Shown one piece after another: positions 1 to 64,000 of a stretch of DNA of 64,000 nucleotides (its first letter is position 1; each line of letters starts with the position of its first letter). The position numbers and the translations under genes are program-made. The stretch lies in NCBI RefSeq assembly GCF_000222485.1, contig NC_015914.1, positions 5,624,001 to 5,688,000 on the forward strand, in the 5' to 3' direction. Below the pieces are notes generated by a model. It had not been told where the DNA came from and did not search any database. It was given only the letters and a program-made list of their open reading frames with translations. The DNA comes from Cyclobacterium marinum DSM 745. Lineage in GTDB: Bacteria > Bacteroidota > Bacteroidia > Cytophagales > Cyclobacteriaceae.

Positions 1-2133
1 GGTTTTAAAGATTACTTGGTTTTTGGTTATCTTGTAGTTGTCTTGTTATTATTTGCCAGGTTTTACTGGCAATATCTTCAATTAAAAGAGATTCTAAGAA
101 AAGGATGGTACCAAACTTCTTATATACTTAAGGAAAAATACTTCAAGGTTCCTAATTTTGGTCTAACCCCGGTGTTTTCTTATTTTGATAAAGTTTTTTG
201 GGATGATTCTCTTCAACTAAGTAATAAAGAAAAAAAACAGATTCTTAATCATGAAATTGAACATGTTAAACAAAAGCATTCATACGATATAATTATCTAT
301 CAGGTTTTCAGCAATGTATTTTGGTTTAACCCAATCATTCATTTAATGAATCGAGCATTAGTTGACTTACATGAATTTCAAGCCGATGCCCGTGTCATTA
401 AAGATGAAGAATTGAAGGACTCCTATCCAAAACTTGTTGCAAAAATGGCTTTCCAAGGATTGGATCTTCCGCTAGGTAGTAATTTTGTTAATTCAACAAC
501 CTTGAGAAGAATTAGGATGATGAAAGCCAACCGAAAAACAAATTGGTTTAAGGTAGCAATGCTGGTACCTTTAACTGTATTGGTTTTTGGCTTGATTTCA
601 ATGAAAAGTAACAATAGTATTATTTCTTTCAATAATTACTCTACACTTCCGGTTTCATTTCTCAAAAATCAAATAGAGGCGTTTCAAGACTCCATAGAGG
701 TAGGCATAAAATTAAGGAATATAAAAAACCCTACTCACTATGAAAGCATTGGAAAGCTACATCAAGAGTCATTAAATGTTCAAGTGGGGGAATTATCTTA
801 TGAATTTACCGGAATTAAAAACCAGCAGGAATACATAAAAGTCCTAAACTTGGTGGAAACATTAAGACCAAATTCCAAACTAAATAAAAAATATGAGAAT
901 GCATTTTCCTACCAACTTGCAGATCAAAAACCCGAGCCTAAAGTAGGATGGAATGCTTGGGAGGAATATTTAAGATCACAGATTCCCGCAAGACTCATTG
1001 AAGGAATTCATATGGATGGTGACTTAGTGGCCTTGGAATTTGTTATTGACAAAGAGGCAAACGTGGTAAATGCATCCATAAAGAAGAGTCTGGGAGAAGA
1101 GGTGGACCAATTGCTTCTCTCTGCCCTTACCAATGTAAAAAGCCCTACTTGGATACCCGGAAAAAAAGATGGTGAGACGGTAGCGGTAGTAGTAAACACC
1201 AATATTAAATTAAAAAAATCAAACAAGTTTAAAACCACCACCAACCAAGAATCATCGAATCAGCGTCAAACCAACCTTTCTAATGCTTTTCCTGAAAACA
1301 GAGGTTTAGCAGTTAATGATGACTTAAAATCCGGAGCAATAACTTTAGGTCCTGCCTTCAAGACACACTTGCTTGAAAATCTGGTTTTCCCTGAAGACAA
1401 TATTACTAAAGGTATATCCGGAACAACAATTATCAACCTCAAAACAGATTCTTCAGGAAGTATAAAAGGAATTTCTTTTACTCAAAGGATAGATGCCAGT
1501 TTCGAAAAAGAAATCCTTGAAGTCCTGTCAAATGCACCAAACTTAAAACCAATTTTGCAGAAAAATGAATACCAACTGCTTTTGCCTATATCTTTCAAAA
1601 TTACGGGTTCTGATAGTAATAATATAGTTCCAAGTTTGAATAATGATTATGGTGATGTCATTCAAATCAATGGTTACCATGTGCAAAGAGACGCGATAAA
1701 AACAACTATAGAAATCCCTGTTCAGGTTATAAAAGAAGGGTTGATTTCATTCAATGGTGTCATCATGCCCGTCAATTCAGGATTACCGAGATTAATAAAA
1801 GCATATACCAGCTTTCACTCCGTGGATCATCAATCTATTTTAGTTAATTTTTCAGCGGGAAAAGATATAAAAATGGGTGAAGTTCAAAATGTACAAGCTG
1901 CCCTCAGAGATGCCGGTATAACTAAGATTGTTTTTAAAGAAGAAGAAGCAAAAATTCTTAATATAGCTCAATCCCCTATTTATATGATTGATGGAATACT
2001 ACATCAAGCTCCGCCAATTAGCAACTTCCCCAAACCTGAAAACATAAAAACCCTCGATGTGGTAAGTCCTAACAAATTGGACGTATATGGTGAAAAAGCC
2101 AAAAACGGTGTTATAGTAATCACAACAAAGTAA
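1..2133 (+). CDS. M56 family (BlaR1/MecR1-type) membrane peptidase, 5' truncated
   Basis: Predicted membrane zinc metallopeptidase of the BlaR1/MecR1 (M56) group, which in other bacteria sense a signal and cleave a BlaI-type repressor. The frame is open to the first base of the window, so the true start and probably two N-terminal membrane helices lie outside; the first usable codon seen is a TTG at 16. The zinc motif HEIEH lies at 79-83 counted from that codon, followed by the second conserved part around FNPIIHLMNRALVDLHEFQAD. A membrane helix follows near 180-200. The long C-terminal half resembles two TonB C-terminal-like domains (about 315-405 and 440-530), and the extreme C-terminus (YGEKAKNGVIVITTK) looks like the TonB-dependent receptor plug signature, a known Bacteroidota M56 architecture. 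A BlaI partner is expected upstream, outside the window. A strong terminator follows. Confidence 0.85.
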   Translation, partial: GFKDYLVFGYLVVVLLLFARFYWQYLQLKEILRKGWYQTSYILKEKYFKVPNFGLTPVFSYFDKVFWDDSLQLSNKEKKQILNHEIEHVKQKHSYDIIIYQVFSNVFWFNPIIHLMNRALVDLHEFQADARVIKDEELKDSYPKLVAKMAFQGLDLPLGSNFVNSTTLRRIRMMKANRKTNWFKVAMLVPLTVLVFGLISMKSNNSIISFNNYSTLPVSFLKNQIEAFQDSIEVGIKLRNIKNPTHYESIGKLHQESLNVQVGELSYEFTGIKNQQEYIKVLNLVETLRPNSKLNKKYENAFSYQLADQKPEPKVGWNAWEEYLRSQIPARLIEGIHMDGDLVALEFVIDKEANVVNASIKKSLGEEVDQLLLSALTNVKSPTWIPGKKDGETVAVVVNTNIKLKKSNKFKTTTNQESSNQRQTNLSNAFPENRGLAVNDDLKSGAITLGPAFKTHLLENLVFPEDNITKGISGTTIINLKTDSSGSIKGISFTQRIDASFEKEILEVLSNAPNLKPILQKNEYQLLLPISFKITGSDSNNIVPSLNNDYGDVIQINGYHVQRDAIKTTIEIPVQVIKEGLISFNGVIMPVNSGLPRLIKAYTSFHSVDHQSILVNFSAGKDIKMGEVQNVQAALRDAGITKIVFKEEEAKILNIAQSPIYMIDGILHQAPPISNFPKPENIKTLDVVSPNKLDVYGEKAKNGVIVITTK

Positions 2134-2191
2134 TTTACGACTGTAAATTTAAACGTTTAAAACCGCACTAAAACATGTCCATTGAAAATAC

Positions 2192-2217
2192 AAACCTACC
2201 TTTTGGTAGGTTTTTTT
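2192..2217 (+). terminator. Intrinsic terminator after the M56 gene
   Basis: A perfect 9-bp stem (AAACCTACC / GGTAGGTTT) with a TTTT loop is followed directly by a T run, 58 bases after the M56 stop codon and before the CE15-like gene. It separates the M56 transcript from the glucuronate-related genes downstream. Confidence 0.9.
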
Positions 2218-2254
2218 ATATATTGCAATTTTAACCATCAAATTAAATATTAAA

Positions 2255-3463
2255 ATGACCTTCAGATATTTTCTTTCCATGTTAATCCTTTCAATGCTTC
2301 CGGTATTAACTTATGCCCAAAAAGACACTCATAATGACGAATCAAAAGTTCCTAATATTTCTTTGCCGGACTTATTCGTCAATTCAAAAGGACAAGAAAT
2401 TAATACCATTCAGGAATGGGAATATAAGAGAAGGCCTGAAATAGTTAATCTTTTTGAAAACAATGTTTATGGCACTATGCCAAAAGCAATAGATGCGTTG
2501 AATTTCACTATAGTTAATGAAGATAAAATGGCCATGAATGGTATGGCCACTTTAAAAGAAATTGACATAGAAGTGATTTACAGGACCCAATCCGCAACAA
2601 TGAGGCTTATATTATTTATTCCTAATGAAAGAGATGAAGCAGCTCCTGTATTTTTATTGATTAACCATAGGGACCCGGAAAATATTGATCCAACTCGAAC
2701 AATAAAAATGGGGTTTTGGCCTGCCGAAGAAATTGTAAGGCGTGGTTATGCCGCAGCTACTTTTCATGTAAAGGATGTTGCTGATGATGACAAAGTTACA
2801 TTTACAGACGATATTTTAAGTAAATTATATCCAGAAGAATTAGAAAAGGAAAATGGTATGCGTGGTTTAGGTGCCTGGGCTTGGGGAGCCATGCGCGCCA
2901 TGGATTATTTTGAAACTTGTCAAGATATTGACGCCAAAAAAGCAGCAGTAATTGGACACTCTAGAGGAGGAAAAGCTTCTCTTTGGACCGGTGCTTCAGA
3001 TCCTAGATGGGCCATTACTATTTCTAATGAGTCAGGTGCCGGTGGTGCGGCCATATCTCGAAGGAAATTTGGAGAGACTGTCCAAAGAATCAACACTGTT
3101 TTCCCTTATTGGTTTACTGATAATTTCAATAAATACAATAATAATGAAGCCTTACTTCCAATTGATCAACATATGTTAATTGCTGCCATGGCCCCACGAG
3201 CCGTGTATGTGGCCAGTGCGTCTGAGGATTTATGGGCAGACCCTAAAGGAGAATACATGTCATTGCAACTTGGAACAAGGGTGCATCGAGAGATTTATAA
3301 GATGAAAGGAGATTTTCCTAAAGCAATTAACTCTCCGGGAAATCCTGTTCACCTACCCTATGCAGGTCACCATATCCGTGAAGGGAAACACAATCTGACC
3401 CCTTACGATTGGAATTTATTTATGGATTTTGCGGATAACTATTTCAGGTTTAATAATGAATAA
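2255..3463 (+). CDS. CE15-like glucuronoyl esterase (alpha/beta hydrolase), secreted
   Basis: Predicted exported alpha/beta-hydrolase of the glucuronoyl esterase (CE15) type; the family cleaves esters between 4-O-methyl-glucuronic acid on xylan and lignin alcohols. A Sec signal peptide occupies residues 1-21, ending TYAQ. The nucleophile elbow GHSRGGKASLWTGA places the serine near residue 236 and matches the CE15 GxSRxGK signature; the following ESGAGGAAISRR segment is also typical. The C-terminal AGHHIREGKHNLTP segment is the likely source of the catalytic histidine. At 402 residues it has a normal single-domain length. The stop overlaps the start of the mannonate dehydratase gene by 8 bases, so the two are probably translationally coupled in glucuronic-acid use. 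CE15-like proteins vary in substrate, so activity on lignin-carbohydrate esters is inferred. Confidence 0.8.
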   Translation: MTFRYFLSMLILSMLPVLTYAQKDTHNDESKVPNISLPDLFVNSKGQEINTIQEWEYKRRPEIVNLFENNVYGTMPKAIDALNFTIVNEDKMAMNGMATLKEIDIEVIYRTQSATMRLILFIPNERDEAAPVFLLINHRDPENIDPTRTIKMGFWPAEEIVRRGYAAATFHVKDVADDDKVTFTDDILSKLYPEELEKENGMRGLGAWAWGAMRAMDYFETCQDIDAKKAAVIGHSRGGKASLWTGASDPRWAITISNESGAGGAAISRRKFGETVQRINTVFPYWFTDNFNKYNNNEALLPIDQHMLIAAMAPRAVYVASASEDLWADPKGEYMSLQLGTRVHREIYKMKGDFPKAINSPGNPVHLPYAGHHIREGKHNLTPYDWNLFMDFADNYFRFNNE

Positions 3464-4589
3464 AAACAGACGGCATTTCCTACAAAAATCTGTCAAACTC
3501 ACAGGTATTCCCTTAGCCGGCCCTCTTTCATTCCCTTACATTTCCGGAGCGTATGAACAAATTGAAAATTATACCAGAGATCTAGGCATTAAACTATGTC
3601 TTGCATATTTCTGGGGAATTGAACCCAGAAAGACAGCCCTATCACGTCAAATGGATGTGCTTGGGGCAGTTAGCCCTGTCAATTCCGGATTGGCTAATTT
3701 GCCTGGAGAAAAAGACAATTCAAGAACAGTAATTAAGGCCGTAAAAAATGCCTGGACACGTGAAGGGCTTACCTTAAGAGTCATAGAAGGTCCTCCTTAC
3801 CTTGGAGAAAAAACAAAGCTTGACTTACCCGGACGTGATGAAGAAATTGATAACTTTATCACTCTTATAAAGAATTTATCCCTTGAAGGGATTGATACCA
3901 TATGCTATAATTGGATGCCTATAATTAGTTGGGCCAGAACTATTGTTGACAAATCAAGTAGAGGTGGTGCTTTAGTAAGTGGATTTGATGTGACGGCAAT
4001 AAAAAATAAGCCGCCCATAAATGAATACGGCAACTTGACACCTGAAATTATGTGGGAAAATTTAAAGTATTTTTTAAAGGCTGTATGTCCGGAAGCTGAA
4101 AAACATGGGGTAAAATTAGCTTTACATCCTGATGATCCACCCATTGACAATATCCAGGGAATTCCACGCATCATGACATCCGTTCAGGCATTTAAAAAAA
4201 TGTTGGAGATTTATCCAAGTGTATATAATGGAATTACTTTTTGCCAAGGAAGTTTTGCCTCTATGGGAGATAGTACTGAGCAAGTGAATATTCCTGAAGC
4301 CATAAAATATTTTGGAAAAAGGAATGTCATCCATTTTGTACATTTTAGGGATGTACTTGGAAACAAACATAACTTTGAAGAAACCTTTCATGATGCAGGG
4401 AAGACGGAAATGTTTGCAGCAATGCAGGCTTATCGAGACATTGGATTTAAAGGCCCAATGCGACCTGACCATGTACCTACTATGGCCGGAGACAGTAATG
4501 ATAAACCGGGTTACAGTACCATTGGAACCTTATTTGCCATTGGCTACATTAGAGGTCTTATGGAAGGCGTAGGAAAAGGTGAAAATTGA
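3456..4589 (+). CDS. uxuA: Mannonate dehydratase (UxuA-like) with Tat-like leader
   Basis: Predicted D-mannonate dehydratase, which converts mannonate to 2-keto-3-deoxygluconate in hexuronate breakdown. Family segments seen are LALHPDDPP, GIPRI, NGITFCQGSF, VHFRDV, MRPDHVPTM and PGYSTIGTLFAIGYIRGL. These carry the metal-binding histidines and cysteine of the TIM-barrel enzyme. The ATG at 3456 is chosen over an upstream TTG at 3429 because the protein then begins MNKNRRHFLQKS, a twin-arginine-like leader, and because the ATG overlaps the CE15 stop. The leader is odd: UxuA is normally cytoplasmic. Either the enzyme works in the periplasm or the motif is cryptic. Similarity is to the short UxuA type, and residues 45-375 align with the family by eye. 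Confidence 0.85.
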   Translation: MNKNRRHFLQKSVKLTGIPLAGPLSFPYISGAYEQIENYTRDLGIKLCLAYFWGIEPRKTALSRQMDVLGAVSPVNSGLANLPGEKDNSRTVIKAVKNAWTREGLTLRVIEGPPYLGEKTKLDLPGRDEEIDNFITLIKNLSLEGIDTICYNWMPIISWARTIVDKSSRGGALVSGFDVTAIKNKPPINEYGNLTPEIMWENLKYFLKAVCPEAEKHGVKLALHPDDPPIDNIQGIPRIMTSVQAFKKMLEIYPSVYNGITFCQGSFASMGDSTEQVNIPEAIKYFGKRNVIHFVHFRDVLGNKHNFEETFHDAGKTEMFAAMQAYRDIGFKGPMRPDHVPTMAGDSNDKPGYSTIGTLFAIGYIRGLMEGVGKGEN

Positions 4590-4758
4590 TTGAATAATAA
4601 AATCAAACTTTCAAATAAACGATGTTATCAATAAAACTTTTTTAAGTTGATAAGGCTAACACAATACCGTCTTTCAACAGCTTCTTCCTGTTGATAATCA
4701 GAAAGCTAATTTAATGGTCTTTTTCCAATTTTTTAAGTAATAAACTAAAACTGTTTTT

Positions 4759-6339
4759 ATGAATCGTTGGTTAAAATATTCTCTTCTAATTTTAGCAGGA
4801 ATTCTGGTATTTTTATTTGTCTTTGGATTGTATCAATTTCGGGATAGGCACAAAGGTTATGACCTAAACCTTTCCTTGCAAAATGAAGGCACTGCAGGGT
4901 TAAGCGCGGGTTTTGCTATTGCAGATATCAGCCCCGTGGGATATGATACCTGGCAAGATGTCAATGGAGATGCTGAATACAATGAAGAAGAGGGGGATTA
5001 TTACAACGACCTCAATCAAAATGGTAAATTTGACCCTATTTGGCTGGCTGGATTTCAACAAAACAGGCCTGCATCAGGGATAAATGATCCATTATGGGCA
5101 AGGGCCATGGTATTGGATAATGGCCAAATAAAATTTGCACTTTGTGTCATTGACATGATTGGGTTTGGAAATGATGAAGTGGTTTCCTTAAGGAAAAAAA
5201 TCCTTGAACAAACAGATCTAGATCACTTAATTATCACGAGTACACATGTGCATTCTTCTCCTGACATGATGGGAATGTGGGGTCCGGGACCATTTACTAG
5301 AGGAGTAGATGATCACTATAAATCCCTGGTGTTTGAGGGAATAACTGCTTCGGTATTAGAGGCCTATGAAAATAGAAAACCGGCTTATTTAAAATTTGCC
5401 ATTAACGAAAGTGATGCAGCTCCTTTGGTTGGGGACACCAGAGCACCCAAAGTATATGATGCAGCCATAAGATTGATGCAGGTAATGGAAATGGGAACTG
5501 ACAAAACCCTAGGAACAATCATGAATTGGGGCAACCATCCAGAAACACTCTGGGCTGATAACACATTGGTAAGTTCAGATTTCCCCCATTATTGGAGAGA
5601 ATATATGGAAAAAGGCATTGTTTACAACGATTCTATTTATCATAAAGGCCTCGGAGGTGTTTCCATATTTCTTAATGGTGCATTGGGTGGATTGATGACC
5701 ACCAGACCTAGTGATCCAGTGATTCACCCCTATACCCAAGACACGCTAAAGGCTGCTACCGTAGAAAAAATAGATGCACAAGGATTGGCACTTGCCAAGA
5801 TAAGTTTTGAGACCATGGCCCAAGGAATGGATACGGTTTACCAAAGTAACTTGGCTATCCGAGCCAAGACAGTACCTTTACCCATGAAAAATAAATTATT
5901 CAGGTTGGCCTCTTTTATAGGAGTATTTGACAGAGGTTTTATGTCATGGGGAAATGTAAGGTCTGAAGTAAATGTATGGAAACTTGGCCCTGCCACATTC
6001 GTACATATTCCGGGAGAATTGTACCCGGAAATCCTTAACGGTGGCGTGGAAGCACCGGAAGGAGCTGATTTTGGTATTGCACCAGTAGAAGTGCCCGCCA
6101 TAAAAAGCGTGATGCCGGGCAAATATAAATTCTTTAGTGGAATGGCCAATGATATGATTGGTTATATTGTACCCAAAAGCCAATGGGATGAAAAACCTCC
6201 TTTCACCTATGGCCGAGAGACTGCCCCCTATGGTGAAGTTAATTCTTTAGGTCCCGAAACGGCCCCTATCCTTCACAGGGAGACTTTAAAACTACTGAAT
6301 GATTTGTCTAAAACATCCGCTACCTTAGAGAAAAATTAA
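4759..6339 (+). CDS. Neutral/alkaline ceramidase-like exported hydrolase
   Basis: Predicted membrane-anchored or exported protein with a neutral/alkaline non-lysosomal ceramidase N-terminal domain. One hydrophobic segment at residues 7-26 looks like an uncleaved signal anchor. The segment STHVHSSPD resembles the zinc-binding THTHSGP region of ceramidases, and NWGNHPETL resembles the second histidine ligand region. Residues 65-93 (DVNGDAEYNEEEGD... DLNQNGKFD) look like calcium-binding EF-hand or dockerin-type acidic loops inserted after the first strand. In Bacteroidota many such proteins lie in glycan loci and their substrate is unknown, so a ceramidase activity is not claimed. It lies 169 bases after the mannonate dehydratase gene on the same strand and 14 bases before the DUF1801 gene. 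Confidence 0.75.
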   Translation: MNRWLKYSLLILAGILVFLFVFGLYQFRDRHKGYDLNLSLQNEGTAGLSAGFAIADISPVGYDTWQDVNGDAEYNEEEGDYYNDLNQNGKFDPIWLAGFQQNRPASGINDPLWARAMVLDNGQIKFALCVIDMIGFGNDEVVSLRKKILEQTDLDHLIITSTHVHSSPDMMGMWGPGPFTRGVDDHYKSLVFEGITASVLEAYENRKPAYLKFAINESDAAPLVGDTRAPKVYDAAIRLMQVMEMGTDKTLGTIMNWGNHPETLWADNTLVSSDFPHYWREYMEKGIVYNDSIYHKGLGGVSIFLNGALGGLMTTRPSDPVIHPYTQDTLKAATVEKIDAQGLALAKISFETMAQGMDTVYQSNLAIRAKTVPLPMKNKLFRLASFIGVFDRGFMSWGNVRSEVNVWKLGPATFVHIPGELYPEILNGGVEAPEGADFGIAPVEVPAIKSVMPGKYKFFSGMANDMIGYIVPKSQWDEKPPFTYGRETAPYGEVNSLGPETAPILHRETLKLLNDLSKTSATLEKN

Positions 6340-6353
6340 CCTTACCCAATTCT

Positions 6354-6809
6354 ATGAACAGCAAAGCCACCTCAGTTGAAGCCTATCTTGAAGAAATTCC
6401 TGACGAAAGAAAAGAAGCTTTTAATAAATTAAGGCAAACGATACTTTCAAACCTACCTGAAGGGTTTGAAGAGACCATGAGTTATGGCATGATTGGCTAT
6501 GTAGTCCCTCACTCTGCATATCCTGCAGGTTACCATTGCAATCCAAAACTCCCCTTACCGTTTGTAAATATCGCCAATCAAAAAAACTACTTGGCTTTGT
6601 ATCATTCCTGCATTTATGCTGACAGTGAACTAATGCGCTGGTTTAAAGAGGAATTCCCAAAACACAGTAAGGCCAAATTAGATATGGGTAAAAGCTGTAT
6701 CCGTTTAAAAAAAATGGATCAAATCCCCTTTGATTTGATAGGTGAATTAATTACAAAAGTGAGTATGCAAGAATGGATCAACACTTACGAAAATAGCATA
6801 AAAAAATAG
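6354..6809 (+). CDS. DUF1801 (YdhG-like) domain protein
   Basis: Small soluble protein of the DUF1801/YdhG group, with the typical opening in which a short helix (VEAYLEEIPDERKEAFNKLR) is followed by EETMSYGMIGY and PLPFVNIANQKNYLALY. Its 151 residues are the usual length and no leader is seen. Molecular function is not established for the family. The start is 14 bases after the ceramidase-like stop, so it may be cotranscribed. The stop codon lies inside the stem of the terminator shared with GAPDH. Confidence 0.8.
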   Translation: MNSKATSVEAYLEEIPDERKEAFNKLRQTILSNLPEGFEETMSYGMIGYVVPHSAYPAGYHCNPKLPLPFVNIANQKNYLALYHSCIYADSELMRWFKEEFPKHSKAKLDMGKSCIRLKKMDQIPFDLIGELITKVSMQEWINTYENSIKK

Positions 6810-6834
6810 GGTGGAAAAAATTCCAACCCTATTT
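6804..6834. terminator. Bidirectional terminator between DUF1801 and GAPDH genes
   Basis: Stem AAATAGGGTGGAA / TTCCAACCCTATTT with one bulged base and an AAAA loop sits between two convergent genes and contains the DUF1801 stop codon. The A-rich left flank and T-rich right edge would serve transcripts from both directions. Confidence 0.8.
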
Positions 6835-6860
6835 CATCAATTATTATAGCCTAAGGCTTA

Positions 6861-7877
<1,017 letters not shown>

Positions 7878-7957
7878 CTATTCTATGGTTTAAAAGATTA
7901 CTATTTTTTGCTGTTCACCGCTTTGGAAATAAAATGAAGTTCTAGTGCTGAACAATT

Positions 7958-7965
7958 CAAAATTA
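7958..7965 (-). promoter_or_regulatory. Possible -7 element upstream of gap
   Basis: On the minus strand TAATTTTG matches the Bacteroidota -7 consensus TAnnTTTG about 93 bases before the gap start codon. No convincing TTG at the expected -33 distance was seen, so this is tentative. Confidence 0.3.
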
Positions 7966-8109
7966 GCCAATTGGTCCATTTGAACTTTCCTTCCGAAATT
8001 TTCAATGGTCAAATTTATAAAAATTAAATTTATCATTGAAATTTTGGTTTTGAATAGTTTCAAAAACTTATCAATTACCTGACAAACCTACCGTTCTGAA
8101 AATTTATCT

Positions 8110-8117
8110 TAATTTTG
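8110..8117 (+). promoter_or_regulatory. Possible -7 element upstream of the BASS transporter gene
   Basis: TAATTTTG matches the Bacteroidota -7 consensus TAnnTTTG 20 bases before the start codon. It would give a very short leader, and no clear -33 TTG is visible, so support is weak. Confidence 0.25.
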
Positions 8118-8137
8118 AACTTCACTTCAATTGCTTT

Positions 8138-9049
8138 ATGGAAGAATTAGATCAAATGCAGATCAATTTTGGAGAGGATTCTTTATTTCTAATGAACTTA
8201 TCCTTAGCGGTAATCATGTTTGGCGTCGCTCTAGAAATTAAACTTACCGACTTCAAATACTTATGGTCACATCCCAAATCATTTATACTAGGCATTACCT
8301 CCCAATTTCTATTGCTCCCATTTCTAACCTGGGTTTTAATTCTGTTGATTCAACCAAGTCCCAGTGTAGCCCTAGGCATGTTTTTAGTGGCAGCTTGTCC
8401 CGGTGGAAACATTTCAAATTTTCTTACCAATTATGCACGTGGCAACAGCGCACTCTCGGTTAGTCTTACGGCTTTTGCCACATTAAGTTCTATAGTGCTC
8501 ACTCCCTTTAATTTCGCATTATGGTCAGGGCTTTATTCTCCTTCTGCGCTCTTACTAAAAAGTATCAGCTTAAATTACAGCGATGTCTTTGAAACCGTAG
8601 CACTTATCCTTGGCATTCCATTGATGTTAGGCATCTATGTGAATAAAAGAAAACCATTTCTTGCTGAAAAAATGGCAAGCTTACTAAAACCAATTAGCGT
8701 AGTAATCTTTATAAGCATTGTCATAATTGCATTTTATAGCAATTTCGATCTTTTTATTAGAGTAATTGGATGGGTTTTTGGATTGGTTTTGATGCATAAC
8801 CTTGTAGCCTTAGGTTCAGGTTTTAGTTTGTCAAAAATTTTTGGTTTAAATCTAGAAGACACCAAAACCCTAACCATTGAAACAGGAATCCAGAATTCAG
8901 GATTAGCCCTGGTTTTAATTTTCAACTATTTCGACGGTTTAGGAGGAATGTCCATTATCGCAGGATGGTGGGGTATTTGGCACATCGTTTCAGGCCTGAC
9001 TATCGCTAGCCTTTGGAAAAAATACAATTATGTGGCAAAGGTTGTTTAA
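8138..9049 (+). CDS. Bile acid:sodium symporter family (BASS) transporter
   Basis: Integral inner-membrane transporter of the BASS/SBF family, which moves organic anions with sodium. The segment AACPGGNISNFLTNYARGNSALSVSLTAFATLSS is shared with ASBT/YocS-type proteins, including the crossover region conserved for sodium binding. About ten hydrophobic helices span residues 15-295; the length of 303 is usual. The C-terminal part has ETGIQNSGLAL, the second family signature. The substrate cannot be deduced. Its last 20 bases overlap the PlsC-like gene, which suggests one transcript. Confidence 0.88.
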   Translation: MEELDQMQINFGEDSLFLMNLSLAVIMFGVALEIKLTDFKYLWSHPKSFILGITSQFLLLPFLTWVLILLIQPSPSVALGMFLVAACPGGNISNFLTNYARGNSALSVSLTAFATLSSIVLTPFNFALWSGLYSPSALLLKSISLNYSDVFETVALILGIPLMLGIYVNKRKPFLAEKMASLLKPISVVIFISIVIIAFYSNFDLFIRVIGWVFGLVLMHNLVALGSGFSLSKIFGLNLEDTKTLTIETGIQNSGLALVLIFNYFDGLGGMSIIAGWWGIWHIVSGLTIASLWKKYNYVAKVV

Positions 9050-10049
9050 TACCCTACTCAACAGGTTGGTGAAAACAGCCTTATGGTTTTATTTTTCAGA
9101 AATTGAAGTGGTTGGAAATTGGAAGTCTTTAAAAGACAAACCCACTTTAATTATTTCAAATCACCAAAATGCCTTATTGGATGCTTTATTGATCGCAACC
9201 TACATCGACCTAAAGCCTTATTTTCTTGCAAGAGCCTCTGTATTTAAAAACCCTCTAATTGCCAAAATTTTGGCCTTTATAAGAATGGTGCCTGTTTACA
9301 GGATCAGAGATGGATTTGGAACAATTATAGGAAATAATAAAAGTTTTGCCTTATGTAAATCTATCCTCAAAGGAAATGGGAAAATATTAATTTTTCCTGA
9401 AGGAAACCATAGCCTTAAACGCCAGGTTAGACCCCTTAGTAAAGGTTTTACAAGGATAGTAACTGCTACTTTGAAAGATGACCCCTCATTTAATTTAAAT
9501 ATACTTCCTATAGGTATAAACTACCAAGCCCACCAAAAATCAGGTTCAAAGGTTTTGCTAGAAATAGGTGCTCCAATACCGGCAAAGAAATATCTCGGAG
9601 AGGAAAGAAAATTAGTGAATACATCAAAAGAGAAATTAAAATCCCTAACATTACATTTGCCCGAAAAAAATTACAACGATTCCATAAAGCATATTCTACA
9701 ATCCGGTTTGGACATCACAAAGGTCAGAGGACAAGAGAGATTAAATTCTAAAGGAAAATTAAAATCGGGCTACAGGTGGAAAAACCGGTTATTTAAAGCT
9801 TTTCATTTTCCCCTTTGGCTGATTTGGAAATGGATAAAACTCAAAGTGAAAGACAGGGTGTTTTATGGAACGATTAAATTTTGTATTGGACTAGTTGGAA
9901 TTCCACTTTATTACCTCGGTTTATTTATTTTATTTTCAAAGTTTTTATCAACAACTATTGCGTTTCTTGTCATCTTACTTTTGTTATTGGTTCTAAAAAT
10001 TAATAGGAATTATTACAACATTAATGAAGAAAAACTGATAAAATATTGA
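9030..10049 (+). CDS. PlsC-type 1-acylglycerol-3-phosphate acyltransferase-like protein
   Basis: Predicted membrane-associated acyltransferase of the PlsC/LPLAT superfamily. The active-site block is SNHQNALLDALL (H45, D51), an H-x5-D spacing as in a subgroup of these proteins rather than the classic H-x4-D; the second conserved block is FPEGNHSLKRQVRPLSKGF. Residues 30-200 form the acyltransferase domain, then a basic linker, and two hydrophobic helices lie at the C-terminus (about 285-330). It probably acts on glycerolipid precursors at the inner membrane, but the acceptor is uncertain. It begins inside the BASS gene. Confidence 0.85.
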   Translation: MWQRLFNTLLNRLVKTALWFYFSEIEVVGNWKSLKDKPTLIISNHQNALLDALLIATYIDLKPYFLARASVFKNPLIAKILAFIRMVPVYRIRDGFGTIIGNNKSFALCKSILKGNGKILIFPEGNHSLKRQVRPLSKGFTRIVTATLKDDPSFNLNILPIGINYQAHQKSGSKVLLEIGAPIPAKKYLGEERKLVNTSKEKLKSLTLHLPEKNYNDSIKHILQSGLDITKVRGQERLNSKGKLKSGYRWKNRLFKAFHFPLWLIWKWIKLKVKDRVFYGTIKFCIGLVGIPLYYLGLFILFSKFLSTTIAFLVILLLLLVLKINRNYYNINEEKLIKY

Positions 10050-10350
10050 GCTTCCCAACACCCCTCCAAAGCCATTTTTAACTCCTACCAATGAATAGGT
10101 TTTCGAGCTAAAATCACTTCAATTTTGCTTATATTGACAACAAATCGACTAAAAAAGGAAATACATTGGAAAGAATGGCTGCTTGACCACAACAAAGAAG
10201 TTTTTGCTATTTTCCATTTTATTGTACAACCTTCTTTAGAACCAATTGACAAATAGTTGCTTGTTCAGATAAAGAATAGAAGTATATTTGAGCGCTGCTG
10301 TATCTTTTTTGATTTAACTAAGTAATTTTAGCAGACCTATTAACAACTAC
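10050..10350. other. Intergenic region, no gene seen
   Basis: This 301-base stretch between the acyltransferase and carbonic anhydrase genes holds no plausible reading frame, RNA gene or strong hairpin. It presumably carries the carbonic anhydrase promoter, which I could not pinpoint. Confidence 0.5.
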
Positions 10351-10983
10351 ATGGAATATAAGCGGCTATTAAAAAACAATAAAGACTGGGTTCAAAAAAA
10401 ACTGGGGAATGATCCCGATTTTTTCAAGAAACTTACCAAGGAGCAAAAACCTCTTCATTTATTTATTGGATGCAGCGACAGTAGGGTGACAGCAGAAGAA
10501 CTTTTAGGTGCAGATGCGGGAGAAGTGTTCGTACATAGAAACATTGCCAATTTAGTACCCAACAACGACAATAATTCAGCCTCAGTTATTGAATATGCCG
10601 TAGGACACTTGAAAGTAAAACATATTATTGTATGTGGGCATTACTTGTGTGGGGGCATTGCTGCAGCCCTGGAGTCAAAGGACTTGGGAATATTAAACCC
10701 CTGGCTAAGAAATATAAGAGATGTATACCGCCTACATTTTGATGAATTAAGCGCCATTACCGATGAAACCCAAAGATACAATCGCTTGGTGGAACTAAAT
10801 GTACAAGAACAGTGCATCAATGTTGTCAAGATGGCCGTATGGCAAAAAAGCTTCCTAGATAATGGTGGCCCAATTATTCATGGAGTAGTCTTTGACATCA
10901 AGACTGGGAACTTAATAGATCTAAATATTGATGTAAATAAGATATTGAAAGACGTAAGAAATATTTATGATCTAGGATCATAA
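10351..10983 (+). CDS. can: Beta-class carbonic anhydrase
   Basis: Cytoplasmic beta-carbonic anhydrase that interconverts CO2 and bicarbonate. The zinc ligands are visible: C41 and the D43-R45 dyad in GCSDSRV, and H97 and C100 in CGHYLCGG. The segment GEVFVHRNIANLV is the family signature. The length of 210 residues is typical and no signal peptide is present. It is a monocistronic gene, convergent with the PRTase-like gene downstream. Confidence 0.96.
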   Translation: MEYKRLLKNNKDWVQKKLGNDPDFFKKLTKEQKPLHLFIGCSDSRVTAEELLGADAGEVFVHRNIANLVPNNDNNSASVIEYAVGHLKVKHIIVCGHYLCGGIAAALESKDLGILNPWLRNIRDVYRLHFDELSAITDETQRYNRLVELNVQEQCINVVKMAVWQKSFLDNGGPIIHGVVFDIKTGNLIDLNIDVNKILKDVRNIYDLGS

Positions 10984-11074
10984 AAAGGATACCAGTACTT
11001 ACCAAATAAAGAGTTCATGACTTTAAGGCCGAGAAAAAATTCCCTCGGGCAATAAAATTGTAAGGGTATATCCA

Positions 11075-11485
11075 TCAACCAATTTCCCAAGGCATTTTGA
11101 CCTTTGATTTTACCTTTGGAAATAACACATAATCAGCTTCCCCAAAAAGCGCAAATGAATAAACATCTTCAACCTTAATTCGTTTCTTGATCAGGGGAAG
11201 TTTATTGTCTGAAAGAGCAATAGCATCAACAATCAATATCCGATGGTGCCCATAAAATTCCAAACTCGGGTCTCCTTCCCCATCTTCAAATTGGGCCAAA
11301 GCATTGGATTCGAGAGTTTCGGAAAAGTCAATAATTTTTAAAGAAACACCTAACTGATGGGCAATCATCAAAGCAGGTGCTTTTCCTCCTTCTGAAAGGC
11401 CTAAAACCACATCGATTTCGGGGAAGTCAAAACTATGTAAAGCATCGCTAATTGCGCCAAACGTAATTTCTAAGGGTGCGTTCAT
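11075..11485 (-). CDS. Small phosphoribosyltransferase-like protein, function unknown
   Basis: A 136-residue cytoplasmic protein with the outline of a PRTase fold: VVLGLSEGGKAPALMIAHQLGVSLKIIDF resembles the strand-loop-helix at the PPi loop, and HRILIVDAIALSDNKL sits where the PRPP-binding DDxxxTG motif would be. That motif is degenerate (VDAIALSDN), so transferase activity is doubtful. It is shorter than usual purine or orotate PRTases. A regulatory or nucleotide-binding role is possible. It stands alone, convergent with carbonic anhydrase and divergent from the GH3-family gene. The identification rests on eye comparison only. Confidence 0.5.
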   Translation of the reverse strand: MNAPLEITFGAISDALHSFDFPEIDVVLGLSEGGKAPALMIAHQLGVSLKIIDFSETLESNALAQFEDGEGDPSLEFYGHHRILIVDAIALSDNKLPLIKKRIKVEDVYSFALFGEADYVLFPKVKSKVKMPWEIG

Positions 11486-11932
11486 AATAAATTTAAAGAA
11501 TAAGTTGAAAATTAAACCATTTAAAAATCTGCTAACCCAAAAAAAAATAACTTTTGGCCGAATTTAATTATCTCAAATACCTTCAGCATTTTTTAATTAA
11601 CAGGATTTTAAACAGCTCATTATTGATTTTATTAAAAAGAGAAACCAGAATAAAATACAATTACTAAAAGCTTAAAACTAATATTAACTTACTAAAAATC
11701 CATAACAATTTGGGTGAAAAAACTAAATATCACGGATATGAAGTTCAAATGCCGGACTAAAAGCAAGCCTAAAAACCTAGTGTTAGTTCAAAATCTATTT
11801 TATAATTTGTAAACATAAACAAACTTTTTTTAAATGACTAAATTACAATTACTTAAACAAAATAATTTTTTAGTGGTCTAATAATTGCTTACTATTTAAA
11901 AAACAATTTGACTTTAAACATTAATAGAACAT
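11486..11932. other. AT-rich divergent intergenic region
   Basis: This 447-base, strongly AT-rich stretch lies between divergent genes and should contain both promoters. I see no gene, RNA or strong palindrome in it. Confidence 0.5.
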
Positions 11933-13453
11933 ATGCCTGTAATTGGTGAATTAATAAAAAAAGCAATCGAACTAGGGGGTAAATTAAGTAGTGAAGACAG
12001 CCCTGAAAAAGCACAAGCGAAAGTATTGAATCAACTTCTGGAATCGGCGAAAGACACTTCCTTTGGAAAGTATTATGGGTTTAAAAAAATCCTAGAAGAA
12101 AAAAACCCCTCTCATGCATTTCAAGAGAAGGTCCCTTATCATGATTATGACAAGATTTATAATGAATGGTGGAAAAAAATCAGAGAGGGACATAAAGACA
12201 TCACTTGGCCGGGTATCAATCAGTACTTTGCTGTTAGCTCAGGAACCACTAGCAATAGCAAGTATATTCCCGTAACTGATGAAATGATTGACTCAATAAG
12301 AAACACAGGTATACAACAGGTTGTCAGTTTATCCAAATACGATTTACCTCCTGATTTTTTTGAGCGACAAATTATGATGTTGGGAAGTTCCACTGCCTTG
12401 AAAAAAAACAATGGCTTTTTAGAAGGCGAAATTAGTGGGATAAGTGCCAGTCAAATCCCATTTTGGTTCCAGCGTTTTTACAAACCCGGCCCTGAAATAT
12501 CTGCCATTGAAGATTGGGATCAAAGAATTGAAGAAATTGCTAAAAATGCAAAAGATTGGGATATAGGAAGTATTTCAGGCATCCCTTCGTGGATTGAATT
12601 AATGATGAAGCGGGTTATTGCTTATCATGGGGTGTCCTCTATCCATGAAATCTGGCCAAACTTGGCCGTATACACACCCGGAGGTGTAGCTTTTGAACCA
12701 CACAGAAAAAGTTTTGAAAAAAACTTAGCCCACCCATTGGTGTATATTGACACCTATTTGGCTTCTGAGGGTTTTTTGGCTTTTCAAAATCGACCCGACA
12801 CTGAAGCCATGGCCTTGGTTTTAGACAATGGTATTTATTTTGAATTTGTCCCTTTTGAATCGGGAAATATGGATGAAAATGGGGCTGTCAAACCTGAAGC
12901 CAAAGCTTTGACCATTGGGGAAGTGGAAGAGAACAAAGACTACATACTTTTGATTTCTACAGTATCCGGCGCATGGCGCTATATGATTGGAGATACGATT
13001 GCCTTTACAGATAAAGAAAAAGGGGAAATTAAGATCACAGGGCGAACAAAGTTTTTCTTAAATGTGGTAGGTAGCCAATTGGGAGTTCACCAAATGGACA
13101 AAGCCATGGAGGCCATCCAAGAAAAATTTAACTTGACCATTCCTGAATATACAGTTGCGGCTATCGAAGAAAATGACGAGTACCTTCACCGCTGGTATCT
13201 GGGCAAAGACTCAGGAACTGCAGATGAAGGAACAGTTAGAGACTTTTTGGATGCTTTTCTTCGTGACAATAATAAAAACTATAATGTCGCTAGAAATAAG
13301 GCCCTAAAAAGTATTGATGTGAAAATTGTTCCCCTATCTACCTTCATTGCTTACAATGAAAAACAAAAGAAAAAAGGTGGGCAAGTTAAATTCCCACGGG
13401 TAATGAAAGCCAAACCTTTTAAAGAATGGGAGACTTTTGTCCAAAGCATTTAA
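11933..13453 (+). CDS. GH3 auxin-responsive-promoter family protein (acyl-adenylating-like)
   Basis: Member of the GH3 family, named after plant auxin-inducible amido synthetases and part of the ANL-like adenylate-forming fold. The ATP-binding motif AVSSGTTSNSKYIPVT (about residues 101-116), the VYTPGGVAFEP block and GRTKFFLNVVGSQL match the family. Its 506 residues are the normal length for bacterial members. No leader is seen, so it should be cytoplasmic. In plants the family joins amino acids to acyl acids; bacterial substrates are largely unknown, so the substrate is not named. It stands alone with 213 bases to the next gene. Confidence 0.88.
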   Translation: MPVIGELIKKAIELGGKLSSEDSPEKAQAKVLNQLLESAKDTSFGKYYGFKKILEEKNPSHAFQEKVPYHDYDKIYNEWWKKIREGHKDITWPGINQYFAVSSGTTSNSKYIPVTDEMIDSIRNTGIQQVVSLSKYDLPPDFFERQIMMLGSSTALKKNNGFLEGEISGISASQIPFWFQRFYKPGPEISAIEDWDQRIEEIAKNAKDWDIGSISGIPSWIELMMKRVIAYHGVSSIHEIWPNLAVYTPGGVAFEPHRKSFEKNLAHPLVYIDTYLASEGFLAFQNRPDTEAMALVLDNGIYFEFVPFESGNMDENGAVKPEAKALTIGEVEENKDYILLISTVSGAWRYMIGDTIAFTDKEKGEIKITGRTKFFLNVVGSQLGVHQMDKAMEAIQEKFNLTIPEYTVAAIEENDEYLHRWYLGKDSGTADEGTVRDFLDAFLRDNNKNYNVARNKALKSIDVKIVPLSTFIAYNEKQKKKGGQVKFPRVMKAKPFKEWETFVQSI

Positions 13454-13666
13454 ACTTATTTGTGCATTTGAAACCAATTGACAGAATAATTGATTATTAG
13501 ACATCAAGGGCTGAAAGGCGAAATGAATTAATACCGACTTCCCTTTTTCGACAATGCATGGATCAATGGATAAGTGCCCATTAAAATAATCCTGATTTCA
13601 TTGCAAGAGGGAGGTAGTATTCGAAGTCTTTGGGCTCCTATTGGTAAAGAATTTTTCTAATTAATC

Positions 13667-14935
13667 ATGCTGATTTTTAAATCCCTTTCTTCTTCCAACT
13701 ACAGGTATTTCTTTGCAGGTCAGGCCTTCTCTAACCTAGGGAATATGATGAAGCAAGTGGTGGTAGGCTGGTTGGTTTATAGTCTTACAGGCTCTGCCTT
13801 ACTCTTAGGAGTGATTTCCTTTTCGAGAGAAATCTCGGCCTTCCTAATATCAATTTTTGCAGGAGTATTTGCTGACAAGTACAACAAACACAAACTCTTG
13901 ATGGTTTGTCAGACAGTAATTGCTATCAATGCTTTGACCCTGGCAGTATTTACAATTACCGACAATATTACCTTTAATATCCTACTGGGTCTAGAAGTTG
14001 TTTTTGGCTTGGTCAGTGGACTGGAAATGCCATCCAGGCATGCTTTTGTCAATGATTTGGTAAAGGACAAGGCTTACCTCACCAATGCCATTGCCTTAAA
14101 CTCTTCTCTCTTTAACACCGCCCGAATTGTAGGCCCTGCTCTGGCGGGAATTCTTATCCCAATAATTGGAGAAGGTTATTGTTTACTGCTATATGCCTTT
14201 GCAAGCTTTTGCGTGGTAGGGCTCTTCACTTTCATTCAATACAAGCCTTTGGCCAACAATTCCTTAAAACAAAACTTTAAAAATGCATTTTCAGAAGGTG
14301 CAGTATTTGCATTTAAAACAAAGCACCTTCGGTTTATTATGTTGTTTGTTGCCGCCATTACCCTTATAGGTATGTCTTATATGGTCATTTTACCGGTATT
14401 TGCTGCGGAGATATTTAATGGAGATGCAGTAATTTTCGGATACATGACCAGTGCTGTTGGCCTAGGTTCCTTGATTGGTGCATTTTTTGTAGGTACTAAA
14501 AATAACATTTTAGGTTTAGATAAGTTAATATTGATAGGCACAATAGTCTTTGGTTTAGGCTTGGCTGTATTCTCATTCAGTTCTATTTTGTGGTTATCAT
14601 TAATGGCGCTTCTAGCAACAGGGCTTGGTAGAGTGATCATCTTTACCGGATCAAATACTTTAATCCAATCTATCTCTCCGGAAGGCAAAAGAGGACGGGT
14701 TTTAAGTTTTTATATCATGCTGTTTATGGGATCACTTTCCTTAGGCAGTTTTCTAATAGGGTTTGTTACTGATTGGATTGGAGCCCCATTAACGCTTACT
14801 ATCGGGAGCTTGGGAGTACTTATCATGGCTGTTTATTACGCCAAAAGCCTCCCATTGCTTAGAAAAAGGACTTATCGAGCCATAAAAAAATCTGAATTTC
14901 AGCTAACCTTACAACAAAACCCAAATTCAAAATGA
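13667..14935 (+). CDS. MFS transporter (EntS-like drug/siderophore exporter group)
   Basis: Inner-membrane major facilitator with about 12 helices in 422 residues. The N-terminus (SSNYRYFFAGQAFSNLGNMM) and the loop FADKYNKHKLLM after helix 2 are typical of the MFS_3/EntS subgroup, as is RHAFVNDLV after helix 4 and SPEGKRGRVLSFYIMLFMGS in the second half. These proteins usually export drugs or siderophores, but the cargo here is unknown. The stop codon overlaps the start of the TspO-like gene in ATGA, so the two are likely coupled. Confidence 0.88.
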   Translation: MLIFKSLSSSNYRYFFAGQAFSNLGNMMKQVVVGWLVYSLTGSALLLGVISFSREISAFLISIFAGVFADKYNKHKLLMVCQTVIAINALTLAVFTITDNITFNILLGLEVVFGLVSGLEMPSRHAFVNDLVKDKAYLTNAIALNSSLFNTARIVGPALAGILIPIIGEGYCLLLYAFASFCVVGLFTFIQYKPLANNSLKQNFKNAFSEGAVFAFKTKHLRFIMLFVAAITLIGMSYMVILPVFAAEIFNGDAVIFGYMTSAVGLGSLIGAFFVGTKNNILGLDKLILIGTIVFGLGLAVFSFSSILWLSLMALLATGLGRVIIFTGSNTLIQSISPEGKRGRVLSFYIMLFMGSLSLGSFLIGFVTDWIGAPLTLTIGSLGVLIMAVYYAKSLPLLRKRTYRAIKKSEFQLTLQQNPNSK

Positions 14936-15717
14936 AAGCATTACCACTATTGTTAACCAATACGATCACTTTTATTTTCACCCTTTTTATCAATTACCTG
15001 GGAGGTTCAGGTGATTATTTTGGTAATTCAGTAGGTGACATCAGCGATGATTTCACTACCTTAATTACCCCGGCAGGCTATGCATTTTCCATTTGGGGCT
15101 TAATCTATTTGGCCTTAGTTGCCTATCTCATCTTTCAATGGTTTGGTTATTTTAAAAAACAAAACCAAACCTCTTTATTGCCATCAGGTATTTGGTTTAT
15201 CGTAGCCAATTTGAGTAATGCGCTTTGGATTTACGTTTGGGTCAATGAGCAAATCCTTTGGTCTGTCTTGGTAATTCTGGTTTTGCTTTTTTCCTTGGTG
15301 CAGTTGGTGATTAGACTAAGATTAGAAACCTATGATGCATCATTAAAAACCATCTTTTTCGTATGGTGGCCCATTTGCTTCTATATTGGCTGGGTGATTC
15401 TGGCTACGGTTTTGACCCTTTCTGTGGGAATCAAAAACACAGGAATATTGGAGGGTATTTGGACAGAAACAGGCTGGGCTGCTTTGGTACTTATCGTGGC
15501 CACTGCTATCTATGGTTTGTTAATCTATTATAGAAACATGAGGGAAGCGGCATTGGTAGGTGCTTGGGGAATAACAGCAATTGCTGTCAAGCAATGGGAA
15601 TTGAATACCACGCTAAGTACTGTGGCTCTGGTATTGACAGGGGTCTTAATTGTAATTGCAGGTATACACGGCTATATCAATCGCAAGACATCCATTCCTG
15701 CAAAAATGGCTGACTGA
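14932..15717 (+). CDS. TspO/MBR-like tryptophan-rich membrane protein
   Basis: Predicted integral membrane protein related to tryptophan-rich sensory proteins. TPAGYAFSIWGLIYLALVA is the family signature near residue 45, and tryptophans recur in most helices (WIYVWVNEQILW, WWPICFYIGWVI). At 261 residues with about seven helices it is longer than classical five-helix TspO, as in many Bacteroidota homologues. TspO binds porphyrins and cholesterol in other organisms, but the ligand here is not known. It starts 4 bases inside the MFS gene. Confidence 0.8.
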   Translation: MKALPLLLTNTITFIFTLFINYLGGSGDYFGNSVGDISDDFTTLITPAGYAFSIWGLIYLALVAYLIFQWFGYFKKQNQTSLLPSGIWFIVANLSNALWIYVWVNEQILWSVLVILVLLFSLVQLVIRLRLETYDASLKTIFFVWWPICFYIGWVILATVLTLSVGIKNTGILEGIWTETGWAALVLIVATAIYGLLIYYRNMREAALVGAWGITAIAVKQWELNTTLSTVALVLTGVLIVIAGIHGYINRKTSIPAKMAD

Positions 15718-15749
15718 GTATTTTAGCCAATATATGAAGATCTTTAGGT

Positions 15750-16799
15750 TTATATTTTAGCATCAAGAAAATACTTCTTCATAATTTTCTCTGCCAATTT
15801 ATTTTGGGGAGTAAAATCAGGTTCGCGAACCCTGGGTTCAGGATACCATTTCCAAAAATACACCCCTTGCATCCATGGTTTATCCCAGACAGCTTCAAAG
15901 AAAGCCTCATAACATAAGGCTTGGACTTCCTCCGAAAGAGTAGCATTTCGCCTTTCATTGGGCCAAACCCATGGAGAATGTGCAGCATCTTCCGTATTGC
16001 AATAGCCTATTTCAGTGAATATCACCGGCTTTTGGAAGGTAATGTTTGTTTGCTCTATTTCCGGGATTACTTTTTCCCAACCTTTAATTAATTGGGTCAA
16101 ATCAGGAGCATTTTGATGGTCGACCAAAGGGAAATATGCCTGAATGCCTATATAATCCAAAGCATCCCAAAAATTCACCTTTTGGTATTCGGTAAAATTC
16201 GCTGCATAAGTTAGCTTACCGGTGTACACCTCGCGTATGGCATGAATTATCTCCCGCCACTTTTTCTCTTTGTGACTGGCCTTTTCCAATTCAGTACCTA
16301 TGCATAAAATAGGGATACCTTGCTTTTCGGCTATTCGAGCGTAATAAAGAATGAAGTCTTTATAATTATCAAACCACAAGTCCCAATCTTTCTCATTGCT
16401 CATGGCTATTTCTCCTGGCCAAGACCCTCGTACCCATATATGTGGTTTTAAAATGTCGGTAATCCCCAAAGCCTTGGCCGTGTCGGAAGTAGACAAGAGT
16501 CCATTGCTGCTTTCTCCCCACCAGATTTTGTTGCGGTGTTTCTCCCAATTCAAGTCAGGCTCCGAAACAGACTTCTGCCAACCAAATGGTGTTTGAGAGA
16601 GATGGCTCACACCCAATTCCTTTAAGGATTGTAATTCCCCACCTGAAAGTGGATTTCTGGTACCTACCCAACAAACACCTTTGTGCTTTACTCCTTCATA
16701 GGAGGCCAGTTTTTTATTGCTTTCACAAGAAAAGTTAATCAATGCACAAATAATAAAGAACAAGAATAGAAGACCTTTACTTAAGTTATAATGCATCAT
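15750..16799 (-). CDS. GH113-like glycoside hydrolase lipoprotein
   Basis: Predicted lipoprotein (signal ending ALINFSC, cysteine near residue 25) with a TIM-barrel related to GH113, a family of beta-mannanases. The candidate acid/base glutamate lies in CIGTELE and the candidate nucleophile in VIFTEIGY. Also typical are HIWVRGSWPGEI, YIGIQAYFPL and GVYFWKWYPEP. The length of 349 residues fits a single domain. The ATG at 16799 (a second ATG is at 16796) lies 14 bases inside the upstream BCCT gene, so the two are cotranscribed. Mannanase activity is inferred from family resemblance. Confidence 0.75.
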   Translation of the reverse strand: MMHYNLSKGLLFLFFIICALINFSCESNKKLASYEGVKHKGVCWVGTRNPLSGGELQSLKELGVSHLSQTPFGWQKSVSEPDLNWEKHRNKIWWGESSNGLLSTSDTAKALGITDILKPHIWVRGSWPGEIAMSNEKDWDLWFDNYKDFILYYARIAEKQGIPILCIGTELEKASHKEKKWREIIHAIREVYTGKLTYAANFTEYQKVNFWDALDYIGIQAYFPLVDHQNAPDLTQLIKGWEKVIPEIEQTNITFQKPVIFTEIGYCNTEDAAHSPWVWPNERRNATLSEEVQALCYEAFFEAVWDKPWMQGVYFWKWYPEPRVREPDFTPQNKLAEKIMKKYFLDAKI

Positions 16800-18264
16800 G
16801 ATTTTTCTTTTTGACTAATATATAAAGGAAACTTCCAATCATCAATAGGTAAACCCAACTAAAAGGTAGCGCGATAAGAATTAACAACTGGCTAACAGCC
16901 TGTAGCAACTGCTCTTTGCCAATAAATAAGGTGGCAATGGTGAAAACAGATAGGATTACCCCCCAGCCTAACAAATGCTTGTTGTTTGGTTCTCTATTTC
17001 CGTTGTCGGCAAACATTCCCAAAACATAGATGGCAGAGTCCAGAGAAGTGATAAGAAAAGTAAATACCAAGAGGAAGGCCAATATTTTCATTATACCACC
17101 AAAAGAAAAACTATCAAGAAATACGAAAATAGATCCGTATAAAGAATCAAATTGACCTTGGTAATTTTCCGGCTTTCCGATCAGCTCAAAAGCAGAGGAG
17201 CCAAAAACTGAAAACCAAAGAAAGGTGCCTAAGGAAGGTACAAGAATCACCCCAAAAATAAATGCGCGGAAAGACCTTCCTTTAGAAATCCTTGCTATAA
17301 ATACACCTGTAAATGGTGCCCATGACAACCAAAAAGCCCAATAAAAAAAGGTCCAATCCATCAAAAACTCCTGAGAGACACTTTTGTCTCCGTAATTCAG
17401 ACTCATGGGTATAAAATCATAAATATAGGCAGCGATTGATAAGCCGAAATTATTGATAATGCCTAAGATATCCCCTGAAAATAAGGTGGCCAACAACAAG
17501 AATAAGGAAACGGAAATATTAAATCTTGAAACATTTCTTATTCCCTTACTTAGCCCAGAAAAGGCGGATAGGGTGGCAAGACTACCCAAAAACAAAACCA
17601 CAAAAGCATTGTTGCCATAGCTTATCTCAACATCCACGAACAATTGTTGAAAACCTACCAGAAGTTGCCTACTGCCCAGCCCAACAGCTCCTACCACGCC
17701 AAACAAAGTACTAATAATGGTAATCACATCCACAATGACGATCAAAACAGGCTTACGGTATCTCCCCACCAAAAGCGAAGAGCTGAGCATCAGCCTCCCC
17801 TTTCCATAAACCAAATAACCCACCATCAATCCAAAAAGCCCATAAAAGGCCCAAGGGGTAAAACCCCAATGAAAAAAAGTATATTCCAATGCAAATACCT
17901 CTGAAGATAAATCTGTGGTTCGGGGAGGTTTGGTAAAATAAAAAACCGGTTCCTGTACGGCCCGCAACATCAACCCGGCACCCATCCCTGTACTGTACAG
18001 CATGGCAATCCATGAAAACCAGCCATAGGCCACAGGCCCTTCTCCAATTTTTAATTTCCCCCATGGAGATATGGCTATGCCTAAAAGGAGTAAAACCATC
18101 AATAAGCCCAATACAAGGTAATAATTGCCAAATACAGCTAATGTGGATGTGGCGGCAACTGCCAGATTCTCCCTAATTCCCAAAGGAAAAGTAAAAGCCA
18201 GAACCAAAAAAAACAGGCAAATAGAAATGGCAACAACAAAAGTTGGTTGGCGGTAAAAGTTCAC
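16786..18264 (-). CDS. BCCT family betaine/choline/carnitine-type transporter
   Basis: Inner-membrane secondary transporter of the BCCT family with about 12 helices in 492 residues. The family signature is clear as DWTFFYWAFWLSWAPFTG followed by FIARISKGRS, and the glycine-rich stretch STGMGAGLMLRAVQEPVFYF matches the helix 3 substrate region, although the usual second glycine run is altered. FLITSLDSAIYVLG is the typical helix 10 region. Members take up compatible solutes, fitting a marine habitat. The gene overlaps the GH113-like gene. Confidence 0.92.
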   Translation of the reverse strand: MNFYRQPTFVVAISICLFFLVLAFTFPLGIRENLAVAATSTLAVFGNYYLVLGLLMVLLLLGIAISPWGKLKIGEGPVAYGWFSWIAMLYSTGMGAGLMLRAVQEPVFYFTKPPRTTDLSSEVFALEYTFFHWGFTPWAFYGLFGLMVGYLVYGKGRLMLSSSLLVGRYRKPVLIVIVDVITIISTLFGVVGAVGLGSRQLLVGFQQLFVDVEISYGNNAFVVLFLGSLATLSAFSGLSKGIRNVSRFNISVSLFLLLATLFSGDILGIINNFGLSIAAYIYDFIPMSLNYGDKSVSQEFLMDWTFFYWAFWLSWAPFTGVFIARISKGRSFRAFIFGVILVPSLGTFLWFSVFGSSAFELIGKPENYQGQFDSLYGSIFVFLDSFSFGGIMKILAFLLVFTFLITSLDSAIYVLGMFADNGNREPNNKHLLGWGVILSVFTIATLFIGKEQLLQAVSQLLILIALPFSWVYLLMIGSFLYILVKKKNHDAL

Positions 18265-19340
18265 GATAGAAGGTTTATATTTCTTTCAATTTAACCATAA
18301 TTCAGCTAGTTAACCAAAAAAAAATTTATGTTCAATTTTACTTTCCTAAGCACCGAATTTTCTTCCATCACTCAGGCTAACAAAATGTAGGTGGTAGGAA
18401 GCATCCGAGAGGAAAAAAGGCAGGGGCGAAATATATTCGTCGATCCATACGCCAGCTCAGGAAAATATCAAGTCCTTACTCCGCATAACCCCCGGCTTTA
18501 GCAAAAATGGTGAAAAGGTAAGGCCATAGAAGCCATTTTGAGTTGGCTAAAGCCAAGAATGCCGAAAAAGCACCAGTTGACTACAGCTAAAGCAGCAGGC
18601 AATTGATCAAAAATCTATAGCTGCTAAATACACTTGGTCGGCCATGTATTTTTTGTTCACGAAATTTTGAAATAGGGCCATTTAAATAGTCTGATAAACG
18701 GATCGCTAAAAGGAAACATTTTCCTAAAAATAGTAAGATTGGGGGTTTTAGGTAAACCAAAGGCAATAATTGTTGAACCCGAAATATGCAATAGACATTC
18801 TATTACGTGCTGAAATCGCTTTAAAATCAGCCACTTCGTTGCTGTTTTCAATTTCACCATAGCGGTGCTAAGCTAAAATCTCCAAACAGCCTGATTTTCT
18901 TGCGATTGCAACACTCATCGCAAATTCTATTACATAATCTTGGTTGAAATTTTTACTGAGAAAACGAGGGAAATTATCAGAATGGAAGGAAAGGCAACAA
19001 TGTGTTATTGCTGGTTCAAAAGAATTCCTCAACCTTTCAGGTAGACCGCAAGTTAATCTAACTTGTGATATCGGAGTCATATTTGTTAAGGCAACACGAT
19101 TAAACTAATCTATATTTTTTTTGACTAATTTTTTATTAAAATACATATTTTGATTTCGTATTTAATTTTAACATGCTAATTTTAAATAGCAGATTTACTC
19201 CGAGGGGTTTATTATCGTCATACCATACCAGATAATAAATCAAAGCTTGCTATTCAAAAAGCAAAAATCATTTTAGAATAAATAATCGTTATTAAAACGA
19301 ACAAAAAAATACTGCCCTTTCATCATTAATTAACCTGATT
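18265..19340. other. Gene-poor region with dispersed repeats
   Basis: This 1.1-kb interval has no convincing gene. It holds an imperfect inverted repeat (GGCTTTAGC near 18492 and GGCTAAAGCC near 18546), a 14-base string CAGGGGCGAAATAT at 18421-18434 that recurs at 20276-20289, and a 38-base unit at 18781-18818 that recurs at 33192-33229. Two short minus-strand frames (67 and 70 residues) have no recognisable motif and are probably repeat sequence. The last 250 bases are very AT-rich and precede the outer-membrane protein gene. Confidence 0.6.
18781..18818 (+). repeat. 38-base dispersed repeat, copy 1
   Basis: The unit runs GAAATATGCAATAGAC to GTGCTGAAATCG and matches 33192-33229 at 34 of 38 positions without gaps. 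The surrounding 100-150 bases also show looser similarity in both loci, so the repeat may be larger. Its function is unknown. Confidence 0.65.
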
Positions 19341-19973
19341 ATGAGATACACAAATAAGGTTGTTGCCTTTATTGCCGTTGTACTTTTTTTGAGTGCTTCC
19401 TGGGACGGGTACGGACAGAGCGGTATCCGGGTAGGAATTACTGGCGGGGTTAACGCTGGTCAGCTTAAAAACAGTATTAACCTGACTGATAGGATATGGA
19501 AGTACAATGCAGGGCTTGCATTTGCAAAACCGCTTTCAGGAAATTTTTCCTTGGCAAGCGAACTGGTCTACAGCAAACAGGGTAGCAGTATAGACGGGTC
19601 CCAATCGAACAAATTACTTACCCATTTTGACTACATCGCGCTTCCTGTCCTGGTTCGTTTAAGTCCAGTTGGGAAAAATGTTTTCCTCCAGGCAGGTGGC
19701 AAGTTTGGCTATCTGCTAAAAGGTGAAAGGTTAAATACCAACAATAGTTCTCCAAATGACATACCGCATCTCCGCCATTGGGACGCTGGAGCATTAGCTG
19801 GTCTGGGCTATCGGCTGGGAAGCCATATTGTATTAGATGTCCGTTATTATCATGGATTGGCACCTTTGATTAAAGATCATTGGATATTGGATGGTGATTT
19901 AAATCCAATTTTATATGGGGCCGACCGGTTGGTTCACCGGGTTTGGTCGATGAATCTGACCTATTATCTCTGA
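19341..19973 (+). CDS. Outer-membrane beta-barrel protein (PorT/OmpW-like fold)
   Basis: Predicted outer-membrane barrel of 210 residues. The Sec leader ends GYGQ near residue 26. The mature part consists of alternating amphipathic strands such as RVGITGGVNAGQL, FSLASELVYSKQG, FDYIALPVLVRL and HIVLDVRYYHGL, closing with an aromatic C-terminus SMNLTYYL suited to BAM recognition. This fits the outer-membrane-beta-barrel (PorT-like) family, whose members have varied or unknown roles. It is isolated among repeats; the base composition looks somewhat more GC-rich than the flanks, which is a visual impression only. Confidence 0.75.
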   Translation: MRYTNKVVAFIAVVLFLSASWDGYGQSGIRVGITGGVNAGQLKNSINLTDRIWKYNAGLAFAKPLSGNFSLASELVYSKQGSSIDGSQSNKLLTHFDYIALPVLVRLSPVGKNVFLQAGGKFGYLLKGERLNTNNSSPNDIPHLRHWDAGALAGLGYRLGSHIVLDVRYYHGLAPLIKDHWILDGDLNPILYGADRLVHRVWSMNLTYYL

Positions 19974-19986
19974 GCAGAAAATATTC

Positions 19987-20309
19987 CGCCCCGACAGGGC
20001 TCAAAACAATTCGGGATTTATGTAAAATGGATGCCACCCTTTCCTCAGGATTTAAATATTTACCTATTGCCACAGGGCCGACACCCTGTGCTAAGTTACT
20101 ATGCACTTTCAGGGCTAAAATAAAAAAATATCCCGTTTATAAGTTCATTTTCAACTAAAAACCCAAGGTGGTTAAGCACAAACTCCTACAAATCAATCCC
20201 AGCCCTGAAAGGGACAAATACAATAGCACAGGGTGAAGCCCTGTGTGGAAAATCAGTATTGCAACCTAAGCCCTGCAGGGGCGAAATATTTGAGCAATTC
20301 GGGATTTAT
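19987..20309. repeat. REP-like palindromic repeat cluster
   Basis: Nested repeats follow the barrel gene. An inner inverted pair (about 20063-20118 and 20200-20250) shares AGCCCTGAAAG and TAGCACAGGGTG blocks; each arm carries its own hairpin (CACAGGG/CCCTGTG at 20071-20090 and 20227-20245). An outer pair of identical 15-base direct repeats (CAATTCGGGATTTAT at 20007-20021 and 20295-20309) brackets them, next to a CCCTGCAGGG palindrome at 20271-20280. This resembles extragenic palindromes common in Bacteroidota genomes. Confidence 0.7.
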
Positions 20310-20399
20310 AAGTATTGAATACTTGTCCAAAATTAAGTTTACCGATTATCATTCAAATACTGCTTTAGGTTTACATTTCACGTAAAAAAATCCCCTTTA

Positions 20400-20419
20400 C
20401 CCTCCGCCGTGGCGGAGGG
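20400..20419. repeat. GC-rich perfect hairpin
   Basis: A perfect 9-bp stem (CCCTCCGCC / GGCGGAGGG) with a GT loop stands out from AT-rich surroundings. It is followed by ATTTGT, a poor T run, so it is more likely an extragenic palindrome than a terminator. Confidence 0.6.
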
Positions 20420-21130
20420 ATTTGTAACGTTTGGATTAGCGAATACATTTTTACATTTCACTTTCTCAGACCAACCTAAAAGCCTAGGGCTTTTTAAAAT
20501 AAATTGGCACCTATCTCTGTAAAAAGCAATGGGATCTTTCCCAAATAGGGGTACTTCATAAGTCCCCCTATCCACCTAAAAAGTCACCTCCCCCACTTCA
20601 TAAATAGGTAGGTGGACTTAAAACTGACAAGCTTGAGGTTCTGAACTCAAACGTTGGAGTTCAGAAGTGGGGCTTTTCACCTCAAAACTGAAAATTTCCA
20701 CTGAAAAATGACAACATTTTGATTAATAGATAAAAAGACTGACATTTTTACCGGAAAATGCTGATCTCGAAAACGATTTTGGGTACTTCGGAAGTGGGTA
20801 AGGGGACTTCGGAACTCCTCCTGTCAGGTTTTTATATGGAAGCGATCGGTTCGGAAGTGGGGAATTGAGGATAATAAGTTGAAATTTTCGGCTTTTTGGT
20901 TAAATATTGGTGTTTTTAGGTTCACACTTCTATTAAAAACTGACAAGGGTGAAGGAAATAATCGCAATGGTGAATTAAAAAGATGCTAGAAACCGTCTTT
21001 TAAGTAGAAGGTTGACAAGAGATATAGTATTTTTCAAGCAAAATAAGGCGAAAAAAATAGGTACAGCCTGAACTTTTTTCAGGACTGGTCTTTCAGGACT
21101 GGATTTATTGAATGAAGGCCTGCATTTCGT
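20420..21130. other. Noncoding region with short repeated strings
   Basis: No plausible gene is seen. The stretch contains repeated words such as TTCGGAAGTGGG (two or more times between 20780 and 20860) and a small hairpin GAACTC/GAGTTC at 20643-20662. It may be decayed repeat or insertion-sequence DNA, but nothing in it is recognisable. Confidence 0.45.
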
Positions 21131-21162
21131 AAAATAAAAGGCACATTCATGCCTTTTATTTT
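21131..21162. terminator. Terminator at the end of the beta-glucan locus
   Basis: A perfect 13-bp stem (AAAATAAAAGGCA / TGCCTTTTATTTT) with a 6-base loop lies 27 bases past the last gene of the minus-strand SusC-to-glucanase operon. The U-rich stem edge fits intrinsic termination. Confidence 0.8.
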
Positions 21163-21188
21163 TATACTATCTACTTTAATTTAATCTG

Positions 21189-22775
21189 TTACTCCTCAGA
21201 AACACTAAACCCAAGCTTGTCCAAACCTTCTTGCACTTCTGGGGCAGCCATAAATAACTCCCATCCCAATCCTGTGCGATAATTCTCTATCATGGCTACA
21301 ATGGGTCCCTGATCAATGGCCAAATACCGCTGTGGATACCAATCCTTTTCCGGACTTAAGGCATCATAAAAACCATAACGCCCAAAAACCTTTTCACCAT
21401 AATTGTAATATAAATTCCTGATTACCGCCATGCTTTCCTCCGGGGTATACGGTATGGAGGACAAGGCTGCAGTGGGCGAAATCACGCCCAAATCTGCTCC
21501 CGGCTTGTGGGCTGCATAGCCTGTTACCGTATAACTTGCCGTTAGGCCCCAAAGGTCTTCACCATAGCCCTTAAAGCCACCTTCATTTTCAACACACCAT
21601 TGCCGATTGATCAAAGTATGGTTGCGGTTGTTTTCCCAATAGTTAGCATATTTATCTGCTAATCCTCTGGGGTCCAAACCCAAATAAGAATAATGAGACC
21701 AGAACAATGGGCCACCATACTCAGGCGATCCGTTGTGTTTGAGGGGCAATTGGTGTCCATAGGCTTCGGTATTCCCTACAATTTCACCATTCCTTGCCCA
21801 GCCTTTATGGTAGACCGAAGCCGGCACAGCATGTGTTGGAGAGGATGCCGCCAACACATAGGTAATCATACATTCATCATAGCCCTTTATGCCAAAATTC
21901 TTTTGCCACCCAAAATTAGGAGACCAGTGCCAATACAATATATCTTGCCCCCCCTGAGTATACCAGGTCCAGTCCATTGATTTCCATAGCTCATCTATCC
22001 TATTGGCCAATGCTTTCTCTTGCTCATTGCCGTTTTTGTAATATTCCCTTACTGCCAAAAGCCCCTGCATCAAGAAGGCTGATTCAACCAGGTCTCCGCC
22101 ATCATCATCCTTACCAAAAGGCTTCACTTTACCATTTTCTCCATGGATCCAATGGGACCAAACCCCATGAAACCTGTCGGCATTTTCCAAAAAGTCAATA
22201 ATGCGCTCAAAACGTTTGAAACCCTCTTCTCTGCTCACCCAAGCTCTCTCAATTCCGGCAATCAGACCAAATAGTCCAAAACCTGTCCCTCCTGTGGTCA
22301 CTACATTTTGGTCATTTTGGGGATAGTTTCCATCCATATGAATACGCTCTCTTGCCATTCCTGAATTGGGTTCTGCACCTTCCCAAAAATACCGAAATGT
22401 GTAATACTGCACCATGTCCAATAGTTCTTCATCCGTCATGGATCGGGTAGCAACGGTAGTCTCCCCCAAACTCTCTGTATCGTCTTTTAATTGGGCTTCC
22501 ACCTTGTAAGAAAGTGTAAGCTCAGTTCCCAAGTCATTGACGAAATCAAGGTAAATGGTGTCCTTAATACTTACTCTTTCTGTATAATCGCTGTCTTCTT
22601 TTTTAACGAAAACAGTATAAGATTCAGCTCCTAGGACAGGCTCCCATTGCAATTCTACATGCCTGGCATAGCCTTTGGCAAGGATTCTATTAGATGAGAC
22701 CTCTTTTTCGGAGCAGCCTAAAACAAGGAGTCCAATCCCGATAATAATAAAATATGCATTGAATATCTTCTTCAT
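21189..22775 (-). CDS. PF10091 glycoamylase-domain lipoprotein (GH144-like endo-beta-1,2-glucanase)
   Basis: Predicted surface or periplasmic lipoprotein (signal ending LLVLGC, cysteine near residue 21) with a fibronectin-III-like domain at about 25-110 and a glycoamylase (PF10091) alpha/alpha barrel from about 115 to the end. Family segments are YTFRYFWEGAEPNSGMARER, VTTGGTGFGLFGL, RFHGVWSHWI, DDGGDLVESAFLMQGLL, WHWSPNFGW and DQGPIVAMIENYRTG. In Bacteroidota, PF10091 enzymes of this kind form GH144 and cut beta-1,2-glucan. It is the last gene of the operon and a paralogue of the preceding one. Glucanase specificity is inferred from family and context; older annotation calls these glucoamylases. 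Confidence 0.85.
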   Translation of the reverse strand: MKKIFNAYFIIIGIGLLVLGCSEKEVSSNRILAKGYARHVELQWEPVLGAESYTVFVKKEDSDYTERVSIKDTIYLDFVNDLGTELTLSYKVEAQLKDDTESLGETTVATRSMTDEELLDMVQYYTFRYFWEGAEPNSGMARERIHMDGNYPQNDQNVVTTGGTGFGLFGLIAGIERAWVSREEGFKRFERIIDFLENADRFHGVWSHWIHGENGKVKPFGKDDDGGDLVESAFLMQGLLAVREYYKNGNEQEKALANRIDELWKSMDWTWYTQGGQDILYWHWSPNFGWQKNFGIKGYDECMITYVLAASSPTHAVPASVYHKGWARNGEIVGNTEAYGHQLPLKHNGSPEYGGPLFWSHYSYLGLDPRGLADKYANYWENNRNHTLINRQWCVENEGGFKGYGEDLWGLTASYTVTGYAAHKPGADLGVISPTAALSSIPYTPEESMAVIRNLYYNYGEKVFGRYGFYDALSPEKDWYPQRYLAIDQGPIVAMIENYRTGLGWELFMAAPEVQEGLDKLGFSVSEE

Positions 22776-22810
22776 TTGATTTGTATTTTAATGGCCAGAC
22801 CTTTTATATT

Positions 22811-24775
22811 TTAATAAGTAAAACCTAACTTATCCAGGCCTGCTTTCACTTGTTCATTTTTCATAAATTGATTCCATAATAATCCGCTTCTATGGTTTTC
22901 AATCATTATAATTATTGGCCCCTGGTCTATGGCTAAGTAGCTGTCAGCAAACCAATCATCGGTAAGGTTAAAGGCATCATAAAAACCATATTCTCCCCAT
23001 AACTTATCCCCCAAACTATAATAATAAAATTTGAGTGCTTCCATAGAAGCTTCCGGGGTATAGGGCATGGCCGAAAGGGCCGCTGTTGGTGTCACAACAC
23101 CTATGTCATTTGTTGGGGAATGCGCACCATAACCTGCTTGATTGTCGCTGGCTGTTAGTCCCCACATTTCCGCACTATACCCTACAAATCCCAAACTATT
23201 TTGTACTGCATAAGCCCTATGAATCTTACTGTGACTCACATTCTGATCCCAATAGTTTGCATATTGGTCTTGAAGAGATCTAGGGTCTAAACCTAAAAAT
23301 GAGTAATGCGAATAAAACAGTGGGCCTCCCATCTCAGGACCTAAAGGCAGGACCTGATCGAAATAGGTATTGCCATTGACCATAGCTCCAGACCTGGCCC
23401 AACCCTGGTGGTACACCTCTGGGTCAATAGCATGGGTTGGAGAAGCTGCGGCCAAAACATATACAATCAAAGCCTCATTGTAGCCTGTCACAGGCAAATT
23501 CATATCCCAGGCATGATTGGGGGACCAATGCCAGAACAATTTGTTCTGACCTCCTCGGGTATACCATTCCCATTCAACTTCTTCCCACAGCTTGTTGATC
23601 TGCCCTATCATTTCATTTTCTTTTGGATTGTTGGGGTCCAAATATTCTTTTACCGTTAACAACCCTTGCGCCAACAGTGCTGTTTCTACAAGATCTCCTC
23701 CATCATCTTTGGGACTGAAAGGAATCACTTTCCCTGTATTTCCATCCAACCAATGAGGCCACGCCCCATGAAACCGGTCAGCTTTAGACAAAAAATCTAC
23801 GACTTTTCTCCACCTTTCCACACCTTCACTTCTACTGATAAAGCCTCTTTCTATTCCCACAATAAGTGCCATCATGCCAAAGCCCGTTCCCCCTGTGGTC
23901 ACAAGATCTCCGGATGTATTTCTTTCCCTGATCATCCCACTGCTTGGATGAGCAAAATCCCAAAAGTATTTAAAGGTTTGTTCCTGAATAAGTGTTAATA
24001 AGGCCGCATCATCCAAAGCCGGAAACTTATTTTCTTCAGATTTCCCGGTATAAAATTCCAAGGTAAACGCTTCCAGAACTTTAGGTTCAGCTGCTTGAGC
24101 AAGGTCCTTGATTGTAAAAGTATGCTTTTTGAAATCCTTTAGTTTATCTGCACTTTTTACAAACCAGGAGGCATCATCATCTCCTGCCTCTAATAGCAGT
24201 TCCTTGGCCACTCCATCTTGTGTTAATTCAAGGTGCTCCAATGTTAGGGCGGTAGGCTTAGAGAAGGTGAGCTTTAGGGAAAAGGAGACGGCCTCATTTG
24301 CCCAACGGCGATTTCCAATCCATTCAGCTCCTTGGATCTCAAAATCCACTAGGCTTGAAGCTGCTGATTGGGTGGTGTAATTTACACTATAGCCCAAAAA
24401 AAGTCCTTCCATGGCCCCATTTAGCCCCTCCTCGATTTCCAAGACATAGGTGGTACCGGGTTTCATCAAACCAATAACCTGTATCCTGACCTCCTTATTT
24501 TCACTGAAGAAGTTGAGATTAAAATTTACGGATTGACCCGACTCTTTTTCCTTTATCTGAATAGATTCCTCCAAATTGACCTGATCAACTGCAGAAGAAA
24601 AATATATGGTAATGCTTTCATTGGTCTCTATTCCAGAATTTTGATCGTAATCCTGACTTAAGACCAGAGATCCTGCCATTACCTTTGTTACTTGCAAAAT
24701 AGGCTGTTCGACTGTTTCCTCCTGACAGGAAAAGAATATAATAAGGAAAAAAAAGCAATAAGTTATTCTAGGCAT
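22811..24775 (-). CDS. PF10091 glycoamylase-domain lipoprotein with Ig-like N-terminus (GH144-like)
   Basis: Second PF10091 enzyme, 654 residues, with a lipoprotein leader ending IIFFSC (cysteine at 17). The N-terminal 240 residues form Big_5/Ig-like domains (TNESITIYFSSAVDQVNLEE, then a second module with FSKPTALTLEHLELTQ), probably spacers or glycan-binding modules. The catalytic domain from about 260 shows FKYFWDFAHPSSGMIRER, LVTTGGTGFGMMALI, DRFHGAWPHWLDG, KDDGGDLVETALLAQGLL, WHWSPNHAWD and AIDQGPIIIMIENHRSG. It parallels the downstream paralogue but has a different N-terminus, so the two may act at different places or on different chain lengths. Spacing between them is 35 bases. Confidence 0.85.
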   Translation of the reverse strand: MPRITYCFFFLIIFFSCQEETVEQPILQVTKVMAGSLVLSQDYDQNSGIETNESITIYFSSAVDQVNLEESIQIKEKESGQSVNFNLNFFSENKEVRIQVIGLMKPGTTYVLEIEEGLNGAMEGLFLGYSVNYTTQSAASSLVDFEIQGAEWIGNRRWANEAVSFSLKLTFSKPTALTLEHLELTQDGVAKELLLEAGDDDASWFVKSADKLKDFKKHTFTIKDLAQAAEPKVLEAFTLEFYTGKSEENKFPALDDAALLTLIQEQTFKYFWDFAHPSSGMIRERNTSGDLVTTGGTGFGMMALIVGIERGFISRSEGVERWRKVVDFLSKADRFHGAWPHWLDGNTGKVIPFSPKDDGGDLVETALLAQGLLTVKEYLDPNNPKENEMIGQINKLWEEVEWEWYTRGGQNKLFWHWSPNHAWDMNLPVTGYNEALIVYVLAAASPTHAIDPEVYHQGWARSGAMVNGNTYFDQVLPLGPEMGGPLFYSHYSFLGLDPRSLQDQYANYWDQNVSHSKIHRAYAVQNSLGFVGYSAEMWGLTASDNQAGYGAHSPTNDIGVVTPTAALSAMPYTPEASMEALKFYYYSLGDKLWGEYGFYDAFNLTDDWFADSYLAIDQGPIIIMIENHRSGLLWNQFMKNEQVKAGLDKLGFTY

Positions 24776-24836
24776 GGGGTAGAAAATAAAAAATGGTAGC
24801 CCGCCCGATAATTCAGGCTACCATTCAGTGTACGGC

Positions 24837-25946
24837 TTAATTACTTTCAGTAGAAATAATCCCTTTTATTTCTTCTTGGCTCAATACGGAATCAAAAATC
24901 CTCAGCTCATCAATCAAGCCTGAAGTAGATAAATGACCCCAGCCTGCAAACCTGGGAGCTCCGGAGCCAACAGACAATAAGTCACACCCCGTCCAGTCTA
25001 TACCCGGAAAACCGTTTTGACTAACTACTTCACCATCGATATAAACAGTAGCTTGATCCGGACCGATCGTAAAGGCAATATGACTCCATTCGCCGGTGCT
25101 TGGATCAATGTCGGCAGCAGCACCGCCATCAAACCAACTTTCACCTGTGCCTGTTCCTATATTTAATTTTATCCGTTGCATGCCTCCGGCGTTTTCTCTA
25201 AACAGCCTAAAGCCTGAGGTTCTATTGTTCATTGCTGATGGATTGGTTTCATCCGGAGGTCCCATCACCAGAAGGCCTGCCCTGTCCGGATCGGCGTTAA
25301 CCTTGTACCAGAAGACGGCACTAAATGAGTTGCTCTTCAAGCCTTCAGTAGGGAATTTCAGATAGGAGTCGGTATTTCCGGCATAAGCTTTGGACACAAT
25401 GCCATCGGCAAAGGCCGGCGCACCAGCAATATCAGGAGATAAAAGCTGAATCAATTCCACATAATCCCCATCAAATGGCAAGTAAAACACCTCATTGTCA
25501 TAAATGGGTTGATAAGGCTCCGTTTTTTCAAAAGTGATGGACTCAGTAGCCGATTTACCGGACATGTCTGTGGCCGTTACTTCAAGCAAATGTTGCCCAT
25601 TGGTTAGGCCTTCAAAATTGTATACAGATAAAAACCTCCTATAATCGGGAAAATCATTGAAACTAGCAATTTCGCTTCCATCCATAACCAATGAGACCCT
25701 CTCAATTTCAATATCATCAATTACCTCCAAGTCTATATTTATGTCGGTCACATCCTCAACAACACGAATTTGAGTTCCTTCACTTGGGAAATTAACAGTG
25801 ATTTCAGGCGCCTCATTATCCGAGTCCGGTGCCACATAGTCGATATCATCAATGTATCCATCTGTACATGAACTGATGATTATAGACATCAAAACAATAA
25901 AACTTAACCTATTCTTTATCATTGGATTACATTTTATTTTTTTCAT
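24837..25946 (-). CDS. LamG-like jelly-roll surface lipoprotein with Ig-like domain
   Basis: Predicted lipoprotein (SIIISSC) with an Ig-like domain at about 45-140 (APEITVNFPSEGTQIRVVED) and a concanavalin-A/LamG jelly-roll domain at about 155-365, including TGEWSHIAFTIGPDQATVYI and STSGLIDELRIFDSVLS. Such proteins in the SusE/SusF position of a glycan locus usually bind the polysaccharide at the cell surface. The ATG at 25946 overlaps the SusD stop by one base (TAATG), suggesting coupling; an internal ATG at 25922 would give a more compact leader MIKNRLSFIVLM. Confidence 0.8.
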   Translation of the reverse strand: MKKIKCNPMIKNRLSFIVLMSIIISSCTDGYIDDIDYVAPDSDNEAPEITVNFPSEGTQIRVVEDVTDINIDLEVIDDIEIERVSLVMDGSEIASFNDFPDYRRFLSVYNFEGLTNGQHLLEVTATDMSGKSATESITFEKTEPYQPIYDNEVFYLPFDGDYVELIQLLSPDIAGAPAFADGIVSKAYAGNTDSYLKFPTEGLKSNSFSAVFWYKVNADPDRAGLLVMGPPDETNPSAMNNRTSGFRLFRENAGGMQRIKLNIGTGTGESWFDGGAAADIDPSTGEWSHIAFTIGPDQATVYIDGEVVSQNGFPGIDWTGCDLLSVGSGAPRFAGWGHLSTSGLIDELRIFDSVLSQEEIKGIISTESN

Positions 25947-27487
25947 TAATTATTGTTTGCCGCCTCTTTGATTTGAGGTAAAATATCTTGTTGTTCAAGG
26001 GGATAAGGCAAGAATCTATCTGAGCCGGCATCATAGGTTCTTCCCCCATAATTAAGGGCATCGGTTTTGTCATGCCGAACCAAATCATAATATCGAATCC
26101 CCCATTCCATGCCAAATTCAGCAAATTTTTCATCCAAAACTGAATCAAGATCAACACCAGAAAGGTTTCCTAGGCCTGATCTGTTTCGTACCAAATTTAC
26201 GGCTTCATCTGCAGAAATCACCCCACCTGAGGCCCCACTTACCAACGCTTCAGCATGGATGAGTAGGATCTCAGCATATCTAATGCAGGTGAAATTTTTA
26301 TTTTCTCCATAAGAGAACCTTCCAGGTGTAAGTTGGGTAGAAGGCAGGTAATGTTTTCCACTGAGGAAATTATACCTTGGATGATTGTTAAAAACATCCC
26401 CATCTTCACTGCTGTTGCTTACCCAATTGGGCAGGGTGGAATAGGCAGGATCCGCTTGAATTTCTGCGATACCATCCGGGGTAAATAGCACAGTTGTAGA
26501 TAATCTTTCTTGCTCATTTCGGTCAAGCATGAATTTCACATACTTAAGAGATGGCTCCCAAAAGCCCCATCCTCCTCCGGCACCGGCAACAGTCGGTGTC
26601 CAATTGGCAGGGCCGAAAAAATCCCATAAATACCTGGTATTGGTTCCGCTTGCCTGACCAAAATCCGAATATTGCAACTCCAATAAATTCTCATCATTAA
26701 GTTTTCCGGGAAGTTTAAAGAGCTGGTAATAATCAGGCTCTAGGGTAAATAATCCACTTCCAATGATTTCATCTGTGGCATTTACTACTTCCGGGTAATT
26801 TTTCATTTCTAAATTGGCCAAAGCTTTCACTGCCAAAGCTGTATAGCGGGTTACTCCACCACGTACTTTTGACCGTTGATTGGGATGAACACTGGGAAGG
26901 TCGGGAATGGCTTCATCCATTTGTAAAGATATATGATCCATTACTGCGTCAAAATCTGAAAGCTCAACATTAAAAAGATGGCTTGGCTCTGATGAACTTG
27001 GGATCAATACTGAACCCCAAAGTTTAGCCAAATACATCAGTTCGTAAGCCCTCAGCACCTTGATTTCAGCAATATATTGGCGAGCATCAGCTTCATTAGC
27101 TCCGGCCTCTCTGTATTTTTCAATTTCCTCCATGGCGCCATGCCAAAAAAGGAGGTCTGAGTAAAGGTTAAGCCAAGTAGAGTTGTACATCCAAAAACTC
27201 CTATTGTACTGAAAATTATCAGTTTCTGTCAAAGGAACTTGATCCCCTCCTGCATTTACATCATCTCCTCTAACACTTATGATAGGGAAACTTTCCCACT
27301 GAAGGGAATAAAATTCATTGTATGCCCCATAAAGCAGCAAATCCATATTTTCAAACTGCGTGTAATCAGTATTTTCGGCAATAAATTTATTTTCCAGAGG
27401 TTCATCCAACAAATCTGTACAGGATTGACCTCCCAATCCTAAAATCAAAGCCAAAAACAAAACGATTTTATATTTCTTATTTCTCAT
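25946..27487 (-). CDS. SusD/RagB outer-membrane glycan-binding lipoprotein
   Basis: SusD-family lipoprotein (513 residues, leader ending GLGGQSC) that caps the SusC channel and binds glycan at the surface. Typical segments are CTDLLDEPLENKF, the TPR-rich core with AEIKVLRAYELMYLAKLWGSV, VKALANLEMKNYPEVVNATDEII, and the C-terminal RYAEILLIHAEALV and EFGMEWGIRYYDLVRHDK. It lies 13 bases after SusC. Substrate is inferred from the two GH144-like genes further along. Confidence 0.95.
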   Translation of the reverse strand: MRNKKYKIVLFLALILGLGGQSCTDLLDEPLENKFIAENTDYTQFENMDLLLYGAYNEFYSLQWESFPIISVRGDDVNAGGDQVPLTETDNFQYNRSFWMYNSTWLNLYSDLLFWHGAMEEIEKYREAGANEADARQYIAEIKVLRAYELMYLAKLWGSVLIPSSSEPSHLFNVELSDFDAVMDHISLQMDEAIPDLPSVHPNQRSKVRGGVTRYTALAVKALANLEMKNYPEVVNATDEIIGSGLFTLEPDYYQLFKLPGKLNDENLLELQYSDFGQASGTNTRYLWDFFGPANWTPTVAGAGGGWGFWEPSLKYVKFMLDRNEQERLSTTVLFTPDGIAEIQADPAYSTLPNWVSNSSEDGDVFNNHPRYNFLSGKHYLPSTQLTPGRFSYGENKNFTCIRYAEILLIHAEALVSGASGGVISADEAVNLVRNRSGLGNLSGVDLDSVLDEKFAEFGMEWGIRYYDLVRHDKTDALNYGGRTYDAGSDRFLPYPLEQQDILPQIKEAANNN

Positions 27488-27500
27488 CTTTGTTTCGAGT

Positions 27501-30500
27501 TTAAAGTTTGATATTTAATCCAAGCGTATAAGTGCCCGGTATAGGATACACTTGGCGATCTATACCATCGGCGACTTCAGGATTAAAGCCATTGTAGTTA
27601 AAAAGGGTAAGTGGCCTATCCGCAGTAAGTGTGATTCTACTTTCCGGAAAGTTCAAACCAAATAGTTGCTTGTCTTTTAAAGCATAGGTCAATCGAACAT
27701 TTTGAACCCTGAAATAGCTACCATCTTCCACAAAATAATTGCTTAGGTTTTGGTTCCAGCTCTTTCTAAGACCGGCTGCAGAAGGGTATTTGTTGGAAGT
27801 TCCCTCTCCCCTCCATAGGTTTTCTGCCAATTCAGCATCAATGTTGGTATCGTTAGTGAAAATTATTTCTCCCCTTTTCCGGTTGAGAATACTATTGCCA
27901 ACTTGGCCTTGGATCAAAGCAGAGAATTCAAAGTCTCTATAAGTAAAACCGGCATTGAATCCATAGGTATATTTGGGCAGAAATGAACCAAGTACTACCC
28001 TGTCTTCATCATTAATTAGCCCATCCTCATTTTGGTCTCTGAATATTAGGTCTCCCGGCTGTAAATTATTTTCTGAAATAAACTGAGAGGTATAACCATA
28101 ATTGTTGATTTGTTCTTCGGTCTGAAAAACACCATCCGTTTCATACCCGTAAAATGCAAGGTAAGGTTGACCTACGATGGATCGTTGTCTGAATTCAGCT
28201 GACCCTGCATCTAAACTTTCCGGTCCACCTAAACTTAAAACTGTGTTTTTCAGAGTACCAATGTTCCCTCCGAAATAATAAGAAAATTCAGGACTAACGA
28301 TGTCTTCCCAATTTAGTGAAAGCTCTAGGCCTTCATTTCTAATCTCTCCCACACTCCTTCTTTCACTTGCTCTAATCACCGGCGGAATAATGCTAACTGC
28401 CAGATTTCTGGTGTCTCTGACAAAATAATCAGCATCGAGAGCCAATCGTTCACCAAAAAACCTGGCATTTAAGCCAACATTTAACTCTACTGTGGTTTCC
28501 CAACGGTCGATGAGGTCAAAAGTCGGATCCAACCTCCGGCCAATTACCAAAACACCATCATAGGCGCCCCTGTTTTCTACCAATTCGGGGGCACCAACTG
28601 AAGAATTGATTCCATCGTTTCCAAGTTGTCCCCAAGAGCCTCTGATTTTTAAGAAATCTATTGCCGAAACATTAAAAAATGATTCTTCTGAAAGCACCCA
28701 TCCTGCTCCAAATGTGGCAAAGTTTCCCCACTTTTGCTGGAATTTATTGTTACCATCTCTTCTAAATGTTCCATACAAAAGGTATCGGTCTGCATAATTA
28801 TAAGCCACTCTTGAAAAATAAGATTGGTAGAAAAGTCGGTTTCCACCATCACCTATACCATTTAGGTCATAATCTGTAGCATTATTTAGATACCAAAACT
28901 CCTCTTCACCTCTTATAGGATCAGGATTGAGGTTTTCTCCACGAGCAAATAACACTTCATTCGTTTCACTCCTAAATGATTGACCTAAAACCACGGTTAG
29001 GTTATGTAGATCAAAATTATTTTGGTAGGTTAAAAAGTTGTCCCAAATCTGGTCAAACCTGCTAAATGAATTTCTTCGCAGGGAGGATTGTCTCTCCTCC
29101 CTACCGTCACTATAAGCAAACCCTACATTTCTGGAATTAACATTTTCCATACTGAAATTGTAAGAGGTTTTAAAAGTTAAGTTATTGGGAATAATCTCTA
29201 TTTCAGAATAAAAATTACCCAATAATTTGGCCACTTTATTTCTGTTGTCTGAATAAAGTAAATTGTAAAAAGGATTTTGGTTGCTTCTGTATCCTAATTG
29301 TTGAGCATTGGACAAACGATAGGGTGTAGCATCTGTATTGCTCTCATCGTAAACAGGCAAGATAGGTACTGCAAAATAGGAACGGAACCAAGCCCCATTG
29401 TCTCCATTGAATTGTTCAGCCGTACTTAAATTTAAATTACCTCCTACTGTCATCCATTCTTTTACATCTGTATCTAGCTTAACCCTAAAGTTCATTCGCT
29501 GATAACTATTGCGGGTCTCTTTCATTAAACCTTCTTGGTCAAAATAACTAGCACCTATGGAATACCTTGTCTTGGTACCTCCTCCGTTGAAAGAAAGATT
29601 GTGGTTTTGAATCGCTGCCGGGGCCATCATTTCCGAATACCAATCCGTATTTACTGCGGGTAAGGAGGGGTCTACATAACTTCTTCCATACCTCTGAATG
29701 GCATTTTGTACAAATGCCATATCAGCAGCCGATCCGGTTTCATTTACATATTGAACAAACTGCTGGGAATTGGCCATTTTCAAAACGTTTTGAGGATTTT
29801 GAATGCCGTAATAGCCATCGTAAACGATTTCAGGTTCTTGGTTGTAGTTTCCTCCTTTGGTTTCAATAACTACCACCCCAATGGCAGCACGAACCCCGTA
29901 TATGGCAGACGCAGAGGCATCCTTTAATACAGAAATGGATTCGATGTCATTGGGATTGAGAAAATCAATATTCTCAAAAAACATCCCGTCTACAACATAT
30001 AAAGGAGCTCCTCCTCCTTCAAACGACCCTACTCCACGAACCCTCACGGTGGGAGATGCTCCTGGAGCGCCATTACTTACAATTTGTACACCTGCAACCC
30101 TTCCTTGAAGGGCTTGCATGGCTTGGGAATTTGGAGTTTTAACAATGTCCTCTGATTTTACCGTGCTAATGGCCGACGTTAGGTCTCTTTCTCTTTGAGT
30201 ACCATAGCCAATGACAACCACTTCTTCAAGTCCTTGTGCATCTTCTTCAAAATTAACATTGATTGTACTTTGGTCACCAACAGTGATCTCCTGGGTTTCA
30301 AATCCTATAAATGAAAAAACCAGAACCGATTCTGAGGAGCTGACCTGCAATTCATAATTGCCATCAATATCTGTGACAGTTCCATTTCCTGTATTTTTCT
30401 CAAGGATATTAACCCCCGGAATGGACTCCCCTGAGGGGTCCTTGACGGTACCACTTACCGTTACCTCCTGTGCATACAATGCCTCGGATTTGGAGAAGAA

Positions 30501-30590
30501 AAGTCCGGTAAAAAGAATTGCTGAAATTAGTAATGAAAAAGGGATTTTGGGTTTAAAATTTCCTTTTTCAATAGTAAAGGGAAAATTCAT
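27501..30590 (-). CDS. SusC/RagA TonB-linked outer-membrane transporter (beta-glucan locus)
   Basis: A 1029-residue TonB-dependent transporter. After a leader ending ALYAQ near 41 comes a carboxypeptidase-D-like domain (VSGTVKDPSGESIPGVNI to about 115), then the linker GLEEVVVIGYGTQRERDLTSA, a plug with RVRGVGSFEGGGAPLYVVDG and DIESISVLKDASASAIYGVRA, and a beta-barrel ending YTLGLNIKL. This is the first gene of the operon SusC-SusD-LamG-GH144-GH144; together with the next gene it forms the import complex. No anti-sigma/ECF pair lies upstream; instead the 7TMR-DISM/transposase-domain gene does. Confidence 0.96.
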   Translation of the reverse strand: MNFPFTIEKGNFKPKIPFSLLISAILFTGLFFSKSEALYAQEVTVSGTVKDPSGESIPGVNILEKNTGNGTVTDIDGNYELQVSSSESVLVFSFIGFETQEITVGDQSTINVNFEEDAQGLEEVVVIGYGTQRERDLTSAISTVKSEDIVKTPNSQAMQALQGRVAGVQIVSNGAPGASPTVRVRGVGSFEGGGAPLYVVDGMFFENIDFLNPNDIESISVLKDASASAIYGVRAAIGVVVIETKGGNYNQEPEIVYDGYYGIQNPQNVLKMANSQQFVQYVNETGSAADMAFVQNAIQRYGRSYVDPSLPAVNTDWYSEMMAPAAIQNHNLSFNGGGTKTRYSIGASYFDQEGLMKETRNSYQRMNFRVKLDTDVKEWMTVGGNLNLSTAEQFNGDNGAWFRSYFAVPILPVYDESNTDATPYRLSNAQQLGYRSNQNPFYNLLYSDNRNKVAKLLGNFYSEIEIIPNNLTFKTSYNFSMENVNSRNVGFAYSDGREERQSSLRRNSFSRFDQIWDNFLTYQNNFDLHNLTVVLGQSFRSETNEVLFARGENLNPDPIRGEEEFWYLNNATDYDLNGIGDGGNRLFYQSYFSRVAYNYADRYLLYGTFRRDGNNKFQQKWGNFATFGAGWVLSEESFFNVSAIDFLKIRGSWGQLGNDGINSSVGAPELVENRGAYDGVLVIGRRLDPTFDLIDRWETTVELNVGLNARFFGERLALDADYFVRDTRNLAVSIIPPVIRASERRSVGEIRNEGLELSLNWEDIVSPEFSYYFGGNIGTLKNTVLSLGGPESLDAGSAEFRQRSIVGQPYLAFYGYETDGVFQTEEQINNYGYTSQFISENNLQPGDLIFRDQNEDGLINDEDRVVLGSFLPKYTYGFNAGFTYRDFEFSALIQGQVGNSILNRKRGEIIFTNDTNIDAELAENLWRGEGTSNKYPSAAGLRKSWNQNLSNYFVEDGSYFRVQNVRLTYALKDKQLFGLNFPESRITLTADRPLTLFNYNGFNPEVADGIDRQVYPIPGTYTLGLNIKL

Positions 30591-31062
30591 AGGTTTTTGG
30601 GATTAGGTAATTTTAATAGTTTATGGTTAAAATCAAATCCAATTTGATTCGAGTATAAAAATAGAAACAATGAAAGGTCTGACTATAAAAAACAGGGAGT
30701 AAACACAATCAATTACCTTCAACACCTCCTTATTTTTACCAAAAAATACCGCATGGATATCAGTTAAAAACATCATTTAATCAAAATGAGAAGCTTTTTT
30801 AGAAATTTTGTATCGGATGAATAACAAGCTACTAAATCGGCTGTATTGTCCCCATCAAAAAGTAATTAATCCCATATTTTTCGTCTAATTCAGGTAGGGC
30901 ATTTCTATTGGGTGTAAACCTAGCATTAAAAAAATACTCAACCATATTACCTTTTCCAGGGAGGTTAAGTAAGACTTTCAAGGAGTGAAAATTCCAAATG
31001 TTAGCCCTTTAATTTTTTTCCGGCTAAGCCTACTTTTTAAGGAAACTTTGAATTTATTTGGG
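30591..31062. other. Regulatory gap upstream of SusC
   Basis: The 472 bases between the receptor/transposase-domain gene and SusC carry no gene. They should hold the promoter of the beta-glucan operon and, if the upstream protein regulates it, its binding site. No exact consensus promoter or long palindrome stood out. Confidence 0.5.
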
Positions 31063-32955
31063 TTAATAATCTACCATTTCTGAAAGTACAATTTCCTCCC
31101 AACCTCCATCAAAATCCGGTTCACTGTCGATCCTTGTTTGAATTTTTTTCCGGAATGCCCAAATTGTATTTCTTCTTAGATCAAGAATAGTTGCAAGTTG
31201 ATCCAGAGTTAATTTTTCATCGGTGAGGTAGGAAGCGTAAATGATGTAAAAGGCCTTGTCCAATGGGAATTTTATCCCATGAAAAATTGTACCTGCTGTT
31301 ACAGAATTAATGTGCCCACATTTGGTACACCTTCGGCTAAAAACTTTATTCGCCTTTCCATATTTGTTATTGCCACATTGACTACATTGAAATGTATCCG
31401 CCCACTTCAATTCTTCTAGATACCTGTAGCAAGCGGATGGATCCGGAAAAATCTCTCTAAACTCAGGAAGTGTTAAAGATTTCTGGGTCAATCTGGCTTT
31501 AAAAGAGGCTCTAATGGAGCTTTTTAATTTCCAATTGTCTTTGTCCAATAAGGCATTGATCCGTTTAATCTCCTCATCCTTTGCTTGAAGCTGACTATTG
31601 TAATTTTCCAGTAATTTATTTTTAGCCTGAAGTTCGGCAGTTCTAATGCTTACTTTGGATTCCAGTTCTTTGTTCACCTTTTCCTTCAAAGAAATATTTT
31701 CTTTGTATTGGGCAAGAGATCTTTTTAAAGCCTTGTCACGAATCTCTTTCATCAACCTTATCCTATCACCAAGTGCGAAGGACAGTAGCACCATCTCCAA
31801 AAGAAAGGCAATGTGCAGGCTGTAATAAACTAGTGTGGTATGTGGAAGTATGGCATAATTTGCCAAGACTTTAATGCTAATGCCGAAAAACAAAACACCA
31901 TAAGCCATGACAAAAAATCGAGCGGCTTTGTATTGTTTTATCAACAAATAAACGGCAGTAGTAAGAATCAATAAAAAAGGTAAACTGTCAAAATAAGTTA
32001 GTTCAAAATAATTGTGATCAACAAAAAGCCCCATACAAAATAGCATGAATTTACCTGTTAATGACAACCACAAAGCATAATGAAAGATTCGGGCTTTTCT
32101 CCTTGTGTTTAAAAATCGAACGGTAAACAGAATGGCCCAAAAGACGATTGAAAAACTAAAGACACCATTGACGATGGTATTCCATTGAGGGAAATTTGGC
32201 CAGAAATATTGAAAACCTATCCCATCAAGGCTCATGGCATACAAGCCTACACTCAAGAGATAAAGGATATAATAAACGTATTTCATTTCCTTTACAGCCA
32301 AGAAGATTAAAAAATTATAAAAGGCAATTATCAATATCATTCCATAAAATAAACCATAAAGGAAATACTCACTTAAAGCATAATGCACAAAGCGGTTCAT
32401 AGACCTCAGGGCTATTCGAATATCTGCTTTTTGGGTAGAATTAATTTTAAAGTAAAAATTTGAAATACCTGCTGTATCATTTTCCAGTTGCAACTGAAAG
32501 TTTTTATGGTTGAAAAGGCGCTGCGAAAAAGGATAATTGTCTCCCAAGATCATCATTTCATAGCTCCCATCTGATGTGGGGATATAGGCCTCGATATGAT
32601 CTATACTTTGATCATAAAATTCCAATAACCACCTTTTTTGACTTTCGGGGTTATTGTCAATGGAAAGCTTAACCCAATAGGTATAATTGGTATTGAACTT
32701 ATTTTTGCTGAAATCCGGCCTAATTTTTATAAACTGTTGGAATTCTTCTTGACTTATATGCCCAAATGTCAAAGTATTGGTACTGTCTTCATAAAACTCA
32801 AGCTGATCGATGGCATATATCCTTTCATTCCAACTATCGTCAATTCTAAAGGTAGCCTCACCTGAAATCCTCTGCGCCCAGCTCAATGAAATAGGAAGCA
32901 AAAATAACATTCCAATTAGCCATACATGCTTATTCAATGATTTATCCATCATCAT
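31063..32955 (-). CDS. 7TMR-DISM membrane receptor fused to IS1595-type zinc ribbon and HTH
   Basis: A 630-residue predicted membrane sensor. After a leader (ending SWAQ, residue 28) comes a periplasmic 7TMR-DISMED2-type jelly-roll domain (about 35-185), then seven membrane helices (about 193-398), then a coiled coil (about 402-472). The C-terminus from about 495 matches the N-terminal part of IS1595/ISXO2-type transposases: FPDPSACYRYLEELKWAD, a zinc ribbon with C524, C527, C543 and C546, then SVTAGTIFHGIKFPLDKAFY and a helix-turn-helix around LTLDQLATILDLRRNTIWAF. The DDE nuclease domain is absent, and the protein ends soon after. Usual 7TMR-DISM outputs are histidine kinase, GGDEF or LytTR. 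I infer a membrane-tethered DNA-binding regulator, possibly of the adjacent SusC operon 472 bases downstream. Confidence 0.85.
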   Translation of the reverse strand: MMMDKSLNKHVWLIGMLFLLPISLSWAQRISGEATFRIDDSWNERIYAIDQLEFYEDSTNTLTFGHISQEEFQQFIKIRPDFSKNKFNTNYTYWVKLSIDNNPESQKRWLLEFYDQSIDHIEAYIPTSDGSYEMMILGDNYPFSQRLFNHKNFQLQLENDTAGISNFYFKINSTQKADIRIALRSMNRFVHYALSEYFLYGLFYGMILIIAFYNFLIFLAVKEMKYVYYILYLLSVGLYAMSLDGIGFQYFWPNFPQWNTIVNGVFSFSIVFWAILFTVRFLNTRRKARIFHYALWLSLTGKFMLFCMGLFVDHNYFELTYFDSLPFLLILTTAVYLLIKQYKAARFFVMAYGVLFFGISIKVLANYAILPHTTLVYYSLHIAFLLEMVLLSFALGDRIRLMKEIRDKALKRSLAQYKENISLKEKVNKELESKVSIRTAELQAKNKLLENYNSQLQAKDEEIKRINALLDKDNWKLKSSIRASFKARLTQKSLTLPEFREIFPDPSACYRYLEELKWADTFQCSQCGNNKYGKANKVFSRRCTKCGHINSVTAGTIFHGIKFPLDKAFYIIYASYLTDEKLTLDQLATILDLRRNTIWAFRKKIQTRIDSEPDFDGGWEEIVLSEMVDY

Positions 32956-33191
32956 TCTTTTTATGTCCTATGCAGAAAAAACTCAATATCAAAACATTAA
33001 ATAAAATGCCATGTTTCAAGAAGAATTAAACTTTTCGATGCTCTACTTATTATAAAGCCGCAGTAAAATCGTTTGGTTACCATTTTAAATCCGAATCACC
33101 GATAACAATCCATTCTCAAAGAAATAGGAGGCATAATGTATATCTTAGATTTAGCATTTACACAACTAAAACCTTGCCACATGTTAAACCA

Positions 33192-33229
33192 GAAATAGGC
33201 AATAGGCAATCTATTACGTGCGGAAATCG
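33192..33229 (+). repeat. 38-base dispersed repeat, copy 2
   Basis: The unit runs GAAATAGGCAATAGGC to GTGCGGAAATCG and differs from 18781-18818 at four positions only. A shorter relative (GAAATAGACAATAGG) is seen at 36078-36092. Confidence 0.65.
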
Positions 33230-33378
33230 ATTCACCTAAACACGGGACAGGCTATTACATCATCTGAATTTTAAGGAGGCAATGCAACATAAGCATTCAG
33301 CCTTGGACATAATATGGCCTGAATTTCAAGTATTCATGTTATAAATATTCTTAATATTTGGACTGATAAAATTCAAAA

Positions 33379-33404
33379 GTCCGACAAGTTTAAACTTGCC
33401 GGAC
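33379..33404. terminator. Terminator after the BNR-protein gene
   Basis: GTCCGACAAGTTT / AAACTTGCCGGAC forms a 13-bp stem with a single mismatch and almost no loop, 32 bases past the minus-strand BNR gene stop. T-rich sequence lies on both sides. Confidence 0.7.
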
Positions 33405-33435
33405 CTCATTTTTTCCAAACTCTGTAAAATGGTGG

Positions 33436-34863
33436 CTAAAACCACCTGCTAAAAATACCAGACCTTAATCTTTTAGGTTTTATATGGTCAGCTTCCATCT
33501 CATAAGGAAGTTGCCAGACCTTACCTTTGCTGTCACCAAAATACATTTGGCTTTTGCTAAAATCATTGGGGTCACCATCTGCCCAAAAGTATAAAAATGG
33601 ATCGGCACCATTTTCCACCCTACGGATATAATTATGGTTTCGTTTACTTCCTTTGGTTAGCTTTTTGGTTTTGCTCCATGTCTTTCCTTTGTCAGCACTT
33701 TTCCACATTTCTACTTCACCCCCTGCACCATAAAGCTGAGGTGAATCCTTGGTGGGTCCTATGACCATCCACTCATCACCATCTATCCACAAGCTACCCA
33801 TATCATAATTTTGATCAGATTGAGTAATTATATGGTCTTGCCATTCACTTCCATCCCAATGGACTACGTGCCAATTTCTAGGGCCATATTTTGGGCCAGG
33901 TTGATGCCCTTGACCTTCTACATAAAGTGCTATAGGATTTCCATTGGAGTCAAAATTTATATCTTTCAAATAAACGTTTCGCTTTTGACTGAAATACTCT
34001 TTGACCAAACCGGAAGATGCAATATCCTCCACAGGAAGGCTGACCACATTTCCATAAATATCGGTCCAAGTCTTTCCAAAATCTACGGTTTGGTAATAAT
34101 ACAAATTGGTTCTTAAATCCACATTTCCATTGGGATGCCAGTTACAAAAAAATGCGATTTTTTCACCGTTCTGCCCGGAGATTTGGTAGTGACCACTGTT
34201 TTTATCTCCAGGTCTTTTTATCCCCACAAGGTGCTGGTCTGAAGTCCAATCTTCACCATCACTACTTGTTTCAAAATACAATTGGCGAACTCCTGTATAC
34301 TTGGTAAATAAATTTAGGAAGCCTTTTCCGGCTAGGTATTTTGGTTGAGGGTAAGTCATTTCTTCTTCTGAAACTTGCTCAAATGACGCGGTACTGTAGG
34401 GCAATGTACTTTTGTATTTAAAGCCCATTCTTTTACTTCCTCTTCCACTAACAAAAACCCATATATAACCTTGTTTATCAATCGCTAAACTTGGATTGTC
34501 ATGAGGATCATCTACGCCTAATTTATCATAGACAATTACAGGTTTTGAAACCATGCCGGTGTTATGATCAAATTCACCTATCATGCATAACAAATACTTT
34601 TCATCTTCACTTCTAGTACCACCATATACGAAAAAAGTACGGTTGACTTCCGGTGAATAAATGGCAAGAGGTATATGTTTGGCGGTATAGGTTCCAAGGC
34701 CTCCCGAATACTTGTCTCCAAATTCAGACTTTTGGCCCAGTGTAAACCAAATCCCTTTGTATCCATCTACGGTAGGGTAATTTTCTTGGGCAAATACACT
34801 AGTGCAGGAAAAGGAAAAAAACACCAATAAACTTAAAACAAAACAGTTACGTGAAATCTTCAT
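33436..34863 (-). CDS. Exported BNR-repeat (BNR_4) beta-propeller protein
   Basis: Predicted exported seven-bladed propeller of the BNR_4 type. The ATG at 34863 is preferred over an upstream TTG at 34887 because it gives a clean signal peptide (MKISRNCFVLSLLVFFSFSC, cleavage near VFAQ). The mature part opens VDGYKGIWFTLGQ and includes DDPHDNPSLAIDKQGYIWVF, an ISGQNGEKIAFFCNWHPNG segment and Asp-box-like repeats (TVDFGKTWTDIYG, SADKGKTWSKTK). Some proteins of this fold are polysaccharide lyases, including ulvan lyases, and others are uncharacterised, so activity is open. It lies between the receptor gene and a lone response regulator, and its terminator makes it a separate unit. Confidence 0.75.
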   Translation of the reverse strand: MKISRNCFVLSLLVFFSFSCTSVFAQENYPTVDGYKGIWFTLGQKSEFGDKYSGGLGTYTAKHIPLAIYSPEVNRTFFVYGGTRSEDEKYLLCMIGEFDHNTGMVSKPVIVYDKLGVDDPHDNPSLAIDKQGYIWVFVSGRGSKRMGFKYKSTLPYSTASFEQVSEEEMTYPQPKYLAGKGFLNLFTKYTGVRQLYFETSSDGEDWTSDQHLVGIKRPGDKNSGHYQISGQNGEKIAFFCNWHPNGNVDLRTNLYYYQTVDFGKTWTDIYGNVVSLPVEDIASSGLVKEYFSQKRNVYLKDINFDSNGNPIALYVEGQGHQPGPKYGPRNWHVVHWDGSEWQDHIITQSDQNYDMGSLWIDGDEWMVIGPTKDSPQLYGAGGEVEMWKSADKGKTWSKTKKLTKGSKRNHNYIRRVENGADPFLYFWADGDPNDFSKSQMYFGDSKGKVWQLPYEMEADHIKPKRLRSGIFSRWF

Positions 34864-35160
34864 AGGGATCGGTTTTTGACGACCCAAACATATGCATTAT
34901 AAGGAAAGAAAAAAAGCAAAATGATAAGTCCACAGCTTCATATGAAATTTAAATTTCCCTGTCACCTTATTTTTCAGGAGTCTTTCTGTGGCTTTTAGAA
35001 AGTGAGAGGATAAAAAATTATTCTTCTTAAATTATATAAAAAATTAAAGTATGGTTTGGTAAATAAGGCTTATGATGTCAAAATATAATTGTTGAGAAAA
35101 TACACATTTGAATCAATAGCTACCCAAACCATATTTTTTTGAAGTATTACTATATATTAA
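34864..35160. other. Intergenic region, AT-rich
   Basis: The 297 bases between the response regulator and the BNR gene hold no gene and no strong hairpin. The BNR promoter is expected here. Confidence 0.45.
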
Positions 35161-35541
35161 CTATTTCAACCCGAATTTAACTTTCAAATTAGTGAAATCC
35201 TGTAAACTGAAAGGTTTAATCCAAAAGCCAACAATCCTTTCATAGGTTTTGGCCTTTAAACGATCAGCATCTTCAATGGATGATGTGATGATAATAACCT
35301 CTAATTCAAAGTCTATGCTTATTTTTTCCAATTCATCCAATACTTCCCAACCGGACAATCCGGGCATATTAATATCTAAAAACATTAGATATTTACTTTC
35401 ATTTGCATTAACGGTCAAAAATGACAAAGCATCCTCACCATTGTTAAATGAAATTATTTGATGCGAAATCCCAGCTTTCTGCATCAATTTTTTTTGTAAC
35501 AATATGACGATTGGGTCATCGTCTACCAAAACTATTTCCAC
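35161..35541 (-). CDS. Single-domain CheY-like response regulator
   Basis: A 126-residue receiver domain without an output domain. The acidic pocket is VDDDP at residues 6-10, the phosphoacceptor is D56 in FLDINMPGLSGWEVL, the conserved Ser/Thr position is in IIITSS and the lysine is in WIKPF. The length equals one receiver domain. No histidine kinase lies in the window, so its partner is elsewhere. It stands alone, with long AT-rich gaps on both sides. Confidence 0.93.
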   Translation of the reverse strand: MEIVLVDDDPIVILLQKKLMQKAGISHQIISFNNGEDALSFLTVNANESKYLMFLDINMPGLSGWEVLDELEKISIDFELEVIIITSSIEDADRLKAKTYERIVGFWIKPFSLQDFTNLKVKFGLK

Positions 35542-36209
35542 ATTCTACTTATTTACTTGAAACAACTCAAATTTTCACCCAAGATTAATCTACATTAAAG
35601 AACCATATCTTAAACTAAATCAGATCAATATTTTAATATGCACTTTTATATATTTAAAATACATTTTTTCAAATGTAAACCAAGAATGATGAATTAAAAA
35701 AATAATCCAGTATTTTTTTCTTAAAATCATTCTTATTCCTAGTTATGTAATAAAAAATATCTAATCAGTTATAAAATTTAGCCACTTGAAAAATAAAAAG
35801 AGAACAGTTTAAAAAAGGTTAAAGTTAAAATAAGCTTTATAAAAAATATTTATGGCCTTACCAAACACTTAATGGTAGCTATTATTTTACTTATCCGGTT
35901 AACTTTTGCAACTTAGTAGCAAATATTTATAATCTTTCCTTCTAAGTTAATAAAAAAATTTATTTCTTAGGCATTAATATTGAATCACTTACCCAGTCCT
36001 ATGCAAACTTAAATTAGGGAAAACAAATTAACATTTACCCAACAATTATAAACCATCAATAGGTGCTTGTATTTTAGGAAATAGACAATAGGTTTGATTT
36101 TATATTTGACCAATACGATATTGCCTTACTTATGTTGTGGCAATACCGTATCAATCCTAATCATATTAGGAAATAGGTTTTTTAAACTAGAATAATTTTC
36201 CTTAATAAA
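35542..36209. other. AT-rich intergenic region with hairpins
   Basis: This 668-base stretch has no gene. Near its right end are two hairpins past the enolase-family stop: ATACGATATTGCC / GGCAATACCGTAT (36113-36151, one mismatch) and TCCTAAT-CAT-ATTAGGA (36155-36171). They may end the 12-kb minus-strand operon. A fragment of the 38-base dispersed repeat lies at 36078-36092. Confidence 0.55.
36113..36171 (-). terminator. Possible double-hairpin terminator after the sulfatase operon
   Basis: Two neighbouring inverted repeats (13-bp stem with one mismatch, then a perfect 7-bp stem with 3-base loop) lie 39 bases past the minus-strand enolase-family stop. A good T run is missing, so a role in RNA stability is an alternative. 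Confidence 0.45.
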
Positions 36210-37625
36210 TTAATGGTCAAACATTTGTTCGTAATGAGGGATTGTGGCAAGAATCCCCCCACTTTTCTCATAAAAATCCTTTCCGGTGGGGTAAACACCA
36301 TTTTTAGTTTTTACCCATTCTTCGTTGGCCATAGGGTGATAACTTACCATTTTGTCCCAATTCTTATAATACTGATGGCCATTTGTTTCTTGAAGGCCAA
36401 GTGGCATATCCGGAAATGAGTGCAATCTTGCAGCCACATTTTTATTCCAATCCACCAAAATAGGGTTTACTGTAAGATCTGCACAAAAACACGGTACGTT
36501 TTTTTCGTAGGCTGCCTGAGCAATCTTCATTGTCATACTCATTGTCTTGGCAATGGCTTTAAGTGCAATGGCTGAATAGCCCTGTTCAATTCTTTCTAAG
36601 GCATCTTCCACTGTATGGGCACTTTCATCCGCGGCTATCCTTACACCAAGGTCACCAACAAAAACCTTATTTTTTTCTCCAAAGGGTTCTTCAATGACTG
36701 CAATTTGGTCAAAAGCCCCAATTTTTTTTGCATGGTCAAGAAAACGCTCTAAGGTTTCTTTCTTTTCATACCTTTCATTGACATCAAAATAATAAGGTAT
36801 TTTACCATTTTTAGTGTAAGGGGTTTCTCGATCACCCAAAGTTTTATGAACCGCTGTCAAAAATTCTATATCCTTGGCCAGCATTTCCTTTTGTGTACCT
36901 GCTGCCCCAGTTTTCAATTTCATGATAAAATGTCCCTCGTCTGCTGCAGCTTTTATGTCTTTTATTGAAGCCCCCACACTAAAAGAAGGAATACTTGCTA
37001 CCTTGTCATGTTTTTGAGATAAGCCCGGACGATAAGCTTCGGGTATCATCTCATCAAAGTTTTTCATCCCATTTTCTTCTCCATACAAGAGCCAGATCGC
37101 ATTGTCTACCGGAACCAATGAGTTTAGAGCAAAGGTAGTTTTAAGGTCAGGATTTCCGGTAATCTTTTGTCCATAGGCATACACCTCAGGTAAAACCTCA
37201 TCAAGCAAAGTAATTGGATCGACAAAGCTATTACCTTTAATAATTTGCAAAGCCCGCTCCGTCATGGCATACATCAATGCATTCCCTCCCGTAGTTGAAT
37301 GATTTTGGAACACCGTCTTATCCGACCAAAGCGTTCCCTGTGTCCCTATTCCAATTTTATGCCTCCCACTTTCGGATTGCATCAGGGCAACAGCTTGCCA
37401 AGCCTGTGTGATGGCGCTGCCTTTAAAACGGTAAGGGTATAGTGGTTCTCTCTCGAAATTTGAATCTGTATGAGTAATTTTTATTTTTTTCATCTTTCTG
37501 CTTATTTTCTCAGACTTACCAAAACCAAAGGAAGGGCTCATGCCTAATCCACCGGCTGCCAAAGCAACCGTTGACCTGCTTAAAAATGCTCTTCTACTAA
37601 ATCCATTATTGTCTTTCTTCTCCAT
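36210..37625 (-). CDS. Enolase-superfamily (mandelate racemase/muconate-type) protein with Tat leader
   Basis: Predicted exported enolase-superfamily enzyme, 471 residues. The twin-arginine leader SRRAFLSRSTVALAAGG lies at 9-25. Candidate catalytic lysines are in IMKLKTG (KxK) and IALKAIAK; candidate metal ligands are the aspartate in YYFDVNERY, glutamate in IEEPFG and aspartate in AADESAH. These match the muconate-lactonising/dipeptide-epimerase side of the superfamily. In a sulfatase operon it may act as a sugar-acid dehydratase, epimerase or cycloisomerase in the periplasm, but the substrate is unknown. It is the last gene of the operon, 9 bases after the cytochrome/propeller gene. Confidence 0.8.
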   Translation of the reverse strand: MEKKDNNGFSRRAFLSRSTVALAAGGLGMSPSFGFGKSEKISRKMKKIKITHTDSNFEREPLYPYRFKGSAITQAWQAVALMQSESGRHKIGIGTQGTLWSDKTVFQNHSTTGGNALMYAMTERALQIIKGNSFVDPITLLDEVLPEVYAYGQKITGNPDLKTTFALNSLVPVDNAIWLLYGEENGMKNFDEMIPEAYRPGLSQKHDKVASIPSFSVGASIKDIKAAADEGHFIMKLKTGAAGTQKEMLAKDIEFLTAVHKTLGDRETPYTKNGKIPYYFDVNERYEKKETLERFLDHAKKIGAFDQIAVIEEPFGEKNKVFVGDLGVRIAADESAHTVEDALERIEQGYSAIALKAIAKTMSMTMKIAQAAYEKNVPCFCADLTVNPILVDWNKNVAARLHSFPDMPLGLQETNGHQYYKNWDKMVSYHPMANEEWVKTKNGVYPTGKDFYEKSGGILATIPHYEQMFDH

Positions 37626-37634
37626 GGGAATTTG

Positions 37635-40007
37635 TTAATTAGGAATTTTATTAAGGGTATACCAGGCCTCTGAAGACCACAATGCATTACCATTTGTACT
37701 TTTTAGGTCAACTGGTAAATTAAAATAGACCACATGGTTTTCTTTTAACCCATCAATTTTCAGGTCTATCTTCATCCCATCATCGGCCAACAACACTTCT
37801 TGGGGTTTTAATGTTACCAAATCCAATTTAGGCCCTCCATAGGCAGCCGTCGCTTCATACCTATATTGTTGTAGAACCATTTTATCTATTACAGTATCAA
37901 AATTTTTCTGATCCAAAGCTTCTGTAAACTCTATTTCAAATCCCTCCGGTTTGGCTTTAATGGACAACATTTCAAAAGTACTTTTACCATTGTAGCTAAT
38001 TTTCTCCAAACCATATTGATTTTCTTTCCAACTCCAGCCACCTACCATTCCCACTTCACCTACATACAAAGCGCCATCGGGTCCCCAAACTAGTCGATTA
38101 ACCCCGGCACTGAATCCTTGTGAAAATCTAAACACAGCTCCTTGGTATTGTCCATCCACCATCTCTAGGAAATCACGTTTGATACCTCCATTGCTAACAT
38201 CTCCATGTAACAATTGGCCTTTATAAGGACCGTCTTTCATAAGTATGGGTTCAGAAGGTGAATTTCCTATCTCATTATCTGGTAACCAAATAGCTGGGGG
38301 GCTGGCCTTAGGCGGATTTTCTTCTTCTTCCTCGGATAAACCCCAAGCCATTCCGTTATAGTTGCCCTTTTGAACATGTATTAATTTATTCGCAGGCAAC
38401 CATTGTCCTTGATTATCAGTAAGAAACAATTGATCATTCGGTCCCACGCCTATTCCATTGGGGGTTCTTAAACCATAATCAAGTCTTTCAATGCTCCCAT
38501 CCTTACTGATTTTCAGTGTTCTCCCTCGATCCGGAAGCTGCCTTTCGGTGGACAGTAGTCGCATGGCCATTGATAAAGTAATATAAAAATGTTCCTTTTG
38601 ATAAACCAGGCCGAAAGCAAATTCGTGGAAATCGTCCCTCACTCCCCACCCATCACAGATAACCTTGTATTCATCCATTACCCCATCTCCATCATGGTCA
38701 ATCAGCTTGGTGAGCTCATGTTTTTGAAGCACATAGATTTCTCCATCTACCACTTCCACTCCTAGGGGTTCGGCTAAGCCAGAAGCAATCCGTTGGATTT
38801 TAATCTTTTTTGGGTCAGGTCCCGTTACCCCTTCCATGGCATAAATTCCTCCGATAGAGTCCCAAGTACTTACAAGAAGTCTGCCGTCCGGTAAAAAAGC
38901 CAAACCTCCTACACGGGGCTGGAAATCATCATTATGTAAAACTGTTAAGTCATAACTTGGATGTACACCTTCTAATGGGGCGCCAAAACCGGGTTTTAAG
39001 GGCAAGGGATCCTCTTTAATTTTTCTAATTGATTTTGGCTTATTATTGGTAATAGATTTTTCTTCTCCCTTAGGTCTAAATGTAAAAACGTAATCTAGAA
39101 TGGTTGTTATTTCTTTTTCCTTTAAATCCGGATGTGGATTCATAGGGGTATTTCCCCATACACCTGATCCGCCATTTATTATTTTTCTTGTTAGAAGGCT
39201 GATATTGGCGGCATTTTTCTCATATCGAGTCGCGATTTGCTTGAAAGATGGCCCTACCATTGCATGCTCTTCCTCATGGCAAGTATAACAATCGCTGTTT
39301 TCCATCCATAAAATGCCCAAATGATCGTAACCCTCGGCTATAGCGGGTTTCTCTTGTTTGGAAACAGGCTGGAAATGATCTATAATAACCTCTTGGTCAG
39401 CGATTGAAATAAAATTTTCAGCATTAGATTCTTGATGTAAAATAACCTCTAAATCCTTTGATTTATTATTGACGGTAAATTTCCGCATAAATTCAATGGA
39501 ACCGTCTTCAGCCAGATTGAACTCAGGCTGTTCTTCAACATGAATTGCCTCACCGCTTGGCAATACCAAATCGAAGTTTAATGTAATTTGTTCATTTAAA
39601 ATTACATAACCCTTATACTTAACTTTCATGGAAACCGGAGCTCCATTTTTTTTCACTTGCCATTGATTGAAAAGCTTACCTTCTTCAAAATAAGGCAATC
39701 CCCAACTTGTTGGCTGAATATTTTTCTTATTGGTAAATACTGTACCTTCCTTGATCACCCCACCATTCCAAACCTTATATAACTCCCCTTTACCCAGATC
39801 GTATGCAGCAAAGTTCGCAGTATCAAAGGCGAGAGTAAGCATTCGAGGTTTTTTATCCAATACAGAACGAAAAGCCCAAGGATCCATGGAACGCATTTTA
39901 GCTTTGGAACTGGTATCTTTGCAAGAAGTGCTAATCAAAGAAAAAAGTAAAAGTACATAAAGCAACCAAGCATTCTTACTTTTTGATATGGAGGGTTTAG
40001 TGTTCAT
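37635..40007 (-). CDS. Cytochrome c / beta-propeller lipoprotein (sugar dehydrogenase-like)
   Basis: A 790-residue exported lipoprotein (leader ending LISTSC, cysteine 29). Residues 50-210 are a beta-rich domain; a class I cytochrome c follows, with heme motif CYTCH (C240, C243, H244) and a likely axial methionine in WGNTPMNPHPDL. From about 345 a six-bladed-type propeller, as in PVC-type membrane-bound dehydrogenases, contains GGLAFLPDGRLLVSTWDS, LIDHDGDGVMDEY, LRTPNGIGVGPNDQLFLTDN and LVWGPDGALYVGEVG. The domain order suggests oxidation of a sugar with electrons passed to the heme, but the propeller may only bind. It sits between a sulfatase and the enolase-family gene, with 9-base spacers on each side. 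Confidence 0.75.
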   Translation of the reverse strand: MNTKPSISKSKNAWLLYVLLLFSLISTSCKDTSSKAKMRSMDPWAFRSVLDKKPRMLTLAFDTANFAAYDLGKGELYKVWNGGVIKEGTVFTNKKNIQPTSWGLPYFEEGKLFNQWQVKKNGAPVSMKVKYKGYVILNEQITLNFDLVLPSGEAIHVEEQPEFNLAEDGSIEFMRKFTVNNKSKDLEVILHQESNAENFISIADQEVIIDHFQPVSKQEKPAIAEGYDHLGILWMENSDCYTCHEEEHAMVGPSFKQIATRYEKNAANISLLTRKIINGGSGVWGNTPMNPHPDLKEKEITTILDYVFTFRPKGEEKSITNNKPKSIRKIKEDPLPLKPGFGAPLEGVHPSYDLTVLHNDDFQPRVGGLAFLPDGRLLVSTWDSIGGIYAMEGVTGPDPKKIKIQRIASGLAEPLGVEVVDGEIYVLQKHELTKLIDHDGDGVMDEYKVICDGWGVRDDFHEFAFGLVYQKEHFYITLSMAMRLLSTERQLPDRGRTLKISKDGSIERLDYGLRTPNGIGVGPNDQLFLTDNQGQWLPANKLIHVQKGNYNGMAWGLSEEEEENPPKASPPAIWLPDNEIGNSPSEPILMKDGPYKGQLLHGDVSNGGIKRDFLEMVDGQYQGAVFRFSQGFSAGVNRLVWGPDGALYVGEVGMVGGWSWKENQYGLEKISYNGKSTFEMLSIKAKPEGFEIEFTEALDQKNFDTVIDKMVLQQYRYEATAAYGGPKLDLVTLKPQEVLLADDGMKIDLKIDGLKENHVVYFNLPVDLKSTNGNALWSSEAWYTLNKIPN

Positions 40008-40016
40008 TGTTTTTTC

Positions 40017-41462
40017 CTAAAACGGACCTTTTTCTGTAGTAATTAGTGCATTACTCCCCCCCGGCATTTCTCCTCTTTCTCTTTTTATGTCAAGTGCTTT
40101 GCCTGTTTCCGTATCGTACCAATCTTGAGTTAAGTTTTGGGGTACAGAATCATCTGTTTCAATGGACCATACTTCCAATGCTTTCCTCAATTGATCCAAT
40201 GCTTTGTTTTCACCTATTGGGGTAGCCTTATTCAATAATTGAAATTCATCATCAACTATGGCATAAAACTCTTCGTATGGACGGGGAGAGATAAAAATAT
40301 CTGCCTGTGCGGGATTTAATTTCCCTTGATCTCTAAGCTTTTTGAGGTCTGCATAGGAATTGCTGGAATTAGAGTCTGCAGGCCCGGGATTGGCATATTG
40401 AGCCCGGTTGTTTTTAATATAAAGATAATCTTTGGTCCGCACCATTCTTTCATGGGCTTCCTGATCATGCCAGTTGTGCTCAGCAAAAACGTAATTTCTA
40501 AAAGGTAAGTGAGGATTTTTCAGTACTGTTAAAAAGCTTTTTCCTTGAAAATTATCCGGAATTTCTACACCTGCTAATTGCAAGAAAGTTGGGGCAAGAT
40601 CTATACTACTAACCAATGCATCGGTAGTTAATCCCGCCTTCAATCCTTTAGGCCATTTAACCAATAAAGGAGATTTTATTCCTGAGTCAATTAATCTGGT
40701 TTTGCTTCTTGGAAAAGGCCTTCCATTATCAGACAAAATAAATAGTATGGTATTTTCTAATTGTCCCTGCCGTTCTAGTTCTTCCTCTACCAATCCAATA
40801 AAATGATCAAACCTTGTAATTTCATCATAATAATTGGCCAAGTCTTGCTTGGTGGCCTTACCATTTGCTAAATACGGTGGAACGATGACCTCTTCCGGAT
40901 TATGTGCTCCTGAAAAATCATTTTCAGCCCAAGGTCTATGGGCATCCAAGGCCGCTAACCATAAGAAAAAAGGCTTGCCTTTGGGTCTTTCTTTTAAAAG
41001 GGGGACCCAGTAATCTTCTCCACCCAGACCTATTTGAGGTTTTTTATCATAAATAACGTCAAAACCTTTACGTGGCACGGGCCCCATGTGCCATTTCCCT
41101 GACTGTCCCGTAAAATATCCTGCTTCCTTTAATAATTCAGGGAAGGTAAGTATTTGCTCAGGCATGGCTGTATGGAGTTCCGCTGCTCCGGTATTGTGTG
41201 GGTACCTTCCTGAAATAATGCTACTTCTACTTGGACTGCATGAACTAGTAGTTAGAAAAAAATTGGAAAATCTCACTCCTTCCGTGGCGATTCTATCGGT
41301 TATCGGAGTTACAGCAATTTCATTGCCATAGCTGCCTAAATCCTCATAACCAATATCATCGGCAATTATCATGATAATGTTGGGACGATTATCTTGGGCA
41401 TAAATTGAAGTATTAGTGGCTAATAAAGCCATTAATACTAGGGTAAAGCTAACTGATTTCAT
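40017..41462 (-). CDS. Sulfatase (S1 type), CSPSR active site
   Basis: Exported type I sulfatase of 481 residues. Signal peptide cleavage is near IYAQ (23). The formylglycine motif is CSPSR with C75, in FLTTSSCSPSRSSIISGR; the first metal-binding aspartates are in IIADDIGYEDLG and the second metal block is FILSDNGRPFP. The segment GQSGKWHMGPV supplies the usual lysine and histidine. It should remove sulfate esters from a glycan in the periplasm. Its start overlaps the preceding sulfatase stop by one base (TAATG). Confidence 0.93.
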   Translation of the reverse strand: MKSVSFTLVLMALLATNTSIYAQDNRPNIIMIIADDIGYEDLGSYGNEIAVTPITDRIATEGVRFSNFFLTTSSCSPSRSSIISGRYPHNTGAAELHTAMPEQILTFPELLKEAGYFTGQSGKWHMGPVPRKGFDVIYDKKPQIGLGGEDYWVPLLKERPKGKPFFLWLAALDAHRPWAENDFSGAHNPEEVIVPPYLANGKATKQDLANYYDEITRFDHFIGLVEEELERQGQLENTILFILSDNGRPFPRSKTRLIDSGIKSPLLVKWPKGLKAGLTTDALVSSIDLAPTFLQLAGVEIPDNFQGKSFLTVLKNPHLPFRNYVFAEHNWHDQEAHERMVRTKDYLYIKNNRAQYANPGPADSNSSNSYADLKKLRDQGKLNPAQADIFISPRPYEEFYAIVDDEFQLLNKATPIGENKALDQLRKALEVWSIETDDSVPQNLTQDWYDTETGKALDIKRERGEMPGGSNALITTEKGPF

Positions 41463-43039
41463 TATTCCTCTTTAAAATCTTTCTCATAATCACTATCATT
41501 TACCCAACCTGTTTTAAAGGGCTCTCCTTTCATATAACGATTGTAAAAGTCTCTTTGACTATCTTGGGCATATTGATAATTATCGAAAATGGCGCCATTG
41601 CCGGACATCCTAGGGTCCTTTTGGGCTTTTAATTGTCGAAACAATTCATCCTTAAGTCCTTCCTTAATATTTTGATATTCAGGATGCAAAGCCAGATTAT
41701 TCAAACCATAAGGGTCTTTCTTTCTATCATAGAGTTCTTCTGAGGGCCTTTTTCCAAAAGATAGGTTCCAATACTTGTACTCTCCTTCAATTCTTCTTTG
41801 ATTAAGAATCACTGTTTTGGTAGGGCTTCCATCCGTATTAAGGTATCCCGTTTCAGGGTTTCCTGCCGGCCACCGCTCAGTTTCAAAATTATGGATATAG
41901 GTATATTCTTCATTGACAATTCCGCGAATCGGGTAACCTTGATCATCCGGTCTGCCGATATCATGCCTTTCCTTTCCTATTAAAACTGCATTCTTACTTG
42001 GGTCAGTTTTACCTCCTTTTTCAGTTTCAAATATGGGTAAAAGGCTTTCTCCCGCAAATGCAGCCATGCCCGAACTGTCAAAATTAACCCGGCCCACTTC
42101 AAGAAACGTAGGTGAAAAATCTAGAAAGCTTACAAAGTCATCAATCACCCTACCTGGGTTTTTAATACCCTCGCCCCACCTAATGGCCAGGGGAAGGTGG
42201 TTTGAATACTCATATCCTTGACCCTTCACCCTTGGAAAAGGCATTCCATTGTCTGCTGTAACCACAATCAAGGTGTTTTCAAGCATCCCTCTCTTTTCAA
42301 GTGTTGCCAGCATTTTCACCAAATGTTGGTCAAAATATTCAGTTTCATAAGCATAATCTAAAAGGTCATTTCTGATAGAATCAGTATCCGGCCAAAAAGG
42401 TGGTACTTGATCAATCATATCTATGGTTTTCCCTCCAAGGGAAGCTCCTGTTCCATAAGTATAAGCCCTATGGGGCTCAAATGATCCATACCAAAAATAA
42501 AATGGCTCTTCTTCCGGCTTCTCATCCAGAAACATCTCAAAATTAGCCGCATAATCTATCGGACTAATCGAAGGAGTTGGTGCCTCCATTTTAAGATCAC
42601 TAAACCTTTTACCCGTAAGCTCTCTTTCACCGGCATCTCCGGGAGCCCATCCTTTTCCAGTATACCCGGTGAAATAACCATTGTTTCCCAAAACTTCTAC
42701 ATGGGATAAGAATTTTTCGGGGAAAAAAGGCACATGGTTGGCAGCCTCTTCCAATTGCCAGGAATTTCTTCCTGTGATAATAATAGAGCGGGAAGGAGAG
42801 CATTTGGCATTGGGAGTATATGCCCTCGTAAACAATAAGCCTTCCTTTGCCACCCTGTCAAATCCGGGTGTTTTAATCCAATCTGTACCGTAAGCCCCTG
42901 TATGTGGATAAGACAAATCATCTGCTATTACAAATAAGATATTGGGAACTGGTTTTTCCTCTTCTTGCTGTTTACAAGAAAAAAAACAAGTACAAATAAA
43001 CACTACTACCAAAAACCTAATACTTATGTGTATAGACAT
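41462..43039 (-). CDS. Sulfatase (S1 type) lipoprotein, CSPSR active site
   Basis: Sulfatase of 525 residues with a lipoprotein-type leader ending CFFSC (cysteine 22). The motif CSPSR has its formylglycine cysteine at 80. The metal residues lie in FVIADDLSYPHTGAYG and VVTADNGMPFPR. The C-terminal half (LYDRKKDPYGLNNLALHPEY) is typical of S1 enzymes in Bacteroidota loci. It lies 10 bases after the formylglycine-generating-enzyme gene, which should activate it, and is coupled to the next sulfatase. Its target sulfate position is not predictable by eye. Confidence 0.92.
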   Translation of the reverse strand: MSIHISIRFLVVVFICTCFFSCKQQEEEKPVPNILFVIADDLSYPHTGAYGTDWIKTPGFDRVAKEGLLFTRAYTPNAKCSPSRSIIITGRNSWQLEEAANHVPFFPEKFLSHVEVLGNNGYFTGYTGKGWAPGDAGERELTGKRFSDLKMEAPTPSISPIDYAANFEMFLDEKPEEEPFYFWYGSFEPHRAYTYGTGASLGGKTIDMIDQVPPFWPDTDSIRNDLLDYAYETEYFDQHLVKMLATLEKRGMLENTLIVVTADNGMPFPRVKGQGYEYSNHLPLAIRWGEGIKNPGRVIDDFVSFLDFSPTFLEVGRVNFDSSGMAAFAGESLLPIFETEKGGKTDPSKNAVLIGKERHDIGRPDDQGYPIRGIVNEEYTYIHNFETERWPAGNPETGYLNTDGSPTKTVILNQRRIEGEYKYWNLSFGKRPSEELYDRKKDPYGLNNLALHPEYQNIKEGLKDELFRQLKAQKDPRMSGNGAIFDNYQYAQDSQRDFYNRYMKGEPFKTGWVNDSDYEKDFKEE

Positions 43040-43049
43040 ATTTTTTTGT

Positions 43050-44186
43050 TTATTTTGAGCTAACGCACCTAAAACCGGTATGTTCTAAGCCTGTATCTGC
43101 TGAAGATTTCATTTTACCACTTACCCTATAGCCCTCGCAATAGGACACATTACATAAAAAGGAGCCACCTTTCACTACCTTTTTAGGAACAGTTGGTTCT
43201 TGTGGGTCATAACTATCCTTTGGACCTTGAGGGTTAATAGCTACTTCATCAGTAATTCTTTCATAATAATCCTCCCTGTACCAGTCATTGGTCCACTCCC
43301 ATACGTTACCCGCCATGTCATACAATCCATAACCATTTGGTTCAAAAGATTTAACTGGAGCCAACCCTTGGAAACCATCTTCTGCTTTATCCGTCACAGG
43401 AAAATCCCCTTGCCATATATTGGCCATAAAGCCATTCTTTTCTACAGGATCATTTCCCCAAGGGAAAGATTTGTCTTCTAATCCACCTTTGGCAGCATAC
43501 TCCCATTCTGCTTCAGTTGGCAATCTTTTTCCGGCCCATTTTGCATAAGCCACTGCATCATCCCAAGCAACATGTACCACCGGGTAATTTTCTTTTCCTT
43601 CTATACTACTTCCAGGTCCTTGAGGCATTCTCCAATTGGCACCGGGGGTCCACTCCCACCATTGGGCAGCATTATTTAGTGGAACCGGTTGATTAGGTGA
43701 TCGAAATGTCAAAGAGGCCGCCACAAGGACTTCATCCGGCGGTTTGGGAGTTCCCGGAGGCAATTGTTTTTTAATTTCTTCCCAGTCTGGTTTCTTTTCA
43801 GCAATGGTAACATATCCGGTAGCCGCTACAAAAGCTGCAAACTGGGCATTGGTCACTTCAGTCTCATCTATCCAAAAACCATCTACTTTGGCCTTATGAG
43901 CCGGTAATTCATCTCTTCTACCTCGGTCGTCCGTGGAACCTCGGGTAAATTCTCCTCCCTCAATCCAAACCATGCCTTCATGAGAAACAGGTGCATCTCG
44001 CTCTTCTATACTACTCTCCGCTGTATTCGCTCCTGAGGTGCTAAATCTATCCGGAATATTTTCATGACATGAAGCAATTTCATCAACTTTATCCTCCACT
44101 ACTTCTTTGTTGTTGGAGGAAGTACATGCGTATTGACTTAAGATCACTAGTCCTATTAAGGACATAAATTTTAATCGATTGAACAT
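43050..44186 (-). CDS. Exported formylglycine-generating enzyme (SUMF1-like)
   Basis: Formylglycine-generating enzyme family protein, 378 residues, with a hydrophobic leader ending SQYAC (relaxed lipobox). The FGE-sulfatase domain begins MVWIEGGEFTRGS and includes WIDETEVTNAQFAAFV, RLPTEAEWEYAAKGG, PWGND and AGNVWEWTNDW. The catalytic pair is present: C345 and C350 in GGSFLCNVSYCEGYR, with the same spacing as C336/C341 of human SUMF1. Many Bacteroidota relatives (GldJ/GldK type) lack this pair, so this one is likely active. It would oxidise the cysteine of the adjacent sulfatases in a copper- and oxygen-dependent way, outside the cytoplasm. Confidence 0.9.
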   Translation of the reverse strand: MFNRLKFMSLIGLVILSQYACTSSNNKEVVEDKVDEIASCHENIPDRFSTSGANTAESSIEERDAPVSHEGMVWIEGGEFTRGSTDDRGRRDELPAHKAKVDGFWIDETEVTNAQFAAFVAATGYVTIAEKKPDWEEIKKQLPPGTPKPPDEVLVAASLTFRSPNQPVPLNNAAQWWEWTPGANWRMPQGPGSSIEGKENYPVVHVAWDDAVAYAKWAGKRLPTEAEWEYAAKGGLEDKSFPWGNDPVEKNGFMANIWQGDFPVTDKAEDGFQGLAPVKSFEPNGYGLYDMAGNVWEWTNDWYREDYYERITDEVAINPQGPKDSYDPQEPTVPKKVVKGGSFLCNVSYCEGYRVSGKMKSSADTGLEHTGFRCVSSK

Positions 44187-44294
44187 TTTTTGGTAATTAA
44201 ATTAAATCAACTTACAATTTAAAGAAGTTAGGTACAAACACCTATTCTTGGTCATAAAATTTGATGAATGCACTATTTATCATTTAGGAAGTGT

Positions 44295-46190
44295 TCACCA
44301 GGTTCCATCAAGGTACTTTAACCTACGAATGACCTCTTCATTTTCCGCCAATAGCTGTAAGTTATCTGAATTAAAGTTGGTTCCATAAAGGGTGTGATCC
44401 TTAAAGTACACCAAGGTATTCAAGGCAATCAAATTTGCTACAGGATCTTTTGATTGATTTAGCCATTCGATCAACGCAGGCATGGGGTTAGTTGCCCCTA
44501 CTCTGCCCGAAAGTGTAATGGCACTCAATTGGACGATGGGAACAGCTTCGTTTTTAAAATCCGGAAACTTATGGTAATCCGGCTCTACTTCTTCGCCAAA
44601 TGTACATGCCACGGAATATGCCCAATACTTTTCCAATTCGTCCCCATCCTGAACCATTTCAAGAACATTATCCTTTACTTTCATCCAATCCTCTGTGGCC
44701 CAATCGGCTATTTCAATAAGCTGCTTAATTTTATCATGATGCTTTATTCCAAAGGCAACCGGATCACCCAAGGCGCGATTCACCAAAATATTTTCCGGAA
44801 AAAATCCAAGATCATTTTTTTCCATCATCCATGTGTTGAGTCGATCTCGGAGTTCTTTTAAAACCTCCTTCTCTTCACCGGCCAAATTATTGATTTCATA
44901 AGGATCGTCTTCCAAATTGTATAACCTCTCTACAGGCTTTTCTCTAAAAAATGCAGCTTGTTCAGTATTCAATTGTCCTTCTTTATAAAGATCTTTCCAA
45001 GAGGCAAAAGCCATCATTTTATAGCGATAATTGTTTTGCAAACCGTCAGGATAATAAGGCTGGTAACTACGAATATACTTCCATTTCCCTTTTCTAATCG
45101 ATCGTAGCATCTCATATTTTTCATCAAAGCGATCTGCATGCCCATAGGTCTCGTCTCTGCTTTCTAGGTTAGCTTTCTTTAGCCCCTGACCCAGAAAGGG
45201 ACTACCATCCATTTGTTCTGGAACTTCTAGCCCTGCTAAATGCAATACTGTGGGCGCAAAATCTATGAAACTTACAAATGCCTGTGGCTTTTCCTTTGGT
45301 TTATAAGGAGACAAATGTTTATAATTTTCAGGAATTCTCACCACCAAAGGAACGTTTAAACCTGTTTCAAAGAGGTACCCTTTACTTCCTGGTAAAACGC
45401 CTCCATGATCACCAAAATAGAAAATAAAAGTATTTTCAAGCTCTCCTGAAACTGCCAATTCATCAATTTTCTTTCCTATCCAAGCATCAATTTCTCTGAT
45501 TTTATCTCGATGATAAGCAACTGTATACCTGAACAAAGGGGTATTCGGAAACTGGGGAAAAAGAAATACTTGCGCAGGATCATCCGTAACTTTATGATTT
45601 GCCATTACATCATTAGAAAAATGCAGCCTACTTTCATGGCTTTCATGGAATGTTTCTTGATGAAAAAATGGTTGATTTTTTTCCGGTCTATTTTGCCATG
45701 TGGCTTTGTTTGAGGAATTGTCCCAAACATTCTCATTTTCTACTGCATTGTAATCTTTCTTATAATTATTGGTGGTATAATAACCCGCCTTCCTAAGATA
45801 TGCTGGGAACATTTCCAAGCCTTCAGGCATTGGGGCCAGTTTAATTTTCCGGTGTAGGTACATTCCTGTCCTAGTGGTAAGCGTCCCCGAAATAAGTGTG
45901 CTTCGTGCTACTGAACAAACCGGGGCATTAGAAAATGCATTGGGATAAAGCAGCCCTGATTGAAGCATCTTTTCAATATTTGGCGTTTCCACACCATTGG
46001 GATCAAATAGCTTCATAAAGTGCTTGGAATTGTCTTCGGAAATAAGGAAGACAATGTTAGGTTTGTCCCTCTTTGCTTTCACCTGGCCTAAGACTTCCCC
46101 AGCAACACTAAACATAACAATAGAACAACAAATCACAAAGCGGCCTATACTTACAGTGTTCTTCTTTAAAAAATTCAATATAATCATCAT
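44295..46190 (-). CDS. Sulfatase (S1 type) with variant CSVAR motif
   Basis: Sulfatase of 631 residues, with a leader (residues 11-35) ending near GEVLGQ. The candidate formylglycine cysteine is C92 in the motif CSVAR, where valine replaces the usual proline or alanine at position 3 of C-x-P/A-x-R. The first metal block is also variant: LISEDNSKHFMKLF instead of ADDxGxxD. The second metal block FYFGDHGGVLPGSKGYLFETG is intact. The C-terminal 150 residues form an extra helical region beyond the normal sulfatase end. It may belong to an N-sulfoglucosamine sulfohydrolase-like subgroup. It starts 7 bases after the lyase-like gene. Confidence 0.85.
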   Translation of the reverse strand: MMIILNFLKKNTVSIGRFVICCSIVMFSVAGEVLGQVKAKRDKPNIVFLISEDNSKHFMKLFDPNGVETPNIEKMLQSGLLYPNAFSNAPVCSVARSTLISGTLTTRTGMYLHRKIKLAPMPEGLEMFPAYLRKAGYYTTNNYKKDYNAVENENVWDNSSNKATWQNRPEKNQPFFHQETFHESHESRLHFSNDVMANHKVTDDPAQVFLFPQFPNTPLFRYTVAYHRDKIREIDAWIGKKIDELAVSGELENTFIFYFGDHGGVLPGSKGYLFETGLNVPLVVRIPENYKHLSPYKPKEKPQAFVSFIDFAPTVLHLAGLEVPEQMDGSPFLGQGLKKANLESRDETYGHADRFDEKYEMLRSIRKGKWKYIRSYQPYYPDGLQNNYRYKMMAFASWKDLYKEGQLNTEQAAFFREKPVERLYNLEDDPYEINNLAGEEKEVLKELRDRLNTWMMEKNDLGFFPENILVNRALGDPVAFGIKHHDKIKQLIEIADWATEDWMKVKDNVLEMVQDGDELEKYWAYSVACTFGEEVEPDYHKFPDFKNEAVPIVQLSAITLSGRVGATNPMPALIEWLNQSKDPVANLIALNTLVYFKDHTLYGTNFNSDNLQLLAENEEVIRRLKYLDGTW

Positions 46191-46197
46191 GTTCGTA

Positions 46198-47919
46198 TTA
46201 AGAGATTTTTATGGAATGGTGAAAAGGGGTTGTACCTGTCAAAAAGGCCGTAGGCGCATCCATTTTAGGCAAAGCCCCCCTTATGTTTACCCATTTGTGT
46301 TGGTATAAACCCGGCCCAAACATTATAGAAGCCCCATTCCCTGAATACTTTCCCATTCCATCTTTTAAAAATACGGTCTCTTTCATTCCTTCATGGGGAA
46401 CAGTACCGGAAAAAGATCCTCCGGGCCTAAATATTAACTCAAGCGCAACCGGAACATTGTCTGTCCCTGTGATCGCAATATCAATCGAAAATCCTTTCGC
46501 CACCTCCTGAATGGTAACAGTACTGTAAAGCTTTTGAACTTCTGATTGGTTTCGCTGGCTTCTTGGCATTTTAGACCATACCCCATCACCGGGAATGTTT
46601 TCTTTTGGAAAGGGCTGGTAATAAGGGCCTGTCAACTCTCTAAAGAGAATGTATTTGCCATTTTCTACCTTATAGGAATCAGCGGAGAATTGACCTTTCC
46701 CAAAAAAAGCACTGGCAAACCTCATTCCTTGTAGGGCCAATTCTTTTTTATGAAAAGTAAAAAAAACAGTACTTCCGGAAAGTATTGAAGCATCATAATC
46801 CCCTCTTCTCACCCTAATTAAATTTGAGTTCCGAAACTCTTTGGCATAATTGACCGGCAATGCTTTTGAAGCAGGCAATTCCTCCCAAAGTGAGGGATCC
46901 TCTAGGAAATAATATAGAAAACCAGTTGTCTTCCTGAAACAAGTTTCTTCAATTAACTTACAAGCAGTAGCAAATTGCCCATCTCCAGTTTTTAGGGCCA
47001 TGTAGCGGAATGGATAATAATAGTTTTCTAAGGTCCCTATTCTGGAGTTATCCTGTCTTCCGGAGGCTTCCGTTACAATTTCCCCATTGGGATGCAGGTA
47101 ATAAAGGTTCATTTTAAGATTTTTTGCTACATAATCCAGCAATTCCGGCTTATTGAATACTCTTGCAATACTAATCAGCACCCTATCACTTAAAGAAGAG
47201 TAGATATAGCTACTTTTTTCTTCAAATTGCCCATCTTCATCCAAATCAATTTGTTCTGATAACCATTCTTCAGCTCTTAATCGATAAGCTTCATCCGGCT
47301 TAATTTTATAGAGTTCAGCAAGGGCCGAGCTTACCACCCATCGGTGGTTGGGTGTATGAATACCTCCAATTTTTAAGGCTTCTCCTGCATGGATAAGGAA
47401 TTTTTTGAGAGGATCCAAAATCAGTTGTTTTTGAGACACCTCTGAGTGAGCTAAAAGCCTCCATACCGGAGCCAACCATTTTACAATAAAACCAGTATCA
47501 GGAGTGGAATGAAAATTGGTAGACACCAAATCTATGGTGCCATCCTCATTTTGAAGGCCTAGAAAAAAATGACAGGATAACGCTAATTTCTCTCTTAACT
47601 TTTCGTCATTATAAAACTCTGATTCTGGACTTATCAAGGCACAAATGCCCGTCTTCAAAAAAGAAGTGATAGAATGTGCCGTTGCCATTTCGTTTCCATC
47701 TAAAACAGCCCCATAAGTGATCGCACTCTTGTCTCCCACAAACCTGAGAAGGATATTATGAAGGGACAAATCATTATTAGAAATCATTTGTTTTAACCAT
47801 TCTGGTTTGTTGATTTCTATTTTATTATTTGAAGGTTCGAAAGAGGCAATTGGCAAACTAGAAAATGGAGCAAGGAGGGTTAATGTTCCATTTTTTTTGA
47901 TGAAAGCTCTACGCTTCAT
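46198..47919 (-). CDS. Exported (alpha/alpha)-barrel lyase-like protein
   Basis: Exported protein of 573 residues. The ATG at 47919 is preferred over a TTG at 48012 because it begins MKRRAFIKKNGTLTLLAPF, a leader. The first 330 residues are helical with the motif HTPNHRWVVSSALAELY and EKSSYIYSSLSDRVLISIAR, and the last 200 are a beta-sandwich. This two-part build resembles heparinase II/III and related polysaccharide lyases, where N, H, R and Y residues take part in catalysis. I could not assign a family, and a hydrolase or binding role is possible. It heads the operon with sulfatases and FGE, so a sulfated glycan is the probable substrate. Confidence 0.55.
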   Translation of the reverse strand: MKRRAFIKKNGTLTLLAPFSSLPIASFEPSNNKIEINKPEWLKQMISNNDLSLHNILLRFVGDKSAITYGAVLDGNEMATAHSITSFLKTGICALISPESEFYNDEKLREKLALSCHFFLGLQNEDGTIDLVSTNFHSTPDTGFIVKWLAPVWRLLAHSEVSQKQLILDPLKKFLIHAGEALKIGGIHTPNHRWVVSSALAELYKIKPDEAYRLRAEEWLSEQIDLDEDGQFEEKSSYIYSSLSDRVLISIARVFNKPELLDYVAKNLKMNLYYLHPNGEIVTEASGRQDNSRIGTLENYYYPFRYMALKTGDGQFATACKLIEETCFRKTTGFLYYFLEDPSLWEELPASKALPVNYAKEFRNSNLIRVRRGDYDASILSGSTVFFTFHKKELALQGMRFASAFFGKGQFSADSYKVENGKYILFRELTGPYYQPFPKENIPGDGVWSKMPRSQRNQSEVQKLYSTVTIQEVAKGFSIDIAITGTDNVPVALELIFRPGGSFSGTVPHEGMKETVFLKDGMGKYSGNGASIMFGPGLYQHKWVNIRGALPKMDAPTAFLTGTTPFHHSIKIS

Positions 47920-48029
47920 AAATTGTATCGGATTTAGTTTATTTTGGGACTTATTAAAAGCTAAATATACAATTTTTTTAAGACTGAAAAAGCCATGGTA
48001 TAACTTAATCAATAAGTTACATTAACCTT

Positions 48030-50228
48030 TTATAGGATTAATAATCCACAAGCATTTAATTCTTCTTTCATTGAGGGTGTAAAAAAAGCATCAAAATTCC
48101 CACATGCCTTTTCATAACTACTCTTAAAAGCAATATAGGAAAGAGGTCTTGATGATGTTTTCATCTCCTCCAGTATATCCAACAACCAATCCGTCTGATT
48201 TTTTGTTAGGCTTAGGTCCACTATGGCTGAAGGAGTGTGAAAGGTCAATAATACCCTTGGGAAAGATTTCTTTTTTTTGCGAACGATTTTTTCTTCCACA
48301 ATTGGGGCGTTTCCTATCCAAACCACCTTGGCGGTATCCTTTGGCGTCTTATGGTCTGCATTTTCAAGACAGGAAGCAATGTAATCCGGACCTATGGTTG
48401 GTCTAGGTATTTTAAATTCAAACCAGTCCTGCAAGGGAAAGTCAAAGCCAATGCCATGCATAAAATTAAAAAGTGACTTCTTTAAACCAAAGCTAAATTG
48501 GGAATGATCTACCCCGGTCGGATCTGAGAATGCAATGTCATTGTTAGCAAAAGTGATTGTATTCTGCTTGGAAATAATATGAAATTCTTCTGGTGCCAAA
48601 CCAATAGGGCTATGAGCTGTAAGGGCAAATTGATGCCAAAAACCCGAACGTAACACACCTTGCTCAAACAACTGACGAACCATTTCAAGGCTATCAATGG
48701 TCTCTTGAATTGTTTGGGTAGGATAACCATACATAAGGTAGGCATGAACCATAATACCTGCCTCTGTAAAGTTTCTGGTAACTTGAGTCACTTGCTCCAC
48801 AGTCACACCTTTATCAATAAGCTTAAGCAATCTATCCGAAGCTACTTCTAACCCACCGGATACTGCGATACAACCGGAAGCTGCCAATAATAAGCATAAG
48901 TCAAGTGAAAAACTTTTTTCAAAACGAATATTTGTCCACCAAGTGAGGCTAAGTTTTCGTTTAATAATTTCCAGAGCAACAGCACGCATAAGGGATGGTG
49001 GTGCAGCTTCATCGACAAAATGAAAACCGCCCTCACCGGTTTCTTTTATCAATTGCTCCATCCTATCAACCAAAATCCCTGCAGTTAGAGGTTCGTAGAT
49101 TTTTATATAATCCAGAGATATGTCACAAAATGTACATTTTCCCCAATAACAGCCATGGGCCATGGTTAATTTATTCCACCTTCCATCACTCCATAAACTA
49201 TGCATGGGGTTGGCAATTTCTATGACAGAAATGTATTTATTCAGATCCAAATCCGAATAATCGGGAGTGCCTAATTCATTTTGTTTATAATCCTTCTCTT
49301 CGGAATCATTCTTATAAATAACATTCTCACCATACCGAAAAAAAGTACGCTTCAATTTCGTATTTGAATCAAATGGAAATTGCTTTTTTTCAATTAGTCT
49401 CAATAGAATTTCTATGGGTTTTTCCCCATCATCCAGGCAAATAAAATCAACAAAATCAAATACCCTTTGGTCAGAAACACTTCTCAATTCAGTATTTGGG
49501 AACCCTCCTCCCATTACAATTTTAACCTCTGGGTAATTGTGTTTAATAAACTGCCCACAGCGAAAGGCACTGTACAAATTCCCGGGAAAAGGAACAGATA
49601 AACCAACCATTTTAGGTTGGATGGTTTTCATTTGAATATCCAGCAACTTAATACTTATTCGATCGATATAAGTAAGTTCTCTGTTTAACTTACCATAAAG
49701 TTCGTCAAAACTGTTGGCACTTTTTCCTAGCGACTCTGCATACCTACTGAAGCCAAAATTTGAATCTACACATTCAATAATAAAGTCAGACAAGTCTTCC
49801 AAATAGAGGGTAGCCAAATGTTTGGCCCTATCCTGCATTCCCATATTTCCAAAAGCATAATCCAAGTCATCCAAATGTTCGAATCTAGCAGCCTTTGGCA
49901 AAAAATTATCTGCACAAATCTTTCTGGCTAAGGTCGCGTTCTTCCCTTGTAGGAAAAGGATTACAGGTTCAATTGAAAGGAGGTATACCTCTTTTAGCGC
50001 AAATATTCTACCTGCGTTTTCACTTTTAATGATCTGGTTATGCTCCGCAAATAAAAAAATCTCTTCCAATCCTTTTTTAGAAAACATGGCCAGAATAACA
50101 TCCATGCCCAAATCCATTTGAAAACTACTGATCCCTTTGGTGTTCAAAAAGCCTTTTAAATAGGCTGTGCCGGGATAAGGCGTATTCAACTGGGTAAATG
50201 GAGGAGTAATTAAAAGTAAATCTTTCAA
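48030..50228 (-). CDS. B12-binding-type radical SAM protein
   Basis: Cytoplasmic protein of 732 residues. The N-terminal part (1-280) resembles cobalamin-binding radical SAM proteins: LLLITPPFTQLNTPYPGTAYLKG, then VGLSVPFPGNLYSAFRCGQFI and KIVMGGGFPNTEL. The iron-sulfur motif is CYWGKCTFC (C360, C365, C368), spaced C-x4-C-x2-C, not the usual C-x3-C-x2-C. Later blocks VSGGLEVASDRLLKLIDKG and VHAYLMYGYPTQTIQETIDSL fit the radical SAM barrel. Its reaction cannot be named; relatives include methyltransferases and RiPP-modifying enzymes. It begins 43 bases after the DUF5686 gene and is not clearly part of the sulfatase operon. Confidence 0.8.
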   Translation of the reverse strand: MKDLLLITPPFTQLNTPYPGTAYLKGFLNTKGISSFQMDLGMDVILAMFSKKGLEEIFLFAEHNQIIKSENAGRIFALKEVYLLSIEPVILFLQGKNATLARKICADNFLPKAARFEHLDDLDYAFGNMGMQDRAKHLATLYLEDLSDFIIECVDSNFGFSRYAESLGKSANSFDELYGKLNRELTYIDRISIKLLDIQMKTIQPKMVGLSVPFPGNLYSAFRCGQFIKHNYPEVKIVMGGGFPNTELRSVSDQRVFDFVDFICLDDGEKPIEILLRLIEKKQFPFDSNTKLKRTFFRYGENVIYKNDSEEKDYKQNELGTPDYSDLDLNKYISVIEIANPMHSLWSDGRWNKLTMAHGCYWGKCTFCDISLDYIKIYEPLTAGILVDRMEQLIKETGEGGFHFVDEAAPPSLMRAVALEIIKRKLSLTWWTNIRFEKSFSLDLCLLLAASGCIAVSGGLEVASDRLLKLIDKGVTVEQVTQVTRNFTEAGIMVHAYLMYGYPTQTIQETIDSLEMVRQLFEQGVLRSGFWHQFALTAHSPIGLAPEEFHIISKQNTITFANNDIAFSDPTGVDHSQFSFGLKKSLFNFMHGIGFDFPLQDWFEFKIPRPTIGPDYIASCLENADHKTPKDTAKVVWIGNAPIVEEKIVRKKKKSFPRVLLTFHTPSAIVDLSLTKNQTDWLLDILEEMKTSSRPLSYIAFKSSYEKACGNFDAFFTPSMKEELNACGLLIL

Positions 50229-50270
50229 AGAGTATGCATTTAGGATGATACAAAAGTAAACTAAAACCCT

Positions 50271-52931
50271 TTACTCGGCTATATTTATTGAAATAAAGGT
50301 TGCAATCCCAAACCTAAAGCCACCTGAGCTGTATTTCTCATTTTCAAATCCTGCCCCCATCTCCAGCCTAAACAACCTAAACAGGTTATCCAAAGAATAA
50401 CCCAGCTCCCAATAGTGAGGGGAGTTTTCTGTTTTCAAATAATTAAAGAAAAGATTTTCCCTAATTCCTGAAAATCTCAATCCCGGTAACTGAGTGAAAA
50501 TAAATTTTCTGAATTGGTAATGAATCAAACCTCCAAAATAGCGATCCAAGGTACTAAAGGAATAATAATCCAAAAACCTATAGTTACTGGCTGCCCCCAT
50601 ATTGCTAAAGACCGTTCTATTGCCTCCCAAATGTTTAAAATCCATAAAATAGGCATTCGCTCCATCAAAAAAATCACCCGCAAATAAATTAAATGCCAAC
50701 CTTCCACTCACGCCAAAGGGAACAGAATGTTTCAATCCCAATTCCGCATGTTGATATTCACTCACTTCAGCCCCTTTAAAAACAATTGGAGCTGCTTGCT
50801 TGTACCTGAACATTATTAGAGGAGCAGTAGTCATTAGTGGAATTTTTCGATTATTCCTCATATGGTATTTTAACCCCGGCCTCCAATCAAGGCTTAAATC
50901 GATTATGGCTGCTTGATTTGAATCAAAATAACTTTCGTTAAGGCCTTTTTGGAATGGCTTATTTGAAGTGTATTCTTTGCTATCTTTATAAAACAAGCTA
51001 TAATAACTTTGGTTGGATAATGGACTTCTATCTTCCAAACTAAAGCTTGCCCTATAAGTAAATTGATCTCCCAACCTTTGAGCCCAATAAAGTTTGGCAA
51101 AGGATTTTTCATAGAGCTTCATATAATTTTCTCTAAAAAATAGGGAATACAAGGCATTTACTTGTTCACTTATAGGAGCTTCCTCATTGTATTGGTAAAT
51201 AAATTTTCCACCATCCATTCCCCAAGTATACCCTTCCCTTCCTTTGGTTACAGACCTACGGAAATTTAAAGTCATGTAGGCCTTTTTGCTCGCAAATCCA
51301 TACCTAAACTCCGGCTTAAAGTTCCATGATCTTACCTCATTGGTCACACTATCAGCCATTTTGGTGATTTTCTCCTTCCTATAAAATCCTGAAAAACCCA
51401 ATTTAAAGCCTTCCACAGTATTAAAGGACATTTTTGTCCAATTGGTATAAAACCCAGCAGACTTACCTTTTCCAAAATTGTATCTCCCTCCGGTAAGTAG
51501 ATCAAAAGGATTAAACTTTCTTTTGGCTTTTTGAGCGATACTATCAACCTCACTGTTTTTAGCTTTGGCTACAAGCGCCAAACTATCGTCTCTAGCATAA
51601 CCTAAAATCTCTTTTTTAGTTAGAGGGGTCGGTCGGATACTGTCCCAGTAAGCCATGCTTCTTTGGGTCGCCAGCGAATCAATCACTTGACTTCTTACTG
51701 ACACTATTTCTTGCTCTTCTCGTGCTTTATCTTGCTCTTTTTCATAGGCAGTGATTAGTTTCCGGAATTGTTTTCTACTCAACTGTTCAGCTTCCTCCAA
51801 TTGCAAAAGTGGGGCTTCCTTATTGGTTAAACTTTTCACTTCTTCAGGAATATCTGTGACTTTTTCATCTAGAATTTCAGTATCAAACTGTAGCTCCGGG
51901 TTGAGGGTTAGCTCGTAATCTCTCGTGGAAGCCAAATACTGAAACTGCCCTTCAAAACCGAAAAATTTCCCTCCAAAAATATAGGTATGGGTGATGGGCA
52001 TCCATACTTTTTTTTCTATGGGAGCATATTGTTGGCGAACACTAATCTCAAAACCTAAAAGAGAAGTATTAAGATCCAAACTATGAATAGACCATAAATC
52101 TTCTACAATGTAAATATAACCATCAAAGACCTTTTCCCCTTTAGACCGAGGAATGACCCTTATTTTGTTCACAAGTACCTCATCTTCCAGAAAGGTACCC
52201 TCCAGGCGAAACCTATAATAGGCAAAAGCTGACCTTGATAAGGGGCTTATGATTTCATTTACCTTGTCATCATAAAAACTCGCCCCAATATATGGAGCAG
52301 GAGAAGTTTGGTTATTGTCTCCACTTGTCCGTATGCTTATGACCTCTTCTTTGATTTGATTCGGTTGTGTAAAATTAACCCTAGAAACCGATTCTGAAGT
52401 ATAGGCTTCATTTAAGCTAACACCTTCTTTCGCTAACTTCTTCTTAAGGAAAAAAGGAGCATCGCTTAGCTCTCCGGTACCCTTGATGTATACCATCATG
52501 GTATAAGCTTCTACTTGAAGTTTATGGTATTTGGCTTTAGCTATGGCTTTCCTGATAACTGTTAATGCGGGATCCTCAGCACCTTCTTTTACCTCTACTT
52601 CAGTCAATCCATAGGTTTGCATTTCCAAGGAAATGTTGACTTCTACCCAATCCTCTTTAACTTCTACCGCCTTTAGCTGTGTAGTATACCCCAAATGCTG
52701 AAAAAGCAAATCATAATTACCTTTAGGAAGTTTCCATTCAAAATAACCGTTTTGATTGGTCGGGATACCATCATTTAGGTTTCTGGCAAAAACAGTGGCA
52801 AAAGCCAAGGGTTTGCCATCTTCCCCTGATACAAAACCTTTAATCCCTTGACCAAACAAAGGAATTGATGCCAGACCAATTAAGGTAAACAATAAGCTTG
52901 TTTTACAAATTCTATTTATAGTACCAATCAT
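50271..52931 (-). CDS. DUF5686 outer-membrane protein with carboxypeptidase-like N-terminal domain
   Basis: Outer-membrane protein of the DUF5686 family. The ATG at 52931 gives a good signal peptide (MIGTINRICKTSLLFTLIGL, cleavage near LFGQ); an upstream ATG at 52964 adds 11 residues. A carboxypeptidase-regulatory-like domain follows (GFVSGEDGKPLAFATVF to about 110 of the longer form), then a conserved middle part (VIRKAIAKAKYHKLQVEAYTM) and a C-terminal barrel of about 450 residues ending with a terminal beta strand (RFGIATFISINIAE). Function of the family is unknown; it is widespread in Bacteroidota and is often not linked to glycan loci. Confidence 0.88.
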   Translation of the reverse strand: MIGTINRICKTSLLFTLIGLASIPLFGQGIKGFVSGEDGKPLAFATVFARNLNDGIPTNQNGYFEWKLPKGNYDLLFQHLGYTTQLKAVEVKEDWVEVNISLEMQTYGLTEVEVKEGAEDPALTVIRKAIAKAKYHKLQVEAYTMMVYIKGTGELSDAPFFLKKKLAKEGVSLNEAYTSESVSRVNFTQPNQIKEEVISIRTSGDNNQTSPAPYIGASFYDDKVNEIISPLSRSAFAYYRFRLEGTFLEDEVLVNKIRVIPRSKGEKVFDGYIYIVEDLWSIHSLDLNTSLLGFEISVRQQYAPIEKKVWMPITHTYIFGGKFFGFEGQFQYLASTRDYELTLNPELQFDTEILDEKVTDIPEEVKSLTNKEAPLLQLEEAEQLSRKQFRKLITAYEKEQDKAREEQEIVSVRSQVIDSLATQRSMAYWDSIRPTPLTKKEILGYARDDSLALVAKAKNSEVDSIAQKAKRKFNPFDLLTGGRYNFGKGKSAGFYTNWTKMSFNTVEGFKLGFSGFYRKEKITKMADSVTNEVRSWNFKPEFRYGFASKKAYMTLNFRRSVTKGREGYTWGMDGGKFIYQYNEEAPISEQVNALYSLFFRENYMKLYEKSFAKLYWAQRLGDQFTYRASFSLEDRSPLSNQSYYSLFYKDSKEYTSNKPFQKGLNESYFDSNQAAIIDLSLDWRPGLKYHMRNNRKIPLMTTAPLIMFRYKQAAPIVFKGAEVSEYQHAELGLKHSVPFGVSGRLAFNLFAGDFFDGANAYFMDFKHLGGNRTVFSNMGAASNYRFLDYYSFSTLDRYFGGLIHYQFRKFIFTQLPGLRFSGIRENLFFNYLKTENSPHYWELGYSLDNLFRLFRLEMGAGFENEKYSSGGFRFGIATFISINIAE

Positions 52932-53056
52932 AGGTTTGCCAAAACACGCTTCAGAACCAATCATTTCACCTGAATCAAACCCTTAATTTACCGATCTGTA
53001 AATCAACTGTTTAGCTTACTAATTAAGTCACCAAAAAGGTAATGTGCCAATTTACT

Positions 53057-54598
53057 TTATTGCGCTTCATAAGCCCATTTGACTTGCTCCCAAACTTTAG
53101 GCCCATCATTGACAAGTGCTGGACCGGGTGTACTTCTTCCTTCTTTAATTAAGCTTATCATTTCCTTTTTCAAGTTTAAGGCTACTTGTGGAAAATCATT
53201 GATCAAATTGATTTGTTCTCCCGGATCCTTTGAAAGATCAAAAAGTTGCATGGCCGGTAAACCGGCAAGTTCCTTTGCAGACCGTGGGGCCGTCCAACCA
53301 CCAGACCCCGGCCAGGCAACCAGTTTCCAATTGTCCTTTCTTATGGCAAATCTTCCTTCAATGGAATGGTGAATTATGGAAGGTCTTACTTCGCTATCCA
53401 TGGATCCATTAAGCACCTTCAGAAAGCTGAAACTGTCTTCTCCGGCATTTTCAGGCATTTTTTCATTCAGAATATCTGCTACAGTGGCCATAAAATCAGT
53501 GGTACATATCACTTGGTCAGCTGTTTCTCCTCCTTTTATTTTATCCGGCCATTGAACAATAAAAGGGACGCGATGGCCTCCTTCGTAAATATCTGCTTTA
53601 TGCCCTCTAAAACCCATGCTTGGATCATGACCTACTTTGGCCAATTCGGAGAAATTGGCTTTTGGGGAGCAGCCATTGTCTGAGGTAAAAATCAAAAGGG
53701 TATTGTCGATAATTCCCTTTCTTTCAAGTTCAGCTACAATTTGCCCCACCAGGTCATCCACTTGCAAAACAAAATCTCCATACATGTTGGTATTGCTTTT
53801 ACCCATAAACTCCGTAGTGGGCAAAATAGGGGTATGAGGTGCAGGAAGGGGGAAATATAAGAAAAAAGGCTCTTCTTGGTTGGCATTTTGGTCGATAAAC
53901 TCAACTGCTTTTTGTGTTAAGTTGGACATCACCTCTACATGTTTAAAATCAGCTCCTGTAGGACCTTTTCTCCAAAATCCCTTATCGTCCACATTAACTG
54001 TCATCTTTTCAGGAAGTGCTGTAACCTTATCATTTTCAATGTAAACATATGGCGGAATATCCAGGGAACTGCTGAAACCATACGCATAAGTAAAACCCAC
54101 TTGATTGGGACCATTTTTTATTGACTGAGTATAGTCAACCTCTAAAATGGTATTCAAATTGTCAATATTTTCATACTTCTCTTTGAATGCCCAGTCCCAT
54201 CCCAGGTGCCATTTGCCAATAAATCCGGTATGGTATCCGGCCTTTTGCAAAAGCTTTCCAACAGTAAATCGATCGTTGCTGATCAATGGTGCTGAATACC
54301 CTCCTAAAACGCCATTCTTAAGTGTAGACCGCCAATTGTATCTACCTGTTAGGATTCCATATCGAGTAGGTGTGCACACTGAAGAGCTGGTATGTGCATC
54401 TGTAAATTTCATCCCATTTTCGGCCATTTTATCGAGATGAATGGTTTTAATTTTACCATCAGGATTGTAGCAGGAGGCATCACCAATCCCCATATCATCT
54501 GCAAGAATATATATTATATTTGGTGATTCACTTGTTTGTGCCAGGCCAAGGCCCAAAAAGCAAAATAAAAGTGAGGAAGAGAGCAAAAACTTTTTCAT
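53057..54598 (-). CDS. Arylsulfatase (S1 type), CTPTR active site
   Basis: Exported sulfatase of 513 residues. The ATG at 54598 is preferred over an upstream start at 54664 because it gives MKKFLLSSSLLFCFLGLGLAQ, a clean signal peptide. The motif is CTPTR (C75) in TSSSVCTPTRYGILTGRYNWR; metal residues lie in YILADDMGIGDASCYN and LIFTSDNGCSP. The pattern, with MGFRGHKADIYEGGHRVPFIVQWP, is like arylsulfatase A/N-acetylgalactosamine-6-sulfatase groups. It is a separate gene next to the GH10 xylanase, which is divergent across a 338-base gap. Confidence 0.94.
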   Translation of the reverse strand: MKKFLLSSSLLFCFLGLGLAQTSESPNIIYILADDMGIGDASCYNPDGKIKTIHLDKMAENGMKFTDAHTSSSVCTPTRYGILTGRYNWRSTLKNGVLGGYSAPLISNDRFTVGKLLQKAGYHTGFIGKWHLGWDWAFKEKYENIDNLNTILEVDYTQSIKNGPNQVGFTYAYGFSSSLDIPPYVYIENDKVTALPEKMTVNVDDKGFWRKGPTGADFKHVEVMSNLTQKAVEFIDQNANQEEPFFLYFPLPAPHTPILPTTEFMGKSNTNMYGDFVLQVDDLVGQIVAELERKGIIDNTLLIFTSDNGCSPKANFSELAKVGHDPSMGFRGHKADIYEGGHRVPFIVQWPDKIKGGETADQVICTTDFMATVADILNEKMPENAGEDSFSFLKVLNGSMDSEVRPSIIHHSIEGRFAIRKDNWKLVAWPGSGGWTAPRSAKELAGLPAMQLFDLSKDPGEQINLINDFPQVALNLKKEMISLIKEGRSTPGPALVNDGPKVWEQVKWAYEAQ

Positions 54599-54936
54599 GC
54601 AAAAGGTATTTATTGGTTTAAAGCAATTCCGATAACAATTTACCGAATTCAAAAATAACAGCAATATGCAATATTTGTTAATTATTAATGGTTAATTGCT
54701 AGTTATTAATTGTTAATGGGTAAATGTTAACTGTTAATTTCATTCTATATCAGCAAAATCCAAATAATAGAACGAGAAAAAACAAATCACTACACCACAC
54801 CACCCCATCACCAAATCACCTGCTCACCACATCATTACATCACCCGATCACTATATCACGAGCTCACCACATCACCCCATCCTTCTCGTAAAATGGTTAA
54901 ATATTAATGGTTAATTGTTAATTTCGTTCTACATCA
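54599..54936. other. Divergent gap with duplicated AT-rich and ATCACC-rich blocks
   Basis: This gap between the sulfatase and the xylanase gene is built almost entirely of repeat blocks (TTAATTGTTAAT strings, then ATCACC-type tandem words). Any promoter for either gene must lie within or beside them. See the repeat entry. Confidence 0.6.
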
Positions 54937-55040
54937 ATGAAACCCAAAATGTTAAACCCCATGAAAAACACATCCCAAACTCACTCGATCACCCAATCAC
55001 CACATCACCCTATCACCAAATCACCCCATCACCTTCGTCA
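54710..55040 (+). repeat. Duplicated minisatellite overlapping the xylanase start
   Basis: Two imperfect copies about 185 bases apart. Each contains a TGTTAATTTC-TTCT-ATCA block (54732-54756 and 54916-54940) followed by AAACACATC/AAACAAATC and a run of degenerate 8- to 9-base words based on ATCACCNN, and each ends in CATC-ACC/CCTTC. The second copy encodes residues 12-34 of the GH10 protein, giving the odd SITQSPHHPITKSPHH N-terminus. Confidence 0.75.
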
Positions 55041-56283
55041 AATATCCTCTATCCTATTTAGTCTAGTTGTCCTGATTTGTACGAGCGCGCAGACCATTGC
55101 CCAAACCAACCCTACTGATCAAGCTATTGCAAAGCATAGAAAAGGCAAGCTGATTGTCAAGGCAAAACCCGGAACCAAGGTCTCCATCGAGCAGCTTTCC
55201 CATGAATTCTGGTTTGGGGCAGCCATTGCCAATGGACTGGGATCCGGGAACATGAACCCTGATGACCTAAGACAGTACAAAAACTATTTCCTGAAAAACT
55301 TCAACAGTGCCGTCACCGAAAATGCCCTCAAGTGGGCCAATATGGAAAGGGAAAAAGGACAAGTGAATCACTTAACCGTAGAAGGCATTTTGAATTGGAC
55401 AGAGGAAAACGATATTCCCCTGCGGGGACATAACTTATTTTGGGGCATAGAAAAATTTGTTCAGCCTTGGATAATGGAGTTGAGTGACGCCGAACTGGAG
55501 GCAACCATAAAAGATCGTGCCATTAGCATTGCTCGAAAGTACAAAGGGCGCTTTTTAGAATACGATCTGAACAATGAAATGATCCATGGCAATTATTATG
55601 AAGATCGGTTGGGGCCGGACATAACCGCGAAAATGGCCAAATGGGTGCTTGAAGGGGATCCTGACGCACAACTTTATCTAAACGATTACGATATCCTAAC
55701 AGGAAACAGATTGGCAGACTATTTGGCCCAAATTAGGGATCTAATGGCCCATAATGTTCCGATTGCCGGAATAGGTGTGCAGGGTCACTTGCATGGCAGT
55801 ACCTTTACCAGAAAGGAACTGAAACGTAGCCTTGACTCCCTGGCTCAATTTGGTTTACCCATTCGTATCACCGAATTCAATATGCCCGGTCAACGATCCA
55901 AATTCCATAAAGACACGCAATTGGTCATGAGTCCTGAAGAAGAAAAACAAAACGCCATTGAATTGGTGGATTATTATAGCATTTGTTTTGCCCACCCGGC
56001 AGTGGAAGGTATCTTAATGTGGGGTTTTTGGGAAGGTGCCAATTGGATTCCGGCCTCCTCCTTATATACCAGAGACTGGCAACCCAAACCTACAGCTAAA
56101 GCTTACCAAAAATTGATTTTTGACACTTGGTGGACGGAGAGGACCGGTACAGCAGATGCTGAAGGTCAATTTTCAGCCGATGCATTTTATGGGGAATACC
56201 AACTAACCATTGATGGGCAAACGAGAATAATTTCCCATAAAAAAAAGAATAGAGCAACCACCATTGATTGCTCCACTCCTTGA
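54937..56283 (+). CDS. GH10 endo-1,4-beta-xylanase, secreted
   Basis: Single-domain GH10 xylanase of 448 residues that hydrolyses xylan internally. The acid/base is E214 in DLNNEMIHGN and the nucleophile is E313 in RITEFNMPG; family segments include NSAVTENALKWANMEREKGQ, LRGHNLFWG, LYLNDYDI, GIGVQGHLHG and GILMWGFWEG. Two in-frame ATGs at 54949 and 54961 compete with 54937. The true signal segment is ISSILFSLVVLICTSAQTIAQ, preceded by a histidine/proline-rich stretch encoded by the minisatellite. It is alone on the plus strand among minus-strand sulfatase genes, and it converges with the sulfatase of the second SusCD unit, 9 bases apart. Confidence 0.93.
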   Translation: MKPKMLNPMKNTSQTHSITQSPHHPITKSPHHLRQISSILFSLVVLICTSAQTIAQTNPTDQAIAKHRKGKLIVKAKPGTKVSIEQLSHEFWFGAAIANGLGSGNMNPDDLRQYKNYFLKNFNSAVTENALKWANMEREKGQVNHLTVEGILNWTEENDIPLRGHNLFWGIEKFVQPWIMELSDAELEATIKDRAISIARKYKGRFLEYDLNNEMIHGNYYEDRLGPDITAKMAKWVLEGDPDAQLYLNDYDILTGNRLADYLAQIRDLMAHNVPIAGIGVQGHLHGSTFTRKELKRSLDSLAQFGLPIRITEFNMPGQRSKFHKDTQLVMSPEEEKQNAIELVDYYSICFAHPAVEGILMWGFWEGANWIPASSLYTRDWQPKPTAKAYQKLIFDTWWTERTGTADAEGQFSADAFYGEYQLTIDGQTRIISHKKKNRATTIDCSTP

Positions 56284-56292
56284 TCCATTTAT

Positions 56293-57861
56293 TTATTGAT
56301 AATCCTTTCCGATCAAACTCTCTAAGACGGATTGTTGCCAATCATGTAAAGTATTTTCCATTTTCTCAGCAATTTCCGGGTGATCTGATAGTATGTTATT
56401 TTCCTCTGCCGGATCTGCATTGATATCAAAGAGTTCTTTTTCGGCTGCATCACCAGTACCTCCATGGATCACCAACTTGTATTGATTACCCAATAAAGTC
56501 CGAGGACCGGAATAATCCTCTCCTTGGATATCGGTTTGCTTGAAATTTTTAAAGTTTCTGGTGGGTATCCCATTCATCAACTTTACTAGAGGTGAGGTAC
56601 CTTTTTGTAATTCCGGGTCTATATAATCGGCCAAACCTTCGCCATTGTTTCTTGGTCTACCATTCCAAAAGGCGATAGGCTCTGGTCTTTTATCCATTTT
56701 TCCTTCCAGCATAGGCAAGAGACTGATGCCATCAATGGGTCGGTCAGGAAGTGCTTGACCTGTAATTTCACAAAGGGTAGGAAATACATCACTGGAAACA
56801 CCATGAACCTCGGTAATAAAAGGATTCTTTATTTTTTCAGGCCATTCCAAAACTGAAGGAACTCGCACCCCCCCTTCATATACCCGTCCTTTTTGACCTC
56901 TGAAAGGAACTGTTGCATTTCCCTCCTGAGGTGTTCCATTGTCGCCAAAGTACCATAGCAAGGTATTGTCTCGAATTCCCTCCCCGTCAAGATAGGTTCT
57001 TAATTGCCCTATAGACCTATCCATGGCTGTGATTTCAGCGAATCGTTCCCTTAAGACTTCACGTTGCAGCCGTTCTACCGGTCCACCGGTTTCGTTGGAA
57101 GTCAACTTAACCATCCGATTTCCGAAATCCTCCGGTAAATTGTCATACAAGGCCAAGTCTTCGGGTTTTGCACTATAGGGCTCATGAGGAGAGCCATACC
57201 AGATCACAATAAAAAAGGGTTGATTTTTTTCTTTGGAACGTTCGATAAAATCGATGGCCTCTGCAATCAAAATTTCAGAACTCTCCCCTTCAAAAACAAC
57301 CGGTTCGGCTCCATTTCTTGACAAATGAGGATTCATTTCAAAGAAATTATCGTGAGAAAGGTATTCATCAAACCCAAAATGCTTTGGATTGGTAGGTGAA
57401 GCCTCTTTGACAGGGCCCAGGTGCCATTTCCCCAAGTGAGAAGTAACATAACCTGCATTTTTCATGAGTTCTGCTATACTAATTTCTTCCGGACGTATAG
57501 AATACCCTGGGGTAAAAGTGCCATACCTATTGGGATGTCTCCCGGTAATGATACTACCCCTGGTAGGGGAGCAAACCGGAGATGCCGAATAAAATCGATC
57601 CATTCGTACACCGGATTTAGCCATTTCATCCAATACAGGCGTGTGGAGAAATGGATGTCCATTGTATCCGGTTTCATCCCAGCCATGGTCATCGCCAAGC
57701 AGAAGTACTATATTGGGGAGGTCAGATTCAGGTTCTACCTCCTTATTTGATCCTGCCTTATTTTCTGATTTACAAGAAAAGCCTATGGATATGGCAATGG
57801 ATATTAACCAAATAGATCGTTGATTAAGGAATTTATTCATCATTAATATTTTATCAAGCAT
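56293..57861 (-). CDS. Sulfatase (S1 type) lipoprotein of the second SusCD unit, CSPTR
   Basis: Sulfatase of 522 residues. The leader ends SIGFSC (cysteine 30 from the first ATG; ATGs at 57843 and 57840 give a shorter leader). The motif is CSPTR (C97) in SASPVCSPTRGSIITGRHPNR. Metal residues lie in VLLLGDDHGWDETGYNGHP and LWYFGDNGTPQEGN; SHLGKWHLGPV is also present. It follows SusD by 3 bases, so SusC, SusD and sulfatase form one operon for uptake and desulfation of a sulfated glycan. Confidence 0.94.
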   Translation of the reverse strand: MLDKILMMNKFLNQRSIWLISIAISIGFSCKSENKAGSNKEVEPESDLPNIVLLLGDDHGWDETGYNGHPFLHTPVLDEMAKSGVRMDRFYSASPVCSPTRGSIITGRHPNRYGTFTPGYSIRPEEISIAELMKNAGYVTSHLGKWHLGPVKEASPTNPKHFGFDEYLSHDNFFEMNPHLSRNGAEPVVFEGESSEILIAEAIDFIERSKEKNQPFFIVIWYGSPHEPYSAKPEDLALYDNLPEDFGNRMVKLTSNETGGPVERLQREVLRERFAEITAMDRSIGQLRTYLDGEGIRDNTLLWYFGDNGTPQEGNATVPFRGQKGRVYEGGVRVPSVLEWPEKIKNPFITEVHGVSSDVFPTLCEITGQALPDRPIDGISLLPMLEGKMDKRPEPIAFWNGRPRNNGEGLADYIDPELQKGTSPLVKLMNGIPTRNFKNFKQTDIQGEDYSGPRTLLGNQYKLVIHGGTGDAAEKELFDINADPAEENNILSDHPEIAEKMENTLHDWQQSVLESLIGKDYQ

Positions 57862-57864
57862 TAA

Positions 57865-59634
57865 TTATTGTATTGATTCTAAAGGAGGAACATTTTGAGA
57901 TGCACCGGTATACCCTTCATTTTGATTTATTTTCCCTAAAGTATTTTCTGATATTACCGTTTCAGGTATAGGCCAGAGGGCATTGTGAGGTGCAATATTA
58001 TAAGATTGCTGCCCCCATTTCAAATTTATTTGAAAAAACACATTGGTTCTCATTACTCGATCGTAAAACCAATTCTTTTCACTGAAATTATCCAAAGTGT
58101 AGCCATTTATACCTTGCTTAGCCATAATATAGGATGCCCTAATCATTTCTCCATGCCTAGGTTCTTCTGTAAACAGTTCTCTAGCCCGCTCATCAAAGAT
58201 TACATCAATATCAATTTCCCCGGCAGTCACAGGTAAAGCACCTGCCCTTTGCCTAATTGTATTCAAATCAATAGCGGCTCCTGCAAGATCTCCCTTCCAA
58301 AACCGGGCTTCAGCACGTAACAGATAGGTTTCTGCCAAGCGGAAAACATACTGATCACCATTCCCCCCAGAAGGATTGGCAGCAGGGTCTTGTTCAGGTA
58401 CAAAGGTTTTATAATGTGGAAATGAATACGAGTGCTGGAAGGTGTCAATAGCAACCGCAAAATTGTCCCTATTAATTGGCAATCCAAAGTCCGGTGATCC
58501 CGGGTTATTGTAAATTATCTCATACCACTCCACCCAATTGTTGTCGCTTCTTCTCATGTCATTTTCGTAATCCCATATTTCATAAAGATAATAAGGGGTG
58601 GGCCTACAATTGCCATTTCCTCTAAATAGGGTATCGTACTGTAAACCGTCAGCAACAGTTCCAGGACCCCCTGAACTGTCTCTATTGCGAGAATGCCACC
58701 ATGCAGGGTTATATACTCTGGGCAGCCTACTGCCATCAGTTTTGGCGCCTACTGGGTCTTCAAATCGATCAATAACACTAAGGATCGTTTCTGTATTGGC
58801 AGGGTCATTTACATTATCTAGACGGTGAAGGTCCCAAAATATATTTCTGCTGGGATCAGAGGCATGAATACCAAACCGCGTTGTCATTAATTCGTAAGGA
58901 CCATCTATTACTTGAGAAGCAGCAGCAATGGCCCCATCAAAATCCAAATTTGCCAAAGCTATTTTGGCCAATAAGTGTGCTCCTGCTCCTTTTGTTAAAG
59001 CTCCGGGCTCTGCACTTTCAGGCAGCCAATTTACCCCCCATTCCAAGTCCTCTTGAATTTTGTCTAGAATAGTCCACCTGGAATGGGTGAAAAAGTCAAG
59101 CTTAGGCCCGGTTATCTCCTCTCCAATAAATGGCACATCACCGTAAGAATTTACCAATCGGTAATACCAATATGCCCGGTAAAAATAAGCCGATGCCATG
59201 AGCCGATTACGTATTTCTTCAGTCTCCCAATTTACATTATCAATGCGCGAAACCATTACATTTGCATTTCGAATAGAATTGTAAGCGAGGTTAAATAATT
59301 TTCCGGGAAAGTTATGGCTTCCCCCATCACCTGCCGGTGTCAACACTTGAACAAAATCCTTGACCACATTATTTGACTGGGCACCGGGAACTCCTAAGTC
59401 AGACATGGCATGTTCATTACTGATAGGCCCTCTTTCTGAATAAAATTCAGATTTAATGTCTTTCCGCATCGTTACCATTAATGCTTCAAACCCGGCCTCA
59501 TCAATGTATACATTTTCCGGCGCGTAAAAAGACAAAGGTTTTGGCTCCAGCCATTCTTCAGAACAAGAGGAAAGTATGGTTACCAAAAGGAATAGGGTCA
59601 AAACTAATTTATTTTTAGAATTCATCATTTTCAT
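57865..59634 (-). CDS. SusD/RagB outer-membrane lipoprotein (second unit)
   Basis: SusD-family lipoprotein of 589 residues with leader ending TILSSC (cysteine near 24). Typical segments are SEEWLEPKPLSFYAPENVY, MASAYFYRAYWYYRLVNSYGDVPFIGEE, AHLLAKIALANLDFDGAIAAASQVI and the C-terminal RLAETYLLRAEARFWKGD with IRQRAGALPV. It binds oligosaccharide at the surface with the adjacent SusC. It lies 21 bases after SusC. Confidence 0.95.
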   Translation of the reverse strand: MKMMNSKNKLVLTLFLLVTILSSCSEEWLEPKPLSFYAPENVYIDEAGFEALMVTMRKDIKSEFYSERGPISNEHAMSDLGVPGAQSNNVVKDFVQVLTPAGDGGSHNFPGKLFNLAYNSIRNANVMVSRIDNVNWETEEIRNRLMASAYFYRAYWYYRLVNSYGDVPFIGEEITGPKLDFFTHSRWTILDKIQEDLEWGVNWLPESAEPGALTKGAGAHLLAKIALANLDFDGAIAAASQVIDGPYELMTTRFGIHASDPSRNIFWDLHRLDNVNDPANTETILSVIDRFEDPVGAKTDGSRLPRVYNPAWWHSRNRDSSGGPGTVADGLQYDTLFRGNGNCRPTPYYLYEIWDYENDMRRSDNNWVEWYEIIYNNPGSPDFGLPINRDNFAVAIDTFQHSYSFPHYKTFVPEQDPAANPSGGNGDQYVFRLAETYLLRAEARFWKGDLAGAAIDLNTIRQRAGALPVTAGEIDIDVIFDERARELFTEEPRHGEMIRASYIMAKQGINGYTLDNFSEKNWFYDRVMRTNVFFQINLKWGQQSYNIAPHNALWPIPETVISENTLGKINQNEGYTGASQNVPPLESIQ

Positions 59635-59655
59635 GTTTTTATTATTAATTGACCT

Positions 59656-62600
59656 CTAAAATGTTACATTTAATCCCATAGAATACACTCTTGGCATAGG
59701 GGAGCCTCCTGATTCAGGATCCCAATTTTCCCATTTGTCAAAACTATATAGATTGCGGACTGAACCAAATAAACGTAAATTGTCCAATCTCATCTTTTGT
59801 AGCAGAGCACTAGGAATATTATAGGACAAAGAAAGGTCTTGAATTCTTACAAAGGATCGGGAGAAATAAAGGTTGTAACCCCCACCATAAGCTCCGGAAG
59901 TCGCTGTCAAAGAACCATATTGACTGGATGGATTTGCCTCTGTCCAATATGGGATAGCTCTCATTCCCCGGCGATCATAAAGGTTGCTTGAATTATGTAA
60001 AAAATCTGAAACTCCTCCTATATGCCCCAGGTCTGCTCTAATGAAAATAGAAGCTGTGAAGTTTTGCAAAAAGGTGAAATTATTTCGGAACCCTAAACGG
60101 TACCTGGGCTGGGTCCAACCGATAAATTGCTTGTCTTCCAAGGTGGTATAACTTCCATCTCCATTGACATCTACAGCTTTATAATCCCCTGGGGACAAGC
60201 CATATGACTGCGCTTCGTCTGCTTCATCCATCTGCCAAATCCCTGTAATGTCATAGTTCCAGACTCTATCTAGCGCCTCTCCAATAAACCATTGATTGGC
60301 AATATCAGAAATTTCTCTTTCAACAATTTCTCCATTTACCTCCACTTCTTCATAGTCTCCAAATAAGCTAACAATTTTGTTTCGGTTCATGGAAAAAACG
60401 AAATCAGATTTCCAAGTAAAATTGTTAGTATTCAAGTTAACGGAATTTAAAGTGAATTCAATCCCCTTATTTTCTAACTCTCCGAGATTGGTTGTAATAT
60501 TATCAAAACCAGTAACTTGAGGTAAATTCCTTTCCATCAATAAATCTTCAGTGACCATGCTGTATACTTCAAGGCTGGCATTAAGCTTGCCTTCCCATAA
60601 ACCCAGGTCCAATCCTAAATTAAAGGCCTCCGTTTTTTCCCATACCAAGCCAGGATTAGCCAAGGAATTGTTATAGACTCCCACCAAAACCTGTGATCCA
60701 TTGGAATAAAGGTTTTGAGATAACCTAGCCAAGGCTGAATACCGACCAATATCCCTGTTGCCATTAATACCCCATGAAAGTCTAAGCTTCAAATTTTCAA
60801 CCGAAGCACTGTTAAAAAATGATTCATCAGAAATCTTCCAAGCAAAAGCTCCTGCGGGAAAAACCGCTCTAGGGTTTTGTTGACCAAAAGCTGAATAACC
60901 ATCTCTTCTAATGGATCCCGTAAAGAGGTATTTATCCATAAGGGTATAATTTAATCTACCCATAAATGCATCTCCTGTAGAATAGACATCATTGTTATTT
61001 ACCAAGTGGTTGGTGGCAAATTGTAAACCATGAAAGGAGAGGTTTTGGTTGGGATTAAAAGTTTCTCCACTTTGGTAGGAAAGCCAACTTTGAAACTTTT
61101 CAACATTGTAAAGCACTGTTACATCAAAATTGTGGATACCAATCCGCTTGTTCCACTTTAACAGATTATCAACCATCCATTCAAATGTTTGGGAATCTTC
61201 CCTTGTCCCGAATCCCCTAGACCTTGTTTGTCCTCCTAAGATGGTTTCTGAATTCCAAAAATTAAGGTCCTTTAAGAAGGTATATCGAGGTTGAAAAGAG
61301 ACTCGATAGCTAAAACCATAGGGTAGTTCCAATTCGGCATAAAGAGTCGCAAATAAATTTTGGATTTTTCTACTTTTGTCTTGGTTAAGGTGATTAATTA
61401 ATGGGTTTTGAGCCCCTATATATCCATTTGGAAACCATTTAACTGAGCCATCTTCTTCATATTTGGAGCCATAAGGACTAGAAATTAGCATTTGTCCCAA
61501 ATTGGCTTGCACATTGCTTTCGTCTCTTTCCGAAAACTGAGAATTTAAGCCCACCTTTAACCAATCAGTCACTTCCGCATCTAAATTAAGTCTTGAGCGA
61601 ATCGTGAAAAAATCATCCCCGGTTATAATTCCCTCGTTGTTAATGCTTCCCAATGACCAATAATATTTAATTTTTTCAGAACCTCCGCTGAGACTCAAGT
61701 CATAGTTTTGTCTTAGCCCTTTTTGCATGACCTCATCGTACCAATTTACACCGGTACCTGCCAAGTAATTCTCTGTTTCTTCAGGAAAAAACAACAAACG
61801 GTTCAGCCATTCTATTGTGTTGTCTGCATTAGGGTTATTGTTGTAATTGATCCATTGATCTAAGCTTATATCCGAGGGCAAATCATTGGGGTTATTGTAA
61901 AAATAGGGAGGACTATCAGGATTCTCTTTGATTAATAAATCCCTTCTAAAATCAGTATATTCCTCTTTATTCAATGGTCTAACATCATTATTGGTTACTT
62001 CAGCAATTCCAATTTGGGTGGTAAAATTAATGGTTGGCTTCCCTGATTTGCCTTTGGAAGTGGTAATTAGAATCACCCCTGATGCTGCTCTAGATCCAAA
62101 TACTGCAGCAGAACTGGCATCCTTCAAAATATCCATTGTCTCAATGTCATTGGGATTGATGTCTTGCAAACTGCCATTAAATATTACACCGTCCAATACA
62201 ATTAATGGAGAAGTACCGGCACTCAAAGATGTAGGCCCTCGCACTTCCAATGAACTACCACCTGAGGCTGAGGTGCCTTGATTAGCATTGAAACCGGCTA
62301 CGGTTCCTGTGAGCATTTCTGAAAGTTGAGTCACATTCTGATTTTGAAAAGTCTTGGCATCTACCCGCATTACTGCGCCGGTAAGGTCACTTTTTTTCTG
62401 GGTACCATACCCTATCACAACCACTTCATCCAGGTCAGTTTGGTTTTCCACAAGTACCACATTGATGATGCTCTTCGAGCCTACCTCAATTTCTTGGGAA
62501 AGGAAGCCAATAAAGGAAAATAAAAGGGTTGCATCTTCTGGAACTTCTAGCGTATAATTTCCATCAATATCAGTAGCCGTCCCTATTGATGTTCCCGGAA

Positions 62601-62865
62601 TTGAGACAGTCGCGCCGGGAATAGAATTTCCATTTTGATCGGTCACTCTTCCTGTAATAACAATGTCAAATTCACTTGATCCGGCCTTATATACTGTTGA
62701 GGAAGTAGGAAACAACAAAGCTAACTTTTTATCGCCCGGTGATTCTGCTGAACTGTTGTAGAATATAAACACTAATAACAAACTCATAACCCTGACTGTC
62801 GTCAAGGAATAAAATGCTTTTAATAAAGGGTACGTCATATTGGGTTTTTTATTAATTTGAACCAT
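59656..62865 (-). CDS. SusC/RagA TonB-linked outer-membrane transporter (second unit)
   Basis: TonB-dependent transporter of about 1069 residues. The ATG at 62865 is taken in place of a TTG two codons upstream; a further ATG at 62838 (MTYPLLKAFYSL) is possible. After a leader near 20-45 comes a carboxypeptidase-like domain (ITGRVTDQNGNSIPGATVSI to about 150), then DLDEVVVIGYGTQKKSDLTGA, a plug with EVRGPTSLSAGTSPLIVLDG and DIETMDILKDASSAAVFGSRA, and a barrel ending VYSMGLNVTF. It opens the operon SusC-SusD-sulfatase, with a long AT-rich region upstream. Confidence 0.95.
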   Translation of the reverse strand: MVQINKKPNMTYPLLKAFYSLTTVRVMSLLLVFIFYNSSAESPGDKKLALLFPTSSTVYKAGSSEFDIVITGRVTDQNGNSIPGATVSIPGTSIGTATDIDGNYTLEVPEDATLLFSFIGFLSQEIEVGSKSIINVVLVENQTDLDEVVVIGYGTQKKSDLTGAVMRVDAKTFQNQNVTQLSEMLTGTVAGFNANQGTSASGGSSLEVRGPTSLSAGTSPLIVLDGVIFNGSLQDINPNDIETMDILKDASSAAVFGSRAASGVILITTSKGKSGKPTINFTTQIGIAEVTNNDVRPLNKEEYTDFRRDLLIKENPDSPPYFYNNPNDLPSDISLDQWINYNNNPNADNTIEWLNRLLFFPEETENYLAGTGVNWYDEVMQKGLRQNYDLSLSGGSEKIKYYWSLGSINNEGIITGDDFFTIRSRLNLDAEVTDWLKVGLNSQFSERDESNVQANLGQMLISSPYGSKYEEDGSVKWFPNGYIGAQNPLINHLNQDKSRKIQNLFATLYAELELPYGFSYRVSFQPRYTFLKDLNFWNSETILGGQTRSRGFGTREDSQTFEWMVDNLLKWNKRIGIHNFDVTVLYNVEKFQSWLSYQSGETFNPNQNLSFHGLQFATNHLVNNNDVYSTGDAFMGRLNYTLMDKYLFTGSIRRDGYSAFGQQNPRAVFPAGAFAWKISDESFFNSASVENLKLRLSWGINGNRDIGRYSALARLSQNLYSNGSQVLVGVYNNSLANPGLVWEKTEAFNLGLDLGLWEGKLNASLEVYSMVTEDLLMERNLPQVTGFDNITTNLGELENKGIEFTLNSVNLNTNNFTWKSDFVFSMNRNKIVSLFGDYEEVEVNGEIVEREISDIANQWFIGEALDRVWNYDITGIWQMDEADEAQSYGLSPGDYKAVDVNGDGSYTTLEDKQFIGWTQPRYRLGFRNNFTFLQNFTASIFIRADLGHIGGVSDFLHNSSNLYDRRGMRAIPYWTEANPSSQYGSLTATSGAYGGGYNLYFSRSFVRIQDLSLSYNIPSALLQKMRLDNLRLFGSVRNLYSFDKWENWDPESGGSPMPRVYSMGLNVTF

Positions 62866-63540
62866 TGCCAAAAGCCAATGGAATTAGGTAAAATACAAAG
62901 AGAAAATTTTTGAGATTGAAACTAAGAAGCTGTCATTTCAACTAAGTATGTTTTGGGTTTATAAGTAATCAATTGAAATTTTAAATTAATTATTTTTTTT
63001 CAAAATATTCTTTATATAATTCAGTTTTATTATTTTTTTTTATTTCATTAAAACTAAAATTAAAGAATATAAAAACTAGGTAATGTTATCATACAAAATA
63101 AATTGTTGATTTTGTTGTTTTAAAAAATAATAACCAACTATTATATTGTTTTTTTAAAATATCAAAAATATATTTTTTAATACAAATCATTCAAATACTC
63201 ACAACTTGTAATACTTATAATGAAGAAATAATATAAGTAATTATTTCAGCCCTAAAAATCAAAAAAAAATGAAAATATTCAATTAATAAAAAACTATTAA
63301 TAAACTGAAGATTTCTTATTCCATCCTTAAATATGAAATTCTATTAAAGTAAAAAGTACTTAAAAAATAACCTGCAGATATATAAAAAAAAGACATGCAG
63401 TATTAATTTTTTTAATTCAAAATAGATTAATACTGCATGTCCAAAATCAATCGTTGCCCGATTGTAAGGTCCATTACCATTCAGCCTCGAAGGTTTTCTT
63501 AAAAAAAGTGTAATCAAACAAACAATTACCTATCCAAAAT
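62866..63540. other. Very AT-rich intergenic region upstream of the second SusC
   Basis: The 675 bases include long A and T runs and no gene. They should hold the promoter of the SusC-SusD-sulfatase unit; the only strong structure is the terminator hairpin at 63392-63441. Confidence 0.6.
63384..63441 (-). terminator. Strong intrinsic terminator after the last sulfatase
   Basis: On the minus strand a perfect 16-bp stem (GACATGCAGTATTAAT / ATTAATACTGCATGTC) with an 18-base loop is followed by eight T residues, 100 bases past the minus-strand sulfatase stop. It isolates that gene from the SusC operon. Confidence 0.92.
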
Positions 63541-64000
63541 TTAATTGGAGCTGATCGGCAAATCATTATCTCTAATTGCAACTAATTTCTTTTGAACTTC
63601 CCCCATTAACTGAGAAACAATTTCTTGGTAGGCGGGGAAGGTGGCCAGGTTATTAAATTGTTTGGGATCATGTTCCATGTCAAATAATTCAATGCCATCG
63701 CTTCCATCTTCATTGTAAAGGGTAAAGGCCCACTTGTCATTCCTTAGTAAAAAGGCATGCTTCCCTCCCCACCTATTGACAGAAAATGCCATGTCTCTGG
63801 TTTTAAAATCTGGGTCGTCTAAGGTAGGCACAAAACTTATTCCTTGAATTTGATCTTTCACATCCACTCCTGCCAACTCAGCTATGGTTGGATACAAGTC
63901 AATTAACTCCACAAAACTATTGGAAACCTGGGCTTTTTGACCGGGGATTTTCACGATCAAAGGCACCCTTACAGATTCCTCTTTCAAGCTTACTTTCATC
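63541..64000 (-). CDS. Sulfatase (S1 type), C-terminal part, cut by the window end
   Basis: The C-terminal about 153 residues of a sulfatase; the frame is open to the right window edge, so the active-site motif is outside. Recognisable parts are KEESVRVPLIVKIPG, VELIDLYPTIAELAGV and the terminal block DGIELFDMEHDPKQFNNLA. The pattern resembles iduronate-2-sulfatase-like enzymes. It is a sixth sulfatase in the window and ends in its own strong terminator. Confidence 0.85.
   Translation of the reverse strand, partial: MKVSLKEESVRVPLIVKIPGQKAQVSNSFVELIDLYPTIAELAGVDVKDQIQGISFVPTLDDPDFKTRDMAFSVNRWGGKHAFLLRNDKWAFTLYNEDGSDGIELFDMEHDPKQFNNLATFPAYQEIVSQLMGEVQKKLVAIRDNDLPISSN

What the first reader, a model, noticed from the sequence alone, without database searches (positions are those of the whole stretch)
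31063..32955. Membrane receptor fused to a transposase DNA-binding module
The protein joins a periplasmic 7TMR-DISM sensor, seven membrane helices and a coiled coil to the zinc-ribbon (C524, C527, C543, C546) and helix-turn-helix of IS1595/ISXO2-type transposases, and the DDE nuclease is absent. Known 7TMR-DISM outputs are kinases, cyclases or LytTR domains; I know of no described use of this transposon part as output. It sits 472 bases upstream of a SusC operon that has no ECF sigma/anti-sigma or hybrid two-component gene in the window, so it may be a domesticated membrane-tethered one-component regulator of glycan use.
Basis: partly seen in the sequence, partly recalled or inferred. Interest (0 to 1): 0.87.

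Follow-up and report, generated by a model that had tools for sequence, protein, structure and literature searches.

The report
Sensor receptor using transposase DNA-binding domain
A bacterial membrane sensor has taken over the DNA-gripping part of a jumping gene and, judging by conserved neighbours and paired DNA sites, most likely uses it to control sugar-eating genes directly; the design recurs in many related bacteria.

Summary
Window 31063-32955 (minus strand) encodes an intact 630-aa protein: 7TMR-DISMED2, 7TMR-DISM_7TM, coiled coil, IS1595-type zinc ribbon and HTH, no DDE nuclease. It is no accident: the zinc cysteines are invariant in 61 of 61 orthologues, and 45 sampled fusion domains fall on one side of a branch (99/98) from 20 transposase-like ORFs. 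SusC is the next gene in 53 of 61 Cyclobacteriaceae loci and within three genes in 55 of 80 loci elsewhere (Pedobacter, Hymenobacter, others), beside different glycan enzymes. Upstream of susC lies a non-palindromic site in two head-to-tail copies: the second-best site falls 63-67 bp from the best in 37 of 53 gaps (null mean 1.9). Related cores occur in Sphingobacteriales (76-78 bp) and Hymenobacter (24-25 bp). Of 20 sampled relatives with the same GH144 operon but no such gene, 14 have a FecR-type gene there; the site pair is weak or absent before susC in 17 of 18 scored. Best reading: a membrane-tethered, ligand-gated transcription regulator, here of a beta-1,2-glucan locus, working like SusR but built from other parts. 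DNA binding, ligand and sign of regulation are inferred. Our paper searches found no description.

The parts
31063..32955 (-). 7TMR-DISM receptor fused to IS1595-type zinc ribbon and HTH (630 aa)
32407..32805 (-). periplasmic 7TMR-DISMED2 sensor domain (residues 51-183)
   Evidence: 107 bits
31762..32370 (-). 7TMR-DISM_7TM membrane domain (residues 196-398)
   Evidence: 156 bits
31507..31761 (-). coiled-coil linker (residues 399-483)
   Evidence: mean consensus 0.71, as high as the 7TM part; coiled coil inferred from the sequence and from chance matches to coiled-coil families, no coiled-coil program was run
31312..31437 (-). IS1595-type zinc ribbon (residues 507-548; C524, C527, C543, C546)
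31126..31272 (-). helix-turn-helix of the transposase DNA-binding part (residues 562-610)
   Evidence: below the model's cut-off; AlphaFold2 model of residues 480-630, mean pLDDT 86; weak structural matches headed by HTH folds
30809..30832 (-). candidate operator, upstream copy GTAGCTTGTTATTCATCCGATACA
30745..30768 (-). candidate operator, downstream copy TTTAACTGATATCCATGCGGTATT, 64 bp from the first
27501..30590 (-). SusC/RagA TonB-linked transporter (1029 aa)
   Evidence: TIGR04056, 816 bits
25946..27487 (-). SusD-family lipoprotein
24837..25946 (-). LamG/Ig-domain protein, likely surface glycan-binding protein
   Evidence: Laminin_G_3; role inferred
22811..24775 (-). PF10091 enzyme, GH144-like, with Big_5
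   Evidence: PDB 5gzh endo-beta-1,2-glucanase, E 1.5e-155
21189..22775 (-). second PF10091 enzyme, GH144-like
   Evidence: PDB 5gzh, E 1.4e-197

Best explanation
It is a membrane-tethered one-component transcription regulator of the adjoining SusCD operon. The periplasmic DISMED2 domain senses a glycan fragment (here probably a beta-1,2-gluco-oligosaccharide made or imported by the operon's own products); the 7TM part and coiled coil carry the signal into a cytoplasmic dimer; the zinc ribbon and HTH, taken from an IS1595-type transposase, bind two head-to-tail copies of a non-palindromic site of about 18 bp, about 65 bp (six helical turns) apart, upstream of the susC promoter and most likely activate it. 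Shown by computation: architecture, conservation, grouping of the fusion domains, linkage to SusCD loci, the paired conserved site, and its weakness or absence before susC in 17 of 18 scored loci that lack the gene. Inferred: that this protein binds that site, the ligand, dimerisation, and activation rather than repression.
For: Zinc cysteines invariant 61/61 and output domain about as conserved as the 7TM part. SusC is the next gene (ORFs of 110 aa or more) in 53/61 family loci and within three genes in 55/61; elsewhere 40/80 and 55/80. SusC genes are not so common as to explain this: 56 found in the own 6.2-Mb genome, a lower bound since 56 of 117 candidates were scored. Paired motif: with no limit on spacing, the second-best same-strand site lies 63-67 bp from the best in 37/53 gaps (null mean 1.9, maximum 5 over 50 sets); a two-site fit allowed 62-68 bp chose 64/65/66 in 27/17/6 of 53, log-likelihood 751 against 150-195 in ten resampled sets; held out, 18/30 at 63-67 bp against a null mean of 0.9. 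The top 3 of 208 control intergenic regions are the promoter regions of rearranged loci with the regulator (L087, L044, L052). In the own genome the only two perfect matches to a pattern written from the two sites are these two. Same core found from scratch in two other lineages, second site at 76-78 bp in 19/31 and 24-25 bp in 11/17 (null means 0.4 and 0.2). Same operon without the gene: FecR-cluster gene directly before susC in 14/20, pair score 5.0 or less in 17 of 18 scored. Regulator and operon enzyme: 165 genomes both, 2 regulator only, 68 enzyme only, 155 neither.
Against: No binding, expression or ligand data. Training the motif on clade B and testing on clade A gave 0/23 at the expected spacing. 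16 of 53 gaps do not have their second-best site at 63-67 bp; L075 and L078 lack a convincing pair even in the fit, and L079 and L085 fall below the control level under stricter removal of relatives. Six of 61 family loci and 24 of 80 others (plus one with no information) have no SusC within three genes; in L057 and L058 none was seen in 19 kb. In the loci without the gene the best pair score anywhere in 13 kb reaches 17.1, and L251 scores 12.2 before susC, so a score alone does not prove a site. Shared ancestry inflates all these counts.
Confidence: 0.82

Rival explanations
1. The zinc ribbon/HTH is a decayed remnant of a transposon insertion with no function in the protein.
For: The domain is clearly of IS1595 type, and short IS1595-like ORFs occur in other Bacteroidia genomes.
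Against: Zinc cysteines invariant in 61/61 orthologues; 45 sampled fusions from several families group together; no other match to the domain profile in the own genome; in two searches for the domain in proteins of roughly 350-1100 aa every hit is fused to the same receptor, 81/81 and 76/76.
Confidence: 0.02
2. The paired site is bound by a different regulator; the fusion protein acts by protein contact, or on other genes.
For: No direct binding data; the sites were found only by conservation.
Against: The core recurs beside the fusion gene in three lineages whose enzymes differ, its two window copies are the only perfect pattern matches in the own genome, and the pair is weak or absent before susC in 17 of 18 scored loci with the same operon but without the gene.
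Confidence: 0.1
3. It is a repressor, released by ligand, rather than an activator.
For: Nothing here measures the sign of regulation.
Against: Both copies lie upstream of a conserved block 106-111 bp from the start of the lower site that I read as promoter-like, a position more usual for activators; SusR, with the same operator layout, activates (PMC3878776, section 7).
Confidence: 0.12
4. The 65-bp repeat is part of an RNA leader element, not a protein site.
For: It lies in the region 5' of susC.
Against: Non-palindromic direct repeats; the best site starts a median 178 bp from the start codon, with a promoter-like block between; no Rfam match up to E 1 in window 30400-31200.
Confidence: 0.04

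Closest known systems
SusR-like regulators of Bacteroides
   Same: Membrane protein with periplasmic sensor and cytoplasmic HTH controlling SusC/D genes; predicted operator is two tandem direct repeats with centres 67 or 77 bp apart (PMC3878776, section 7); here 64-66 or 76-78 bp
   Different: Two SusR-type proteins found by context (L231_8, L232_5) have DUF6377 and one predicted membrane helix after the signal-like start, no DISM and no zinc ribbon; profile comparison gives probability 2.9%; the L231 repeat has another sequence
7TMR-DISM receptors (RetS, LadS, RgsP, NicD)
   Same: DISMED2 and 7TM domains in the same order (PMC6107284 passages)
   Different: Outputs named there are histidine kinase, GGDEF, EAL and PAS domains; here a transposase-derived DNA-binding domain
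IS1595/ISXO2 transposases
   Same: Zinc ribbon followed by HTH; L130_9 (296 aa), with DDE_Tnp_IS1595, is the closest full-length one in the class sample
   Different: DDE nuclease absent, single copy, fused to a receptor
ECF sigma/FecR control of SusCD operons
   Same: Stands before the same SusC-SusD-LamG-GH144 operon in related genomes (FecR cluster in 14 of 20 sampled; sigma and FecR confirmed by Pfam in the 2 tested)
   Different: Unrelated proteins; SusC there is longer (1119-1178 aa) than in the fusion loci (988-1071 aa)

Membership tests
7TMR-DISM receptors | 7TMR-DISM_7TM domain | tested here: met
   PF07695, 156 bits against cut-off 29
7TMR-DISM receptors | extracytoplasmic DISMED domain before the 7TM part | tested here: met
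   PF07696, 107 bits
7TMR-DISM receptors | one of the known cytoplasmic outputs (kinase, GGDEF, EAL, LytTR and so on; list partly recalled) | tested here: not met
   No such domain in the Pfam or NCBIfam scans. The family name allows diverse outputs, so this marks a variant, not exclusion.
IS1595 transposases | IS1595 zinc ribbon | tested here: met
   PF12760, 30.9 against 25.4
IS1595 transposases | DDE catalytic domain | tested here: not met
   No PF12762; NF033547 covers only positions 3-52 of 215
IS1595 transposases | several copies at varying places | tested here: not met
   One copy in the own genome, in the same place relative to SusCD across genera
IS1595 transposases | terminal inverted repeats around the gene | not tested
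   Looked for only around related transposases, not around this gene
SusR-like regulators | DUF6377 domain found in the context-defined SusR-type proteins | tested here: not met
   PF19904 hits L231_8 and L232_5 but not P0001
SusR-like regulators | homologous output HTH | tested here: inconclusive
   hhalign probability 2.9% over 25 columns, with only two SusR-type sequences
SusR-like regulators | tandem direct-repeat operator with long spacer before SusC/D genes | tested here: met
   63-67 bp in 37 of 53 without a spacing limit; 64-66 bp in 50 of 53 in a fit limited to 62-68 bp; published 67 or 77 bp. As a predicted site only.
Hybrid two-component systems | histidine kinase, receiver and AraC domains | tested here: not met
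ECF sigma/FecR | sigma-70 regions or FecR domain | tested here: not met
   none among 19 other window ORFs scanned

The most novel reading that the evidence does not exclude
The receptor is in effect a ligand-gated transpososome without its nuclease: as a transposase dimer pairs two transposon ends, the membrane dimer grips two end-like, non-palindromic sites a fixed number of helical turns apart, and receptor signalling sets that grip. A single capture of this module gave rise to a whole class of seven-helix receptors that regulate chromosomal glycan genes directly, with no kinase or second messenger in between.
Probability: 0.2. Interest if true: 0.95.

Novelty: new variant of a known kind. 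Interest (0 to 1): 0.86.

Why it matters
It would give seven-helix bacterial receptors an output that acts on DNA directly, show a transposase DNA-binding domain captured and kept as a regulator, and add a regulator class to the known types for Bacteroidota glycan loci. The same operator layout reached with other proteins (SusR) points to a shared physical rule for membrane-bound dimers on DNA. The predicted sites make both questions directly testable, and the regulator predicts the control, and perhaps the substrate, of many unassigned glycan loci.

Tried and rejected

Rows dropped or limits before counts: four genome-contig loci that repeat loci already held (L139, L185, L188, L189); ORFs under 110 aa when naming the next gene in those calls; 13 of the 61 outside gaps were in neither lineage set; regulator matches weaker than E 1e-120 (19 of 186, picked by eye) were counted as absent; searches scored at most 3 first-look candidates per genome; the L036 control regions were counted twice by my script. 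The natural-experiment set is 20 of the 68 enzyme-only genomes, taken mostly from the best matches. The tree used 45 of 145 loci with a fusion.

Full report
What is there. Window 31063-32955 on the minus strand is an uninterrupted gene of 630 codons. Pfam gives 7TMR-DISMED2 (51-183), 7TMR-DISM_7TM (196-398) and Zn_ribbon_IS1595 (507-548, over its cut-off); the NCBIfam IS1595 transposase model matches only its first 50 or so positions at 562-610, the HTH in front of the nuclease, and below its cut-off; no DDE domain is reported. The genome is one contig of 6.22 Mb with four DISM genes; only this one matches the profile of the zinc ribbon/HTH domain. The nearest named relative in the protein search is Cyclobacterium sediminis (91%).

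It is conserved, not decayed. The protein search found 947 homologues and listed 120, mostly of about 630 aa with the same receptor domains, from Cyclobacterium, Echinicola, Algoriphagus, Anditalea, Litoribacter and others. Of 390 genomes of the family, 186 (47 of 84 genera) match at E 1e-60 or better, 167 at 1e-120. In 61 aligned orthologues, window included, C509, C524, C527, C543 and C546 are invariant; the zinc ribbon (mean consensus 0.68) and HTH (0.64) are about as conserved as the 7TM part (0.68) and more than the sensor (0.57). Two searches drawn from the C-terminal domain alone, open to proteins of roughly 350-1100 aa that share short exact words, returned 81 and 76 proteins, every one with 7TMR-DISM_7TM: within those limits I found this domain fused to nothing else.

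Origin. Outside the fusions, the domain profile matches ORFs mostly of about 250-350 aa in other Bacteroidia (56 of 295 class genomes match, fusions included); L130_9 (296 aa) has both the zinc ribbon and DDE_Tnp_IS1595. A maximum-likelihood tree of the domain from 45 fusions and 20 transposase-like ORFs puts all fusions on one side of a branch with support 99/98 (98% of bootstrap trees), next to seven transposases. This fits one capture followed by spread, though the root is not fixed by data.

Neighbours. In 60 fetched family loci plus the window, the next gene (ORFs of 110 aa or more) is susC on the same strand in 53 of 61; susC is within three genes in 55 of 61, followed by susD in 54 of the 55. 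The usual order is regulator, SusC, SusD, LamG/Ig protein, then one or two PF10091 enzymes or a GH3. Genes upstream of the regulator are shared mainly inside the genus. Both window PF10091 proteins match the solved endo-beta-1,2-glucanase 5gzh (E 1.5e-155 and 1.4e-197); GH144 is a beta-1,2-glucanase family founded on the Chitinophaga pinensis enzyme (PMC12102758, passages seen; that 5gzh is that enzyme, and that PF10091 is GH144, is recalled). So the local substrate is probably beta-1,2-glucan.

Beyond the family. A scan of one genome for each of 84,980 species with one conserved peptide pattern of the domain gave 309 encoding stretches; the best 80 made 78 loci, in Pedobacter, Mucilaginibacter, Arcticibacter, Chitinophaga, Hymenobacter, Siphonobacter, Sporocytophaga, Flavobacteriales bins and more. 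With six loci and four repeats dropped, susC is the next gene in 40 of 80 and within three genes in 55 of 80, with susD after it in 48 of the 55. Enzymes in representative loci differ: GH5, GH3, GH16, GH30, GH81, PL14, a chondroitinase-B/PL6 type, alginate lyase, GH88, GH2 and GH92. The receptor therefore looks like a class of glycan-locus regulators rather than the regulator of one substrate.

Candidate operator. De novo motif search in the 53 family gaps between regulator and susC gave a strong motif (log-likelihood 295 at width 20 against 72-74 in two letter-shuffled sets); its best site is on the susC sense strand in 53 of 53 and starts a median 178 bp before the susC start. With no limit on spacing, the second-best site on that strand lies 63-67 bp from the best in 37 of 53 gaps; when the best site is kept and the rest resampled, 1.9 on average and at most 5 in 50 sets. 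A two-site fit that allowed only 62-68 bp chose 64 (27), 65 (17), 66 (6) and 63, 67, 68 (one each), log-likelihood 751 against 150-195 for ten resampled sets. In fits with three-base windows of spacing, 60-62 and 63-65 bp both gave 701 (the two matrices can shift register against each other), all others from 30 to 110 bp gave 511-636. Consensus of the copies: TTGTTATTtAagCGtgAtA and AATGTTATTaAtgcGggAAA. Held out, a motif trained on 23 loci put 18 of 30 others at 63-67 bp (null mean 0.9, maximum 4 over 20 sets); the reverse training failed, 0 of 23. With close relatives removed from training, 51 of 53 gaps score above 8.5, 49 of 53 under stricter removal, while of 208 other intergenic regions in these loci only three exceed 8.5: the region before susC in L087 and L044 and the region after the regulator in L052, loci where operon and regulator have been rearranged. 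In L044 inserted genes separate regulator and operon, and the site pair has stayed with the susC promoter. In the own genome the pattern TGWTATYCATSCGRTA, written from the two window sites, has exactly two perfect matches, these two, five with one mismatch, and 70 in all up to two mismatches against 44 for the reversed pattern.

The same core elsewhere. The second copy lies 76-78 bp away in 19 of 31 (null mean 0.4, maximum 2) and 24-25 bp away in 11 of 17 (null mean 0.2, maximum 2); six of the 31 have 87-92 bp. At 10.5 bp per turn the main spacings are about 6.1-6.3, 7.2-7.4 and 2.3-2.4 turns.

A natural experiment. In the 390 family genomes the regulator (E 1e-120 or better) and the operon enzyme occur together in 165, regulator alone in 2, enzyme alone in 68, neither in 155; in the own genus 8 genomes have both and 4 neither. 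From the 68 I fetched 20 loci. No ORF in them matches the domain profile. In 14 of 20 the gene directly before susC falls in one cluster, which in the two tested by Pfam (L235, L244) is FecR, with a sigma factor before it; L250 has a Reg_prop/Y_Y_Y/GerE protein there. In the 14, SusC is longer (1119-1178 aa) than in the fusion loci (988-1071 aa). The best site-pair score before susC is 5.0 or less in 17 of 18 scored regions, the exception being L251 at 12.2 (one locus had no SusC, one only 20 bp). Caveats: 14 of the 19 regions are only 116-154 bp long, and the best score anywhere in 13 kb reaches 17.1.

How it works, most likely. [quoted passage not shown] The 7TM part and the equally conserved coiled coil would pass the signal to a cytoplasmic dimer; signalling helices do at low frequency connect signalling domains to HTH domains (PMC1592074, passages). 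The zinc ribbon/HTH then reads two non-palindromic sites in tandem, which fits a domain that once read transposon ends. SusR of Bacteroides is described as a membrane protein with periplasmic sensor and cytoplasmic DNA-binding part whose predicted operators are direct repeats with centres 67 or 77 bp apart, bound as dimers on one side of DNA six or seven turns apart (PMC3878776, passages and section 7). The likeness to 64-66 and 76-78 bp is striking. Yet two SusR-type proteins located by context (L231_8 beside GH97, SusC and SusD; L232_5 in a locus with SusC and SusD) carry DUF6377 and a single predicted membrane helix after the signal-like start, the L231 gap has its own 67-bp repeat of a different sequence, and comparison of the profiles gives no significant similarity. 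So it works like SusR but is not shown to be a SusR.

Verdict. In the text library searched no description was found (the last a poor test). Binding, ligand and sign of regulation await experiment.

Noticed in passing
window 35161-35541 (-), with 33436-34887 and 36210-37625: A stand-alone response regulator receiver domain sits between a BNR_4 protein and an enolase-superfamily gene; this order upstream of the receptor was seen in 7 of 61 loci, the window and six of its genus.
   Followed up: partly
L044, 3119-8828: Another SusC and a 460-aa gene lie between regulator and operon; the candidate operator stayed at the operon promoter.
   Followed up: partly
L173 and L174 (Pedobacter): Fusion-type genes of only 321 and 274 aa, divergent from SusC/SusD genes; possibly truncated receptors or mis-called starts.
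   Followed up: no
L058, L059, L060: The fusion gene is divergent from a second DISM-cluster gene, which in L058 has HATPase_c and a sub-threshold HisKA match; no SusC was seen near. Two DISM outputs may share a signal here.
   Followed up: no
L250 2049-4913 (+): In this genome the same GH144 operon is preceded by a Reg_prop/Y_Y_Y/GerE protein, a third kind of control for one locus.
   Followed up: no
L135_9, L136_13, L137_5, L138_7: IS1595-like ORFs of only 143-180 aa; L136_13 keeps just the start of the DDE domain. Remnants or possible stand-alone DNA-binding proteins.
   Followed up: no
Cyclobacteriaceae gaps, 106-111 bp from the start of the lower site: A second, partly conserved block that may be a promoter -7 element at nearly constant distance from the operator (51 loci).
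   Followed up: partly
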